Assembly: GCA_009993955.1 (NCBI GenBank)
Contig: JAACSL010000014.1
Location: 44,674 to 108,673 of the forward strand
Direction: 5' to 3'
DNA length: 64,000 bases
DNA from: Paraglaciecola sp.
GTDB taxonomy: Bacteria; Pseudomonadota; Gammaproteobacteria; Enterobacterales; Alteromonadaceae
Positions 1-64,000 of this stretch are shown one piece after another. The translations under genes were made by a program, and so were the position numbers. The notes under the pieces are model-generated. The model did not search any database. It was not told the DNA's origin and was given only the letters and a program-made list of their open reading frames with translations. Position 1 is the stretch's first letter. Every line of letters begins with the position of its first letter.

Positions 1-1
1 G

Positions 2-85
2 CACAAAGCCAGTGAGTACCGCGCTGTTATCACGGTAACACGCTGGCTGGCAGATGTTCTTGGTGTTGAGTCAACACGAAAGTAA
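2..85 (+). CDS. C-terminal end of a gene truncated by the window edge (...HKASEYRAVITVTRWLADVLGVESTRK*)
   Basis: Open frame from the window start to TAA at 83-85; no homolog identified by eye, so the call is weak. Confidence 0.35.
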   Translation, partial: HKASEYRAVITVTRWLADVLGVESTRK

Positions 86-205
86 AAAATATCCATCCTA
101 CATACCCCAATGACCTAGGCAAACGCCGCTTCCTGATTAACACTGTACAATCACTGTTGTGGATCAGTAATTTGAATGTGGCGCACTTCCTGCTTTTAAA
201 TAATT

Positions 206-1744
206 TTGATGAACTCTTTACCAAGGAATTTTACGTTGAACGCGTTTAGGATTGTTTATTCTGTGCTCATCCTCACTTGTTTGAGCGTCACACCATGCTT
301 GCAAGCAGAAGAAGATCGCCCAACCCATGCTTTTAATCGACAATGGCTCGAAGACCATGCCAAAACACTCGCAAGCAAACCTTTTGTTGAACAAAAGATC
401 GAAGCAGATAATCCGCTGAGTCAGCTAAATTACGACGACTATAAAAAAATTCAGTTTCAACGTGCGGCCACCATTTGGGCAAAAGAAGATCGTCAATTTC
501 GCCTCATTCCTATGCATCCGGGTTTTTTATTCAAGACCCCAGTTAAGCTTAATTTAGTGGTAGGAGGCATATCGCGGCGCATCTTATATACCAGTGAAAT
601 ATTCAACTATGACAAAGACTTAGATGCCGCCAAACAAAGCAAAGCCAGTGGCTATTCTGGCTTTCAGGTAACGACGCCCATCAATAACAGCGATGTGTGG
701 GATGAGTTTATGGTATTCCAGGGTGGAAGTTATTTTCGCGCAGTTGGCAAGCATAACTGGTACGGATTATCAGCGCGTGGACTGGCTATAAATACGGCTC
801 GGCCGTCTGGCGAAGAATTTCCAGTCTTCACTGAATTTTGGATTGAGCGCACCAAAGAACGCTCACCCACTTTAGTTATTCACGCCATTATGGAGAGTAA
901 ATCGCTGACCGGTGCCTTTACCTTTAAGGCGACCCCTGGCGACAATACTGTTGTTGAAGTTAACAGCCGGTTTTACCCACGACGCAGCATAGAAGTATTT
1001 GGCATTGCACCACTTACTTCCATGTTTTTGTTTAACGCCATGGACAGGCAGCGCTTTGATGACTTTCGCCCCGCGGTGCATGACTCAGATGGTTTATTTA
1101 TTATCAGCAGCAATGGCGAAAAAATTTGGCGGCCGTTGATCAATCCTAAAAAATTACAAGTTTCCGCCTTCAGCGATACGGCACCCTCAGGCTTTGGTTT
1201 GTTGCAACGGCATCGACAATTTCATGATTTTCAAGACATGGAGGCCAACTACGAAAAACGCGCTTCTGCTTGGGTTGAACCAATAGGTGATTGGGGGCCC
1301 GGTCATGTTGAACTCATTGAAATACCCACCAATGCAGAAATCCACGACAACATTGTCGCTTTTTGGCAACCCAAGGCACCACTGCGCAAGGGGCAGGAAT
1401 ACAGTTTTCAGTACAAAATTTTCTGGGGTATGCAAGTGGCGACGGAAGGCCAGTCAGGTCGTATTGTCGCCAGTGCTTCAGGACGAAGTTTAAGTGATGA
1501 AAAAGTGCGTGAATTTGTATTGGACTATTCGGGGCCTGATATTCCCAATAACTTGTTGGTGAATGCCAGTACCAGCGCAGGCAACATGGTGGGTAGTGTG
1601 GTGAAAATATTGCCACAAAGCGGCCAATGCCGAGTGGTGGTAAAATTTGCCCCCGGTGATGCAAACATGGCTGAGCTTCGCGTCGGACTGACCAGCAATA
1701 ATAAACCTTGGGGTGAAACATGGTTGTACCGATGGACACGTTAA
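206..1744 (+). CDS. opgG: Glucans biosynthesis protein OpgG/MdoG, periplasmic; the ATG is probably at 209
   Basis: Signal peptide and OpgG-like sequence (FRLIPMHPGFLFKTPV, GKHNWYGLSARGLAINTA, EEFPVFTEFWIERT); followed by opgH. Confidence 0.9.
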   Translation: MMNSLPRNFTLNAFRIVYSVLILTCLSVTPCLQAEEDRPTHAFNRQWLEDHAKTLASKPFVEQKIEADNPLSQLNYDDYKKIQFQRAATIWAKEDRQFRLIPMHPGFLFKTPVKLNLVVGGISRRILYTSEIFNYDKDLDAAKQSKASGYSGFQVTTPINNSDVWDEFMVFQGGSYFRAVGKHNWYGLSARGLAINTARPSGEEFPVFTEFWIERTKERSPTLVIHAIMESKSLTGAFTFKATPGDNTVVEVNSRFYPRRSIEVFGIAPLTSMFLFNAMDRQRFDDFRPAVHDSDGLFIISSNGEKIWRPLINPKKLQVSAFSDTAPSGFGLLQRHRQFHDFQDMEANYEKRASAWVEPIGDWGPGHVELIEIPTNAEIHDNIVAFWQPKAPLRKGQEYSFQYKIFWGMQVATEGQSGRIVASASGRSLSDEKVREFVLDYSGPDIPNNLLVNASTSAGNMVGSVVKILPQSGQCRVVVKFAPGDANMAELRVGLTSNNKPWGETWLYRWTR

Positions 1745-3892
1745 ACCAGGGTCAAGGTGCCACCCCCGCTGAGAAGCCATTGGCCATGCCAGCGCAAAAT
1801 TTTAGCCGTAAGCCCAAAGCATATTTTGCCAATCAAACATGGCGCACTTACCTTGCACGATTATTAACCTTTGGCGGCGCCATAACTATGACCAGCTATG
1901 CCACTTATCAGATGGTGTTGATTGTGTCACAGGTGGACGTGACGGTTTTGCAATGGGTAATGGTGGTTTTGTTTGCCCTCACGTTTATTTGGATTGCGTT
2001 AGCCGCTTGTGCCGCGCTCACCGGCTTTTTGCTCAGGGCCAAACCCTTGGTGTCGCGTAGCCACACAACAAGCCACAAAAAAACGGTGTTATTAATGCCC
2101 ATTTATAATGAGGATGCCAGTCAAACGTGTGCAGCCTTGTTGAGTATGGCAAAAGCCTTGGTGGCCAAAGGCTGGGGACAACAATTTGAAATTTTTATTA
2201 TTTCTGATTCCAACAAAGCTGATTTATGGGTGAAAGAAACAGCCGCGGTGAAAGCACTGCAAAGCGAATTAGCGGGGGAGATGCAGGTATGGTATCGCCG
2301 TCGTTACCACAACACCGCTAAAAAAGCCGGCAATGTGCACGAGTTTGTCAGTCGCTGGGGTGGGCAATACGACTTTATGTTGATCTTAGATGCCGACAGC
2401 TTATTGTCGGCGGAGACCTTGATCACCCTCATGGCAGAAATGGAAACTGATCCGAATAGCGGCATTCTGCAAACCCTGCCTTGCCTTTACAGGGGCGATA
2501 CTTTGTTTGCGCGCTTGCAACAGTTTGCGGGATCAATATACGGACCCATTGTGGCTGAGGGCATTACGGCTTGGCAGGGTAATGATGGTAACTATTGTGG
2601 CTGAGGGCATTACGGCTTGGCAGGGTAATGATGGTAACTATTGGGGGCACAATGCCATCATTCGCGTGAGCGCCTTTGCCGCTACCGCCGGTTTACCCAG
2701 TTTAGGAGGTAAAAAACCCTTCAGTGGCGATATTCTGTCTCACGATTTTGTCGAAGCTGCCTTGATGCGCCGTGCAGGATGGTCGGTGCGCATGTTACCT
2801 AATTTAAAAGGCTCATGGGAAGAAAGCCCACCCAGTTTATCGGATGTCGCCACACGCGATAGACGTTGGGCACAAGGCAATATTCAGCATTTGGCCGTGT
2901 TACGTGCACGAGGTTTACGTTGGCCAAATCGTTTTCACATGCTCACTGGTATTATGGGCTACCTCGCCTCACCCATCTGGTTTGCCCTGATTTTGATTGG
3001 TATTGTGATGGCGGTGCAAATTCACTACGTCAACGTGGAATATTTTTCTGACGAAATGAGTTTATTTCCCCACTGGCCGGTCTTTGACTCACAGCGCATG
3101 GTGCAGCTGTTTGTCATCACCATGGCTATCCTATTAGTCCCCAAAATATTAGGTTTGGTAAGGGCTATATTCAGCCCTGAGTTGCGCCGACCATTAGGCG
3201 TTATTCGCCTAATACTAGGGGCCTGTGTGGAACTATTTTTTTCGGTGTTGTATGCCCCGATCTTCATGTTGATCCACAGTAAACACATCATTGATATATT
3301 TCGTGGCCGTGACTCTGGCTGGTCTGCACAACAACGTCAATACAGCGGGTTACCTTGGGCACAGTTATTTCGTCTGCACAGCTGGCATACCATGATCGGT
3401 ATCAGCATAACCCTGGTTTTATCCTACTACTCGCCACCACTGTTACTGTGGCTTGCTCCTACCTTAGTGGGATTGGTATTCGCCATTCCACTGTCTGCCT
3501 TAAGTGGTAGTCAGGGTCTAGCGCGGGTACTGCGTTTTGTGGGTTTACTGAACATTCCTGAAGAAGTAACAGAACACGCGGTGATGCAAAAGCGAGAATC
3601 CTATGTTGCGCACTTTGCTAAGGTTGTCGCCGACATCAATATCCATCGTTTACTGAGTGAACAACAACTGCGTGAACAACACTTTTCTATGGTATTAACG
3701 GCACCAAAAGCCGCACGCGGCCACCCTCCCATCAATCAAATGGGCGCGGCCTATAAAATAGCGGATGCACATGATGCCGACGAGGCCTTGGAATGGATGC
3801 ATAATCAAGAAAAACTGGCACTGCTCAGCCACCCAGAAATCTTTGCCGATCTCCTGCGCCTGCACCAGAAAAACCTGCGGCAAAGCCAATAA
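1720..3892 (+). pseudogene. opgH: Glucans biosynthesis glucosyltransferase OpgH/MdoH, split into two frames (1720-2604 and 2507-3892) by a 46-bp tandem duplication
   Basis: Both ORFs are OpgH-like (MPIYNED, LDADSLLS, LSHDFVEAALMRRAGW); removing one 46-bp copy restores a single ~708-aa frame. Confidence 0.85.
2548..2639 (+). repeat. Perfect 46-bp tandem direct duplication (2548-2593 and 2594-2639) inside opgH
   Basis: attgtggctgagggcattacggcttggcagggtaatgatggtaact occurs twice in succession, then ATTG. Confidence 0.97.
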
Positions 3893-3974
3893 TGCACGAG
3901 CTTGAGGTGTGCGTTGAACGTTTATTATACCCATTGTAGCCGTGGTTTTTGGCAATGAGGAGTAGAGTATAATC

Positions 3975-4988
3975 ATGCAAAAATTGCCCGCTTTACAGGC
4001 GGTTGAACGGTTGTCCTTGGGTGTTTTTCCGACACCTTTGAGTCATTTAAGTCGCTTAAGCGCTTTACTCAACCGCCCAGATATTTACATAAAACGCGAT
4101 GACTTGAGTGGTTTGGCTTTAGGTGGCAACAAGGTGCGCAAACTTGAATATTTGCTTGGTGATGCAAAAGCCAAACTCAGTGATTGTGTGATTACCGCTG
4201 GTGCCGTGCAGTCTAACCATTGCCGACAAACCGCAGCAGCGGCGGCGATGTTGGGTTTACCCTGCCATTTAATGCTAGGGGGCGATGAGCCTGCACATAC
4301 CAATGGCAATTTACTGTTAGATAAACTTTTTGGTAGTCACATTCATTGGCAAGGGGAACTGCGTAAGGGTGAGGGTATTCCCGCCTTGGTACAAAAGCTA
4401 AGCAAGCAGGGTTTATCCCTCTACGTTGTGCCATATGGCGGCTCAAACGCCCTAGGCTGCTTAGGTTTTGCCAATGCATTAGTGGAATTGCAACAACAAA
4501 TTGAACATACACCTATCACCCATATCGTTTTTGCCTCAAGTTCTGGCGCTACCCATGCTGGCTTAATGCTGGGTAAAGCCTTGTTAAACCAGCGCTACAC
4601 CCTGTTAGGCATCAACATCGACAAAGATGAATCAGGAGCCCTGCCCTTTGCACAGCGTATTGTCGAGCTTGCTAACCAAGCGGCTCAGCTGGTGGGCTTA
4701 GACAGACTTTTTAGCTCAGACGATGTCAATCTGTGTGATGATTATTTTGCCGAAGGTTACGGAGTCTTAGGTGCCGCCGAGCAGCACGCCATTGAGTTAT
4801 TGGCGCGTAAAGAGGGAATTTTACTTGACCCCGTTTATACCGGACGTGCCATGGCCGGTCTCATCGATTTGGTCAACCGCGGCTATTTTACAACCAAGGA
4901 CAGGGTCTTATTTTGGCACACAGGTGGCAGCCCTGCCTTATTTGCTTACGCCGAACAAATTAGCACAGCAGACAAACTTGCGCCGTGA
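3975..4988 (+). CDS. PLP-dependent D-cysteine desulfhydrase / ACC-deaminase family protein
   Basis: IKRDDLSGLALGGNKVRKLEYLLGDA and GAVQSNHCRQTAAAAAMLG motifs. Confidence 0.85.
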   Translation: MQKLPALQAVERLSLGVFPTPLSHLSRLSALLNRPDIYIKRDDLSGLALGGNKVRKLEYLLGDAKAKLSDCVITAGAVQSNHCRQTAAAAAMLGLPCHLMLGGDEPAHTNGNLLLDKLFGSHIHWQGELRKGEGIPALVQKLSKQGLSLYVVPYGGSNALGCLGFANALVELQQQIEHTPITHIVFASSSGATHAGLMLGKALLNQRYTLLGINIDKDESGALPFAQRIVELANQAAQLVGLDRLFSSDDVNLCDDYFAEGYGVLGAAEQHAIELLARKEGILLDPVYTGRAMAGLIDLVNRGYFTTKDRVLFWHTGGSPALFAYAEQISTADKLAP

Positions 4989-5027
4989 TGAGCTTAGGTT
5001 AAGATACGTTTATTCATCACTAGCGTC

Positions 5028-6263
5028 GTGGTTTCAGCAGTGCTACCAAAGCAGTTAAGTCGCCCATACAGACCATTATTTCAGCGAATTTTGCTTGGTT
5101 TATACTGTCTGTTAAGTGCTGGCGTCTGCACTGCGCAAGACAGCAATAGCCAAAAGCTTTCCATTGTAGTTGGACACGAAAATCCAGCGATTCACGACAT
5201 CGTTAAACAGTTTGAAGTAGAGACTGGGATTGCCATAGACACACGTTTTTTTGACAACAGCGAACTGAAAGTAGAGTTATTGCAACGTAGTGAAAGTGTC
5301 ACCCTACCCGACGCAGCCATACTGCCTGCTGATTTTCTTGGTTTGGCGTCTTTGCAGTACAGCGAAATCCCCCCTCAGTTGCTCAGTGAGCAAACCAGTC
5401 CTATTTTTAAACAATCTGCCATGATAAAAGGCCAGTTTCGCAGCGTGCCCATTATTGCTGGCAATCATTTATTGTTGTTTTACAACAAACGCCTAGTGCG
5501 TGATGCTGCAAGCACTTGGCGTGAGTTACAACAGCAAGCTAAGCAGTTGCCTGCCGATGTACGGGCAATTACTTGGAGTTACAACGAGATGTATTGGTTG
5601 ATCCCCTTCATCACAGCCATGCAATCGATACCACTTAGCGAAGATACCGTGCAGTTAGATACATCGGCCATGCAACAAGCATTGGCGTTTTATACTTCAG
5701 TGGCGAAACAAGGTTTAGTTGATCCTAATTGTGACTACCACTGTTCCATCAGCGCCTTCAACGCTGGACAAGCAGCCTATTTGCTCTCGGGTGATTGGTC
5801 GTTAGGTGCGCTTCGCGATGCCTTGGGTGAAGACCTAGGTGTGGCATCCTTGCCAATGATAGCAGATCACCCTATGCGTTCGTATTTTTCGACTCATGTT
5901 CTGACCTTTCCCGGTAACGCCTTAAACGGTGAAAAACGCCCGCAACTGCTTAGATTAATCGAGTACTTACAGAGCGAATTGGTGCAGCGCCTGTTATGGC
6001 AAAAAATGCAGGTCTTGCCGGTGAATACTAAACTGTTACGTGAGCTTGATCAGATTGGTAATCCTCGATTACACACCTTGATTGAACAGTTAAATCAGTC
6101 GATTCCCTTACCCACTAGTGAAGAAATGGCCATCGTTTGGGAGGCGATGGGCATTGGTTTTCGGCGGTATGCCGCTGAAATAGTCACGGCAGAACAAGCT
6201 ACCCAGTTGATGCAGCATTTGGCAGAAGAATCGATTAATCGTCATGGACAGAGAGCCAACTAG
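5028..6263 (+). CDS. Extracellular solute-binding protein (ABC sugar-binding-like), with no permease genes nearby
   Basis: Signal peptide; SBP-like fold motifs (IVVGHENPAIHDIVKQFEVETGI, AFNAGQAAYLLSGDWSLGAL). Confidence 0.75.
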   Translation: MVSAVLPKQLSRPYRPLFQRILLGLYCLLSAGVCTAQDSNSQKLSIVVGHENPAIHDIVKQFEVETGIAIDTRFFDNSELKVELLQRSESVTLPDAAILPADFLGLASLQYSEIPPQLLSEQTSPIFKQSAMIKGQFRSVPIIAGNHLLLFYNKRLVRDAASTWRELQQQAKQLPADVRAITWSYNEMYWLIPFITAMQSIPLSEDTVQLDTSAMQQALAFYTSVAKQGLVDPNCDYHCSISAFNAGQAAYLLSGDWSLGALRDALGEDLGVASLPMIADHPMRSYFSTHVLTFPGNALNGEKRPQLLRLIEYLQSELVQRLLWQKMQVLPVNTKLLRELDQIGNPRLHTLIEQLNQSIPLPTSEEMAIVWEAMGIGFRRYAAEIVTAEQATQLMQHLAEESINRHGQRAN

Positions 6264-8493
6264 GGTGAAAAAAGTATCGTTTAGCCAGTTGTTGTTTCGG
6301 CAAATAGTCCTGTTTGTTTTGGTGCCTTTAGTGGGCGTTGTTGTCTACTCTCTGTTCATCAATTTGCGCTCTGAGTCACTGGCCACACAAGATGCCCTGC
6401 AATCGAATAATCAAGCCCTTGCGTCGTCTTTAGATAATCGCTTTTCATTTTATCAATACGCCATTGCAGGGCTTAGTCAAAACCGAGCGTTAGGGGAGTT
6501 AGCCACCAATATTTTGTATGCACAAGCCGCCGACAAATCCTTACAACAATTTGCGCAGAGCCATTCTGCTGTTACGGCTGTGTTGATCGTCGACAAGCAG
6601 GGTTTTACCCTATCGGGCTTCCCGTTTGCTGCCCTAAAAGTAGGCTCAGAGCTACTCACTGAGTTTATCCAAGGGAATTTACAACACAGCACCATGAGCA
6701 AATTGCCTGAGTTACACTACTTTGAGGCAGCTTGGTTAGGTAACTACAGTTTACCCATGGCGCAACATGGTCAACTTGCTTTTGTGGTTCCATTGCAACG
6801 GGCAACAAAATCATTGATTAATCCCATGGTGTCCAGTGCCTTGATGATGGTGTTTATTGATCCCATTGCATTGGTACAAGAAATTAAGCAAAACAATCTA
6901 GATGCAAAAACGGCCGGACAGTATCTTCTGCAAACGACTAATTTGACCTTCGGTGAAGCACCGCAACCAGCCGATGAATTTTTAGTTGCGCAACACGAAC
7001 TACAAACAATCTTGCAGGATAATGGTCAACTCAAACCATTAACGATAGCGACGTACTACCCCAAGACCGCCTACACCGCCAATATTTATCAAACCTTGTA
7101 CCTGACCCTGAGTGCCCTAGGCATCATCTTGCTCATGAGCTTTTTCTTCCTGCGTCAGTGGTTCAAAAAACTCAATAAACCCATCGAAGATGTGGTGGTA
7201 TTAAGCAAGGAAATTGCCGAAGGCCACTACTCAGACATTGAGCACAACAGCAAGTACCTTGAGTTCGAAGAGATCAACAGGGCCTTGATGGTCATGGCCG
7301 AAAAAATTAAACAACAAATGCTGCACCTTGACCATGCACGCAGCAAAGCTGAAGACGCCGATCAACTTAAATCACAGTTCTTGGCTAACATGAGCCACGA
7401 AATTCGCACCCCAATGAATGGCTTACTCGGTATTTTACAGTTGCTTAAACAAGACGCCTCGTTTGATAAACATACCAATATGCTGAACACCGCCCTGCAA
7501 TCAGGTCAAAACCTGCTGCGCATTTTGAATGACATTCTTGATTTATCAAAAATTGAGGCAGAACGATTAGATATTGAAAAAACTCACTTTATTCCCGCCA
7601 AGCTGGTTAATGAAACCCTGGAGTTAATTGCCCCTGACTGCGCGCAAAAAGGCATAGACTTGTTGGTTGAATTGGCGCCTGAAATGCGCAACAAGTGGCT
7701 CGGTGATAGTTTGCGACTCAGCCAAATCTTAAACAACCTCCTCTCTAATGCAGTCAAATTTACCGCCAAAGGCAGCATCACACTGCAAGCACACTATCGA
7801 CAGGAGCATAATGAGCAGAGGCTCTACTTTAGCGTTATTGATCAAGGCATTGGTCTTAGCCCCGCCCAAATTGACCATTTATTTACTCCGTTTAAACAGG
7901 CTGATGCCTCCACCACCCGACTGTTTGGTGGAACAGGTTTAGGTTTGTATATCAGCCGCAAGTTGGTGAGGTTAATGGGAGGAGACCTGTGGGTGGAGAG
8001 TCAGTTAGGTCAGGGAGCAAGTTTTCATTTTTATGTGTGTGTTGAACCAGCCCAAACTAACGATGTCGCTGCCAGTGAATCAACTTCAGAACTGACAGAG
8101 GCACCGGATTTAAGGTCAAAACGCATATTGTTGGTTGAAGATAATCTTATTAACCAAGAAATTTTGCAGATGATGTTAGCGCCAACCAATGCCATCATCT
8201 GCACCGCAAACAACGGGCTTGAGGCCTTAACTGCCTATGCCACGTTTATGCCTGATTTGATCTTAATGGATGTGCAGATGCCAGAAATGGATGGCACAAC
8301 AGCCACCCAACAACTGCGTGAACAGGGGGTAGAGGTGCCGATCATTATGCAGACAGCCAATGTCAATCAACAGGATATATCGTCTTACCACCAGCTTGGC
8401 GCAACTGGGGTGTTAGGTAAACCCACTGACTTACAACAATTGTATCAAATGCTGCACACTCATTTAGTGGCTAATGACATAGCGACTAAATGA
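6244..8493 (+). CDS. Hybrid sensor histidine kinase (periplasmic sensor, HAMP-like, HisKA, HATPase, REC)
   Basis: [19 protein letters not shown]-box, GGTGLGLYISRKLVRLMGG, REC LLVEDNLINQE...LMDVQMPEMDG; overlaps the SBP gene by 20 bp. Confidence 0.92.
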   Translation: MDREPTRVKKVSFSQLLFRQIVLFVLVPLVGVVVYSLFINLRSESLATQDALQSNNQALASSLDNRFSFYQYAIAGLSQNRALGELATNILYAQAADKSLQQFAQSHSAVTAVLIVDKQGFTLSGFPFAALKVGSELLTEFIQGNLQHSTMSKLPELHYFEAAWLGNYSLPMAQHGQLAFVVPLQRATKSLINPMVSSALMMVFIDPIALVQEIKQNNLDAKTAGQYLLQTTNLTFGEAPQPADEFLVAQHELQTILQDNGQLKPLTIATYYPKTAYTANIYQTLYLTLSALGIILLMSFFFLRQWFKKLNKPIEDVVVLSKEIAEGHYSDIEHNSKYLEFEEINRALMVMAEKIKQQMLHLDHARSKAEDADQLKSQFLANMSHEIRTPMNGLLGILQLLKQDASFDKHTNMLNTALQSGQNLLRILNDILDLSKIEAERLDIEKTHFIPAKLVNETLELIAPDCAQKGIDLLVELAPEMRNKWLGDSLRLSQILNNLLSNAVKFTAKGSITLQAHYRQEHNEQRLYFSVIDQGIGLSPAQIDHLFTPFKQADASTTRLFGGTGLGLYISRKLVRLMGGDLWVESQLGQGASFHFYVCVEPAQTNDVAASESTSELTEAPDLRSKRILLVEDNLINQEILQMMLAPTNAIICTANNGLEALTAYATFMPDLILMDVQMPEMDGTTATQQLREQGVEVPIIMQTANVNQQDISSYHQLGATGVLGKPTDLQQLYQMLHTHLVANDIATK

Positions 8494-8969
8494 GCGAGGT
8501 CTTCCCCCAAACTCAGCGTTGGACGCTCTACTATCCGGCCTAATTCAGTTTCCCCGTCAAACAAAATAAACGTAGGCGTGAAACGCAATTGGTAAACCCG
8601 AGACAGGCCTTCTGGATCTTGTTTTTGCTGATTTACCGCTACCAATTGCAGCATGGCCAGGGACACCTGTGCCTCATCTAACAGTTTTAATAAACGGGGC
8701 ACCTCACGCTGACTGTCGTGACACCAGCCTCCAAATAAAATAAGTAAGGACTTGCCCTGTAATTGTTGCGCTGCAACAAGTTCTTGCTCTGAGGCACTAT
8801 AAGCGCGGTAGTTTTCAGCAAAATGTGACATCAACGACGACACTTGTTGTTGGCTGACTTGCCCCTCAGGCAAGCTTGCCACTGGCTTTTCTGGTGCACT
8901 TTGACAACCAACGACACTAAAGACAAGTAGCAGTAGCGCGTAGGCATGTAACGGTAAGATAAGTCGCAT
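8460..8969 (-). CDS. Thioredoxin-like lipoprotein
   Basis: Lipobox-like VVGC after a signal peptide; LLILFGGWCHDSQREVPRLLKLL and RFTPTFILFDG thioredoxin-fold motifs. Confidence 0.7.
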   Translation of the reverse strand: MRLILPLHAYALLLLVFSVVGCQSAPEKPVASLPEGQVSQQQVSSLMSHFAENYRAYSASEQELVAAQQLQGKSLLILFGGWCHDSQREVPRLLKLLDEAQVSLAMLQLVAVNQQKQDPEGLSRVYQLRFTPTFILFDGETELGRIVERPTLSLGEDLAHLVAMSLATK

Positions 8970-9018
8970 TAATGATCCCTTATTTTGCTTGAGCTGACAA
9001 ACGATGCTGAGGTGGCAA

Positions 9019-9954
9019 TCAACGCTGATTGACTATCAGTTTTAATGAAGTTTCTTGCTTTGGCATAGACAATAAAAAATCAATGAACTCACTCAGACCA
9101 GGGTGATTCACTTCATGCAGATACGCTAATTTTAGTGAGCATTGAAACTCCTTACACACACTCACTTTGCTCAGTTGTCCTTGTTGCACATAGTGCTCAG
9201 CAATACTCACTGGCAGCAAAGCCATGCCGCCTTGATTAAGCAGCAGTTCTAAGGCAATGCGAATGGAGCTGGTGTTAAATTTTGCTTCTCGTGTGCCCGG
9301 AAAATGTCTCTCTACTTCTTCACGGGCTTTAGCGTGCCACTCAAGATTAATATAACGTTTGGCAACATCGTCCACCTCGTCATCGGCCAGTTGATTCATG
9401 TACAAAGCCAAGCAGACATTTAACAGTGGTTGCATGATTATCTGGTCAGATTTAAGCGGCTCACTGACCACAGCCAGATCAAGGGTGCGATTATGTAATT
9501 GCCGGGATAATTGCTCATTTGTCATGATGTCTGCATGCACAGATAACGCGGGAAAATACTCACTAATTGCGCCAAGAGCATGACTTAAATACAGCTCCCA
9601 AGCGTTAGGTGTGCCAGCAATGGCAATGTGCTGAACGTTGACATTATTGATGGCTTTTACTGCTTCGTTAAGTGTGACTGCCAGTGATTCGGCATAAGGC
9701 ACGAGCTTATGTCCCGCGGCAGTTAATTGAATACTGTTACGATTGCGGATAAAGAGCGGACTATTAAAATACTCTTCGAGCTGTTTAATCCGAGCACTGA
9801 CTGCTGATGGTGTCAGAAACAGATTTTCTGCCGTCTTTCCAAAGTGTCGAGTTTTGACCACTTCGAGAAAGGTAACGAGGAAACGCACGTCCATAGATAG
9901 GGCTTTTTGTTGACTTGATAGTGAATTCATACCCTGATTGACCCACAATTTCAA
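9019..9954 (-). CDS. LysR-family transcriptional regulator
   Basis: N-terminal wHTH DVRFLVTFLEVVKTRHFGKTAENLFLTPSAVSARIKQLEEYF. Confidence 0.92.
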   Translation of the reverse strand: MKLWVNQGMNSLSSQQKALSMDVRFLVTFLEVVKTRHFGKTAENLFLTPSAVSARIKQLEEYFNSPLFIRNRNSIQLTAAGHKLVPYAESLAVTLNEAVKAINNVNVQHIAIAGTPNAWELYLSHALGAISEYFPALSVHADIMTNEQLSRQLHNRTLDLAVVSEPLKSDQIIMQPLLNVCLALYMNQLADDEVDDVAKRYINLEWHAKAREEVERHFPGTREAKFNTSSIRIALELLLNQGGMALLPVSIAEHYVQQGQLSKVSVCKEFQCSLKLAYLHEVNHPGLSEFIDFLLSMPKQETSLKLIVNQR

Positions 9955-9961
9955 TAAAAAG

Positions 9962-9982
9962 ACGCCGTTTGGACAACGGCGT
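9962..9982 (-). terminator. Intrinsic terminator downstream of the 10017-10238 gene
   Basis: ACGCCGTT-TGGAC-AACGGCGT stem-loop followed on the minus strand by a T-rich tract. Confidence 0.75.
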
Positions 9983-10016
9983 TTTCATTCAGCAACTCAT
10001 ACAGAGCGGTTTAGTC

Positions 10017-10238
10017 TTACAGCTGTGTCACGGTGGCGTAGCCTTCTGACTCCAATTCTTGGTTGACACAAGTGAGCAAATAGTCAGCTAGTTTGTCAGC
10101 AGTGATGCCATCGTCCTCGGCCATTTCTGTACAAAATTGCTTTAATTCTTTCAACAAGGCTTCGTCGGCTGTCGGTTTATCGTCAGCATACGAAGAAAAA
10201 CTCAATAACCCCACAAATAGTATTGCAACAGTTTTCAT
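10017..10238 (-). CDS. Small secreted hypothetical protein
   Basis: 73 aa, clear signal peptide (MKTVAILFVGLLSFSSYA), followed by a terminator. Confidence 0.6.
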   Translation of the reverse strand: MKTVAILFVGLLSFSSYADDKPTADEALLKELKQFCTEMAEDDGITADKLADYLLTCVNQELESEGYATVTQL

Positions 10239-10296
10239 GCTTTCTTCGCGATATTAAAGTAATGGCAGAAAATGTTTTTCTGGCCATTTACACAAA

Positions 10297-10329
10297 AGGC
10301 GCATCTGCTAGTTTCCTGCAGATGCGCCT
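10297..10329 (-). terminator. Strong hairpin/intrinsic terminator for the 10389-10580 gene
   Basis: 12-bp perfect stem AGGCGCATCTGC/GCAGATGCGCCT, 9-nt loop, TTTTG following on the minus strand. Confidence 0.7.
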
Positions 10330-10388
10330 CAACAACTTGTATAACTACAAACTTTTAGCGACCTTGGGTTGTGTTAACCCTTGGTTTA

Positions 10389-10580
10389 TTATTCGCCAGT
10401 CAGATGTTTGTTTTTAGACTCGATATTTTTCTGTCTTTTCTCACGCTGCTTCTTTTCGAGCTCAGCGCGGATCTTGGCAGCTTTTTTATCTTTTGATGAA
10501 ACTTCTAAGTCTTCGTCATCAAACTCATCTAAACTAACGCGATTATCTTTACCCATAACATTTATCGAAGTGACTAACAC
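10389..10580 (-). CDS. Small highly charged hypothetical protein
   Basis: 63 aa, MGKDNRVSLDEFDDEDLEVSS...KKAAKIRAELEKKQREKRQ; terminator downstream. Confidence 0.5.
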   Translation of the reverse strand: MLVTSINVMGKDNRVSLDEFDDEDLEVSSKDKKAAKIRAELEKKQREKRQKNIESKNKHLTGE

Positions 10581-10751
10581 AGTAAGATTTTAAAACACTG
10601 AGTGTAAATGCAAAGTGAAATAAATTGAACGTGTAGATGAAAAAATTTTGTGTTGGTGATTACATAATGCCAACATTTATCAGCGTAATATTGGCATGAT
10701 GTTTATCCTAAACAAACGCATCCATCCTTTTTACGACCCGCAAGGCTACAA

Positions 10752-12209
10752 ATGTACAAAACTTTAGTTGTTGTTGACCACCCCATTACCCTGCCAAACA
10801 GTGATTTAACTGTGGTGAATTTTGAGCAGTACTTGGCCGAATACCCCAAGGTAGGGGAACCCAAAATACGTATCATTAATTTATGTGATACAGAAAAATA
10901 TCTGAGTCAGGGTTACTACTGCTCGTTATTGGCCGAAGCACGTCAACATAAAGTGTTGCCCAGTGTGAATACCATTAACGATTTGTCTCTCATGCCGCCG
11001 AAAGATGAAGAGTGGGTAGAGATCCCCTTAGGCAAATCGCAAATTCCGTTAATAGAAAGTCCCGAAGAAAAAGACTTTTTAGTATTTTTCGGATACACCA
11101 AAACAGAATCGCTGCGTAAATTAGCCAAATTTGCTTTTGAACGTTTTCCAGCCCCTATTCTTAAGCTTTCCGTGGTGCGTGACCAACATCAAACTCAGTT
11201 AGTCTGCAGTGCCATCGGCGTTAATGAAATCAGTGCCGATAAGTGGGATCAATTCACAGGTGCCTTGCAACACTTTACGGTTAAGGTGTGGCGCAATCCT
11301 CCGGGGCGAAAACGTGCCCGTTGGGACATGGGAATTTTAGTTAATCCTGATGAAAAAACGCCACCAAGTGATGCAAAAGCCATCCAATTGTTTATTAAGG
11401 CCGCCAGCAAAGTAGGGATTGACGCAGAAGTGTTCACTGCTGCACAAAGTGCTCAGTTATATCAGTATGACGCCTTGTTCATCCGTGAAACCACCTCGAT
11501 CAAACACCATACTTATGAAATGGCTCGTAAAGGTGAGAAAGAAGGTTTAGTTGTGATGGACGATCCGAACTCCATCCTTCGTTGCTGTAATAAAGTGTTT
11601 TTGCACGACGCCTTCAGTTACCACAACATTTCGGCACCAAAAACTAAGTTTGTATCTAAATCTGATCCGAGCATTCTGGATAATTTAGAAGCTGAATTTG
11701 CCTACCCCATCGTGCTCAAGTTGCCAGAAAGCTCGTTTTCGTTGGGTGTGTTTAAAGTCAAAGATCGTGCAGAACTGGCCGCTAAACTAGAGCTCATGCT
11801 CAAACAATCGGCCCTTGTTTTGGTGCAAGAATATTTGTACACCGAATATGACTGGCGGATTGGCGTGCTGAATGGTCGTGCAATTTACGCCTGTCGTTAT
11901 TTTATGGCGCGCAACCACTGGCAAATTTATAACCATGGTTCAAAGCGCAATTCAGCGGGTAATTTTGAGACAATTCCCACCTTTGAAGTGCCGCGTGCCG
12001 TGTTAACCACCGCCATTAAAGCCTGTGAAATTGTGGGTAATGGTTTATATGGTGTTGATTTAAAACAAGTTAACGACAAAGTGTATTGTATCGAAGTCAA
12101 CGACAACCCTAATCTAGATAGTAAGATTGAAGACAAATACCTCGGTGACGAGTTATATCGTGTGATCATGCAAGAATTTGCCGATCGCCTTGAATACCGA
12201 GGACGTTAA
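10752..12209 (+). CDS. RimK-family ATP-grasp protein with N-terminal RimK-like extension
   Basis: ATP-grasp motifs VLKLPESSFSLGVFKV, LVQEYLYTEYDWRIGVLNG, YGVDLKQVNDKVYCIEVNDNPNLD. Confidence 0.88.
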   Translation: MYKTLVVVDHPITLPNSDLTVVNFEQYLAEYPKVGEPKIRIINLCDTEKYLSQGYYCSLLAEARQHKVLPSVNTINDLSLMPPKDEEWVEIPLGKSQIPLIESPEEKDFLVFFGYTKTESLRKLAKFAFERFPAPILKLSVVRDQHQTQLVCSAIGVNEISADKWDQFTGALQHFTVKVWRNPPGRKRARWDMGILVNPDEKTPPSDAKAIQLFIKAASKVGIDAEVFTAAQSAQLYQYDALFIRETTSIKHHTYEMARKGEKEGLVVMDDPNSILRCCNKVFLHDAFSYHNISAPKTKFVSKSDPSILDNLEAEFAYPIVLKLPESSFSLGVFKVKDRAELAAKLELMLKQSALVLVQEYLYTEYDWRIGVLNGRAIYACRYFMARNHWQIYNHGSKRNSAGNFETIPTFEVPRAVLTTAIKACEIVGNGLYGVDLKQVNDKVYCIEVNDNPNLDSKIEDKYLGDELYRVIMQEFADRLEYRGR

Positions 12210-12210
12210 G

Positions 12211-13362
12211 GTGCATGCCTTAAATCAGCATCTCTCTCAAGTGGTAGATGTAAAACAAAATGTGCTGGTGCGCGAGGCCAAAATGTCTGATTTGGCTCAG
12301 CTCATGGCATTAGAACAACGCTGTTTTACTGGTGATCGCCTGAGTAAACGTAGCTTCCAGCATTGGCTAAAAGCGAGCAACTGTGTATTTCAAGTCATCC
12401 TGTTTGACAACCGTGTGGTGGCCTATGGCTTGGTGATCATGCGCAAGGGCACTCACCTGGCGCGTTTATATTCCATCGCGGTAGACGGCGACATCCGTGG
12501 TTTAGGCATTGGCAAAAAGCTATTGATGGCTTTAGAAGAAGAAACCCTTGAACAAGGCAAGCTGTTTATTCGCCTTGAAGTGGCGAAAAACAATGAAACC
12601 GCCATCAGCTTGTATAAAGGTTTGGGTTATAAGATTTTTGGCAGTTACGAGGCCTATTACGAGGGCAATATTGACGCCCTGCGCATGCAAAAAAATATCC
12701 GCCAGTTGCAATCTTTGCAACAACTCACGCCCTACCCGTGGTATCAACAAACAACGGAATTTACCTGTGGCCCCTCCTCCTTGATGATGGCCATGGCGAA
12801 ATTGGATGACAGCATCGCCTTGAATCAGCAATTGGAGCTAGATATTTGGCGTGAGGCCACCACCATCTACATGACCTCAGGGCACGGAGGCTGCCATCCT
12901 TTTGGATTGGCGCTCGCTGCTTACAAACGTGGTTTTGCAGTGCAGGTCTATGTGAATCTAACGGGTCCCTTGTTTATTGGTGGGGTGAGAAGTCAGCACA
13001 AAAAAGACATCATGCAAGCTGTAGAAAATCAATTTCGCCAGCAAGTTGAACAAGCCGACATAACGGTGCACTGTGCGGATTTAACACTCGAGGGTTTAAA
13101 CGCGCACATCCGTGATGGTGCCAGTGTGATCAGCTTAATTTCCACTTATCAATTAGATGACAAAAAAGCACCGCATTGGGTTTGCGTCACTGAAATTGAT
13201 AATGACTATTTGTATGTGCATGATCCCGATCCCGATGATTTGGATGTGGAATCCCTTGATTGCCAGCATATCCCTATCGCCAAGCAAGATTTCTACGCGA
13301 TGTCTTACTTTGGTAAAGAGCGTTTGCGTACGGCGGTCGTCATCAGTCTTCCAAAGGTCTAA
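12211..13362 (+). CDS. GNAT N-acetyltransferase fused to a C39-like papain-fold peptidase domain; GTG start at 12211 favoured (ORF track gives 12178)
   Basis: GNAT: VRGLGIGKKLL-like IRGLGIGKKLLMALEEE; peptidase: QTTEFTCGPSSLMMAMAKL (Cys) and APHWVCVTEIDNDYLYVHDPD (His/Asp); GAGGA ahead of GTG. Confidence 0.85.
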   Translation: MHALNQHLSQVVDVKQNVLVREAKMSDLAQLMALEQRCFTGDRLSKRSFQHWLKASNCVFQVILFDNRVVAYGLVIMRKGTHLARLYSIAVDGDIRGLGIGKKLLMALEEETLEQGKLFIRLEVAKNNETAISLYKGLGYKIFGSYEAYYEGNIDALRMQKNIRQLQSLQQLTPYPWYQQTTEFTCGPSSLMMAMAKLDDSIALNQQLELDIWREATTIYMTSGHGGCHPFGLALAAYKRGFAVQVYVNLTGPLFIGGVRSQHKKDIMQAVENQFRQQVEQADITVHCADLTLEGLNAHIRDGASVISLISTYQLDDKKAPHWVCVTEIDNDYLYVHDPDPDDLDVESLDCQHIPIAKQDFYAMSYFGKERLRTAVVISLPKV

Positions 13363-13395
13363 AAACCTGCTGTTGTTTCTCGCTGCGCATGCTTA

Positions 13396-14307
13396 TCAGT
13401 TGTGGGCCTCTAACCAGGTCTGCACTTCTTGATCCACGCCGCTGGGGTAAGGCACACCGTCTTCCACACCAACATATAACAAACACATGTCTTCGCGTTG
13501 CAAAAACACACTGAGGTATTTGTTTACCCAAAAATTTAAATGCTGCTGCAATGCTTTTGCCTGCTCAATTTCTTGCAAGATCGCTGGGTGCGAATCCAAT
13601 TCATCTAAAATAGCCTGATTGTTTTTATATAAGCCGCTCGCGGTGATGCCCCGGATTTGCTGACAAACAAACAACTCTTGCTCGGTTATCTGCGGATAAT
13701 ATTGTGCAAAAAACTTTTCGAACTGTTGTGTGCGTTCGATCTGTAAACGGTTTTCCAGCATGCTGACCAATTCATTGCGCCGAGCTAACTGCGCTTTAAA
13801 CGCGGTGTAAGTGTTATCTTGAAATAGCGCGATTCGCCCGATGGCAGCCTGCAACTCACGTTGGGCGAAAAAATGCCAAGCACCAAACACCATGCTGCAC
13901 AATACAACAACGCTTGCCGCAATAAACCAAGGTCGTGATTTTTTCACCGCTTGCGCACGCATCGATAATGAATCTGCTGTCCCCATGGTCTCGCAATGTT
14001 GCACGGGCGCAATACAAAAGCCAATGCCTCGTGATGTCTTAATAATTTGTTGGCTTTCCCCATCGTCCCCGAGTAACTGACGTGTATCAGAAATCAATCG
14101 AAACAAAGACCAATCACTCACCACCACATCGTCCCAAATGGCTTCGGCGAGTTGTTTTTTACTCAGTGAGGCGGGGCTGGCGCTGGCTAAAAGTAAAAGT
14201 AACTTAAATTGTCGTTCAGCCAAGGGGATCACCTGTCCTTGTTTGCGCAACGACTTGCTAGGTACATCCAATTCAAAATCAGCAAACTTATAAGCACTTA
14301 CTTGCAT
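13396..14307 (-). CDS. ToxR/CadC-like membrane-bound winged-helix transcriptional regulator
   Basis: OmpR/PhoB-type wHTH (IPLAERQFKLLLLLAS...DVVVSDWSLFRLISDTRQLLGDD) followed by a TM helix (WFIAASVVVLCSMVFGAWHFF). Confidence 0.8.
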   Translation of the reverse strand: MQVSAYKFADFELDVPSKSLRKQGQVIPLAERQFKLLLLLASASPASLSKKQLAEAIWDDVVVSDWSLFRLISDTRQLLGDDGESQQIIKTSRGIGFCIAPVQHCETMGTADSLSMRAQAVKKSRPWFIAASVVVLCSMVFGAWHFFAQRELQAAIGRIALFQDNTYTAFKAQLARRNELVSMLENRLQIERTQQFEKFFAQYYPQITEQELFVCQQIRGITASGLYKNNQAILDELDSHPAILQEIEQAKALQQHLNFWVNKYLSVFLQREDMCLLYVGVEDGVPYPSGVDQEVQTWLEAHN

Positions 14308-14516
14308 TGTTGATGTTCTCAGGTGACAAGGATGGCGGTGTCGACGCCAAGAAAAGCTGGTTGTTTAAAATTGTTACTTTATAACCTCTTGTTTTTTAAG
14401 TCATTCAAATTAATTCAAGTTAAATCAAATGCCTGAGATTGCTGAACGAAAACACTCTCCTATACCGTTGATGTGTACCGCGACGTTTGCATCGACGGAC
14501 AAACAGGGAGAACACT

Positions 14517-15275
14517 ATGTTTTTTGAATCACGAAAAAAAACCCAGCATATCAGTCTGTTTTTGCTTGGCATGTTGGGTGGCTGGGCCGGCCACAGCACA
14601 GCAGCTTTATTAAGTTTTACTGACCAAGCAGCGTTTATCGCAGCCATCAGTGGCGCGACCAGCCAGACCATCAATTTCGATAGCGTTAGTGCAGGTACCG
14701 TGCTCAACAATACCGCGACATTCGAGAATGTGCAGTTTATGTTTGAGGATGAAAACGGTTTGGCTGTAGATGCCGGAATCAGTGACAACTTTGCCACTAC
14801 TTCTGGCACCAACGCCCTAGGTTTGAATGACACCTTGGGCCAAACGTTTATCTCTGGCAGCTCAATAGAATTATTATTCTCAACCACCATACATGCGATT
14901 GGCCTGTTCATCATCGCGTCTCCCGGAGACATGGGCTTTGCGGATGATGCCACGTTAAGTGCAGGAAATGGAGTGATCAGCAATGCAGAAATACCCATGC
15001 AAACATTAGGGGATGATGGGGATGTATTTTTTCTCGGCCTGATAGACAGTGCGGGGTTTTCGAGTGCGACCCTCGCCAGTGTATGTTGCGGCTTTTTTGA
15101 ATTTACCCTTGATGACATTCAGTATGCCACTCTCTCTGGGCCAAGTGCTGCAGTCCCTGCGCCGGCGGCACTGCCTTTGATGTTTTTGGCATTGATTTGC
15201 TCACTCACACAACAAAAAAAACACGTTTTATTCGCCTTTGCCTTTTCCTCAACTCGCTGCGGAGTTCCATCATGA
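14517..15275 (+). CDS. PEP-CTERM/VPLPA-like surface or exported protein
   Basis: Signal peptide; C-terminus VPAPAALPLMFLALICSLTQQKKH resembles a sorting signal; ATG at 14517 with GGGAG upstream. Confidence 0.55.
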   Translation: MFFESRKKTQHISLFLLGMLGGWAGHSTAALLSFTDQAAFIAAISGATSQTINFDSVSAGTVLNNTATFENVQFMFEDENGLAVDAGISDNFATTSGTNALGLNDTLGQTFISGSSIELLFSTTIHAIGLFIIASPGDMGFADDATLSAGNGVISNAEIPMQTLGDDGDVFFLGLIDSAGFSSATLASVCCGFFEFTLDDIQYATLSGPSAAVPAPAALPLMFLALICSLTQQKKHVLFAFAFSSTRCGVPS

Positions 15276-16402
15276 AAACCTTATCTATTTTTACTTTAAG
15301 TCTTGTTTGTCTCAATGCCAGTGTGATGGCGGCTGAACGCCCCTCACTAGCGAGTCACGAACTGCGTCTCAACAGCATTGATCTCGCCCTCGATGAGCTT
15401 AATTTGCAGGTCGGTGAGCAGCAACAGCAGCTTAGCGACCTCAGCCTAAGCTTAGAAACGTTACAACTTACCCCCGGACCGCAAGGAGAAAAAGGCGAGA
15501 AAGGAGACAAAGGTGAATCAGGTGCGCGTGGTGCAACTGGCGCACCGGGTCCACTATCTGACCTAAGCTGCCGTGCAGGACAAATTCCTCAGTTTGATGG
15601 CACTGATTGGGTGTGCGCAGATTCGAGTGCTCAAGTCGTGGCCGATGAAGACAATAATTGCATTACTGGTTTTGGCTTTAGCTTGAATATCATCAACACC
15701 TCAACCACCTCTGTTGGGTGGGATAAAAAATGTGATGAAAGCCGCCGATTAGTCAGTTTTTTTGGTCCAGTTAAACCCATATTAAGACGCGGCGAAACCT
15801 TAACAGCGCCTGTTTTAAGCCTGTTTCCGGGGAAATTCGACGACAACTTAACCGAGTTTTCTGCCCTGCCATTAAGTTTGCCACTGCAATCCTCAAACTT
15901 GAGTGGTCTTATTTTTATGGAAGCCACCATTGTTTCCGTCGGCGCAGAGACTGAGGCTGAAGTACTGGAATGGGCGACGGCAGTTAATCCTCCAGGGAAA
16001 GCTTTTCGTCTGCAACAGCAGGACTTAGGTTTTGATATATCAATGAACTTCTGTCTGCCAAAAAACTTTTTCAGCAAGCCATTACAAGATCGCTCAGGCC
16101 AGTTTCTGGTGGAGCAACACTTGACTATACAATGCACTGAAATAGGCTTGGTCACCAACTTTGAATTTAGCACCCAGCCTGTCGTTGAGCTCTTTTTATC
16201 CCGATATTTTGACGGCTTCAGTACCGCCAGAGATGTAGCCGTGAACTTTGATGAAGCAGCGCTTAGCCCATTCAATCGTGACTATCTAAACTTTGCCTTG
16301 CGTGCTTATCACCTGCCACGCTTCAAAATGGCCAATGACAAAACATGGCCAGTGCCACAGCATGGTTTGCAATTGAGTACATCGTTCATTTTTGAAAATT
16401 AG
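15272..16402 (+). CDS. Exported protein with short collagen-like Gly-X-Y segment
   Basis: MKTLSIFTLSLVCLNASVMA signal peptide; nine consecutive GXY triplets GPQGEKGEKGDKGESGARGATGAPGPL (15476-15556); ATGA overlap with the preceding gene. Confidence 0.75.
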   Translation: MKTLSIFTLSLVCLNASVMAAERPSLASHELRLNSIDLALDELNLQVGEQQQQLSDLSLSLETLQLTPGPQGEKGEKGDKGESGARGATGAPGPLSDLSCRAGQIPQFDGTDWVCADSSAQVVADEDNNCITGFGFSLNIINTSTTSVGWDKKCDESRRLVSFFGPVKPILRRGETLTAPVLSLFPGKFDDNLTEFSALPLSLPLQSSNLSGLIFMEATIVSVGAETEAEVLEWATAVNPPGKAFRLQQQDLGFDISMNFCLPKNFFSKPLQDRSGQFLVEQHLTIQCTEIGLVTNFEFSTQPVVELFLSRYFDGFSTARDVAVNFDEAALSPFNRDYLNFALRAYHLPRFKMANDKTWPVPQHGLQLSTSFIFEN

Positions 16403-16409
16403 CGGAGCA

Positions 16410-17081
16410 CTAAACCTGCCAGTCTATGCCTTGTTTGCCTTGTTGTTCGAGCAAGGTATTGCAGGTCGAAAAATGTCGACAACCTAAAAAACCACGATGA
16501 GCAGACAAGGGAGAGGGGTGAGGCGCATGCAGCACATGATGTTTGTGTTGGTCAATCACCCCGCCCTTGCGCTGCGCATGGCTGCCCCACAACAAAAACA
16601 CCACCCCCTCAGTATGTTGGCTGATTAACGCAATCACTTTATCTGTGAACGTTTCCCAGCCAAGTTTTGCATGGGAGTGGGCTTGGCCTTGCTCAACAGT
16701 TAATACGCTATTGAGCAATAACACCCCCTGCTCAGCCCACCCCAGCAAATAACCGTGTTTGGGTAGGGTAAACCCCACAATATCTGTGGCTAACTCTTTA
16801 TAAATATTAACAAGCGAGGGCGGTGGCTTGATGCCCGGCAAAACGGAAAAACACAAGCCATGAGCTTGGCCCGCGCCGTGATAGGGATCTTGGCCGAGAA
16901 TAACCACCTTGACTTCGCCTAACTCCGTCAACTTAAAGGCATTAAATACATCGCGTTGAGGCGGATAAATTATCTTACCCGCTGCACGCTCACTGGCCAC
17001 GGTGTGCAAGATACGTTGAAAATAGGGTAGCTGTTTTTCATCAGCCAATACATCTGCCCAACGCAATGAATTTCCCGACAC
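16410..17081 (-). CDS. ung: Uracil-DNA glycosylase
   Basis: [18 protein letters not shown] and [18 protein letters not shown] motifs. Confidence 0.97.
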
Positions 17082-17086
17082 CTTGG

Positions 17087-18370
17087 TTAACTGAGGATCT
17101 TAAACAGGTGGGATTTAAGAGCTTGGTAATCACTGGGTAATTCTGCCGCCAAACCTTCTTTGCCCGCACAATCTACCAAGGGTTGTGGCAAGCTGATAGG
17201 TTGACCCAAGACATTTTCTACGGTTTCTCTGAACTTAGCGGGATGCGCGGTGCCCAAAAATAAACCCGTTTGCTGTGGCTCAAGTTTCCTGATCAAGGCT
17301 TTGTAAGCGATGGCCGCATGGGGCTCACTGACATACCCTAACTGGGCCAGTTGGCGCATGGCAACTTGGGTATACTCCTCATCAATGGTGTCACCGGATA
17401 GTACAGACTTAGCCAAGTAACCCTGGTCTATCAAAGCTTCAATACGCGGCCAGTTGTTCGGTTGGCTGACGTCCATGGCATTGGATAAAGTGGCCACGGT
17501 TGCTTTGGGTGCCCACTCACCGGTTTTTAGATAACGCGGCACCGTATCGTTAAGGTTAGTTGCTGCGACAAAATGCTGGATGGGCAAGCCCATCACCTTA
17601 GCAATCATTCCAGCCGTCAAATTACCAAAATTACCACTTGGCACAGACACCACCAAGTGTTGCCGCTCGACTTCACTCAGTTGCGCAAACGCTTCAAAGT
17701 AGTAACACACTTGCGCAGCTAAACGACTGATATTGATGGAGTTTGCTGAATTTAAATGTAAACCCACACGCACATCATCATCATCAAAAGCCGTTTTGAC
17801 CAATTGCTGGCAAGCGTCAAAATCGCCTTCAATGGCCACGGTGTGAATATTGTCACCGAGGGTGGTGAACAACTTCTCTTGTAACATGGATATTTTGCCT
17901 TTGGGGAACAGAATAACCACATTGATATTGGGCAAACCATGAAAAGCATGAGCCACGGCAGCCCCCGTATCACCAGATGTGGCGGTGAGAATGGTAATGG
18001 GTTGACCTTTGGCTAATGCCACCAAACATTGCGCCATAAACCGCCCACCAAAGTCTTTAAACGCGAGGGTGGGGCCATGATAGAGTTCGAGGCTATAAAC
18101 ATTCTCACTGACTTTGACCACTGGCGCAGGGAAAACAAAGGCGCGTTCAACAATGCCGGCCAAAGTAGTTTTAGGCAGTTCATCACCAATTAATTTATGC
18201 AAAATTTCAACGCTGCGTTCTACAAAAGGCAGCGCCAAGATGGCGTCTATGTCACTAAAACTTGCGATATGCTTGGGAAAATATAAGCCTTGATTTTTGC
18301 CTAGCCCTTTTTTGACTGCTTCAGCAAAACTGGCCACATCAGATGCATCTTTTAAATTTACTAGTTCCAA
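17087..18370 (-). CDS. thrC: Threonine synthase
   Basis: [32 protein letters not shown]; position in thrABC. Confidence 0.97.
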
Positions 18371-18430
18371 TTCTATTACCCTTTTTAATTCTCGTTTTGT
18401 CTCGACCTGTGCTTGGTCAGTGACACTGCG

Positions 18431-19450
18431 TTAATACACCACGGCACCTTGTTGATCTAACTGGCAAATATGGCTAAAACCATGCTCGTTTTGAATGTAG
18501 TTTTCGGCCAACCACGAATTGATAAGTGTAGCTTGTTCGACGGATTCACACACCGCAAATACCGAGGGTCCAGAGCCAGAAATACCAAAAGCTAAAGCAC
18601 CATTTTGCTCGGCAAACGCGCGGGATTCGTCGAAATACGGCAACAACGACTTGCGATATGGTTCTGCGATCACATCACGCATCATCTGTGCCGCTAATTT
18701 TTCATCCTGCCGGTATAAGGCATCAATAAACACCGCTAACTGGCGACCAAACTGAATGGTGGTTGCCATCGCTATCTGCTTGGGCAAAATAGCACGCGCC
18801 GCCGCCGTCGACACCGAAATACCTGAATAACAACTCACCCAATACCAGTGTTTGAACATGGGCAGCCCTAAGGCAATCGTTCCCGGTTGTTCAGCCATCA
18901 GCGTTAAGCCACCCATAAAACAGGGCGCAACGTTATCATAATGCACCGAGCCACTTATCTGGCCTTCTAACTCACCCATCATGTGTAACAAAGCGTTATC
19001 GTCGAAGGGAATACGCCCCAGTACTCGAGCGTAAAACTGATTTAAACCATGAAAAGCAGCAACGATAGAGCTAGCACTTGAGCCTAAGCCACTGCCAATG
19101 GGTAGGTGTTTGTGCAAGGTCAGCGCAGCGGCGGGCACACTGCTTGCCACTATGCCCTGCTTGCCTAGTTCTGTCATAAAATGCTGATAACATTGGGTGA
19201 CAATATTCTTGCGCGGGTCGGCAGGCAATTTGTGCGCGAAGCGGCCAGCAATCTGCAAACTGAATACGCTGGCACTGTGCACTTCCACTTCATCACCCAA
19301 GGGACTGCCATCAATAGGTTTAAGGGCTGCACCCAGCAAATCAAAGCCCAAGCTGACATTGCCGATTGAGGCAGGCGCGAAGGCAGTAAGTGACAGTTCA
19401 CTCAACATAGGACTAACAGGATCATGGCTCATCAGTAGTTTTGCTTCCAT
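18431..19450 (-). CDS. thrB: Homoserine kinase
   Basis: HLPIGSGLGSSASSIVAAFHGLN GHMP motif; overlaps the thrA 3' end. Confidence 0.96.
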   Translation of the reverse strand: MEAKLLMSHDPVSPMLSELSLTAFAPASIGNVSLGFDLLGAALKPIDGSPLGDEVEVHSASVFSLQIAGRFAHKLPADPRKNIVTQCYQHFMTELGKQGIVASSVPAAALTLHKHLPIGSGLGSSASSIVAAFHGLNQFYARVLGRIPFDDNALLHMMGELEGQISGSVHYDNVAPCFMGGLTLMAEQPGTIALGLPMFKHWYWVSCYSGISVSTAAARAILPKQIAMATTIQFGRQLAVFIDALYRQDEKLAAQMMRDVIAEPYRKSLLPYFDESRAFAEQNGALAFGISGSGPSVFAVCESVEQATLINSWLAENYIQNEHGFSHICQLDQQGAVVY

Positions 19451-21894
19451 GGCATCGTTCTTAATACATCGGCAAATACACCTGCGGCCGTCACTGCAGC
19501 ACCAGCGCCATAACCGCGGATCACAAAGGGTATTGGCTGGTAATAGTGGCTGTGAATGGCTAAGGCGTTTTCACCGTCTTTGATCATGTACAAAGGATGT
19601 TCGCTGCCCACTGCTTCAATGGACACCACACACACACCTTTGCTGATCGAACCCACATAACGCAATACTTTACCTTGTTGCTTAGCTTGTTTCACTTTGT
19701 CAGCAAAATAGTCATCAAGTTGCGGCAGACGTGCCATAAATTCGTCCACAGTGCCTGAACTATCAAAAAAGCTTGGGATAACCGGTTCAATTTTAATGTC
19801 ACTGAGTTCTAATTTTAGATCGGCTTCTCGGGCCATAATCAGTAATTTACGAGCCACATCGGTACCACTTAAATCTTCGCGTGGATCAGGCTCGGTAAAG
19901 CCGTTTTTCTTGGCTATCTCAGTGGCTTCTGATAGGCTTAAGCCTTCTTCTAGCTTGCCAAACACAAACGACAACGATCCAGACAGGATGCCTTCAAAAC
20001 GAATAAGTTCGTCACCGGCGTAGATCAATTTCTGCAAATTGTCGATGACCGGCAAACCCGCCCCTACCGTGGTTTCATATAAAAATTGACGATTGGTCTG
20101 CTGCGCTGTCGCCCGCAGTTTCTGATAAAACGCGGTGCTCGCAGTATTGGCTTTTTTGTTCGGTGTAACTACATGGAAGCCGTCCAACATCATCTGAGGA
20201 TAAAGTTCAGCAATGGCGTCGCTGCTAGTACAGTCGACAATAACCGGATTGACCAAGCTGTTATCCTGCACAAATTGCTGCAAAGTGCTCAAATCAAAGG
20301 TGGCCTCACTGGCTTGCAAAGCACTGAGCCAATCACTGCTCAGGTCTATGGCATTTTTAGCCAACAGCAACTTGCGACTGTTGGCGATACCGTAAATATT
20401 GAGGCTAATATCGCGCCCTAACAAGGCCTCTTGCTGGCGCGCTATTTGGGTAATAAGCTCTTTGCCCACCGTACCGCAACCCACTAAAAATACATCAATA
20501 GTATGCACGTTTGAAAAGAAATTCTGATGCACGATTTTCACCGCTTTTTTCGCTTTACTGCTTTCGATCACCGTTGAAATCGAACGCTCTGATGAACCTT
20601 GTGCAATGGCAACATTGTTCACCCGCGCCTGAGCCAACGAACTAAAAAACTTTGCTGCAAGTCCTTTAGCGTGACGCATACCATCACCGACCAAGGTGAC
20701 GATGGCGAGATCGTTACGCACTTCAATTGGGTCTAATAATTGATTACTCAATTCCAACGCAAACGAATCTTCTAACAGTGCCAATGCTCTGGCCGCATCT
20801 TTGCTATGAATACAAAAACTGATGCTGTATTCAGAGGATGACTGGGTGATTAAGGAAATAGAAATATTGGCGTTCGACATGACCCCAAAAACGCGGCTGG
20901 CCATGCCCACCATGCCTTTCATACCCGGGCCTGCCACGTTAAACATGGCCATGTTATCGAGGTGGGAGATCCCTTTAACACTGGTCCATTGGGTACTGGC
21001 TTGATTGCTGATCAAGGTACCGGGGGCACTTGGATTTAAGGTATTGCGAATAAGGCAAGGAATATGGTGCTGCGCGACTGGCCCGATAGTCTTAGGATGC
21101 AGCACCTTGGCACCAAAGTAGGAAAGTTCCATGGCTTCTTGATAGGTCAACTTGTCGAGCAATACCGCCCCTTCTACCTGATTAGGGTCAGCGTTGTATA
21201 CGCCGTCGACATCTGTCCATATTTCACAACATTGGGCATCAATACACGCAGCTAAAATGGCGGCAGAGTAGTCGGAGCCGTTGCGTCCAAGGGTGACTTT
21301 TTCGCCATCTGCATTAACAGCAACAAAACCCGGCATGATCAAAAATACCTTACCCGAGGTGTCCACATCAGCAAAGCGCGCTTTACTGGCGCTTACATCG
21401 GCAATACTGTCTAGGTAGTCACCTTCCGCTAATATGTAATCAACTGGATCAATAATGGCATTGTCACAACCGAGCGCCGTGAGGATTTCACTGAAAATAT
21501 TGACACTGATGTACTCACCTAGGCTTAAAATTTTAGCCACCACGGAATCTGGAGCACAGCGCAATAAGGCAAAACCCTCAAGATTCTGATTTAACTCATC
21601 CAACACGGCATGCACATAGCCCGCTAACTTAACTTGGTCAATGGCTGGCAAGCGTTCTTGCAATTCATCGAGGATGCCAAATAAGACCATATTCAATTTT
21701 GCAAACAGTTCACCGTAATCTTTACCCAAGGCCGCTTCTTCACACAAAAGTGACAAAGCATTGGTTACGCCTTTGGGGGCGGACAATACCACCGCTGCAC
21801 CCACTTCAGCATGACAGGCCATACTAATGTCATTGACCATCAAATAGCGCTGCGCATCTGCGAGAGACGAACCACCGAATTTCAACACCTTCAT
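19432..21894 (-). CDS. thrA: Bifunctional aspartokinase / homoserine dehydrogenase I
   Basis: MKVLKFGGSSLADAQRY; GRNGSDYSAAILAA; C-terminal homoserine dehydrogenase. Confidence 0.97.
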   Translation of the reverse strand: MKVLKFGGSSLADAQRYLMVNDISMACHAEVGAAVVLSAPKGVTNALSLLCEEAALGKDYGELFAKLNMVLFGILDELQERLPAIDQVKLAGYVHAVLDELNQNLEGFALLRCAPDSVVAKILSLGEYISVNIFSEILTALGCDNAIIDPVDYILAEGDYLDSIADVSASKARFADVDTSGKVFLIMPGFVAVNADGEKVTLGRNGSDYSAAILAACIDAQCCEIWTDVDGVYNADPNQVEGAVLLDKLTYQEAMELSYFGAKVLHPKTIGPVAQHHIPCLIRNTLNPSAPGTLISNQASTQWTSVKGISHLDNMAMFNVAGPGMKGMVGMASRVFGVMSNANISISLITQSSSEYSISFCIHSKDAARALALLEDSFALELSNQLLDPIEVRNDLAIVTLVGDGMRHAKGLAAKFFSSLAQARVNNVAIAQGSSERSISTVIESSKAKKAVKIVHQNFFSNVHTIDVFLVGCGTVGKELITQIARQQEALLGRDISLNIYGIANSRKLLLAKNAIDLSSDWLSALQASEATFDLSTLQQFVQDNSLVNPVIVDCTSSDAIAELYPQMMLDGFHVVTPNKKANTASTAFYQKLRATAQQTNRQFLYETTVGAGLPVIDNLQKLIYAGDELIRFEGILSGSLSFVFGKLEEGLSLSEATEIAKKNGFTEPDPREDLSGTDVARKLLIMAREADLKLELSDIKIEPVIPSFFDSSGTVDEFMARLPQLDDYFADKVKQAKQQGKVLRYVGSISKGVCVVSIEAVGSEHPLYMIKDGENALAIHSHYYQPIPFVIRGYGAGAAVTAAGVFADVLRTMPWKQNY

Positions 21895-21950
21895 GTCTTA
21901 CTCCTTACTTAAACTATGTCCTGTAGCCCTTTTTCACAGCGCCAATAACA

Positions 21951-21979
21951 AAAAAGCCCGCTTTGATTCGCGGGCTTTA
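21951..21979 (-). terminator. thr operon attenuator terminator
   Basis: Minus strand AAAGCCCGC-GAATCAAA-GCGGGCTTTTTT hairpin between thrL and thrA. Confidence 0.85.
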
Positions 21980-21998
21980 GGTATTTAATGCGTGTGCA

Positions 21999-22067
21999 CT
22001 AGCCAGCGACCACCTCAAAGAGGGTGGTAATCATCATGCCGGTGGTGCTTATAATTATCGTTTTCAT
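21999..22067 (-). CDS. thrL: thr operon leader peptide, MKTIIISTTGMMITTLFEVVAG
   Basis: 22-aa Thr/Ile-rich ORF (5 Thr, 4 Ile) directly upstream of the attenuator; not in the supplied ORF track. Confidence 0.93.
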   Translation of the reverse strand: MKTIIISTTGMMITTLFEVVAG

Positions 22068-22226
22068 GTGCGCAATTTGCCGTATAGACGTCTATATGTC
22101 AACTGGCAAGCACAGTTGTTTGGTTATTAATTAGAACCGAAGCCACAAAAAGCTAATTGTTGAGGCCAACACGCTGTCGGTGAAGGTTCACAGCAGCGTA
22201 TTGTAGTCCCCAACCATCAAGACACT

Positions 22227-23003
22227 TTAGTTAAACAGGCCTTTTAACTTTTCACTGGCTTTGTCTAATAGTTTGTCTTTTTCTTCTGCGAGTTTGTCGG
22301 CCATTTGCTTTTTGGCTTCATCCGCCAGACGTTTTTTAAGTTCTGCTTTGGCTGCTGCACTAACTTGAACAAGTATCGTGTCAACGATTGCCATGCCAAC
22401 TTTGTCGGCTGGTAAACCATTGGGTGCACCAATTGGCCCAGCAGTAAAGGTAGGCATGGTGAGCTCATAGGCTTTCTTGTCGATGTTGATCTCACCTGTG
22501 GGTAAGGCTTCGAAATTGAGCATCAGCTTGACCTGACTGACCACCACTTTTTCTACAATAACTAAAGGATTACTGCCTTTTTGGGTCGGCTCAGTGGTTT
22601 CAGTCTTAGGTAATTGTGCGGCAATGCTGTTTTTCAATGCTAATAGATTGCCTTGACCATCGGCATCCATCTCAAACAGGATAGTAGGTGAAAGCACTTC
22701 GATTTTTTCCACCACATAAGGCTCAGAAACAATCTCCCCCAAATCCAAGGTAACCGCATCTAAGCTAAACGCGTTATTGTCACTGAAACCTGCTGGATTT
22801 TTCACCACTAGTTCACTGATGGTCATGCGCCCTTCTGTCAATGCCAATTCGACGGCGGCAACCGATACCGGCGTGGCTAAATAGTAACTGCCTTGCTGCT
22901 CAATTTGCCCACGAATAAAATTGCCCGCACCACTTAACACGTACCACAGCCCACCTGCGATAAATATCACGATGAGGCCAACGATCATCCCGGTCTTTTT
23001 CAT
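22227..23003 (-). CDS. AsmA-like/membrane-anchored hypothetical protein
   Basis: N-terminal TM; AsmA-type pattern (VELALTEGRMTISELVVKNPAGFSDNNAFSLDAVTLDLG). Confidence 0.55.
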   Translation of the reverse strand: MKKTGMIVGLIVIFIAGGLWYVLSGAGNFIRGQIEQQGSYYLATPVSVAAVELALTEGRMTISELVVKNPAGFSDNNAFSLDAVTLDLGEIVSEPYVVEKIEVLSPTILFEMDADGQGNLLALKNSIAAQLPKTETTEPTQKGSNPLVIVEKVVVSQVKLMLNFEALPTGEINIDKKAYELTMPTFTAGPIGAPNGLPADKVGMAIVDTILVQVSAAAKAELKKRLADEAKKQMADKLAEEKDKLLDKASEKLKGLFN

Positions 23004-23101
23004 GTTGCTCTCCTGTTGTCATTTGTTGTGATCACAAAACTGCCTTGCTAGCTGCGCCATCAAGGGCAGCTAGCATTGTGTTAGATCAGCGCCCTTCGTT
23101 G

Positions 23102-24532
23102 TTATTGCGGGGTTCGCAACACCATCAGGCGTAATTCAGTCATGTCTTGCATGGCATAAACAATGCCTTCGCGCCCCAAGCCACTCTCTTTCACGCCACC
23201 ATAGGGCATATTATCAACACGCCAACTGGGTACATCGCCAATTACAACCCCACCCACGTGTAACTCATCCCATGCTTGATGCGCCTTATAAATGTCGCGG
23301 GTGAAAATCCCAGCCTGCAAACCAAATTGACTATTGTTCACTTCTTTTAGCGCAGTCGAAAAGTCTTTAAACGGGCTGATAATAGACACTGGACCAAAGG
23401 CTTCTTCACTGTTGACCTTGGCATCACCGGCCACATTTTCTAACAAGGTGGCACGTAACATCGCCCCTTCACGTTGACCGCCACACAATAAACGTGCTCC
23501 GCCAGCCACCGCTTCATCAATCCATGTATGCAAACGTTTGGCTTCCGATTCAGAAATCATCGGACCAATAAAGGTATCTTCGTTTAAGGGATCACCATGC
23601 ACTAAATTGGCAACTTTGTCGGTGTAACGCTGTTTAAACTCGGCATACAACGATGCATGCACCAGAATCCGTTGCACACTGATGCAGCTTTGTCCGCTTT
23701 GATAATAAGCGCCAAAAATAATGCGTTCAATGGCGTCATCTAAGTCCGTGCCTTCATCCACAATACAGGCAGCGTTGCCACCCAGCTCAAGGATCACCGG
23801 TTTTTTCCCCGCCTTGGCTTTGAGTTCCCAACCGACTTGCGGTGAGCCAGTAAAACTGAGCAATTTAAACCGCTCATCGGTGGTAAATAAATCTGCACCA
23901 TCCCGACTGCAGGGTAAAATTGAAAAGGCACCTGCGGGCAGATCTGTTTCCGCTAAGATCTCGCCAATGATCAGGGCACCAAGTGGTGTACGACTGGCAG
24001 GTTTTAAAACAAACGCACAGCCCACCGCCAAAGCCGGCGCAATCTTGTGTGCGGCTAAGTTAAGGGGAAAGTTAAAAGGTGAGATAAACGAACAAGGCCC
24101 GATGGGTACCCGTTTGTACATGCCGGTATAGCCTTTCGCCCGAGGTGTAATCTCAAGATTTAATACTTCACCTTTCATGCGTACCGATTCTTCCGCAGCA
24201 ATGCGAAAGGTATCGATAAGCCGTGTGACTTCACCACGTGCATCTTTAATGGGTTTACCCGCTTCAATACACAGGGCATAGGCAAGTTCTTCAAAACGTT
24301 CTTCAAAACGTTTCACGCAGTGGTTAAGTAGCTTTTGCCGTTCGTAGGGCCGCATTTTATTAAGCAGGGGCTGACTTGCTTCAGCGGCGGCAATGGCTTC
24401 ATCGATCACCTTGCTGTCGGCCATGGCGGTGTAGGTTGCTACCTCATTAGTGTATTTATTGGTTACTGCTAAGTCTTGGTTAGCATAAACGGCCTTATTG
24501 GCCAGATAATAGGGATAAGCCTTGGCTAACAT
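23102..24532 (-). CDS. NAD(P)-dependent aldehyde dehydrogenase
   Basis: ISPFNFPLNLAAHKIAPALAVG, ILELGGNAACIV, YYQSGQSCISVQRILV. Confidence 0.93.
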   Translation of the reverse strand: MLAKAYPYYLANKAVYANQDLAVTNKYTNEVATYTAMADSKVIDEAIAAAEASQPLLNKMRPYERQKLLNHCVKRFEERFEELAYALCIEAGKPIKDARGEVTRLIDTFRIAAEESVRMKGEVLNLEITPRAKGYTGMYKRVPIGPCSFISPFNFPLNLAAHKIAPALAVGCAFVLKPASRTPLGALIIGEILAETDLPAGAFSILPCSRDGADLFTTDERFKLLSFTGSPQVGWELKAKAGKKPVILELGGNAACIVDEGTDLDDAIERIIFGAYYQSGQSCISVQRILVHASLYAEFKQRYTDKVANLVHGDPLNEDTFIGPMISESEAKRLHTWIDEAVAGGARLLCGGQREGAMLRATLLENVAGDAKVNSEEAFGPVSIISPFKDFSTALKEVNNSQFGLQAGIFTRDIYKAHQAWDELHVGGVVIGDVPSWRVDNMPYGGVKESGLGREGIVYAMQDMTELRLMVLRTPQ

Positions 24533-24547
24533 GATATCTCCCGCACG

Positions 24548-26188
24548 TTATAGGTTGGCACTGCGTTCACGCAGTGCATGATTAAGTGTTTGGTCATTCA
24601 GAGAATAATCAACCGGCACGTCAATTAAATGCACCGCCGGTTCAGCCAAACAAGCGAGTACTCTGGGCAACAATTCGTCGGCAGAGGCAATGCGCCAGCC
24701 TTTTGCACCATAACTTTCAGCATACTTGACAAAATCCGGGTTGCCGTAATCCAGACCAAAGTTAGCAAACTGCATGTTAGCTTGTTTCCACTTGATCATG
24801 CCGTAGGCATCATCGCGTAAAATAATCACCACAATGTGCAACTTAAGCCTGACGGATGTCTCCATTTCCTGACTATTCATCATAAAGCCGCCATCACCAC
24901 ATACGGTAATCACTGGTTTGTTGGGGTGGACAATTTTTGCGGCCATGGCGGAAGGCAAACCAGCTCCCATGGTGGCCAAGGCATTGTCCAGCAACAAGGT
25001 GTTGGGTAAGGCCGCCGGATAATTGCGAGCGAACCAGATTTTATATACGCCGTTGTCAAGGGTCACAATACCATCCTTAGGCATGGCCTTGCGGATGTCT
25101 CGTACAAAACGTTCTGGCAACATCGGGAATCGATCATCATTTTCACTTTCTTGACGATGATTGACGTAGGCGGTTTGGACTTTTTTGAAGAAGGAAAAAT
25201 CCCAACTGCTTGACGGTTTAAGCTGCTCTTTGAGTTGCCAAATGCTATTGGCAATGTCCCCGATCACCTCTAACTGGGGAAAGTAGACCGGGTCAACCGC
25301 AGCAGGTTCAAAATTGATGTGGATGACCTGACGGCCGCCGTGCTGCATAAAAAATGGCGGTTTTTCCACTACATCATGGCCCACATTGATAATCAGATCG
25401 GCACTATCAATGGCGCGATGTACAAAGTCCCCAGATGACAGCGCGGTATTGCCCATAAACAAGGCATCACTTTCATCCAATACTCCCTTGCCCATTTGGG
25501 TGGTGACATAAGGTATACCAGTTTTATCAACAAATTCTTTGAGCATTTTTGAGGTGAGTTTACGATTCGCCGCCGCACCAATTAATAACAAGGGATGACG
25601 CGCTGCGCGAATCATGTCAACAGCCTTGCTGATGGCTTTATCTTCGGCAATGGGGCGCCTCGCCACGCTGGCTTGCAATAACTGGGCAGTGGTCATTTCT
25701 GCTGCAATGTCTTCAGGTAATTCAATATGGGCCGCGCCGGGGCGCTCATGATGTGCCAAACGAAAGGCCTCGCGCACAGCAGAAGGGATGCGGTCGCCAC
25801 TGACAACCTGAGTGGTGTATTTGGTGATGGGTCGCATCATGTCTACCACATCAATCACCTGAAAACGCCCTTGTTTACTGGTTTTGACGGGTTTTTGCCC
25901 AGTGATCATCAACATCGGCATGGCTCCGAGTTGGGCATAGGCTGCTGGCGTGACGAGGTTGGTGGCTCCCGGACCTAGAGTCGATAAACACACACCTACT
26001 TTGCCGGTTAAGCGCCCATAAGTGGCCGCCATAAACCCCGCCCCTTGTTCATGTCGGGTAAGGATTAATTTGATGCTTGAATCGCGCAATGATTCGAGCA
26101 AGTCCAAGTTTTCTTCCCCCGGAATACCAAAGATATACTCTACCCCTTCGGCTTCCAATGCTTTGACAAATAAATCAGATGCTTTCAT
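24548..26188 (-). CDS. Acetolactate synthase large-subunit-like ThDP enzyme
   Basis: VEYIFGIPGEENLDLL, LGPGATNLVTPAAYA, CGDGGFMMNSQEMETSVRL. Confidence 0.92.
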   Translation of the reverse strand: MKASDLFVKALEAEGVEYIFGIPGEENLDLLESLRDSSIKLILTRHEQGAGFMAATYGRLTGKVGVCLSTLGPGATNLVTPAAYAQLGAMPMLMITGQKPVKTSKQGRFQVIDVVDMMRPITKYTTQVVSGDRIPSAVREAFRLAHHERPGAAHIELPEDIAAEMTTAQLLQASVARRPIAEDKAISKAVDMIRAARHPLLLIGAAANRKLTSKMLKEFVDKTGIPYVTTQMGKGVLDESDALFMGNTALSSGDFVHRAIDSADLIINVGHDVVEKPPFFMQHGGRQVIHINFEPAAVDPVYFPQLEVIGDIANSIWQLKEQLKPSSSWDFSFFKKVQTAYVNHRQESENDDRFPMLPERFVRDIRKAMPKDGIVTLDNGVYKIWFARNYPAALPNTLLLDNALATMGAGLPSAMAAKIVHPNKPVITVCGDGGFMMNSQEMETSVRLKLHIVVIILRDDAYGMIKWKQANMQFANFGLDYGNPDFVKYAESYGAKGWRIASADELLPRVLACLAEPAVHLIDVPVDYSLNDQTLNHALRERSANL

Positions 26189-26324
26189 GTTATGTCCTTG
26201 TTCGTTTATCGACTCCACCTGTTTTGACACCGTATTGTGACAATACAAATGCGCAAAATTACCACTCAAGCATCCGCTCTTCTTGGCGCGAACAACAACC
26301 CAAAAAATAGATTAAACGCATCGA

Positions 26325-27404
26325 TTAATCAGGCAATTCAAGGCTTGTTTGCATGATTTTGAGTTGATATTTGGTGCTGTTATTAATCAACGTTTGCTTG
26401 TCATTGTCCATGGGTAAAACAGCAGATTGAGTCTGGCGACTGAGAAATACCTGCCAATCCTCTGCCAAGTTTGTTAATTCGTCACACAAAGTATCGTTGG
26501 AGTCTACTATTGATAACACTTCGCACACATTGTTTAAGATAAGCTGCACGGCTTCAATATGACGTTGAATTTGCTTTAGGTTAATTGCAAGGGCCAATTC
26601 ATTGTTAATGCTTTGCCACGCTTTTAACAATTTAGTTAGCTGTTTGGTGGCGGACAATGACCCTTTAACTTTGAGATCTTGGCTGTTGGCTGAAATGGTT
26701 TTTTGTGGTTCAGTGGCCAGCAAGGCGTAACCGCGGGCGGCTTTACTCAGTGAACCTAAGGTCAGTGGCATGTAGGTTAACAGCTGCTGCGCCAGCCAAA
26801 ACAAATCGGCAACCTTGCCTTCTTTTAATTCTAACTCTAGCTCACTGATAACGTCGGTTTTGCCATCAGCAACGACCTCTCCTTTGTCCCAGACCAGCTC
26901 TATGGCGCTGCCGTGATGAAACTGCAAGGCATAACGGTGACGTACAAAGTGAGTATAAAAAATACATCCAAGTTGCTGCTGCAAGCTTGGCAAATCAACA
27001 CGCTCTGGCCATATGTCACTGGGAAAAAGGGCTAAATTTGGTCGAGGAACAGCGATATCAGCCGAGTATGGCAATGCCACATTGTATTCTGGGCGTTGCG
27101 CCAAGCCCGCAAAAGAAAGGCCGGCTGTTTTTATGGTTTGTTCGAATCGTAGTTGATTGTGCCCCACCCCAAGTTTGTTTTGTTCTTGAGCGTCTGCAAG
27201 ATGATCAAGGATCTGCTCACCACGCACTCTCAGTCCCATGCGCTGCTGACGAAAATCTTGTTGTGGTGTATCAAAGTAATAATTGGCTAAGTGCAATACA
27301 TCGTGTTTAACCTCAGCGTTTAACTGCGGCAGTAGGTGTTTGTCGATGATCGCGCCCGCCGGCGCGGTGGTGAGCAATTTAAGTTCGATTTCTTGCTCAG
27401 GCAT
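26325..27404 (-). CDS. ygiF: CYTH-domain protein (YgiF-like inorganic triphosphatase)
   Basis: EIELKLL CYTH start, YYFDTPQQDFRQQRMGLRVR, ELELELKEGKVADLFWLAQQL. Confidence 0.85.
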   Translation of the reverse strand: MPEQEIELKLLTTAPAGAIIDKHLLPQLNAEVKHDVLHLANYYFDTPQQDFRQQRMGLRVRGEQILDHLADAQEQNKLGVGHNQLRFEQTIKTAGLSFAGLAQRPEYNVALPYSADIAVPRPNLALFPSDIWPERVDLPSLQQQLGCIFYTHFVRHRYALQFHHGSAIELVWDKGEVVADGKTDVISELELELKEGKVADLFWLAQQLLTYMPLTLGSLSKAARGYALLATEPQKTISANSQDLKVKGSLSATKQLTKLLKAWQSINNELALAINLKQIQRHIEAVQLILNNVCEVLSIVDSNDTLCDELTNLAEDWQVFLSRQTQSAVLPMDNDKQTLINNSTKYQLKIMQTSLELPD

Positions 27405-27539
27405 AAATCACTTCTTTTGGCATAATACGCCTTTGGTGGATTCAACAATTGCTAGCACTACCTTAACCAGTCAAAGCGTGCACTGCAAACCGATCCTCAA
27501 GTAAAAAACAAAGTGATTGGCTAATATGCCAATGCGGGC

Positions 27540-28211
27540 TTGCCTTTAGGTACCTCAGGCAATACCATTTGGCGCATGTTAAAGAGAGATGTTTTTGGAA
27601 TGATGCACCGCTATTTTGTTTTATTCATGTTTGTATTGGGCGCTCAGCTCGCGGGCTCGTGTGCGTTTGCCCAAGAGCCTAATGATAAAGAAGGTGAAGT
27701 CAGGTATATCTCTGATGATTTATTTACCTTTTTACACGCTGGCCCTGGGCGGAATTATCGCATCTTAGGGTCGGTTATCGCGGGCAGCAAAGTCAACATG
27801 TTGCAAGAAGACCGCGATGCCGGTTTTGTCGAAATTATTGATGACAAACAACGAACTGGTTGGGTAGAGGCAGAATTCATCAGTAAGGTACGCAGTGTGC
27901 GTGAATTGGTACCCGGCTTACAGCAGCAAATCAAAGAAGCCAATGCCGTGATCCAACAGCAGCGCAGTGACAATGATTTATTAAATCAACAAATTGCGGA
28001 TTTAAGTTCGCAAAACGCGGAGTTATTGCGTAAGGCTGCAGCCACTGAAGCGACTAATAGCCGCCTCAGCGCTGAGCTAGAAAAGCATGATCAAAGTGCC
28101 CAAATTGAATGGTTTACACGCGGTGGTATTGTTGCCGTCATCAGCTTAATTCTTGGCATTATCATCACTTACTTGCCGAAAAAACGCCGCCGTAACGACA
28201 ACTGGATGTAA
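27540..28211 (+). CDS. SH3-domain protein of the TIGR04211/YgiM type; real start is probably downstream of 27540
   Basis: Signal peptide; YISDDLFTFLHAGPGRNYRILGSV SH3b; coiled coil; C-terminal TM; divergent to ygiF. Confidence 0.85.
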   Translation: MPLGTSGNTIWRMLKRDVFGMMHRYFVLFMFVLGAQLAGSCAFAQEPNDKEGEVRYISDDLFTFLHAGPGRNYRILGSVIAGSKVNMLQEDRDAGFVEIIDDKQRTGWVEAEFISKVRSVRELVPGLQQQIKEANAVIQQQRSDNDLLNQQIADLSSQNAELLRKAAATEATNSRLSAELEKHDQSAQIEWFTRGGIVAVISLILGIIITYLPKKRRRNDNWM

Positions 28212-28226
28212 ACCAGCCCCGCATTT

Positions 28227-28586
28227 TTAGCGTGTTTGGGTAATGTGCAGCTCAACACGCTTAATGGCTTGTAACAACGATGAGCGATTCATCTCCATAA
28301 ATAGCCAGTTTTTTAAACCAGTTTGCAGTTGCAAGGTGACAACCAAACAAATTCCCCAAAAGCCTTGCTCAGCCCCCGTAGTCGCCGTAAAAAATTCATA
28401 GGCTGACCAAAACATTAAACCCGCCATCACCACTGCAATAGCATTAACTAACCATACCCAACGTTTCATGCCGCCCCGATAAATGGGCAATAAACGACTG
28501 AACAGCCCCCCGTCATCACGCAGCAAGGCTTCTAGATTGGCTGATTCTGCCTGCAAAGCTTGGCTAATTTTATCATCGATATTCAT
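28227..28586 (-). CDS. Small membrane protein downstream of a sigma factor (DUF6768-like by eye)
   Basis: Two TM segments; overlaps the sigma factor stop by 4 nt. Confidence 0.55.
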   Translation of the reverse strand: MNIDDKISQALQAESANLEALLRDDGGLFSRLLPIYRGGMKRWVWLVNAIAVVMAGLMFWSAYEFFTATTGAEQGFWGICLVVTLQLQTGLKNWLFMEMNRSSLLQAIKRVELHITQTR

Positions 28587-29104
28587 ATTTCATTCTCCAT
28601 CAGGTTTTTTAATTTGGCTCGACCACGGAATAAACGTGTTTTCACCGTTGCTACCGGTACAGCTTGGACTAAGGCAATTTCGCGAACTTGCAGTTGCGCG
28701 TAATAAAACAAATACAGTGCTTGGTATTCTTCAGCAGGTAACTGCTGCAACAGCGCATCTAGGCCGTGGCTTACTGGCTTCTCTTGGGTGCTCAGCTCAT
28801 CACTTTGGGTTGAACTGAAACGACTTTCCTCGATGTTACGCTGTCTAAGCCAATCCGTTGCAGCCCATTGCACGCCGCGATATAACCAACTTTTAAAGGC
28901 AGCGGGTTCTTCTAAACGTCGCAAATTTTGCAAGACTTTTAACCACGCTGTTTGCACCGCATCGTGGGCACTACTGCGCTCACGGGTTAAACGAAAAGCA
29001 AATTGCAACAAGGCGGGTTGAAAGCATTGATACAACTGCAGCAATGCTTTTTCATCACCTTGTTGTGCTAAAAGCACCCACATTTCTTGTTCAGCGTGTT
29101 GCAT
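28583..29104 (-). CDS. ECF-type RNA polymerase sigma factor
   Basis: Region 2 (LQFAFRLTRERSSAHDAVQTAWLKVLQNL) and region 4 (VREIALVQAVPVATVKTRLFRGRAKLK). Confidence 0.85.
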   Translation of the reverse strand: MQHAEQEMWVLLAQQGDEKALLQLYQCFQPALLQFAFRLTRERSSAHDAVQTAWLKVLQNLRRLEEPAAFKSWLYRGVQWAATDWLRQRNIEESRFSSTQSDELSTQEKPVSHGLDALLQQLPAEEYQALYLFYYAQLQVREIALVQAVPVATVKTRLFRGRAKLKNLMENEI

Positions 29105-29218
29105 TTATTTTCCTCTTTACAAGCAAGACGAAGACATGAGGCCTTAGGTTCTTAGCTGTAAAAAAATAAGTATTGCTTGGCATTTTTGGTTATTCTAAAT
29201 CACCCTGTAAAGCCATAG

Positions 29219-29620
29219 TTGAAAACGACTGTTATCATGAGCTACCACATTCACCTTAGGTCGAACGTCGTGTATGTCGAGTTTCGCGGCGAGACGGATC
29301 CTTACGACATCATTAGTTTGATGAGGGACCCGGTTTTTTTGCCTAACGTCAGAAAACTGGGCAAGTTAATCTACGATTTCTCAGCCGCGGATGAGGTCAA
29401 CTTGGATACCGGTGAAGTGCAACAATTTGCTGTGGTGGCCAAAGCCGAGTCAATCTTTGTGGAACGCTTACACATTGTGATTGTGTTAAACAACCCTGCC
29501 AATCGTGCCCGGGCGCAGGTATACAAACAAAGCCTAATCAATACGCCGTGGCAGATTGATATTGTTGATGCCTTGGCCGACGCCTGCGACGCACTCTCTA
29601 TTATTGATTGGACCCGTTAA
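29219..29620 (+). CDS. Hypothetical protein, possibly STAS-like
   Basis: Intact ORF, alpha/beta pattern. Confidence 0.5.
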   Translation: MKTTVIMSYHIHLRSNVVYVEFRGETDPYDIISLMRDPVFLPNVRKLGKLIYDFSAADEVNLDTGEVQQFAVVAKAESIFVERLHIVIVLNNPANRARAQVYKQSLINTPWQIDIVDALADACDALSIIDWTR

Positions 29621-29621
29621 C

Positions 29622-30275
29622 ATGCCCACTATGGAAACGCTGATCAGTTTTAGTATTGCGGCTTTTTTGCTGTGTATTTCTCCTGGCCCATCCAACTTAT
29701 ATATTTTGGCGCGTTGTATGGCACAAGGCAGCCATAGCGGTGTCATGGCAGCCGCTGGTATGGCGCTTGGTTCACTGATTTATGTGCTTATCAGTGTCTT
29801 GGGTTTAGCCACCTTATTGCTAATGGCGCCGGTTTTATATGTGATGATTAAAATAGTCGGTGCTGTGTACCTGCTCTACCTTGGTTTTCACTATTTCATA
29901 CAGGCGAATCACCGCCACGCTCAACAAGTATTACCCGCCCCCATGACGATGCTAAAAATTTTCAAACAGAGCTTAGTGGTTGAACTCACCAATCCTAAAA
30001 CTGCTTTGTTTTTTGTGGCTTTTTTACCACTGTTTGTGCAACCCGAGCAGGGGCAGATTGCCGTGCAACTTTTGATTTTAGGTCTGCTCTATACCCTTAT
30101 CGGCTTTTGTTCTGACGTGTTAGTCGCCACCCTTTCGGGTCAATTGGGGCGCTGGTTGCGCACCCATCCAGCAGCGGAAAAGTGGCAATTGCGTGGGTCA
30201 GGCACCTTGCTGTTGGCAATAGCCGCCCTGATTGTGCATGACGTAGTCAGGGCCGATTTACTGGGTAACGAATAA
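29622..30275 (+). CDS. LysE/RhtB-family amino acid exporter
   Basis: SPGPSNLYILARCMAQGSHSGVMAAAGMALGSLIYVL; multiple TMs. Confidence 0.9.
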   Translation: MPTMETLISFSIAAFLLCISPGPSNLYILARCMAQGSHSGVMAAAGMALGSLIYVLISVLGLATLLLMAPVLYVMIKIVGAVYLLYLGFHYFIQANHRHAQQVLPAPMTMLKIFKQSLVVELTNPKTALFFVAFLPLFVQPEQGQIAVQLLILGLLYTLIGFCSDVLVATLSGQLGRWLRTHPAAEKWQLRGSGTLLLAIAALIVHDVVRADLLGNE

Positions 30276-30290
30276 TCAACAAAGGAGTCA

Positions 30291-30797
30291 ATGATGGGCA
30301 TGTTGGCAACACTATTAAAAGCCTTAAATTCAGCGTCGAGCCCATAGCAGTTGGCTTTTGGCTTTACCTTGGGCATGCTCATGGGCATCACGCCATGGTT
30401 GGGCCTGCACAGCCTTGTGTTGTTGTTTGTTGTATTATTTTTTCGCATCAATATTTCCAGTTTCATGGTGGCTTGGGCACTGTTTGCCTTGATAGCAGTG
30501 CCCTTAGCTGTGCCCATGGCAACCCTTGGTGAAAGTCTATTAAGCCAAGACAGTCTGCAAGGCCTATGGCGGGCGATGTATAGCACCCCCTTTGGACACC
30601 TTACTCAGTTTTACCATACCCTCACCTTGGGTAGTTTGATGGTAGGTTTGGCGTTTTCACCAATTTTATTGTTCTTATCTAAATACTTGGTGCTGCAATA
30701 CCGTGAGAAAGTCATGAGCTGGGTCAACAAACTTAAACTGGTGCAATTTTTAAAAGGCAGTCGCTTTTATCGCTTGTATGCAGCGATGGGAGAATAA
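30291..30797 (+). pseudogene. TIGR03546-like membrane protein interrupted by an in-frame TAG at 30345-30347
   Basis: MMGMLATLLKALNSASSP*QLAFGFTLGMLMGITPWLGLHSL... reads through in one frame apart from the amber codon. Confidence 0.8.
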
Positions 30798-30799
30798 AC

Positions 30800-31961
30800 A
30801 TGAAAAACATCATCCGTTGGCCTGGTTTAGTGGCGTTTGTGTTTATTGTTGGTTTAGTCACCACCATCAGTCTGGTATTTTTAGATTTTTGGATAAAACT
30901 AGCTTTTGAAAAAAGCGTGGAAACAGCCACAGGGGCGGAAGTTAACGTCGGTTCTGTAGCGCATACCTTCTCTCCTTTTGGACTGACCTTTTACAACGTG
31001 CAGCTCACCGACCCAGATAATCCTGGCAATAATCAAGCCCAAGCCCAACAGATAAAAGCCAATATCGAATTAACGCCACTGCTGCTGCGCAAAGTGATCA
31101 TCGATAACTTGGCTATTACCGGCGTAGAATTCGCTACACCCCGCGCTTCTGAAGGTAAGGTGTATCGTCACAAGAATGACGCCACGGAGCAAGGTTCGCG
31201 CTTTTTTCCTAATCCGGCTTCCTTGCCAAGCGTAGATGAAATTTTGGCTAATTCCCCCCTTAAAACCACCCAGGCAATGGCAGAGGCAGAAGCGGCTTAT
31301 GCACGCCACAAGAGCAGCCTCGCGAAACAATATGAGGCCTTGCCCAGTAAAGACAAACTCGCGGCTTATCAACAGCAAGTGGCCGAGTTAAAGGCGACGG
31401 ATACCAAAGATCCAGCGGCTTTGCTGGCCGCGGGGGGAAAAACTGAATGCCACCTTGCAAAGCGCGCTGCTCTCTAGCCACGGCAAAGTGAAAGTGTCGG
31501 CCAACCAAGTCAGTGGTGACGGCGTATTGAATCTGGCTCAATTATCCATGCAGGCCACAGGCAGTAATAAAATGACCAATATTATTGCCAAAACCTTGAG
31601 TCAACTCACTCAACTCAAACTTGATAGTCAGGTGAGCGGCAAAGTGGGCGACCTTGACCTGAGTTTTAGTTCCGATCTCAACAAGCAGTTAGGTAGTGCA
31701 TTAATCAGCAATATCAGTGCTGATCAGCAAGGTAAATTGGATGAACTCAAAGTCAAACTGGATGCTCAAATGCACAGTCTGTTAGGGGATCAACAAGGGC
31801 AGATCAATGAATGGCTTGAGTGGGAAAAACTGGCAGATGGCAATGTTAGCGGACTCGACACGTTATTAAATGAAAAGCTCAACAGTGTGGTCGATGACAA
31901 AAAAGAGGCCCTCAAAGACAAGGTAAAAGACAAATTCAAAGGCAAGGTGTTTGGTAGTTAG
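30800..31961 (+). pseudogene. TIGR03545-like protein split by a 1-nt frameshift in the G6 run at 31432-31437
   Basis: ORFs 30800-31477 and 31455-31961; removing one G gives ...PAALLAAGEKLNATLQSALLSSHGKVKVSANQV... Confidence 0.8.
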
Positions 31962-32063
31962 TCACAGACCTAAGCTGGGGTTGTCCATGTAACTTTGGCA
32001 TACATACCCATAATCTTACTGCACTAACTTGCTAGGTGTTCCAGTAGTGCATGCGTCACAGTC

Positions 32064-32981
32064 TTAGGGGTTCATCGCTTTGGCCAAACGCTTACCCAGT
32101 GTTTGTAAGATGAAATGGGCGTTTTCAGGGTTGTTTTTGACACAACTCAAAAATTGGGTGCGACTGAGCACCACTAATGCAACATCAGATATCGCCACAA
32201 TATCTGCGGTACGCGGCACATCCACAAGTAGGGCTAATTCGCCAAACACTTCACCTCGTTCAAGTTCAACCACCTGATTTTGTTGCTTGTGACCTAAACA
32301 AACGGATACTGAACCATCGACAATGAAATAAGCATCTTCACCCATATCACCTTTATGAATGATCACCTCGCCGGCACGAAAATATTCGCGGCAATAGGGT
32401 TCCATAAAATTGAAGATATCTTGTTGGGCAACAAAATTAATGAAGCTTTCGCGGATCTCGTGCAGATTGAGCACCATGGGTTGAATGGCGAGATTGTGAT
32501 GATGGGATGTCACCACCTCCCCTGCTTTGCTAAAACCAATGCGCTGCATTGACTTGGTTAGTGCAGGATTAAACGGTGCGACCACATGCGTGACGTTTTT
32601 GTCGTTGGCCCAGTAATACATCAACATAAAGAGCCCGTTGGTGATGCGCAACTGCCCCCGACTGTCTGGATCAACAACCAGTTGTCCGACATTGGCCAGT
32701 GTGCCTATTTCGCCCTGCAAATAGGGTGTAAAATCAAAAAAATCATCAGCAGGGATACCAACACAGTTGTCCTGCAATGTTAATCGGATGGTGCCAACCA
32801 CTCGTTCACCTTCAGCAGCAAAAAAAGTAACAGAATTCGTAAAGGCATCAAAACGGTCGATAATTCGGCCATCTGCTTGGATAGCATACGATCCCTCCAG
32901 TTCGGCAAACACCTTGTGGCGCAGTTTATAACACGCGTCCAGTTCTATATTGTTTTCCGCAATTTTTGTGCGAATGCCCAT
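32064..32981 (-). CDS. GNAT/autoinducer-synthase-like N-acyltransferase domain fused to a C-terminal cyclic-nucleotide-binding domain
   Basis: N-term ACYKLRHKVFAELEGSYAIQADGRIIDRFD...VGTIRLTL...QLVVDPDSRGQLRITNGLF; C-term cNMP domain GDMGEDAYFIVDGSVSVCLG...ERGEVFGELALLVDVPRTADIVA. Confidence 0.82.
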   Translation of the reverse strand: MGIRTKIAENNIELDACYKLRHKVFAELEGSYAIQADGRIIDRFDAFTNSVTFFAAEGERVVGTIRLTLQDNCVGIPADDFFDFTPYLQGEIGTLANVGQLVVDPDSRGQLRITNGLFMLMYYWANDKNVTHVVAPFNPALTKSMQRIGFSKAGEVVTSHHHNLAIQPMVLNLHEIRESFINFVAQQDIFNFMEPYCREYFRAGEVIIHKGDMGEDAYFIVDGSVSVCLGHKQQNQVVELERGEVFGELALLVDVPRTADIVAISDVALVVLSRTQFLSCVKNNPENAHFILQTLGKRLAKAMNP

Positions 32982-33069
32982 GGTGAGTCGTCCTTTGATG
33001 ATATGTTTGTTACTGTAACGCTGTTACTTAAGCGATTGAAAGTTTTTGTTCTACACCTTTAACACTGCC

Positions 33070-34206
33070 TTACTCTCGTTCACTGGGCAGTTTCACTGCT
33101 TCAGTCACCGCTTTTTCTAAGTCAGCGTAACGCATCGCAATCTCATGAAACTCATCAGTGATCTGTAAAAACACATCAACCATGATGGGATCAAAGTGTG
33201 TGCCTCGGCCTTCGCGGATCATTTGCACGGCTTTTTCGTGAGGAAAGGGTGGTTTATACACGCGGCGGCTGATCAGTGCGTCATACACATCGGCAATCGC
33301 CATAAGCCGCGCTGAAATAGGAATTACATCACCAGATAATCCCTGTGGATAGCCACTGCCGTCCCATTTTTCATGGTGACCAAAGGCAATCTCTTGGGCA
33401 AAGCGCAGAAAGTTGTTGCTGTCTTGCATGGTATTGATCGCCGCGTTTATGGCTTTGTGGCCAAACTCTGCGTGACGTTTCATGATGGTAAATTCAGCCT
33501 CATCTAACTCGCCCGGTTTAAGCAAAATATGATCGGGAATGCCTACTTTACCAATGTCATGTAAGGGAGCGGATTTAAACAACATGGTGATGTTTTCAGG
33601 GTTGAGAAATTCTTGATATTGCGGCAGTTGGCTAAGATGCGTCGCCAGTAGTTTTACGTAATTTTGCGTTCGGCGAATGTGGTTGCCGGTTTCTGGATCG
33701 CGAGCTTCAGCTAATGCACCCATGGATACCATGGCCACATCTTGCAGTTCCGCCATCTGCCGAGTTCGTTCAATAATCTTGCGTTCCAGCACTTGGTTCT
33801 GTGCTTCCAGTAATTCTCTGGCGGCGTTTAGGGTTAAGTGGTTTTTCACACGTTCCCGCAAAATCGGCGGGCTGATGGGTTTGGTGATGTAATCCACTGC
33901 ACCAAGGGCCAAACCTTTGGCTTCATCTTGGATCTCGGCTTTGGCAGTTAAAAAAATGATGGGGATATCACGGGTAAGTGGATCTTGTTTGAGTAGGCTA
34001 CAGACTTCAAAGCCGTCCATGCCCGGCATCATTACATCCAACAAAATCAAGTCTGGTTTGTGTTTAGCGATAATTTTTAAGGCAAGCGGACCATTTATTG
34101 CCGCTTGCACTTGATAATCACCCGCCAATACTTCTTTCACTACGTCAATATTTGCTGGTGTATCATCCACCGCTAATACAACTTTACGTGCACTCAATGT
34201 ATTCAC
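33070..34206 (-). CDS. Response regulator with HD-GYP phosphodiesterase domain
   Basis: REC LLDVMMPGMDGFEV; HD-GYP PLHDIGKVGIPDHILLKPG and HHEKWDGSGYPQGL. Confidence 0.95.
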   Translation of the reverse strand: MNTLSARKVVLAVDDTPANIDVVKEVLAGDYQVQAAINGPLALKIIAKHKPDLILLDVMMPGMDGFEVCSLLKQDPLTRDIPIIFLTAKAEIQDEAKGLALGAVDYITKPISPPILRERVKNHLTLNAARELLEAQNQVLERKIIERTRQMAELQDVAMVSMGALAEARDPETGNHIRRTQNYVKLLATHLSQLPQYQEFLNPENITMLFKSAPLHDIGKVGIPDHILLKPGELDEAEFTIMKRHAEFGHKAINAAINTMQDSNNFLRFAQEIAFGHHEKWDGSGYPQGLSGDVIPISARLMAIADVYDALISRRVYKPPFPHEKAVQMIREGRGTHFDPIMVDVFLQITDEFHEIAMRYADLEKAVTEAVKLPSERE

Positions 34207-34209
34207 TCC

Positions 34210-37200
34210 CTAAGCTCCCACAGCCTCGATCAGACGCTGCACTAGTTCATTGGCTTTTTCGTAGTCGTAGTCGTCTAAGGCATTAAACATAGTCTTAAGC
34301 AATGAGGCGTGCTGGACAAGACCCTTGTTTTGCATCAATTGCGCGCAGGTATCGCGCGCTTCTACGTCATAATCATCAATCTGCTGGGTTAGCCTAGCGA
34401 GAATATCGCTGTAATTTGCCAGCACATTCACCTCACTAACTGTGCTGGGCAGATGCTCAGCGAACCACGTCAGTGCTTGCTGAATACCGTGTTTGACCCG
34501 CGTAATCTCATCTACGGCAGTTAAAATCTGATTTTCCTCTGGCCATGTTTGATCAGGTTCTGAGGCACTGAGTATGGTTTCAATATCGTCAAGCAAGGAG
34601 CAGAGTGTCACGGCACCAATATTACCCATGCCACCTTTGAGTTTATGTACGTTAAAACGCAAGGTTTCGGATTCGTTTGCACGATAAGGCAAAAGCAAGG
34701 CCTCTTCTGCCTTCTCTTCAGCCATCAGTATTTTTTCAAGTATAGCCATGTAGGTTTGGCTGTTTCCAGCAACACGACGCAAACCTTGATTGAGGTCAAT
34801 GCCAGCAATATCGGGTAATGCCGAGGGGTGTGCCTCGGTCTCTTGTGACACAGTGGTGAATTTGTCGAGACCTAAAGCTGCCGCCAACTGTGCAAACAAC
34901 TGATCGGGATCGATGGGTTTGTTGACATGGGCATTCATGCCCACCTCAATACAGCGTTGTTTGTCTTGGGGCATGACATTTGCTGTCATGGCAATAATCG
35001 GTAAATCTGCCCACTGGGACTCGGTGCGAATTTTTTTGGTTGCCTCGAAGCCATCCATGACTGGCATTTGAATATCCATCAACACTGTATCAACAGATTC
35101 TGTCCGCAGTTTTTCTAAGGCTTCTGCGCCATGGTTAGCGATGATCACTTGCAATCCAACCTGAGCAAGTAACTCAGCAGCCACTTGTTGGTTGATCACG
35201 TTATCTTCCACCAGCAATACACTATATCCCTGCAGTTGTTGCGGGCGAAGTGTTGGTGATATGGCACGTTTTTCGGATGTTTGTGCGTCATCACCACCAT
35301 GAAAAGCGGCCATCATGGTGTCAAACAATAATGAAGGATTTACCGGCTTGGACAAAAATGCATTAATACCCACTTGCTTGGCTTGCTCCGTCAGTTCTTC
35401 GCGGCGATGAGCGCTGACCATGATGATTTTTGGTATTACTTTTTGTCTGGCTTGTTGGTTAATTTTTTGGCTGGTACTGATGCCATCTAAACCGGGCATT
35501 TGCCAATCCATTAATACCAACTCAAAGTGTGTATGCTGACTGGTTTGCAACAGTTCAATGGCGGCTTCTCCGCTATTGACTGCCGTGGGCTTGCAACCAA
35601 AATGACGCAGACTTTCACATAAAATTGCTCGACAGGCTGCGTTATCATCCACCACCAGGACTGGCATGTTGGCGAAGTCATCGGCGAATTTTTTGATCTC
35701 TGCGGTTTGTTTGGGTAAGGCCAGTTTAATGGTAAACCAAAACTGAGAGCCTTGACCTAATTGACTATTTACGCCAATTTCTCCGCCCATTAAATTGGCC
35801 AGTTTTTTACAAATAGCCAGCCCCAATCCAGTGCCACCATAACGGCGTGTGGTGGAGGCATCGGCTTGAGAAAAAGATTGAAACAGGCGTGACTGTTGTT
35901 CTTCAGACAAGCCTATACCGGTGTCGATGACGGCAAATTTTAATTCGGCTTGCTGGTCGACGTGACGCATAAACTCAACCTTAACGATCACCTCGCCATG
36001 TTCGGTGAATTTCACAGCGTTGCTCACCAGATTAAGCAGAATTTGCCCAAGCCTTAAGGGGTCGCCTATTGCAGTCAAGGGCACATCACGATTGATGTGG
36101 AACAGCAGTTCCAAGCCTTTCTTGTCAACACTGAGCTGGATGATATTGGCCATATTTTCCAACACGGTCTCAATGCGAAATGGCACACTTTCGATGGCCA
36201 TTTGGCCCGCTTCAATTTTTGAGAAATCGAGAATGTCGTTGATGATATGTAACAGGGCTTTTGCAGAATCATCGATTTTTTGCAGGTAGTCTTGTTGTTT
36301 GACGCTTAACTCGGTGCACAAAGCGAGATGCGTCATGCCTAAGATGGCATTCATTGGGGTACGAATTTCGTGACTCATATTCGCCAAAAAATCTGATTTT
36401 GCTTGAGTGGCTTGTTCAGCTCGAGCCCGGGCTTCTTTGAGTTCAGTGATATCCACAAGCACACCAAGCAAACCGCCCGGCTGACCACTCGATAGTTTAA
36501 ACGCTGTCACCCAGTACAACACATGGTGAGGGCGACCATCCGCAAAGGTAAGGGGAAATTCATGGTGCTTAGCGCCACCACTGCGCAGTAGTTCCATGTC
36601 TTCTTCGTGATAGCGTATTTTGTCTGCTACAGACAAATAGGCTAAATCGAGCACAGTTTTACCGATGAGCTCTTGCCCTGACACACCAAAGGCTGCTTCA
36701 TACGCCTTGTTGCAGCCGGTAAATCTGCCGTTTGGATCTTTGATAAATATGGGATTAGGAATGGTATCGATGAGTGCAGACATGAACAGGATTTGATCCT
36801 GTTTAAGTTGCTCGGCAAGCTTGCGCTCACTGATGTCATCGATAACCCACAGCACACCTTTTTCGAGATCTGGGGGAATAGACTTATCCATTGCCTTGGC
36901 AGAAATTGAACACCATAAACTGTCACCCGTTGTTGTCATCAATTGATGATCAAGCAAGATCCGTTTGCCGGTTAATAGATCGGCTTTAACCTGAGTAACA
37001 AATTGCTGAAAATCTTCCTCTGAGCGAAACACTCGCACCATGGATTGCCCAATTAACTCCTTGGGAGAGCGGTAACCCAACATAGTGGCAAAATTTTCAT
37101 TACAACGTTCAAACACATGATGTTGGCGTTGCAGCACAATGCCAACCTGAGCACTGTCAAAGATATGCTGCAATTCCCATTTGATGGACAACAACACATC

Positions 37201-38880
37201 TTCAATGCGTTTTCGTTCAATCACCTCTGCACTGAGTTTGCGATTATTACGGGCAATCAATATCAAAATGAGCAAGGAGGGCACTAAAAAAACCAAGACA
37301 TAGCGCCACACTGTGGTCCAGTCTGTGGTCTGCTCGGTGCGCACATTGACCCAACGGTCATAAAATGATTGACGTGTCGATTGGGGCAGTTTGAGCAAGG
37401 CTTTATTGATGATGCTCAGTAACTCTGGCCAATCCTTTCTGACTCCAAATGCCAAGTTGAATTGATAGGATGTAGAGCTGGCTACCTTCAAATTGTTGAT
37501 GCCAAACGAACGAATGTTGTAGGTGGCCGCTGCCAAGGTATCAAACACAGCATCTGCCTGCCCCGCGCTCACTGCTTTAAGGGCTTCTTCTAAGGTGCCA
37601 TAAGTTTGCAAGGTGATTAACGGGAAATCGCGCTGCAGATACTCCATCGACGCGTAATTGGCGACCACGGCCACGGTTTTTCCCTGGAGGTCTTGAAGAC
37701 CAGCGACGAGCTCCTCTTCTTCACGACTTACCAACACCATGGGAATGCTTAAGTAGGGCTGTGAAAAGAGAAATTTGTTGCGTCGTGTCTCGGTTGGTGT
37801 AATGCCGGGTAATACGTCAATTTCACCAGACTCATAGGCTTGTAGGGTCTCCACCCACGTTAAACCTGTGCGAGGTAGCATGTTGACCTGTAAGCGTCGG
37901 TTTAGCCAGCCAACAAATTCAGATGTGATGCCAATATACTGATTTTGTTGGTTGACGGCCTCGAAAGGCAACCAAGCAGGGTCGATGCCCAAACGAATTT
38001 CTGGGTGTTCATTTAGCCAATCACGTTCTTTGGCCGTTAAGGTGATATCCCCAGCGTAGGCTTCTCCACCGTCTTGCAAATAGCGGTTTTTTATATCATC
38101 GATAGTCCGAGGAGAGAGGCTGTCTAAACCTTTCTGTAATAGGCCTAACAAGATTGTATTGTCGGCTTTTTTGCTGAGCCCAAAAGCGAGTTCTACCGGT
38201 GCCCGCTCATAAAAGCCAGCCAGTCGAATATCACCAGGAAAGTAGCGGTTACTCAGGTATTCAACCACGCCCTGATTGCCAATAAACGCATCTGCACGCC
38301 CTAAGGATATTGCTGATAAGCCGTCTAGTGGCTCGTTCACTTCGACATACTTGATATTTTTGAAGCGTTTGGGTAATTCTGTGGCAAGGTAGTGGCCGCG
38401 GGTTAACACCAGCCTAAGTCCATCAAGATTAGTCATGTTGAGCTCACGCTTATCGTTTGCCGCGACAAAAATACCAATGTGGCTGCTTAAATACGCTGAG
38501 CTAAAAACAAAGTCTTGTTGGCGCTGAGTAGAGGGTGTCATGGCGGGGGCAATTTGGAGCTCACCACGCTGCAATTTAGGTAACAAGTTTTCCCATCTGT
38601 CCAAGCTGACGCGAGGTTTAAGCCCCACTTTTTCGCACACCCTAGCCAAAATTTCAGCGGCAATGCCGCGATACTCACCTTGTTCTGATTCATACTCGTA
38701 GGGTGGCCAATCACGCGTGCCTGCCACCATCAACACGGGGTTTTCCGCAACCCAACGTTGTTCTTCGTCGCTCAGCGTTATGAGAGCTTCAACCGAAGAT
38801 AGATTGTCTGTATTTTGTGCCCATGAAAAAGCCGCACTCAGATACAAGATCAGCAAGAGTAGGCTGAACACGACTTTCAT
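34210..38880 (-). CDS. BvgS-like hybrid histidine kinase (two SBP_bac_3 domains, PAS, HisKA/HATPase, two REC, Hpt)
   Basis: Tandem ligand-binding domains ([36 protein letters not shown]), [18 protein letters not shown], two REC domains, Hpt [13 protein letters not shown]. Confidence 0.94.
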
Positions 38881-39227
38881 TTTATCGAATCCTGGCCGAT
38901 GTCACACGAGGGCGACAACTTATTTGGTGATAAGTGCATGAAAATGGAGGGAAATACAATGATACCCCGTATACAACCACGTTTTACCGCAGCAAACAAT
39001 GCCAACTTGCGAGTAGCTTAGACCGACAATAAACTCACCGCAAATTATACCGGCACCAGGATGCAACAGTGGGGTTTTATCCGGTTAATCCCAGCATAAA
39101 ATTGGCAATTGCGCCTCAACATCAAGGTAAATTGTGCTTTCAATCAACTAGAGGCCGCGTTTCACTGGAGCAATGCTAAAAAGCTCGGCATAATAGCCGC
39201 AAAGTAGCCGACGAGGAGGACAAACAA

Positions 39228-39506
39228 GTGAGATGGTTAAACATAGTATTACTGTGTTTGTTAGCCTCGTTGCAATATCGTTTATGGTTCGGCAAAAACA
39301 GTGTGCCAGACTACCTGACGATGCAAAAGGAAGTGGAAGAACAAACTATTCAAAACGCTAACCTAGAGCAACGCAACAGTTTACTCAAAGCTGATATTGA
39401 TGACTTAAAAATTGGTTTAGATGCGGCCGAAGAAAGGGCCCGAAACGAATTAGGTTTAATCAAAGAAGGCGAAACCTTTTATCGCATTCTACCCACTGAA
39501 AATTAA
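39228..39506 (+). CDS. ftsB: Cell division protein FtsB
   Basis: [26 protein letters not shown]; coiled coil; followed by ispD. Confidence 0.93.
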
Positions 39507-39512
39507 TGACTC

Positions 39513-40226
39513 ATGCCTTTTAATTCCACTTATACCGCCGTTGTACCGGCAGCTGGGATTGGCAAGCGTATGGCTGCCTCTTGCCCTAAGCAGTATTTAT
39601 CGTTAGCCGGTCTGACCTTAATTGAACATAGCATCATGGCCTTGAAACGGCATAAGCAGATTGGCCAAGTCATTGTGGTGTTGCACCCAGAAGATGAGAC
39701 GTTTGCCAGTTTAAGCATCGCCCAGCAGCCTTGGCTCACTACCGTGGTTGGGGGAGCAGAGCGCAGTGATTCTGTGATGGCAGGCTTGCAACGGGTTGAA
39801 CCCGGCCAGCAATGGGTGCTTGTGCATGATGCTGCGCGTCCGTGTTTGGCGCTAGATGACTTAAACAATCTGCTGAGTCTGGCACAAACGGGGCACGTTG
39901 GCGGTATTTTAGCCGCCCCGGTGCGCGATACCATGAAACGTGCACATGCGGATCAACGTGTTTTAAAAACCGAATCCAGAGAAAACTTATGGCACGCTTT
40001 GACGCCTCAATTTTTTCCCCTTGCTGAACTTAAAGCGGCAATGATCAAAGCCAAGGCTAAACAAGTTGCCGTCACTGACGAAGCATCCGCCATTGAATAT
40101 GCCGGGGGCACAGTAAAATTAGTACTTGGCAGTGCGTCGAATATCAAAGTGACTCAACCAGAAGATTTATTACTTGCTGAATTTTATTTACAGCAAGCCT
40201 TGGCAACAGGAAAGACAGCCTTATGA
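39513..40226 (+). CDS. ispD: 2-C-methyl-D-erythritol 4-phosphate cytidylyltransferase
   Basis: [28 protein letters not shown]. Confidence 0.96.
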
Positions 40227-40714
40227 AAATGCGTATTGGTCATGGTTATGATGTTCACAAGTTTGGTGGTGAAGGCCCTATCACTATTTGTGGTGAACGT
40301 ATCAACTACCCCCAAGGCTTACTTGCCCACTCCGATGGTGATGTTGCTTTACATGCTCTGTGTGATGCCATCCTTGGTGCCTTAGGTAAGGGCGATATTG
40401 GCCGCCATTTTCCCGATACAGATGCAAGTTTCGCCGGCATTGACAGTCGCTTATTGTTGCGTTCGGTTTATCAGCAAGCCGTGGCTATGGGTTTTGTGCT
40501 AGGAAATTTAGATATCACCATTGTTGCACAAGCCCCTAAAATGGCACCGCACATTGCAGCCATGGTGAAAAATATTGCCGATGAACTTGGGGTAGCTGTA
40601 AGCCAAGTGAATGTGAAAGCCACGACCACTGAAACCTTGGGTTTTGCCGGCCGTAAAGAAGGAATAGCTGCTTATGCGGTTGTTTTGTTGCAATCCCAAG
40701 GCGAGGCGGATTAA
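40223..40714 (+). CDS. ispF: 2-C-methyl-D-erythritol 2,4-cyclodiphosphate synthase
   Basis: [35 protein letters not shown]. Confidence 0.97.
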
Positions 40715-41760
40715 TGCAAACTTCGCATTGGGCCTATTTGCATCCCCAACCTGCTGCCACAGGCAGATTGAAACAGCACTTAAGCGATTTCAAAGTCACT
40801 GAGATCCTTGGTTATGAACCAAGTGGTCAGGGTGAGCACATTTATTTATGGGTGCGTAAAGAGGGCTTGAATACCGCCTATTTAGCGGAGCAAATTGCCA
40901 AATTCGCTCGCGTTCCAGCCAGCAGCGTAACGTATGCGGGGCGTAAAGATAAATACGCCGTGACCGAACAGTGGCTCAGTGTGCATAAACCCGGTAAAGC
41001 AGAATTTGACTGGCAGAATCTAGATCTAGCTGGGGCCGAAGTATTAAAGGCGGTGCGTCATGATAAAAAATTACGCACTGGCGTATTAAAAGGCAATGTT
41101 TTTGACATCACTGTGCGCGAACTAAGCAGCATTGACGAACTAGAAAGTCGCTTACAATGTGTTGCACAACAAGGTGTACCCAACTATTACGGCAGCCAAC
41201 GTTTTGGTGATAGTCGTTATGATCCTCGTGGTGGCAACTTAGTCTTGGCAGAAAAAATGCTCGACGGTGAGGTCATCCGTAATCGCAATAAACGTTCAAT
41301 GGCGATTTCAGCCATGCGTTCTTGGTTATTTAACGAATACCTCAGTCAACGCATAGCCGATGGTTTGTATAACCAAGCTATGCCCGGTGATGTAATGATA
41401 TTACACGGCAGTGCGAGTTTTTTCTGTGCAGAGCAGCTTGACGAGCAGATTAACCAACGTTTGCAAACGGGTGACATTCAGCTGTCTGCGCCGCTGTGGG
41501 GTAAGGGTGACTTGGCATCCAGTGGCCAAGCTTTAGCATTCGAACATAAGCTCGCCACACAACATCACAAGGTGAGTGAGTGCTTGGCAGAACTTGGCCT
41601 TAAACAAGAGCGACGTGCCATAAATCTGCAACCACAACAGATGCGCTGGAAGGCTTCTGACTCTACGCTAAATCTCCAGTTCATCTTGCCAGCAGGAGCT
41701 TTTGCTACCTCGGTACTACGTGAGATTGTAGACATTCAGCCAAACTATGAAGTGGAGTAG
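40714..41760 (+). CDS. truD: tRNA pseudouridine(13) synthase
   Basis: YAGRKDKYAVTEQWLSV, NYYGSQRFG. Confidence 0.95.
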   Translation: MQTSHWAYLHPQPAATGRLKQHLSDFKVTEILGYEPSGQGEHIYLWVRKEGLNTAYLAEQIAKFARVPASSVTYAGRKDKYAVTEQWLSVHKPGKAEFDWQNLDLAGAEVLKAVRHDKKLRTGVLKGNVFDITVRELSSIDELESRLQCVAQQGVPNYYGSQRFGDSRYDPRGGNLVLAEKMLDGEVIRNRNKRSMAISAMRSWLFNEYLSQRIADGLYNQAMPGDVMILHGSASFFCAEQLDEQINQRLQTGDIQLSAPLWGKGDLASSGQALAFEHKLATQHHKVSECLAELGLKQERRAINLQPQQMRWKASDSTLNLQFILPAGAFATSVLREIVDIQPNYEVE

Positions 41761-41763
41761 TTG

Positions 41764-42534
41764 ATGCACATACTGTTAAGTAATGATGATGGTGTATACG
41801 CAGAAGGTTTGGCTGCCTTGCACGCTGAATTGAGTCAACATTTCCAGCTTACGGTAATCGCTCCAGATCGTAACTGCAGTGGCGCGAGTAACGCGCTGTC
41901 TTTGCATTCGCCCCTGCGTATCCAACAAATGAGCAATGGTTTTTACGCGGTAAACGGCACCCCCTCTGACTGCGTGCACCTGGGGATCAATCACTTTTTA
42001 CCAAGTGACCCTCAGTTGGTGGTGTCTGGTATTAACCATGGCGCCAATCTTGGCGACGATGTCATCTACTCTGGCACGGTGGCCGCCGCCACTGAAGGAC
42101 GTTACATGGGTCTACCAGCCATTGCAGTGTCCATGGTTGGCCGAGCGCCACAACATTTTGCTACGGCAGCAAAAATAGTGGTGGATGTCATCCACATGCT
42201 TGCGAAGCATCCTTTACCTGCCGATCAAATTTTGAATATTAATGTACCTGATTTAAGCTACGCGGATATCGCAGGGCTGCAGGTCACTCGGCAGGGGCGA
42301 CGCCACCGCGCCGAAACAATGGTGAAAACCACCGACCCACATGGCCGTGATGTTTATTGGTATGGCCCGGTTGGACAAGAGCAAGATGCCGGCCCCGGCA
42401 CAGATTTTTATGCTGTAGCACAGGGTTATTGCTCAATTACGCCCTTATCGGTAGACATGACCGCATACAAGAGCCTTGATGATATGCAGCAGTGGGTAAA
42501 ACACTGGCAAGCTAACAATAATAATAAAAGTTAA
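41764..42534 (+). CDS. surE: 5'/3'-nucleotidase SurE
   Basis: [33 protein letters not shown]. Confidence 0.96.
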
Positions 42535-42557
42535 ACATAGCCTGGACACACCATTAC

Positions 42558-43196
42558 ATGAGAGCCACATTTCGTAAGGGCGACAGCTTAGCCCAACTCC
42601 TTGCCCAAGAGGGTATCCGTCATGCAAAAGTATTGGCCGCGATAGCTAATACTCCGCGCGAGCTTTTCATTCCCGATGCCTTGCGGCATAAGGCGTATCA
42701 AAACACAGCCTTACCCATTGGCCAAGGCCAAACCATCTCGCAACCATATATCGTGGCACGCATGACGGAGTTACTCTTGCAGTCCACCAATAATCCTCAA
42801 TCTGTATTAGAAATTGGCACGGGTTCAGGCTACCAAACCGCTGTCTTGGCGCAATTGTTTAATAAAGTGTATTCCGTTGAACGGATTAAAACCCTGCAAT
42901 TTCAAGCAAAACGCCGCATGAACCAGCTGAATTTGCACAATGTGGCGATGAAACACGGTGATGGCTGGTTGGGCTGGCCGAGTAAAGGGCCATTTGATGC
43001 GATTATTGTAACGGCAGCGGCCAGTCGTATACCCGAAGACCTCTACGCCCAACTCAATGACGGTGGTCGTTTGATTATCCCGGTTGGACAAGAAAGTCAG
43101 CAGCTACAGTGTATTACGCGCCATGGCGATGAATTTGTCACCGATACCATTGAAGCGGTACGTTTTGTGCCCTTAGTACCGGGTAATATTATTTAA
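42558..43196 (+). CDS. pcm: Protein-L-isoaspartate O-methyltransferase
   Basis: [40 protein letters not shown]. Confidence 0.96.
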
Positions 43197-43218
43197 TCTA
43201 ACCAGCACAGAGAAACCC

Positions 43219-44163
43219 ATGAGTAACAACAGAACAGTGAGTGAATATTTGGGGGTCAGCGCACGAGGGGCTTTGATGGGTGCTGCAGATGCCGTTCCCG
43301 GTGTATCGGGTGGCACAATCGCCTTCATGACCGGCATTTACGAAGAGTTGATTACTTCATTAAAACAATGTGGGCCGAGTGCTATTCAGGTGCTGGTAAA
43401 ACAAGGTATCAAGGCCACGTGGAGCCACATTAATGGTACATTTTTAGTTGCGCTTTTTGCTGGAGTGCTCATCAGTCTTGCCAGTGTGTCGCGTTTGGTG
43501 GTGTACCTGCTGCACACTTACCCAGAATTATTGTGGGCTTTCTTTTTTGGACTGATCGTGGCGGGTGTTTGGTCGGTAGTCAGGCACATCGAAAAGTGGT
43601 CCCTAGGGGTAATCGCCGCCTTTGTTATCGGTACCATAACAGCTTATCTGGTGACCACCATTACCCCAACCAATATCGAATCAACGCCTCTGATTGTATT
43701 TGCCTCTGGCATGTTAGCTATCTGTGCCATGATCCTACCGGGTATTTCTGGCAGTTTTATTTTGCTGCTATTGGGCATGTATGGGCCGATGATGAATGCG
43801 CTCAAAGAATTTCAATTTCTTACCTTAAGTTATTTTGCACTTGGCTGCGTGACCGGTTTGTTGAGTTTTTCTCATGTATTGAGTTGGATGTTCAAACACC
43901 ACAAAACCTTGACCCTTGCTCTGCTTGGCGGTTTTATGCTGGGCTCGTTAAATAAAGTTTGGCCGTGGAAACTCACCTTAGAAACCATGCTGGATCGACA
44001 TGGCAACGTCGTACCAGTGGTGCAACAGAACGTGCTGCCGAACACTTTTGAACAGGCCATGCAGCAACCCGCCTACTTGGGTTTAGCACTGACACTTGCC
44101 CTGCTAGGTGTTGGTATGGTTTGGCTGCTTGAAAAATTAGGCACACCCAGTAAAGCACTATGA
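43219..44163 (+). CDS. DUF368 membrane protein (undecaprenyl phosphate translocase family)
   Basis: GALMGAADAVPGVSGGTIAFMTGIYEELI and ICAMILPGISGSFILLLLGMY motifs; about 8 TMs. Confidence 0.9.
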   Translation: MSNNRTVSEYLGVSARGALMGAADAVPGVSGGTIAFMTGIYEELITSLKQCGPSAIQVLVKQGIKATWSHINGTFLVALFAGVLISLASVSRLVVYLLHTYPELLWAFFFGLIVAGVWSVVRHIEKWSLGVIAAFVIGTITAYLVTTITPTNIESTPLIVFASGMLAICAMILPGISGSFILLLLGMYGPMMNALKEFQFLTLSYFALGCVTGLLSFSHVLSWMFKHHKTLTLALLGGFMLGSLNKVWPWKLTLETMLDRHGNVVPVVQQNVLPNTFEQAMQQPAYLGLALTLALLGVGMVWLLEKLGTPSKAL

Positions 44164-45023
44164 TGCAAGGGATCTCCTCACTCTTTTTGCCTTCAGCAGG
44201 TGAGGGTCGATTACACATCGGTCATGTTTTGCTTGGGTGTTTTATATTGTGTTTAAGTGCATGTGCCGACAGAAAACAGCCAGCGCCTGTTTCTGAAGTT
44301 TATCAAGGACGCAGTTATCTGGATTTCACCCAGCAAGCATTTACTGGTGCAACGTATAAGGTACAAAAAGGCGACACACTATTTGCCATCGCTTGGTATA
44401 GCGGTAATGACTACCGTGATATAGCAACACTCAATAAACTCAAGGCCCCCTACCAGATATTCCCAGGTCAAGTTCTGAAGCTCAAAGCTGAGCAAAAGAC
44501 CTCGCAAAATCACGCCAAAGTAAAGCCCAAAAACACCACTAAAATAAATGCAAATCAAGTAGTTGACCCTCCCGTCAAGCAGGCGTATGGTAAAAGTGAA
44601 AAAAATGTTAATGAGCAACAAGCTCAATCTACCAATGAATTTCCTGATCGAGTTAGTGCATGGCAGTGGCCGAGTCTAGCGGTGGTTGCTCGCGGATTTT
44701 CTAATGCTGAAGAAGGTAACAAAGGGTTAGATTTTAAGGGTAAATTGGGTTCGCCTATTGTAGCGGCAGCTGATGGTAAGGTGGTTTATACAGGCAACGC
44801 GCTACGTGGTTTTGGCAATTTGGTGATTATTAAACATTCAGATGCCTACCTCACTGCTTATGCTCACAATGAGCAGATAGTGGTGAAAGAGCAAGAATGG
44901 GTAACATCAGGACAAAAAATTGCCACCATGGGTAAAAGTGGTACCGATAGTGTAAAACTTCATTTTGAAGTCAGATACAAAGGGAAGTCAGTTGACCCTT
45001 TGCGGTTTTTACCCAAGCGATAA
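44160..45023 (+). CDS. nlpD: NlpD-like LysM / M23 lipoprotein
   Basis: LysM YKVQKGDTLFAIAWYSGNDYRDIATLN; C-terminal M23 domain; directly upstream of rpoS. Confidence 0.92.
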   Translation: MMQGISSLFLPSAGEGRLHIGHVLLGCFILCLSACADRKQPAPVSEVYQGRSYLDFTQQAFTGATYKVQKGDTLFAIAWYSGNDYRDIATLNKLKAPYQIFPGQVLKLKAEQKTSQNHAKVKPKNTTKINANQVVDPPVKQAYGKSEKNVNEQQAQSTNEFPDRVSAWQWPSLAVVARGFSNAEEGNKGLDFKGKLGSPIVAAADGKVVYTGNALRGFGNLVIIKHSDAYLTAYAHNEQIVVKEQEWVTSGQKIATMGKSGTDSVKLHFEVRYKGKSVDPLRFLPKR

Positions 45024-45093
45024 TAACAATAAATTATAAGAATTTTTGAGGAGACATTACATAAACAATACCTGTATGTAAGGAGTGACCACT

Positions 45094-46077
45094 ATGGGTC
45101 AAGAAAAAGTTGAAATAAGCGAAGTTGATGCTTTTGATGATATTGAAGCCGCCGTTGAATTGGAACTGAGTACATCAGAAAAAGACGATGACGATTTAAT
45201 AGATGAAATTTTACTTAACCAGGATGATGTCGCCAAAAATCTCGATGCGACCCAACTCTATCTAGGTGAAATCGGTTTTTCCCCCCTACTCAGCGCTGAA
45301 GAAGAAGTATTCTTCTCGCGTAAAGCCCTAAAAGGCTGTGAAGCCTCACGTAAACGCATGATCGTCAGCAATTTACGCTTGGTTGTAAAAATTGCGAGGC
45401 GTTACAACAACCGTGGATTAGCCCTGCTGGACTTGATTGAAGAAGGCAATTTAGGTTTAATTCGTGCTGTAGAGAAGTTTGATCCAGAACGCGGCTTCCG
45501 TTTTTCCACTTATGCAACATGGTGGATCCGCCAAACCATCGAACGGGCGATCATGAATCAAACCCGCACCATTCGCTTGCCCATACATGTAGTCAAAGAG
45601 TTAAACGTGTACTTACGTGCTGCGCGTGAACTGGCGCAGAAACTCGACCATGAACCCAGTGCAGAAGAAATCGCCGAAGCTTTAGACAAACCTGTCTGCG
45701 ATGTCACTAAAATGCTGCGTTTGAATGAGCGCATCACCTCAGTGGATACGCCTATTGGCAGTGAAAACGATAAAATTTTATTAGACGTTATTGCTGATGA
45801 TCGAGGCCATGGCCCTGAAGATGAGCTACAAGACACCGATATCCGGATCAATATTGTCCATTGGTTGGAAGACTTAAATCCTAAGCAACGTGAAGTATTA
45901 GCAAGACGTTTTGGTCTTTTAGGTTACGAACCCTCAACCCTCGAAGACGTTGGGGTAGAAATCGGCCTCACCCGAGAACGCGTAAGACAAATTCAAGTAG
46001 AAGCCTTGCGTCGATTACGCGACATGTTAGGACACAAAGGCTTAGATTTAGAATCCTTGTTCAATACCTTGAATTAG
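45094..46077 (+). CDS. rpoS: RNA polymerase sigma factor RpoS (ORF track start 45085; ATG at 45094)
   Basis: [29 protein letters not shown]; sigma-70 regions 2-4; nlpD upstream; AAGGAG RBS. Confidence 0.96.
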
Positions 46078-46108
46078 TTGCGCTGTTTTTAGCTGAATGT
46101 GCAACGGA

Positions 46109-46135
46109 AAAAAAGCCTCAACGTGAGGCTTTTTT
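46109..46135. terminator. Bidirectional intrinsic terminator between rpoS and tpx
   Basis: AAAAAAGCCTCA-ACG-TGAGGCTTTTTT. Confidence 0.9.
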
Positions 46136-46151
46136 GTTTCTGGGATTTCTA

Positions 46152-46646
46152 TTACAACGCTGCAGTAGCCGCCGCATAATTTGGCTCTTCGGTAGTTTCA
46201 GCCACTTGTTCAACGTAACTGACCACGCCTTTTTCATCAATGACCACAACACTGCGTGACAACAAACCTGCCAGAGGGCCATTTTTAAAGCTTACGCCAT
46301 AAACTTGGCCAAAATCACTTCTGAAACTTGAGCCAGTGGCAACGTTCGTGATGCCTTCTGCTCCGCAAAATCGAGCTGCAGCGAAAGGTAAGTCTGCTGA
46401 AACACACAGGATCTTAGTATTCGGTAACTCACTTGCTTGTTTATTGAAAGTACGGATTGAGGTAGCGCACACTGCAGTATCCACCGACGGAAAGATATTG
46501 AGGATCACTCGCGAGCCAGCATAGTCAGCCAGACTCACTTCTGACAGATCAACTTTGACCAATTTAAAATCGGGCGCCTTGCTGCCCACTTTGGGTAATT
46601 CACCCACGGTTTCAAAGGCATTACCTTTTAATGTAACTGTTGCCAT
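46152..46646 (-). CDS. tpx: Thiol peroxidase
   Basis: VTLKGNAFETVGELPKVGSKAPDFKL, NIFPSVDTAVCATSIRTFN. Confidence 0.96.
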   Translation of the reverse strand: MATVTLKGNAFETVGELPKVGSKAPDFKLVKVDLSEVSLADYAGSRVILNIFPSVDTAVCATSIRTFNKQASELPNTKILCVSADLPFAAARFCGAEGITNVATGSSFRSDFGQVYGVSFKNGPLAGLLSRSVVVIDEKGVVSYVEQVAETTEEPNYAAATAAL

Positions 46647-46812
46647 GTTTTTCTCCTTAGTGTTGTATGACTTAAAGCCAGTTTAGCTTGCTTTGCTAGC
46701 GACTACTAGACGCATATGGGGAAAGGACGTGCGTCATGCCTAGGGATTACAAGTGTTAATTCTATAACTAAGCGTTACTATGAATGGGTATGAATAGATC
46801 AGTGAGCATCCA

Positions 46813-47340
46813 ATGACCGCCAGAATTCGTTTAATCTTGTCCGCCAGTATGTCTTTCGTCTTCTATTTTTGTTGGTCATATTGGGCCAACAACATGGTAT
46901 CAGACGACCACGCTTTGGTCTTACGCTCCGCCTTTGTACAAGGCATGTTGAGCGGTACAATTACCGTGTTGTTTACGTTTATTTTAGAAAAGGCTGTACA
47001 TCGTTTTAAAGGCAGCAACCTATGTTTGATGTTTATCGTGCCATTAATATGCTCAGTACATTCAAAGTCGAAGCAGAATATTGCGGTATTTCGTAGTTTT
47101 AATGGTGCACTTAACCGTTACGCTAAGTATTTTGCTGGGAGTGCTGTTCCCGGCGCATTGCTGGCACCGTTAATTCCCATTGGTTTTCAAGCCAGCATAG
47201 CCATCGCTGTCAACGTAATCAACCATACACCCAATTTATGGCTGACCGTAGCACCCAGTATTTTGCTAACGGCCATCTATGGCTACGTCTATACGTTTAC
47301 CTTACTGCGTCAACCACCTATGCCCGCTTCTCAAGAATGA
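46813..47340 (+). CDS. Hypothetical inner-membrane protein
   Basis: Several TM segments; intact ORF. Confidence 0.6.
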   Translation: MTARIRLILSASMSFVFYFCWSYWANNMVSDDHALVLRSAFVQGMLSGTITVLFTFILEKAVHRFKGSNLCLMFIVPLICSVHSKSKQNIAVFRSFNGALNRYAKYFAGSAVPGALLAPLIPIGFQASIAIAVNVINHTPNLWLTVAPSILLTAIYGYVYTFTLLRQPPMPASQE

Positions 47341-47833
47341 TAAATTGATAATCATAGGGATTTTGCGGATCAGCACTCATTGTTTCTGCTGCACGTTCTA
47401 CCCAACTGGCATGAGCAAGATAGTCTGGGAAATAAGTGTCGCCCTCGACGTTAAGGTCAATCAAGGTCAGATACAAACGCTGGCATAGTGGTAAAAAATG
47501 CTGATACAGAGTTCCACCACCAATTATCATCACTTCATTTGTCGCTTCGGGGCTAGTGGCGAGGTGCGCTTGAGCGAGAGCTAATCCGGCCTCACAACTA
47601 TTGACTACTCGGGCATCCTCTAAAACAAAGTCTGGATCAGAACTTAACACAATGTTCAAACGTCCGGGTAAGGCTTTACCAATAGAAGCGTAGGTACGTC
47701 TGCCCATAATGATCGGCTTGCCCAAGGTCAGCTTTTTGAAGTGTTTTAAGTCGGCAGGTAAGTGCCAAGGCATGGCATTATTTGCTCCAATAACTCGCTG
47801 GTGAGCCATGGCGGCAATCATGGAAATAATCAT
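47318..47833 (-). CDS. folA: Dihydrofolate reductase
   Basis: RVIGANNAMPWHLPADLKHFKKLTLGKPIIMGRRTYASIG. Confidence 0.96.
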   Translation of the reverse strand: MIISMIAAMAHQRVIGANNAMPWHLPADLKHFKKLTLGKPIIMGRRTYASIGKALPGRLNIVLSSDPDFVLEDARVVNSCEAGLALAQAHLATSPEATNEVMIIGGGTLYQHFLPLCQRLYLTLIDLNVEGDTYFPDYLAHASWVERAAETMSADPQNPYDYQFIILEKRA

Positions 47834-47911
47834 AAGAAAGAACGATTTACATTGTAATTAGGATACCCAATAGTACACAGTTTGGCACTTTTTGGGTATC
47901 CGCAGGAGGTT

Positions 47912-49087
<1,176 letters not shown>

Positions 49088-49196
49088 TTACTCAATACTT
49101 AATGGTTACGTTAACTGAACCAGTATAAACCGAATCTGGCTAGTTTGCCGATTCACTGCAATTCTGTGAGCCTGATTTATCGGGTTCCAACAAAAA

Positions 49197-49214
49197 GCCC
49201 CGCAGAAGCGGGGC
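49197..49214 (-). terminator. Intrinsic terminator after rpmA
   Basis: GCCCCGC-AGAA-GCGGGGC with T tract on the minus strand. Confidence 0.85.
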
Positions 49215-49240
49215 CTTTCAAAACACTTAAGAATAATTAC

Positions 49241-49498
49241 TTATTCAGCAACTATGCTTACAAACTTACGGTTGTTTGGGCCTTTCACTTCAAATTGTAC
49301 TTTACCGTCAGATAAAGCGAATAAAGTGTGGTCTTTACCAATACCCATGTTAGTACCAGCGTGGAATTTAGTACCACGTTGACGAACAATGATGTTACCG
49401 GCTAAAACTGACTCGCCACCGAAACGCTTAACACCAAGACGTTTACTTTCTGAGTCACGGCCGTTGTTTGTACTACCACCAGCTTTTTTGTGTGCCAT
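49241..49498 (-). CDS. rpmA: 50S ribosomal protein L27
   Basis: [29 protein letters not shown]. Confidence 0.98.
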
Positions 49499-49514
49499 CT
49501 CTGCGAACTCCTAA

Positions 49515-49826
49515 TTAAGCGCTAATACCAGTGATTTTCACTTCCGTGAACCACTGACGATGCCCCATCTGTTTACGTGAATGTTTACGACGACGGAACT
49601 TGACGATAGTGACTTTGTCACCACGGCCATGAGTCACAACTTCAGCTGTCACTTTGCCACCAGAAACAAAAGGCATACCAATTTTAACATCGTCACCATT
49701 GCTCACCATCAAGATATCACCGAATTCTACTGACTCACCTGGAGCCACTTCGATTTTTTCTAGGCGAACGGTTTGGCCTTCAGCCACACGGTGTTGTTTA
49801 CCACCACTTTGGAAAACCGCGTACAT
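49515..49826 (-). CDS. rplU: 50S ribosomal protein L21
   Basis: [25 protein letters not shown]; start set at the internal ATG of ORF 49515-49970. Confidence 0.97.
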
Positions 49827-50070
49827 ATTTAACTCCGCTCTGCGTTTCATAACGCTTATATTCAAAAACAGGGCGCGAATTGTACGTGATGGCTTATTTT
49901 CAAGCAAGCCCAGATCGCAATTAATTTGGTTAAATTTGCCGCATTTTTTCACTCTCTGGTGCAATGGCAATTAAATTGCCATGTTGACACTGGATACTCC
50001 CCTTAAATTCTGTAGAATCCAAGCCTTACTTCATCATACCCAGTGCTTTTGTGAGCCTTTAAAATTGAGC

Positions 50071-51042
50071 ATGGAATTAGAACAAATACGTAATCTCGCC
50101 AATGCAGATATGTTGGCAGTGAATGAGTTAATTCAAGAGCAAGTTAACTCCGATGTCTCCCTGATCAATCAATTGGGATTTTACATCGTCAACAGTGGTG
50201 GCAAACGCTTGCGTCCATTACTCACTGTGTTGGCCGCTAGAGCAGTAAATATTCAAAATAATCAACACCATACATTGGCAGCCATCATTGAATTTATTCA
50301 CACAGCAACCTTATTACACGATGACGTGGTAGACGAATCTACCATGCGCAGAGGACGCGAAACGGCCAATGCGGTGTTTGGCAATCAAGCCAGCGTATTA
50401 GTCGGTGATTTTTTGTATACACGCTCTTTTCAAATGATGGTGAGTTTAAAACGCATGCGGGTCATGGAAATTTTATCCGATGCAACCAACGTGATCGCTG
50501 AAGGTGAGGTGCTGCAATTGATGAATTGCAACGACCCTAACACCAGCGAAGCGCAATACATGCAAGTCATTTACAGTAAAACTGCTCGATTGTTTGAAGC
50601 AGCAACGTTATTGGCGGCGGTGTTGACTGACCAGCCAGAAACTATAGAAATGGCGATGCAAGATTACGGCAAATATTTAGGGACGGCGTTTCAGTTGGTT
50701 GACGACATTCTAGATTACGCCGCAGATAGTGAAGAGATGGGTAAAAACGTGGGAGACGATTTAGCCGAAGGCAAACCCACGCTACCTTTGTTGTACGCCA
50801 TGTGGCATGGCACTGAAGCACAACAAACGCTGATCAAAACGGCTATTGAAACAGGCAATGGTATGGATAACTTTGCCGCTATTATGCAAGCCATGCAGGA
50901 TACAGGCTCTTTGGAATACACCAAAAAACAAGCCTTGTTAGCCGCCGATCAAGCGATAAAGGCACTGCAAATTATTCCTGATTCAGATTACAAACAAGCT
51001 TTGATTGGCTTGGCCCATATCGCGGTAGAACGGGCAGCGTAA
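50071..51042 (+). CDS. ispB: Octaprenyl diphosphate synthase
   Basis: LLHDDVVDESTMRRGRETAN, FQLVDDILDYAAD; divergent from rplU. Confidence 0.95.
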   Translation: MELEQIRNLANADMLAVNELIQEQVNSDVSLINQLGFYIVNSGGKRLRPLLTVLAARAVNIQNNQHHTLAAIIEFIHTATLLHDDVVDESTMRRGRETANAVFGNQASVLVGDFLYTRSFQMMVSLKRMRVMEILSDATNVIAEGEVLQLMNCNDPNTSEAQYMQVIYSKTARLFEAATLLAAVLTDQPETIEMAMQDYGKYLGTAFQLVDDILDYAADSEEMGKNVGDDLAEGKPTLPLLYAMWHGTEAQQTLIKTAIETGNGMDNFAAIMQAMQDTGSLEYTKKQALLAADQAIKALQIIPDSDYKQALIGLAHIAVERAA

Positions 51043-51077
51043 ACAGTTTCGAGTCTGCTTACGCTGTTTGTTATAGG

Positions 51078-52028
51078 TTATTTGGCGCCTAGGCGAACCG
51101 TACCACTCACCGTTGAAACATTGACCTTAGCGCTGCCACCGTTTAGCGAAAACTCTAACCAACGACTGGGTCCATATTTATCTTTTTGCATCTTGTGTTC
51201 AGACAGTTTGTTGACGATTGAGCCACCTGCATGGGTTTGAATATCAAAACGGGCTGAGAGGTCTGGCTGAAAGTATAATTCCACGGTGCCCCCCACCGTT
51301 GATGCGTTGACTTCGCCATTTTTTTGCAAAACCATCTTTGCTTCAATCGTGCCATTCACCGACTCTACATTCAGTTGGTGGATGGCGTTTAAGTTAAGAT
51401 CCATATTGCCGTTGACGGTTTCAGCTCTTAATTCTTGGCTTTCTGTTGAGACCGAAATGTTGCCATTGACGGTTTCATAACTGTCTTCTTTACCATGGGT
51501 ACTTCGCGAATTAATGTTTCCATTCACCGTTTCAACCCTCAGATCACCGGTCAAATTGCGTGCGGATATATTGCCATTAACTGAACTTAAACGAATGCGA
51601 CCATTAAGTTTATTGACATCAATACTGCCGTTGACCGTTGCTACATCACTACCACCCAGAACGTCGTTTAATTCGACGTCAGCATTCACCGCGCTATAAC
51701 TTACTTTGCTGTTGGCTGGCACCATTATTTGCAGATCATCACCTTGTTCTGACGACCAATTGTTCCAGTTATTGTTCCTCTTAACTTTGACCTTAACGAT
51801 AACTTCATCCCCGTCTCGTTCAAAAATAAACTTATCCGTGCGATCCCCTAAGGTACCCGATACCTTTACCTCATTTTTATCCCACACCGACACTTTTGCC
51901 TGCCCGTTGACGTGCTCGATACGCACGTAGCCATTGGCTTTTGCCTCCAGTGTTCTATCTATTTTTTCCTCAGCTAAACACTGCCATGTCAAACTTACTA
52001 AGGCTAAACCCATTATTAACTTATTCAT
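51078..52028 (-). CDS. DUF4097-type beta-strand repeat periplasmic protein
   Basis: Signal peptide; repeated VNG(N/S/T) strands (SSVNGNISARNLTGDLRVETVNGNINSRS...YETVNGNISVS). Confidence 0.85.
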   Translation of the reverse strand: MNKLIMGLALVSLTWQCLAEEKIDRTLEAKANGYVRIEHVNGQAKVSVWDKNEVKVSGTLGDRTDKFIFERDGDEVIVKVKVKRNNNWNNWSSEQGDDLQIMVPANSKVSYSAVNADVELNDVLGGSDVATVNGSIDVNKLNGRIRLSSVNGNISARNLTGDLRVETVNGNINSRSTHGKEDSYETVNGNISVSTESQELRAETVNGNMDLNLNAIHQLNVESVNGTIEAKMVLQKNGEVNASTVGGTVELYFQPDLSARFDIQTHAGGSIVNKLSEHKMQKDKYGPSRWLEFSLNGGSAKVNVSTVSGTVRLGAK

Positions 52029-52057
52029 TTTCACTACTCCAAGTTTGCTCGTAAGCG

Positions 52058-52550
52058 TTAAATTTGTGACCACTTTGGCGAATGAACGCGCTCAATTAAG
52101 CTAATTTGTTGCTGATATACATTTTGCAGTAAGCGCAGCAAAGCCATATTGTTTGGATCATTTTTAAGGGCGGCTTTGATGGCCAACGCTGCTTCATCCA
52201 ACTCATCTACCTGCTCCTGCCAATTTTGTGTAAGGGCGGGCTGATCTTTAAATTGCACCAGTAAAGCTTGTTTTTGCGCCTGATGTTGACTGGCTAATAG
52301 CGAGACCACATCTTCTTCATTTAAGCCAGATGGCTTAAAAGGCAGGCTTAGCCAAGCAATCAAGCCGAGTGCCGCAAAAGAAGCCGCGAGTAAATACACT
52401 TTTTGCCCGCCGTTTCTTTTCTCAACTGGCTGCGGCGTGTTTACCAAGGCCCGTTCGATACCCGGCCAGAGGTCTCTGTCAGGCTGTTTGTCACGAGGCA
52501 AAGATGCCAATTGCGCCGACAATTTTTGTTCAAATTCAGATTTATTCATG
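52058..52550 (-). CDS. Putative membrane anti-sigma-like protein
   Basis: Single TM (VYLLAASFAALGLIAWLSLPF) and overlap with an upstream sigma factor gene. Confidence 0.6.
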
Positions 52551-53108
52551 TCCCATCCACTCATGTATTAACTGCTTCGCGCGATGAAATTGGGCTTTGC
52601 TTGAACCCACAGCCATATTGGTCATCTCAGCTATTTCTTCATGCCGATAGCCTTCTATGGCATGCAATACAAACACAATGCGCGCACGTTCCGGCAATCT
52701 CGCCACGTAGGTTTCTATATCCACCTCAGCACTTGAACCCTCTGCTATCTCATCAACCGCAACACTGTCTTCCAGATTGAGCATGCGATGCCACCAGCCA
52801 CGCTGTTTGCGCAAATACGAGATGGTGATATTACTGGTAACGGTGTGTAACCAGGTAGAAAACTTACTATCACCTTGGTAATTACCGATTTTTCGCCACA
52901 GTTGGATAAACACCTCTTGGGTAGCATCTTCCGCCAACATTTTATCGGCTGTCAGGCGATAGCAAAGCCCAAATACTTGTCCCACATATTGTTGGTACAA
53001 CTGGTGATAAGCCTGTTTGTCGCCGTTTTGTACGGCCTGAATCAACGTCATTTCAGTGTTTGAAACAAAACGGTGTTCATCAGCGACAACGTTTCCTTGG
53101 TTCGTCAA
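52542..53108 (-). CDS. ECF-type RNA polymerase sigma factor
   Basis: GLCYRLTADKMLAEDATQEVFIQLWRKIGNYQGDSKFSTWLHTVTSNI; region 4 YRHEEIAEMTNMAVGSSKAQFHRAKQLI. Confidence 0.92.
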   Translation of the reverse strand: MTNQGNVVADEHRFVSNTEMTLIQAVQNGDKQAYHQLYQQYVGQVFGLCYRLTADKMLAEDATQEVFIQLWRKIGNYQGDSKFSTWLHTVTSNITISYLRKQRGWWHRMLNLEDSVAVDEIAEGSSAEVDIETYVARLPERARIVFVLHAIEGYRHEEIAEMTNMAVGSSKAQFHRAKQLIHEWMGHE

Positions 53109-53184
53109 TTGTGTTTCTTCTTGATGTTGGTTAATAGGTTTGTCGCCGCGTCATTGGCTTTGGTTTAAAAGCTTAAAAAATATT

Positions 53185-54216
53185 TTATGTTTGAAGTCGT
53201 TGTTTGATGCGCCAGCGCAATTTTTCTACAGGATAGTCAATCCCGTGAATTGAAATATAGGCCAAACTGAAGGTCGCTAACAGAGTGGGTAACAGTACCC
53301 CAAATTTTTGTAGCGGGTTTAGAAGTAAGTTATCGCCGTATAAATAAAAGCTGAAAAAGGCCGCCAGCTGCCAATGGGCAAGATAAATGGGATAGCTGTA
53401 ATCGCCTATTTTTTTGTCTAACTTTTTAAGGCTACTTGAAGGACTAACATTGAGCAGCATCACAATAATCATGGCATTGATAATAAAGTTGGCGTAGTAA
53501 CTAAGCTCAAACACCGCTCCTGTGTGTGTGACACCAATGGCGGTATTTAAAATAAGTAATACTGACGCCACCGCCAGTAACTGATGGCTATTGTAAACCT
53601 GAACTACTGCACTCAACTTCCCTCGGTAATGGTAAACCAGTGCCCCCATTGAGAAGGGTAAACTGCCAGCAAAAAGTGTTTCATAACGATAGGCATAAGG
53701 ATGTGCCAGCCAATGTGTCAACACCATGTACATCACGCCACCCAAAAACCATAGCCAAGTAAGTGTTTTGAATCGAGATATACCTAGCGCTATCAGCAGG
53801 TAATACAACAACTCAACCGTGAGCGCCCATGTAGGAGGTGAAAGGCGGGGTTTTTGCTGGCCTGGAAATAAATCAGCAAAGATCATGCTTAGGTTTTGGA
53901 GCCAGCCACGGAATGAATCGGGTATCGTCAGCGCGGCATGAAATTGACGACTAAAATCTTCACCAATTAAACCTATAATAAGTAGCGACACCAACAGCAC
54001 AAACCAGTAAGTTGGAAACAAACGTAAAAAACGATTGAATGCGAAAGCCCGATAACCTTGCAGATGATACCCGTACGATTGGTGCATGATATGGGTCATT
54101 AAATAACCGCTTAAAATAAAAAAACCATGTACTGCATATTTACCAATGACGGGGATATCCAATAGGTGGTGAAAGACCACTACGAGCGCCAAAAAAGTGC
54201 GATAAAATCCAAACAT
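53185..54216 (-). CDS. Acyltransferase family 3 membrane protein
   Basis: YRTFLALVVVFHHLLDIP...HGFFILSGYLMTHIM; ~10 TMs. Confidence 0.9.
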   Translation of the reverse strand: MFGFYRTFLALVVVFHHLLDIPVIGKYAVHGFFILSGYLMTHIMHQSYGYHLQGYRAFAFNRFLRLFPTYWFVLLVSLLIIGLIGEDFSRQFHAALTIPDSFRGWLQNLSMIFADLFPGQQKPRLSPPTWALTVELLYYLLIALGISRFKTLTWLWFLGGVMYMVLTHWLAHPYAYRYETLFAGSLPFSMGALVYHYRGKLSAVVQVYNSHQLLAVASVLLILNTAIGVTHTGAVFELSYYANFIINAMIIVMLLNVSPSSSLKKLDKKIGDYSYPIYLAHWQLAAFFSFYLYGDNLLLNPLQKFGVLLPTLLATFSLAYISIHGIDYPVEKLRWRIKQRLQT

Positions 54217-54433
54217 GTCCGACGTTTTCTAGGTATTGAAGGCTTAGGTTAATCCTATCGTATTTCGTTAGTTGATTAATGTTTTCTTTAGCCTGTCATA
54301 AAAAATGTTAGCTTGAACACTCGTTAACCTGTGTTTAAAAAAGTGCAACACCTCCACTAATAAACCTGTAACGAGGATTTCAGCTTGGTTGATAGACTGT
54401 TAAAATCAGCCGCGTTAATAAAAGTAAAATAGG

Positions 54434-55423
54434 TTGATAGCTATTGTGAAAAACAGACGAGCGCAATTCACAAATATGTTCAAGGCTTCTGTTTGGTTAT
54501 TGATGGTAACCGCTGTTAGGGTAGATGCTGAAGAAGGTGTGTTTGCCGACTATCAAAAACAACTCAACATTTCTGGCAAAATCATATCTACAGGCTCCGA
54601 TACCCTCGCTAATTTAATGTCGTTTTGGGGAGATGATTTCAAAGTTATGTACCCAAACGTTGAGTTTGAAATGCATTCTGAAGGCTCTGCAACTGCACCT
54701 CCAGCTTTGTTAACGGCCACAACCGATCTCGCACCAATGAGCCGGCGCATGTCAGATGATGAGCGTAATACATTTTTTCAACGATGGGGATATCTGCCAA
54801 CTGAGATAGCCGTTGCAGTGGACGCTGTTGCTTTATTTGTGCACCGCGATAATCCTTTACCTGCTATCACCCTCAATCAGTTGGCTGCTATCTTTTCTAA
54901 TACTGGAGACTGTATCCATCACGAAAAAATCACAACATGGGGAGCACTCGGCTTAGCGGATTCATGGTATTACAAACACATTGAAACTTACGGACGTAAT
55001 GCTGATTCGGGGTCATACAGTTTTTTCAAAGATGCCGTTTTATGCCAAAGTGAGTTTAACCATGATATGCAAAACTTACCTGGCTCGGGCTCAATAGTGC
55101 AAGCCGTGTCTTACAATCCTTATGCTATTGGATTTTCCGGAAGAGGTTATAAAACCTCGGGAGTAAGGACCTTGCCAATTTTGCTAGATGGCAAGGTAAC
55201 CCTACCGAGTGAACTCAACACTGCAGAGTGGGGCTATCCTCTTTCACGCTATCTGTATATTTATATAAACAAGGCTCCAGCTAAAGCTCTGACACCTCTT
55301 GTGCGTGAATTCATGGCCTATGTTTTGTCTATAGAAGGTCAAAAAACCGTAGAGCTTGATGGTTACGTTGCCATATCGGCTGACCTTGCCAACCAAAATA
55401 TAGAGTTGCTGGCAAAACCTTAA
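54434..55423 (+). CDS. PstS-like phosphate-binding protein (no pst transporter adjacent)
   Basis: ISTGSDTLANLMSFWGDDFKVMYPNVEFEMHSEGSATAPPAL...DLAPMSRRMSDDE. Confidence 0.85.
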   Translation: MIAIVKNRRAQFTNMFKASVWLLMVTAVRVDAEEGVFADYQKQLNISGKIISTGSDTLANLMSFWGDDFKVMYPNVEFEMHSEGSATAPPALLTATTDLAPMSRRMSDDERNTFFQRWGYLPTEIAVAVDAVALFVHRDNPLPAITLNQLAAIFSNTGDCIHHEKITTWGALGLADSWYYKHIETYGRNADSGSYSFFKDAVLCQSEFNHDMQNLPGSGSIVQAVSYNPYAIGFSGRGYKTSGVRTLPILLDGKVTLPSELNTAEWGYPLSRYLYIYINKAPAKALTPLVREFMAYVLSIEGQKTVELDGYVAISADLANQNIELLAKP

Positions 55424-55425
55424 TC

Positions 55426-58284
55426 TTATGTTGGGTGTGTGAGCATACTCAAAAACGGCATTGGTTTGGCAATGCCAAAGCCTTGAGCAAAATCAACACC
55501 AATTTCTCTGAGTAGTTGCTCAGTGGCTTCGTCACCAACAAATTCTGCGATAGTCTTTTTGCCCATACTTTTGGCTATCTCGTGAATGGCTCGTACCGTG
55601 GCTAAGTCACGTTTATCCTGACAAATATTTTTCACAAACGAACCATCAATTTTGACATAATCGACATTCATGTTTTTCAAATAGGTAAAAGACGACATTC
55701 CCGCGCCAAAATCATCTAATGAAAATTGGCAACCCAAGGCTCTGATGTCGTCAATCATGCTCCCAGCACTCACCAGGTTCCCCACTGCTGCTGTTTCCGT
55801 GATTTCAAAACACAGTTTTTCAACAGGCACAGTAGTTCGGCGTAGGCGTTGTATGATGGTTTTCAGTAAAGATGGAGAATTTAAACTGGCACCAGATAGA
55901 TTAATGGCGCACTTATCGAGCTTGGCGAGATGCTCAGGATGTCCTTCCAACAAATCCATCGTTTTATCAAACACCCAGTTATCAACGCGAGTCATCAAAC
56001 CATGGCGTTCAGCAACGGGTATAAACATCGCAGGACTGACCATCTGCCCCGTTTCATCAAACATTCTAAGTAGAATTTCATAGTTGTATTGATCACTGGA
56101 GTTACTCAGCGGTTTAATCGTTTGAAAATAAAGCTGCAGGTTGTGTTGATCAAGGGCACGTTGCAGTTGACCGAGGGTTTGCAATTCTTGACTTCTATAC
56201 TGCTCTTCAGAGTCACATTGTTGATAAACATAAAATTGGTTTCTGCCGTTATCTTTGGCTTTATAACAGGCATTGTCAGCGGCTTTGATTAAGCTAACTG
56301 CATCAAATGAATCGGCGCCAAAGTGCACAAGCCCGATGCTGGCACCCACATGGAATACTTTATCTTCCCAGAAAAAACGAAAGGCCGCGACATTATCGAG
56401 TATTGCCTGCACTGTCAGCTCGGCTTGTTTGCCGACGAGTTCCGTTAAAATCATGCAAAATTCATCGCCACCAATTCGTGCCAACACATCATGTTTGCCT
56501 AAGGTTTGCCCTAAAATGTTGGCAATGTTGTGCAGTAGTTGATCACCTGCATGGTGACCACAGGTGTCGTTTACCAATTTAAACTGATCCATGTCCACAT
56601 AACACAAGGTGGCTTGTTGAGTGGTATTAGCCATCTTACTTAAAAGTTGTTTTAATTTGCGGTCAAAAGCATAACGATTTAACAAACCGGTGAGCTGATC
56701 GTGGTTGGCTTGATAATAGATTTTCTCGCGTAGTTTCAAATCCTCAGTCACGTCTCGCCCAATGCCTTCGATGGCTATTAACGTACCCTTTTCATCAAAC
56801 ACAGGTGAGTCAGTGTACTCAATAAAAACCTCTTGTTGCATGGCGGATACATACGAGACAGTGTAAGGATTCGCACGCTCCCCCTGCAATTGTCGACGAC
56901 GAATATTAGTCATGTCTTTTGGTAGCTCAACGACATACTTCTGATAGTTTTGCTGAAAATCTTCAGTTTCATAACCAAGTATTTGTTTCACACTGCTGCT
57001 GATGTAAGTGACCTGTCCATTGGCCGCCATGGAATAAACAAAATGGCCATTTAAGCCATCACTTAAACGTCTGAACTTTGCTTCACTTTGTTGCAATTTC
57101 TGCTGGTAACGTTGTTCTTGAGTAATATCCCGAATTGTCATCGCTACACCATTGCCAGCTTTAACGACCTGTAACTTCAACCACTGATCTTCATTCGAGC
57201 GCGCCGTTTGGAGGGTTAATTCAAACGCCCTCCCAGTCTCACAAACGTGAATAATATCGGGTAAAACATGCTGAGCACGAATACTTTGGAGTTGTTGTTT
57301 TAAGCTAATGGATTTTGTGATGGGTAGCTTAATATCTAACATGGTTATCGCCACAGTATTGGCGTCAATCAATTCAAAATCTACCAACTCATTTGCGGCA
57401 TTAACTGGCGCTTGATAGACTAAAATGCTGTCGAGGGCCGCTTCACTGGCCGCTTGATAATAAAGCTGACTGCGGCTCAGTTTGTAGGCACTCTTAAGCT
57501 GCCAGAATAAAAACAGGCTAACTAAAAATGACATCATCAAGCCTGTCCAAAACAAAATATCCCCTAGTGGAAATGACTGTCTTGGGCTTTGAATATTGAG
57601 CAGCCATTGGCGATCGGCAAAGACAATCGGGTGGGCTAATACCGGACTGTTTGTATTCATTTGCCCGTGTTTTAACAGCACTACCTTGTTGTCGAATAGA
57701 GAAAAGTTGAATTGCGGGCCAATCAAATCCCCCATCATCACCACCAAAGTGGTATGGATATCAAAACTGGCAAGCACATAACCTAAATTTTCATTATTCG
57801 GATCAACTCTGAAGACATAAAAACTCAACAGTTCGCCATCGTGACGCAACGCAGTGGTATGCCCTGTAGTTGTCAGTTCGGCAGTATTGACGCCAAATTC
57901 TGCAATAGAGTGGCCAACGATAGAGCTTTGTTGTTGGGCTACTACTGTCCACTTTATTGTAAAATCCTTGGCTATCCACCACACATCAGCAATGCCAGGC
58001 AATACATTTTTCATGCTAGCAGCATGAGTGTGAAACCAATCTATTGGATTAGGGTGACGGTCAGGCCAGGAAATGACCAAATCATTTAACGCGCGAATTC
58101 GATCAGCAGAAAAAACTTCTAAAGTATTGCCAACCTGTTGCGCCACAGCCTTTGCCAACGCTGTGCGACGCTGTTCTTCTTGATGATTGAGTTTGTAGCG
58201 AAAAAATGAAAATAGCGTGAGTAGAACGAGAAAAACAATTAACGGCAGGTAATAATATTTCTGCTTAATATTGGAGTAACTCAT
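55426..58284 (-). CDS. Membrane PAS-GGDEF-EAL protein
   Basis: ARIGGDEFCMIL; YEILLRMFD, CFEITETAAV, SLDDFGAGMSSFTYL, DYVKIDGSFV; N-terminal TM sensor. Confidence 0.94.
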   Translation of the reverse strand: MSYSNIKQKYYYLPLIVFLVLLTLFSFFRYKLNHQEEQRRTALAKAVAQQVGNTLEVFSADRIRALNDLVISWPDRHPNPIDWFHTHAASMKNVLPGIADVWWIAKDFTIKWTVVAQQQSSIVGHSIAEFGVNTAELTTTGHTTALRHDGELLSFYVFRVDPNNENLGYVLASFDIHTTLVVMMGDLIGPQFNFSLFDNKVVLLKHGQMNTNSPVLAHPIVFADRQWLLNIQSPRQSFPLGDILFWTGLMMSFLVSLFLFWQLKSAYKLSRSQLYYQAASEAALDSILVYQAPVNAANELVDFELIDANTVAITMLDIKLPITKSISLKQQLQSIRAQHVLPDIIHVCETGRAFELTLQTARSNEDQWLKLQVVKAGNGVAMTIRDITQEQRYQQKLQQSEAKFRRLSDGLNGHFVYSMAANGQVTYISSSVKQILGYETEDFQQNYQKYVVELPKDMTNIRRRQLQGERANPYTVSYVSAMQQEVFIEYTDSPVFDEKGTLIAIEGIGRDVTEDLKLREKIYYQANHDQLTGLLNRYAFDRKLKQLLSKMANTTQQATLCYVDMDQFKLVNDTCGHHAGDQLLHNIANILGQTLGKHDVLARIGGDEFCMILTELVGKQAELTVQAILDNVAAFRFFWEDKVFHVGASIGLVHFGADSFDAVSLIKAADNACYKAKDNGRNQFYVYQQCDSEEQYRSQELQTLGQLQRALDQHNLQLYFQTIKPLSNSSDQYNYEILLRMFDETGQMVSPAMFIPVAERHGLMTRVDNWVFDKTMDLLEGHPEHLAKLDKCAINLSGASLNSPSLLKTIIQRLRRTTVPVEKLCFEITETAAVGNLVSAGSMIDDIRALGCQFSLDDFGAGMSSFTYLKNMNVDYVKIDGSFVKNICQDKRDLATVRAIHEIAKSMGKKTIAEFVGDEATEQLLREIGVDFAQGFGIAKPMPFLSMLTHPT

Positions 58285-58381
58285 CCGAATTGTATCTCAA
58301 AACCGAAAGCTGCAGGCTGGCCATGATTTTATGACAATAATATGACAATTTATTGACAGGAAGAAATTTTTCCCCCATATA

Positions 58382-58407
58382 AAAACACCGCCAGAAGGCG
58401 GTGTTTT
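58382..58407. terminator. Intrinsic terminator downstream of rplI
   Basis: AAAACACCGCC-AGAA-GGCGGTGTTTT. Confidence 0.92.
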
Positions 58408-58430
58408 GCGCAGTTGATGCAAGTAAACCC

Positions 58431-58883
58431 TTAGGCTTCTTGGATAACCACAATTTTGATGCTTGCTGTTACGTCTGAGTGCAATTGCAAATCAACCGTG
58501 TATTCACCCGTTTCGCGTAATGTACCGTTAGGTAATTTCACTTCAGCTTTAGTGGTGGCAAAACCAGCTGCAGTAATGGCATCAGCGATGTCACGAGTAC
58601 CAACAGAACCAAACAATTTACCTTCGCCACCAGCAGGCGCTGCAATGGTCACAGAAGCAAGTTCAGTTAGTTGCTCAGCACGTGCTTGTGCAGCAGTTAA
58701 TTGCTCAGCAATTTTCGCTTCAAGTTCAGCACGACGTTGTTCAAATTTCTCAACGTTTACTTTGGTTGCAGGAACCGCTTTTCCTTTAGGGAATAAGAAG
58801 TTACGTGCATAACCTGATTTTACAGTGACTTTGTCACCTAAGCCGCCCAGGTTGGCAACTTTATCGAGTAGTATGATTTCCAT
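58431..58883 (-). CDS. rplI: 50S ribosomal protein L9
   Basis: [36 protein letters not shown]. Confidence 0.98.
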
Positions 58884-58900
58884 CTTTGCTACCTCAGCGA

Positions 58901-59128
58901 TTACTTGTGAGAATCAGTATATGGAAGCAAAGCTAGGAAGCGCGCACGCTTAATAGCAGTTGACAACTGACGCTGATACTTAGCGCTAGTTCCAGTAATA
59001 CGGCTAGGGACAATTTTACCACTTTCAGTGATATAATTTTTCAACATAGCGATGTCTTTGTAATCAATCTCAACAACACCTTCAGCTGAAAAACGGCAAA
59101 ATTTACGACGTCTGAAAAAACGAGCCAT
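58901..59128 (-). CDS. rpsR: 30S ribosomal protein S18
   Basis: [47 protein letters not shown]. Confidence 0.98.
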
Positions 59129-59139
59129 TCTGTTTCTCC

Positions 59140-59535
59140 TTATTCTTGATCTTCGGAAGCGTTAGCTTCTGAATATGCAGGTTTGTCGTAAGAACGTTCT
59201 TCACGTTTTTCGCGACGTTCTTCTTTAGCCATAGGAGATTGTTCAGTCACAACACCCTTGGTGCGCATCACTAAGTTACGCAAGATTACATCGTTAAAAC
59301 GGAAAGCAGTTTCTAATTCTTCGATTGCTTCTGCGGTGGCTTCAGCATTGATCAAGACATAGTGGGCTTTGTGCAATTTGTCGATTGGGTAAGCCAATTG
59401 ACGACGACCCCAGTCTTCTTTACGGTGAATAACACCGCCATCTTGGGTCAGAATTCCAGTATAACGCTCAATCATACTTGGAACTTGTTCACTCTGGTCA
59501 GGGTGAACCATGAATACGATTTCGTAATGACGCAT
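59140..59535 (-). CDS. rpsF: 30S ribosomal protein S6
   Basis: [34 protein letters not shown] ahead of the ATG at 59535/59538. Confidence 0.98.
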
Positions 59536-59762
59536 CATATTGCTCCTCACGGTTGTAGTCTCGACAGCACAGTCAAACTGTATAGAGACAAGGAACTAAG
59601 TTTAGGTGACTGTTTTAAGCGGCGCGGATTGTATATAAACTGGACATTAACCACAAGGCTTATTTGGCCTAATATGACAAAGAAGCACAGGGCTAACACT
59701 GTATCCTGCGCTTTTTAGTTACAAATGCGAATTTGCTCCGCACTATTCGAAGCTCAACAGGA

Positions 59763-60647
59763 TTAACGACCCGCCACTCTCGCTTCACTTTGATACAGCC
59801 GCCAGACTAAGCCAAAGCCAAAAGAGTACTGCGTGTGTTGTTTGAACAAGGGGCTTTGACGATTGGCCGCGCCACTATGCAGCGCCATGTTACCCCCTAA
59901 AAATATACGCACATCTTGGCTGGCATTAAATGATACAAACACAGATAAGTCGGTGCCTAAATACCCGCCTTTAGCATTAAAGGTTTGGCGCTGTGCCGTA
60001 ACATACTCATCGTCCACTTGATAAAAATAATCATGTAATTGTTCTGTTGCCCAAGTAGGTGAGAGACTCACTGATAATGCTGTTTTGTCACTCAACCAGC
60101 CCTTTTGCCGGTAGGCCAACTCAGGTTGAAAAACCAAGCCGCGATAGGTGAATTGCGAAAAATCTGTGGAGAAGGCCGCGCGGGTTTGTAAGTTTACATA
60201 CAGTTCACCCTTTCCGTGTTGTGCAAAGGTGAGATCAGCAAGGCGCAATTTGAGCTGCGGTCCCAATTCAAAAATGTAGTCAAGATCAGGCATGCCTTGG
60301 CGCGCTACATTGTCATCTGAATTCGCATTAAAAGAGCCGGCCAGCGACAAATCCAATTCATAACTGCGCTTATCAATGGCGACGGCACGGGCAATGGCGC
60401 CATCGCCAATGCGCAGCGTTTCACCACGATAAATAATGTAGGGCGCAGCCAAGACATTATTTTGGCTTTGCTCAGCCGCAGGATATTCAGGTGTACGAAA
60501 CACGGCGGCAAAGGCCCCTGCCTCCCACACGGGCTGCAAGTCGTCTTCTAAGGTAATTTCTTGTTGAGCAAAACTCGTTGAGCAATGGACTAGGCTGAAC
60601 ATGAGCCCGACACCGATTGAACTAATAAGGTTTTTTACACTGCGCAC
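59763..60647 (-). CDS. MipA/OmpV family outer-membrane protein
   Basis: Signal peptide; AAPYIIYRGETLRIGDG; C-terminal YSFGFGLVWRLY beta-barrel pattern. Confidence 0.85.
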   Translation of the reverse strand: MRSVKNLISSIGVGLMFSLVHCSTSFAQQEITLEDDLQPVWEAGAFAAVFRTPEYPAAEQSQNNVLAAPYIIYRGETLRIGDGAIARAVAIDKRSYELDLSLAGSFNANSDDNVARQGMPDLDYIFELGPQLKLRLADLTFAQHGKGELYVNLQTRAAFSTDFSQFTYRGLVFQPELAYRQKGWLSDKTALSVSLSPTWATEQLHDYFYQVDDEYVTAQRQTFNAKGGYLGTDLSVFVSFNASQDVRIFLGGNMALHSGAANRQSPLFKQHTQYSFGFGLVWRLYQSEARVAGR

Positions 60648-60803
60648 AGTATGCTCCGAGAATGCGATAAGCCACTAATACCGTCTAGCGGCATGAAAAG
60701 ATCGCTTTTCACTGTGCTTTGTTGTGGCTGCCCTTTGTCACGCAACAGCTGGAAAGGCGATGTGACAAATTGCAAAATTTTTAATTTATTTATGAACCCA
60801 GCC

Positions 60804-60831
60804 CTTGAGATCAGATCTACCAGCCCCATCT
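60804..60831 (+). promoter_or_regulatory. Sigma-32-type heat-shock promoter of groESL
   Basis: CTTGAG (60804-60809), 14-nt spacer, CCCCATCT (60824-60831); close to the CTTGAAA-N11-16-CCCCAT consensus. Confidence 0.8.
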
Positions 60832-60954
60832 CTGGACGCAGAACAAAGTTCTACACAAAATTCTGAGCAAGGGCTTCGGCGGTTGCTCAACTCAACTCTC
60901 GATTTGACGAGAATTAATTTAACCTAAATATTGGAATTTTCAGGAGATTTGAAA

Positions 60955-61245
60955 ATGGCAATTCGTCCTTTAAACGATCGCGTAATAGTTAAGCGCCAAG
61001 AACAAGAGAGCAAATCAGCAGGTGGCATCGTGCTCACTGGTTCTGCCGCAGAAAAATCAACGCGTGGCAAAGTCATTGCTGTAGGAAACGGTCGTACTTT
61101 AGACAACGGTAGCGTGAAAGCTATTGATGTAAAAGTTGGCGACATCGTTATTTTCAACGACGGATACGGCGTAAAAACTGAAAAGCTTGATGGCGAAGAA
61201 GTGCTAATCCTAGGTGAAAACGACATCCTAGCAGTAGTTGAATAA
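60955..61245 (+). CDS. groES: Co-chaperonin GroES
   Basis: [43 protein letters not shown]. Confidence 0.98.
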
Positions 61246-61258
61246 GACCCATAATTAA

Positions 61259-62926
<1,668 letters not shown>

Positions 62927-62973
62927 TCCATCCGGATTAGCATCCGCTCAAAGCTTGGCTTTGACATCTTAAG

Positions 62974-62996
62974 AAACCCGCTTCGGCGGGTTTTTT
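62974..62996 (+). terminator. Intrinsic terminator downstream of groEL
   Basis: AAACCCGC-TTCG-GCGGGTTT followed by TTT. Confidence 0.92.
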
Positions 62997-63176
62997 ATTG
63001 CCTGCAAAATCAGGCTTTCATTTGTCGCTGCGCGACGGGCTAATGCGCTGTGCTCATTAAGATTATGCGCTGCGCGCACTTATCGCTGCGCGACCGCAAT
63101 CCATTGCTTATTTCAAGCAGCATCCCTGCTGCTTGAGTTACTTCTTTCCAACAGCCGAAAGAACTAACGAAGAAAG

Positions 63177-63320
63177 GCCGCTCTCCAACCAAGTTCTATT
63201 CCTTGCGCTACTTGGCAAATAAAGGTCGCGATGACTTGTTCCCGACAAGACATCACTCAAATTACATCCATGTAATTTTCCCTTTATTTGCCTGCGGTGC
63301 TCGGGGAACTTGGAGTCGAG
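63177..63320. repeat. Module copy 1: GCCGCTCTCC ... CGGGGAACTTGGAGTCGAG with nested inverted arms
   Basis: CCAAGTTC (63189-63196)/GAACTTGG (63306-63313); GGCAAATAAAGG (63214-63225)/CCTTTATTTGCC (63281-63292). Confidence 0.85.
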
Positions 63321-63624
63321 GGAAAACGATAAGTTTCTTCGAATTTAAGAGTTGTTTGTCGATTATTTAAGATGGATGCCCTATTAGGTACTTCGTGCAC
63401 TGGCTTCCATGCCATTTTTCAAACGACATCCTTGTCGCCCGACCATACTTTTTTGTAAAGTGCATCCCTGCACTTTACCTTACGGCCAGCTATAGCTGTC
63501 CCATATTTATCCCGTAAATATGGTCAACAGCTAAGAAGAGTAGGCACAAATTTTTATGGAAAAAATTTGAACATCCGAAGGATGGCCCGAAGGGTGAAAT
63601 ACATGGATGTATTTCATAACAAAA

Positions 63625-63778
63625 GCCGCTCTCCGGCAAACTTCCTAATCCAATTTCACCCGCACCTTGTTGATCAAACCGGCGCAGGTAACATCCATGT
63701 AAAGCAGGCGCCTTGTCCAAACGTCCATGTTTGGACATTTGACAAGACACAGCTGAAATCGGGGAAGTTGGAGTCGAG
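63625..63778. repeat. Module copy 2: GCCGCTCTCC ... CGGGGAAGTTGGAGTCGAG with nested inverted arms
   Basis: AACTTCC (63639-63645)/GGAAGTT (63763-63769); ATTTCA (63653-63658)/TGAAAT (63754-63759). Confidence 0.85.
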
Positions 63779-63936
63779 AAAAAATTAACAGCGTCGCTGC
63801 GCGATATGGCACTTCATGAATGAAACATCACTATCCGAACAAAATAAATATGTGTGTCCTATTAAGCGTGTTTTTATTGCCTTGTATACTGTACTTACGT
63901 AGCAGATATTTTTTATATATATAACCTGAGATCGGT

Positions 63937-64000
63937 TTAAGCAGCCACCATCGCATTTCTCTCAACGTCGCTAATATTAAGGGATGGCTTATTTTTCTTG
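63937..64000 (-). CDS. Possible C-terminal end of a gene running off the window (...KKNKPSLNISDVERNAMVAA*)
   Basis: Open minus-strand frame from the edge to a TAA; no family recognised. Confidence 0.3.
   Translation of the reverse strand, partial: KKNKPSLNISDVERNAMVAA

What the first reader, a model, noticed from the sequence alone, without database searches (positions are those of the whole stretch)
63001..63805. Mosaic of micro-hairpins with conserved TCCN/TCCCG loop but unrelated stems downstream of groEL
Read directly: TCAAGCAGCA-TCCC-TGCTGCTTGA (63113-63136), CTTGT-TCCCG-ACAAG (63235-63249), AAATTACA-TCCA-TGTAATTT (63259-63278), CGACA-TCCT-TGTCG (63424-63437), GTAAAGTGCA-TCCC-TGCACTTTAC (63455-63478), CCATATTTA-TCCCG-TAAATATGG (63501-63523), TGTCCAAACG-TCCA-TGTTTGGACA with one G.T pair (63714-63737). 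In the opposite orientation: TGAAATACA-TGGA-TGTATTTCA (63595-63616) and CAAATTTTT-ATGGA-AAAAATTTG (63547-63569). Ordinary REP/BIME/MITE families conserve the stem and vary the loop or flanks. Here the loop is fixed and every stem is different, so the apparent constraint is 'any stem closing a TCCN loop'. That would fit a loop-recognising nuclease, transposase or protein, or a templated palindrome-forming process such as fold-back synthesis primed around TCC. I know of no named element class with this signature.
Basis: partly seen in the sequence, partly recalled or inferred. Interest (0 to 1): 0.87.

Follow-up and report, generated by a model that had tools for sequence, protein, structure and literature searches.

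The report
Repeated RNA hairpins built for CsrA
The odd hairpins after groEL are copies of a known structured-RNA element (TwoAYGGAY), whose loops read GGA on the RNA strand and look like docking sites for the global regulator CsrA, and the element turns out to be a scattered, genome-amplified DNA repeat in many marine and other gammaproteobacteria.

Summary
The hairpins are real and far beyond chance. Rfam RF01731 (TwoAYGGAY RNA, CsrA-binding clan) matches 63621-63788 (-) above its cut-off. A covariance model built here finds a second, diverged copy at 63178-63323 (-). Fixed loop with free stem is what protein-bound RNA hairpins show. Among 38 relatives, 24 of 34 base pairs change on both sides with pairing kept. 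G.U outnumber A.C mismatches about 6:1 on the GGA strand, so selection acts on RNA, not on cruciform DNA. GGA-loop hairpins are not enriched genome-wide; they sit almost only in these repeats. The element is a dispersed repeat: about 9 copies in this Paraglaciecola genome, up to 30 in other gammaproteobacteria, homogenised within genomes, favouring gene 3' ends. In several genomes it forms head-to-head pairs, some inside roughly 600-bp units with terminal inverted repeats. Most likely it is a family of repeat-borne CsrA decoys. Transcription and CsrA binding were not testable. TwoAYGGAY, and the proposal that it binds CsrA, are published; I found no description of the repeat behaviour or of the second paired-GGA module. 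New variant of a known kind.

The parts
63621..63788 (-). TwoAYGGAY RNA copy B: closing stem, hairpin TGTCCAAACATGGACGTTTGGACA and a weaker ACATGGATGT hairpin
   Evidence: RF01731, 46.5 bits against gathering 43; own model R1 63626-63781, 149.7 bits, a member of its training set; fold z-score -4.7
63178..63323 (-). TwoAYGGAY copy A, diverged: 12-bp closing stem GGCAAATAAAGG/CCTTTATTTGCC around hairpins with loops CGGGA (63235-63249) and TGGA (63259-63278)
   Evidence: R1 45.8 bits, E 6.7e-10, not in the training set; fold z-score -5.2; inverted repeat I3
63096..63136 (-). Paired GGA hairpins (module M2): GCAA-TGGA-TTGC (63096-63107) and TCAAGCAGCA-GGGA-TGCTGCTTGA (63113-63136)
   Evidence: sequence, hairpins; homologous pairs in other own-genome copies L004, L006, L008
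63402..63437 (-). Second M2-type pair: GGC-ATGGAA-GCC (63402-63413) and CGACA-AGGA-TGTCG (63424-63437)
63449..63526 (-). Module M5 copy 1: CCATATTTA-CGGGA-TAAATATGG and GTAAAGTGCA-GGGA-TGCACTTTAC around a short middle hairpin; interrupts the M3 hairpin
   Evidence: structure scan, alignment A2, fold z-score -6.0
63547..63616 (+). Module M5 copy 2, opposite strand: CAAATTTTT-ATGGA-AAAAATTTG and TGAAATACA-TGGA-TGTATTTCA
   Evidence: conserved core GAACATCCGNAGGATG in 14 of 22 genus genomes
63138..63196 (.). Module M3: conserved flanking hairpin with loop CAACAGC and the GCCGCTCTCC border of copy A
   Evidence: recurs in most copies
63019..63094 (.). Module M1: short GCTGCGC hairpins at the left edge; the same motif (63793-63804) marks the right edge
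   Evidence: repeat families D4, D5, D7
61280..62926 (+). groEL, host gene; its terminator-like hairpin is at 62974-62993 and the repeat block starts just after it

Best explanation
The block is two tandem copies of a dispersed repeat whose RNA (mainly the minus strand here) folds into TwoAYGGAY structures plus extra paired GGA-loop hairpins. Each A(N)GGA hairpin is a CsrA/RsmA site, and sites come in pairs that one CsrA dimer could bridge. Transcripts reading through the repeat would act as CsrA decoys or local CsrA anchors at gene 3' ends. SHOWN: TwoAYGGAY homology, loop consensus, covariation, RNA-strand asymmetry, multi-copy dispersal and within-genome homogenisation. INFERRED: transcription, CsrA binding, titration.
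For: RF01731 above cut-off in the window and at three further own-genome sites; nine own-genome matches with the genus model at E below 0.06. Loop consensus CANGGAYG over 235 hairpins, against the SELEX site RUACARGGAUGU (PMC7652899) and the high-affinity ANGGAX hexaloop on a stem (PMC4005645). Paired sites fall within the 10-63 nt that CsrA can bridge. 24 of 34 pairs covary, 187 double-change cells against 53 in shuffles. G.U:A.C 24:4, p = 9e-5; 10 groups favour G.U, none A.C; both halves of head-to-head pairs do so on their own GGA strand, 11:2 and 11:1. One CsrA gene in the genome. TwoAYGGAY was predicted to bind CsrA in PMC4333381.
Against: No sigma-70-like promoter and no near-consensus GacA-type site (2 mismatches or fewer) near the block; the terminator-like sites on the GGA strand are weak. 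Patchy presence among relatives (47 of 148) does not suggest an essential sRNA. M5 copy 2 has GGA on the other strand, so no single RNA carries every site. Stems of 9-10 bp are longer than most SELEX ligands. In tandem gene contexts the elements do not favour the sense strand (15 against 20). No expression or binding data.
Confidence: 0.62

Rival explanations
1. A mobile or selfish DNA repeat (MITE/BIME-like) in which the hairpins serve replication or transposition as DNA; resemblance to CsrA sites is incidental.
For: Dispersed and tandem copies, 68 of 89 closest to a copy in the same genome against 5.6 expected; 23 of 32 close neighbours are head-to-head; in G237 the pairs lie inside 75-95 bp terminal inverted repeats, 94-99% identical in the best cases; presence/absence at the orthologous groEL site; avoidance of divergent promoter regions, 27 convergent against 6 divergent.
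Against: G.U over A.C asymmetry tied to the GGA strand and a match to the CsrA loop beyond GGA are not expected of DNA hairpins. No target-site duplication at three inspected G237 copies.
Confidence: 0.2
2. Dedicated Csr-type small RNA genes (like CsrB or Aln1a-c) that were duplicated, each with its own promoter.
For: Several GGA hairpins per ~150-nt unit; the family sits in Rfam's CsrA-binding clan; Alteromonas has three tandem Csr sRNAs in 404 bp (PMC5864184).
Against: No promoter, no activator site, only weak terminators; variable locations and copy numbers; no CsrB match in the genome, but also no proof that a canonical Csr sRNA is absent.
Confidence: 0.12
3. Templated palindrome formation (fold-back synthesis around TCC) with no selected function.
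For: Homologous hairpins in different copies carry entirely different but perfect stems (alignment A2); some closing stems elsewhere are very long and perfect (L036, L037).
Against: Does not explain strand-specific G.U excess, the conserved A and closing C-G around GGA, or paired spacing; homologous columns change gradually by compensatory pairs.
Confidence: 0.04

Closest known systems
TwoAYGGAY RNA, Rfam RF01731 (Weinberg 2010, PMC2864571)
   Same: Same fold and AYGGAY loops; scores above the curated cut-off; known taxa include gammaproteobacteria
   Different: Here part of a multi-module dispersed repeat, often as head-to-head pairs; copy A has CGGGA and TGGA loops and was not reported by the Rfam scan
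CsrB/CsrC, RsmX/Y/Z and Alteromonas Aln1a-c (CsrA-sequestering sRNAs)
   Same: Repeated A(N)GGA in hairpin loops with free stems
   Different: Those are discrete, regulated, highly expressed genes in few copies; these are many-copy repeats without recognisable promoters; stems here are longer
REP/BIME elements
   Same: Dispersed, palindromic, paired in inverted orientation, located at gene 3' ends
   Different: REPs conserve the stem; here the loop is conserved and stems covary, with RNA-strand bias
MITEs
   Same: Non-coding, multi-copy, terminal inverted repeats in some genomes (G237)
   Different: No target-site duplication seen; Paraglaciecola copies lack a clean terminal inverted repeat pair; no transposase linked

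Membership tests
TwoAYGGAY RNA (RF01731) | Score above the curated gathering threshold of 43 bits | tested here: met
   Copy B 46.5 bits; three more own-genome copies 49.1-51.3 bits. Copy A was found only with the genus model
TwoAYGGAY RNA (RF01731) | Two AYGGAY-type hairpins enclosed by a closing stem, supported by covariation | tested here: met
   single copies vary (copy B's second hairpin is absent from its minimum-energy fold)
CsrA/RsmA-binding sRNA class | Multiple A(N)GGA motifs in hairpin loops | tested here: met
CsrA/RsmA-binding sRNA class | CsrA protein encoded in the genome | tested here: met
   88.8 bits
CsrA/RsmA-binding sRNA class | Own promoter, GacA/UvrY site and strong intrinsic terminator | tested here: not met
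   consensus scans only, and not every known Csr sRNA needs a GacA site
CsrA/RsmA-binding sRNA class | Expression and physical binding of CsrA | not testable with these tools
   needs RNA-seq, EMSA or CLIP
CsrB (RF00018) | Match to the CsrB covariance model | tested here: not met
   no match in the own genome at E up to 10
REP/BIME | Conserved palindromic stem sequence | tested here: not met
   89 distinct inner stem hexamers among 169 hairpins
REP/BIME | Associated REP tyrosine transposase (RAYT) | not tested
MITE | Terminal inverted repeats | tested here: inconclusive
   clear in G237 and long inverted repeats in other head-to-head pairs; not seen as such in the window
MITE | Target-site duplication | tested here: not met
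   three G237 copies inspected by eye in the sequences; small sample

The most novel reading that the evidence does not exclude
A transposon-like repeat family that spreads through gammaproteobacterial genomes while carrying CsrA-binding RNA, so that mobile DNA sets the cell's pool of decoys for a global post-transcriptional regulator (or uses CsrA for its own spread or tolerance).
Probability: 0.3. Interest if true: 0.85.

Novelty: new variant of a known kind. Interest (0 to 1): 0.55.

Why it matters
TwoAYGGAY RNA was described in 2010 and I found no experimental test of its function. Showing that it is a dispersed, amplifying repeat under RNA-level selection, with loops that match CsrA sites, turns it into a testable link between repeat DNA and a global regulator. 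It also offers a general reading of 'fixed loop, free stem' hairpins and a simple strand test (G.U against A.C) for telling RNA elements from DNA palindromes.

Tried and rejected
Genome-wide enrichment of TCCN/GGA-loop hairpins: rejected, confined to repeats. Phage or plasmid relatives of the block: none found. A canonical CsrB in the own genome: no match to RF00018; a pattern hit at C8:70679 looked promising but lies inside a coding gene that reads as ftsH. GacA-type upstream site: hits at or below chance. Sense-strand 3'-UTR preference: none. Strand asymmetry for module M5 alone: G.U 10, A.C 3 cells but only 4 against 3 columns, inconclusive. Within G237 alone the G.U test has too few cases. 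Two literature searches for an earlier description of CsrA-type repeats found none.

Full report
OBSERVATION. All nine hairpins are present as written. The 64-kb window holds 39 perfect stems of 7 bp or more with 3-6 nt loops; seven of them crowd into 63113-63737 and all seven have TCC or GGA in the loop. Shuffled windows give 10-25 such hairpins of any kind in the full 64 kb. In 464 kb of the own genome, 11 of 72 stems of 8 bp or more have a GGA/TCC loop: six here, three in other copies of the same repeat, two elsewhere. The loop preference is therefore not a property of the genome but of one repeat family.

IDENTITY. Rfam's covariance models find TwoAYGGAY RNA (RF01731, clan CL00106, shared with RsmY) on the minus strand at 63621-63788, 46.5 bits against a gathering score of 43. 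Three more copies in the same genome pass the cut-off. I aligned 38 copies from the genus and built a model. It finds copy B again and, at E 6.7e-10, a second unit at 63178-63323 that was not in the training set, and nine places in the genome at E below 0.06. Record titles for a diagnostic sequence of the element are mainly Paraglaciecola, and several of those contigs have the same lengths as contigs of genomes given as same-genus, so the host is most likely a Paraglaciecola. One CsrA gene is present.

WHAT IS CONSERVED. Read on the GGA strand, 235 hairpins from own and related loci give CANGGAYG: C about 0.7 at -3, A about 0.8 at -2, G about 0.8 at +4. Published CsrA ligands read RUACARGGAUGU with GGA in a hairpin loop (PMC7652899), and the high-affinity form is an ANGGAX hexaloop directly on a stem (PMC4005645). 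The window's CGACA-AGGA-TGTCG (63424-63437, minus strand) contains ACAAGGAUGU, the core of the SELEX site. Gardner and Eldai (PMC4333381) had already predicted CsrA binding for TwoAYGGAY from its loops, and noted that the motifs generally come in pairs because CsrA is a dimer.

STEMS. In the genus alignment 24 of 34 pairs have changes on both sides with pairing kept; 95% of cells pair; 187 cells are double changes against 53 in shuffles; sliding the partner columns destroys the signal. Its core occurs in 14 of 22 genus genomes, including ones where TwoAYGGAY was not detected.

RNA OR DNA? In RNA a G.U pair is tolerated, and the same mutation seen from the other strand is A.C. If DNA hairpins were selected, both should be equally common. 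On the GGA strand, stems of 10 or more Watson-Crick pairs carry 24 G.U and 4 A.C mismatches (p = 9e-5). Split by genome group, 10 favour G.U and none A.C. In genomes with head-to-head pairs, the plus and minus halves each favour G.U on their own GGA strand (11:1 and 11:2, G431/G525). Caveat: most loci were chosen with a covariance model, which scores G.U above A.C. The hairpin-only count, oriented by the loop alone, is 9:1 but on overlapping loci.

REPEAT BEHAVIOUR. The element is found in 47 of 148 relatives and 28 of 387 genomes sampled across the class (both counts are lower bounds because filters were strict). Permissive searches count up to 30 copies per genome. 68 of 89 copies have their closest relative in the same genome against 5.6 expected. 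Of 32 close neighbours, 23 are head-to-head. In G237 such pairs lie inside terminal inverted repeats of 75-95 bp, 94-99% identical in the best cases, although the two enclosed TwoAYGGAY units have different stems. Copies prefer convergent over divergent intergenic regions, 27 to 6 (ORF calls are crude). At the orthologous site after groEL, three relatives carry related blocks and seven lack them. No target-site duplication was seen in three G237 copies.

MECHANISM. The best-supported reading is a repeat-borne family of CsrA docking RNAs, likely decoys or local anchors made by read-through at gene 3' ends. Homology, covariation, RNA-strand selection and dispersal are shown. Transcription, CsrA binding and titration are inferred. 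Against a standard sRNA gene: no promoter, no near-consensus activator site, weak terminators, patchy distribution, and one module on the opposite strand. Against a purely DNA element: the strand asymmetry and the extended loop consensus.

NOVELTY. The RNA family and the CsrA proposal are published. Its nature as an amplifying, composite, often head-to-head repeat, the M5 module and the CGGGA/TGGA variant were not described in the literature I could search. New variant of a known kind, interest 0.55.

Noticed in passing
window 63547-63616 (+) and 63449-63526 (-): A ~78-nt module (core GAACATCCGNAGGATG) with two GGA-loop hairpins, in 14 of 22 Paraglaciecola genomes and in at least one other genus of the family; not an Rfam family as far as searched.
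   Followed up: partly
L218-L225 (genome G237): Roughly 600-bp composite units: two head-to-head TwoAYGGAY RNAs with different stems inside near-identical terminal inverted repeats.
   Followed up: partly
L036 and L037: TwoAYGGAY copies in other genera capped by perfect or near-perfect closing stems of roughly 30-48 bp, which suggests very recent formation or a copying process.
   Followed up: no
L060/L062/L246/L247 (genome G088): Same-strand tandem arrays of TwoAYGGAY units spaced about 430-630 bp.
   Followed up: no
window 64000 and ends of contigs C16, C23, C57, C69, C77: Many copies lie at or near contig ends, so the draft assembly probably breaks at these repeats and the own-genome copy count is a lower bound; the ends of C57 and C69 share one further repeat.
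   Followed up: no

Follow-up and report, generated by a model that had tools for sequence, protein, structure and literature searches.

The TwoAYGGAY motif has been described as a probable non-cis-regulatory RNA (Weinberg 2010, PMC2864571), CsrA binding by this motif was proposed in 2014 (PMC4333381), and its Rfam clan includes RsmY, a small RNA that binds RsmA/CsrA. The consensus obtained for CsrA by selection is RUACARGGAUGU, with the GGA lying in a hairpin loop (PMC4347634). As regards integron cassettes, Alteromonas carries them in two regions without an integrase (PMC4119200), and cassette arrays without an integrase are mobilisable in trans (PMC12444791). In the window (the whole stretch of 64,000 nt of Paraglaciecola DNA analysed here), two hairpin modules lie in series close to the contig end. 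Copy 2, read on the minus strand, is a TwoAYGGAY RNA (Rfam RF01731; 46.5 bits against a gathering cut-off of 43, model positions 1-168 of 168). Copy 1 (63177-63322) gave no RF01731 match even at an E value of 1 and goes unrecognised by Rfam; it is a member of an undescribed family, here named type B, TwoAYGGAY being referred to as type A. The larger context in which we place the modules, that of paired borders of attI platforms, was unforeseen in the initial annotation, and it suggests that a poorly understood RNA family marks the edges of swappable gene slots across the marine genus Paraglaciecola.

Two module families and the strand that folds

Both copies start with GCCGCTCTCC (at 63177 and 63625) and, read directly, end with ...GGGGAACTTGGAGTCGAG at 63320 in copy 1 and ...GGGGAAGTTGGAGTCGAG at 63778 in copy 2; these shared ends, already noted in the initial annotation, were recovered independently by a repeat search (D2 88%, D3 78%). 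The outer arms proposed within each copy are indeed complementary when read directly, both nested second arms were located (Table 1), and G63193-C63309 and C63641-G63767 are genuine partners, with the G-C to C-G swap present as claimed. As evidence this swap is weak when the two copies are compared with each other alone, because they belong to different families, but the same position covaries within each family. The interiors differ, as had been stated, although not through simple divergence: treatment of the two copies as one family was rejected in favour of two interchangeable types with common ends. Type A carries two AYGGAY-loop hairpins on a long closing stem; type B has the ends CGACTC...GGAGNGCGGC as in type A and a different interior, with one ANGGAU hairpin and one hairpin containing the invariant stretch GUCGGGAAC. 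Some borders are longer, at 273-290 nt, and consist of type A ends with an added inner segment or an entire type B module (L045 about 2700-3000; L044 3400-3704; L081 6708-6990).

Table 1. Positions of the two modules, their arms and the neighbouring hairpins in the window
Feature	Position	Strand	Basis or remark
GGA-loop hairpin GCAATGGATTGC, within repeated arm	63096..63107	-	
GGA-loop hairpin TCAAGCAGCAGGGATGCTGCTTGA	63113..63136	-	
GCTGTTG-loop hairpin, 3' side of copy 1, within repeated arm	63137..63168	-	repeat search, I8
Copy 1, type B border module	63177..63322	-	model R1, 145.8 bits at 63177-63319; covariation
Copy 1 outer arm, CCAAGTTC complementary to GAACTTGG	63189-63196/63306-63313		direct reading
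Copy 1 inner arm, 12 bp	63214-63225/63281-63292		repeat search, I6
Copy 1 CGGGA-loop hairpin	63235-63249	-	on closing stem of type B module
Copy 1 ANGGAU hairpin	63259-63278	-	on closing stem of type B module
TTTCTTCGAATTTAA, adjoining copy 1 5' end	63334..63348	.	by eye
GGA-loop hairpin CGACAAGGATGTCG, 3' side of copy 2	63424..63437	-	
GGA-loop hairpin GTAAAGTGCAGGGATGCACTTTAC, 3' side of copy 2	63455..63478	-	
GGA-loop hairpin CCATATTTACGGGATAAATATGG, 3' side of copy 2	63501..63523	-	
Opposite-polarity hairpin (GGA loop on plus), between copy 2 and its other 3' hairpins	63595..63616	+	
Copy 2, type A border module, TwoAYGGAY RNA	63625..63780	-	RF01731 match 63621-63788; genus model R2, 149.1 bits
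Copy 2 outer arm, AACTTCC complementary to GGAAGTT	63639-63645/63763-63769		direct reading
Copy 2 inner arm, 6 bp, ATTTCA/TGAAAT	63653-63658/63754-63759		
Terminator-like hairpin and T-run immediately 5' of copy 2	63788..63800	-	

Several features around the modules recur elsewhere. The GCTGTTG-loop hairpin is found 3' of most copies, and within this hairpin some arms hold an optional extra module, ACCAATTTTTACGGGATAAAAA...GGGATG... (window 63455-63540, minus strand; L210, L212, L219). The hairpin TGAAATACATCCATGTATTTCA (sense strand), which in the window occupies 63595-63616, is likewise recurrent, its loop polarity being opposite to that of the surrounding GGA hairpins. At the position equivalent to the terminator-like hairpin of copy 2 the consensus of other units has a hairpin followed by TGCTTTTGATTT, and TTTCTTCGAATTTAA beside copy 1 is similar, by eye, to the cargo-side motif TTCTTCGAATTAACGC at the far end of units of the same group. 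Spurious proteins predicted by the ORF finder span border arrays (e.g. ...GWRSAFLGDFFWLLKRS..., window 63490-63750, minus strand; L081 1730-2149, minus strand, is similar), and such reading frames may enter annotations as hypothetical proteins.

The minus strand is the sense strand of both modules. Folded as RNA, it gives z scores of -5.84 (copy 1) and -5.61 (copy 2), in both cases better than all 200 dinucleotide shuffles, and the plus strand gives -5.78 and -3.84, respectively. The initial annotation had made its reading depend on further copies with complementary arms, and many such copies were found. Double compensatory changes occur at 34 of 47 pairs in type B (13 copies), with 95.2% of cells paired, compared with 76.2% after shuffling, and none of 500 shuffles as high, and shifting the partner by one to three columns abolishes the signal; in type A (35 copies) they occur at 27 of 46 pairs, with 95.1% of cells paired against 81.4% when shuffled. 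Since these sequences are related, neither the fold counts nor the loop counts given below are to be read as probabilities. The proposal that the element is kept as a structure rather than as a sequence thus holds in part: the fold of both types is kept while the sequence changes, but the ends CGACTC and GGAGNGCGGC and the loops CANGGAYG and GUCGGGAAC are conserved as sequence.

The other part of that proposal, that the structure is a cruciform or an RNA, can be narrowed. G-U cells outnumber A-C cells by 70 to 11 in type A and by 19 to 8 in type B, and hairpins with a GGA loop number 136 sense against 2 antisense within 112 elements and 184 against 22 over the 350 nt lying 3' of them, with about six found in shuffled sequence. 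A symmetric cruciform is disfavoured because reading on both strands would give equal numbers of G-U and A-C, and the excess of G-U together with the one-strand GGA loops argues that one strand (in the window the minus strand) is selected to fold, either as RNA or as single-stranded DNA. Several consensus-like GGA loop motifs of CsrA type are present on this one strand, 193 of 320 GGA loops matching CANGGA(C/T) or CAGGA, and a CsrA gene is present in a congener. No sigma-70-like promoter was found near the modules in the window region, and a sigma-70 promoter of their own was rejected on this basis; together with the terminator-like 5' hairpin this speaks against an ordinary small RNA.

Paired borders, attI leaders and cargo

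Merging of the listed matches gave 258 elements. Type B is present in all 22 Paraglaciecola genomes and also, weakly, in four of 136 other genomes, while type A was detected with the genus model in 18 of the 22 and with the Rfam model in 36 of 119 relatives. A search of plasmid and phage DNA returned no match to the elements, for which reason carriage by plasmid or phage was rejected; similarly, the Y1 transposase (PF01797) has no match in the window's own genome, and a REP/RAYT or IS200/IS605-like origin was rejected accordingly. Many copies in this genome (G000) lie at contig ends (C16, C23, C57, C69, C77 and C81), so the draft assembly breaks at the arrays and full units are under-counted.

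Among the 258 listed elements, neighbours of opposite orientation lying no more than 6 kb apart face outward in 33 cases and inward in 2 (p 4e-8), the effective number of pairs being smaller because some sites are orthologous between species. Either type may stand at either end of a unit, with A paired with B in 16 of the 34 listed pairs, and a transposon with identical terminal repeats was rejected, the ends of a unit being often of different type. In the congener G011, copies at different sites mostly become similar no more than about 30 nt from the element 5' end, and the repeated segment runs 160-335 nt outward, taking in the GCTGTTG hairpin and additional GGA hairpins; it follows that unique cargo adjoins the 5' end. 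The genes on either side converge in 16 of 30 units, as against 50 of 237 background pairs. A unit occupies the rpsF site in three congeners and is absent from that site in the window's genome and two others; a target duplication or exact insertion point of the whole unit was sought here, where the junction is unreadable because the intergenic DNA is too diverged. A Xer-like integrase with an IS91-type transposase after it, directly on the cargo side of a G004 border (L126 6463-8414), was set aside as local to that site. Up to the contig end, which lies 220 nt past copy 2, no oppositely oriented partner accompanies the window copies.

At one end of a unit, border and cargo are separated by a conserved leader. 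In the P. mesophila group this leader (X1) is similar to the stretch that immediately precedes the chromosomal intI, with 77-79% identity over 181-190 nt in the best cases; a platform copy in G014 is 99% identical over 228 nt to the attI of the same genome, and one in G004 is 95% identical to attI over about 175 nt. At all junctions listed, the match breaks off at the core GTT(A), as in TTTATTAATATTGTTAG, beyond which varied cargo follows. When the attI of intI loci served as query, all 15 loci that have a recognised border showed the order border-attI-cargo, these loci having been chosen for holding borders; two more matches lie at a contig end (L112) and in a locus without a recognised border (L123), and attI copies without borders also exist (L275-L278). 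Overall, attI was recognised in about 12 of 33 pairs, half of those from layout alone. An adjacent intact intI, as in a complete integron, is lacking from the platforms, in which intI is absent or a stub (about 51 codons and 104-123 codons; L129, L274), the stubs of L129 and L274 being positioned between border and attI. The nearest cargo gene reads away from the leader in the 13 leader-bearing units inspected, of which L082 also has an oppositely directed IS4 transposase.

The leaders of the G011 group (X2), to which the window's genome is assigned by leader type, have the same layout, and it is from this layout that they are taken to be attI, because they show no BLAST similarity to the intI-linked attI of G011. 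Contig C69 of the window's genome provides one such unit, with a border, an X2-type leader, a gene for 137 aa and a far end reading ...GCGTTAATTCGAAGAA. The flanks of the window copies themselves (63323-63540 and 63781-64000, the contig ending at 64000) gave no attI match. Near a different, more distant integrase gene there is a copy resembling the attI of G011 (77% over 177 nt; L255 2911-3083). In G003 a weak type B match begins 37 nt past the end of intI (L260 7658-7887, plus strand), and a complete integron may therefore also be bordered. A rough home-made detector placed three attC sites in L106 and one strong site in L121, and its census was weak overall, with at least one match in 10 of 34 units against 6.4 chance matches expected; convincing sites are confined to a few units.

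Among the genes enclosed are Septu PtuAB, IetAS with PD-Lambda-2 and a number of candidate defence families of a single gene each, together with toxin-antitoxin genes, transporters and small genes of unknown kind; transposases occur in isolated units only, and none is common to the units. About 11 of 31 gene-bearing units hold at least one PADLOC match at 1e-8. Defence matches were obtained for 16 of 61 cargo genes and for one of 20 neighbouring host genes (a RecQ cross-match), and since p is 0.057 we call defence genes frequent rather than proven to be enriched. One site lies between an MFS gene and another conserved gene; its cargo is unrelated among six species, although the proteins encoded on either side share 86-98% identity. 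The cargo of P. chathamensis at this hotspot encodes a protein of 906 aa (L112 282-3002, plus strand) with no PADLOC, Pfam or NCBIfam match, a candidate defence gene of unknown type.

Proposed function of the borders

The outward pairs, the order border-attI-cargo, the endpoint at GTT and the absent or truncated intI lead us to regard the modules as borders of integrase-less attI platforms, and we consider it probable that they are such borders and, jointly, that IntI loads the platforms in trans and that the borders fold as CsrA-binding RNA. A typical unit would comprise an outward-facing border, an attI copy with or without an intI stub, one or a few genes directed away from attI, and a second outward-facing border. 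The chromosomal integrase IntI, acting in trans, would insert cassettes at the dispersed attI copies, so that each unit would be a separate cassette slot. Less certainly, the minus-strand fold would, as RNA, bind CsrA/RsmA through its paired GGA hairpins, and such an RNA would titrate CsrA or put the outgoing transcripts under Csr control. In the window two borders would stand in series, copy 2 facing cargo past the contig end. A more far-reaching proposal, of an integron organized as dispersed attI slots with paired CsrA-binding RNA borders and one chromosomal integrase loading defence and other genes at many sites, we put forward tentatively, as something that could well prove wrong; as part of it, the borders may connect the slots with the Csr network or make the slots mobile in their own right.

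The main rival assigns the borders a role as DNA, in which hairpins of one single strand would be recognised by an unknown recombinase or transposase and the whole unit, attI and cargo included, would move as a block, in a manner that may be likened to attC sites or IS200/IS605 ends. Scattered multi-copy elements with a sharp 5' boundary, outward-facing pairs around cargo, presence and absence between congeners at the rpsF site, the lack of a detected promoter and the truncation of intI at differing points beside borders would all be accommodated by such a role. Ends so often of mixed type would be unusual for a transposon, however, the window's genome is without a Y1 transposase and the cargo without a common one, and loops of CsrA consensus and common G-U pairs suit RNA better; we regard a DNA role as possible, with the chances nonetheless against it. 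The same loops lend themselves to a different explanation, namely that the modules are dispersed CsrA/RsmA-binding small RNA or UTR elements whose position at cassette platforms is secondary, for instance because intergenic gene ends collect both. An Rfam family with two GGA hairpins, the RsmY clan, the published CsrA proposal and the strong sense bias of GGA loops within the elements and on their 3' side are in its favour, as is the occurrence of type A outside the genus, where close pairs have no gene between them (L091, L097). Independent placement would nevertheless not be expected to yield 33 outward pairs against 2 inward or a fixed order of border, attI and cargo, and the window region offers no promoter, so that we judge this explanation unlikely.

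Both the fold and the junctions bear on whether the borders are passive, that is, mosaic intergenic repeats that would supply RecA homology for exchanges of cargo, or transcription terminators placed between cargo and host genes. Compensatory changes and conserved loops imply selection on the folded form, and junctions that fall at the GTT of the attI core speak for site-specific recombination; although arrays that are mosaics of many repeated hairpins, cargo that varies while its neighbours stay the same, terminator-like hairpins and the convergent flanking genes would be consistent with passive repeats, we find the idea distinctly improbable.

Comparison with RNA families, integrons and mobile elements

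As regards significance, the orphan Rfam family TwoAYGGAY gains a genomic role, and beside it stands another family that has the same ends and covaries strongly; it is suggested that integron attI sites can be dispersed along a chromosome as discrete slots, each with borders of its own. If true, dispersed bordered attI slots would explain the swapping of defence genes at many loci without a local integrase, and TwoAYGGAY RNAs elsewhere may mark similar slots. The published motif and copy 2 have in common the two AYGGAY-loop hairpins on a long closing stem, with a score that passes the gathering cut-off; unlike the published motif, TwoAYGGAY here is the border of a cassette platform, occurs in outward pairs and lies beside a second family with the same ends. 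With the sponge RNAs CsrB/CsrC and RsmX/Y/Z the modules share many GGA hairpin loops on one strand, many of them fitting CANGGAYG. They differ from these RNAs in being many dispersed copies paired around cargo, in their strongly covarying multi-branched fold, in the absence of a promoter from the window and in that their CsrA binding is a prediction.

Mobile insertion cassettes consist of cargo between insertion-sequence ends, without a transposase. The units resemble them in carrying cargo between inverted ends without a transposase of their own, yet the ends of the units are long, structured and of mixed type, enclose attI and have no match to known transposon ends. CALIN are defined by attC arrays, and in the open-licence literature searched no report was found of such borders or of a matching architecture of structured borders around attI slots. 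As in CALIN and the Alteromonas regions without intI, the cassettes of the units lie distant from a working intI; like integrons and CALIN, the units have attI copies with a crossover at GTT and, in a few cases, attC-like sites. The units differ from CALIN in that every slot comes with an attI copy of its own, typically holds one or two genes and is enclosed by two structured borders.
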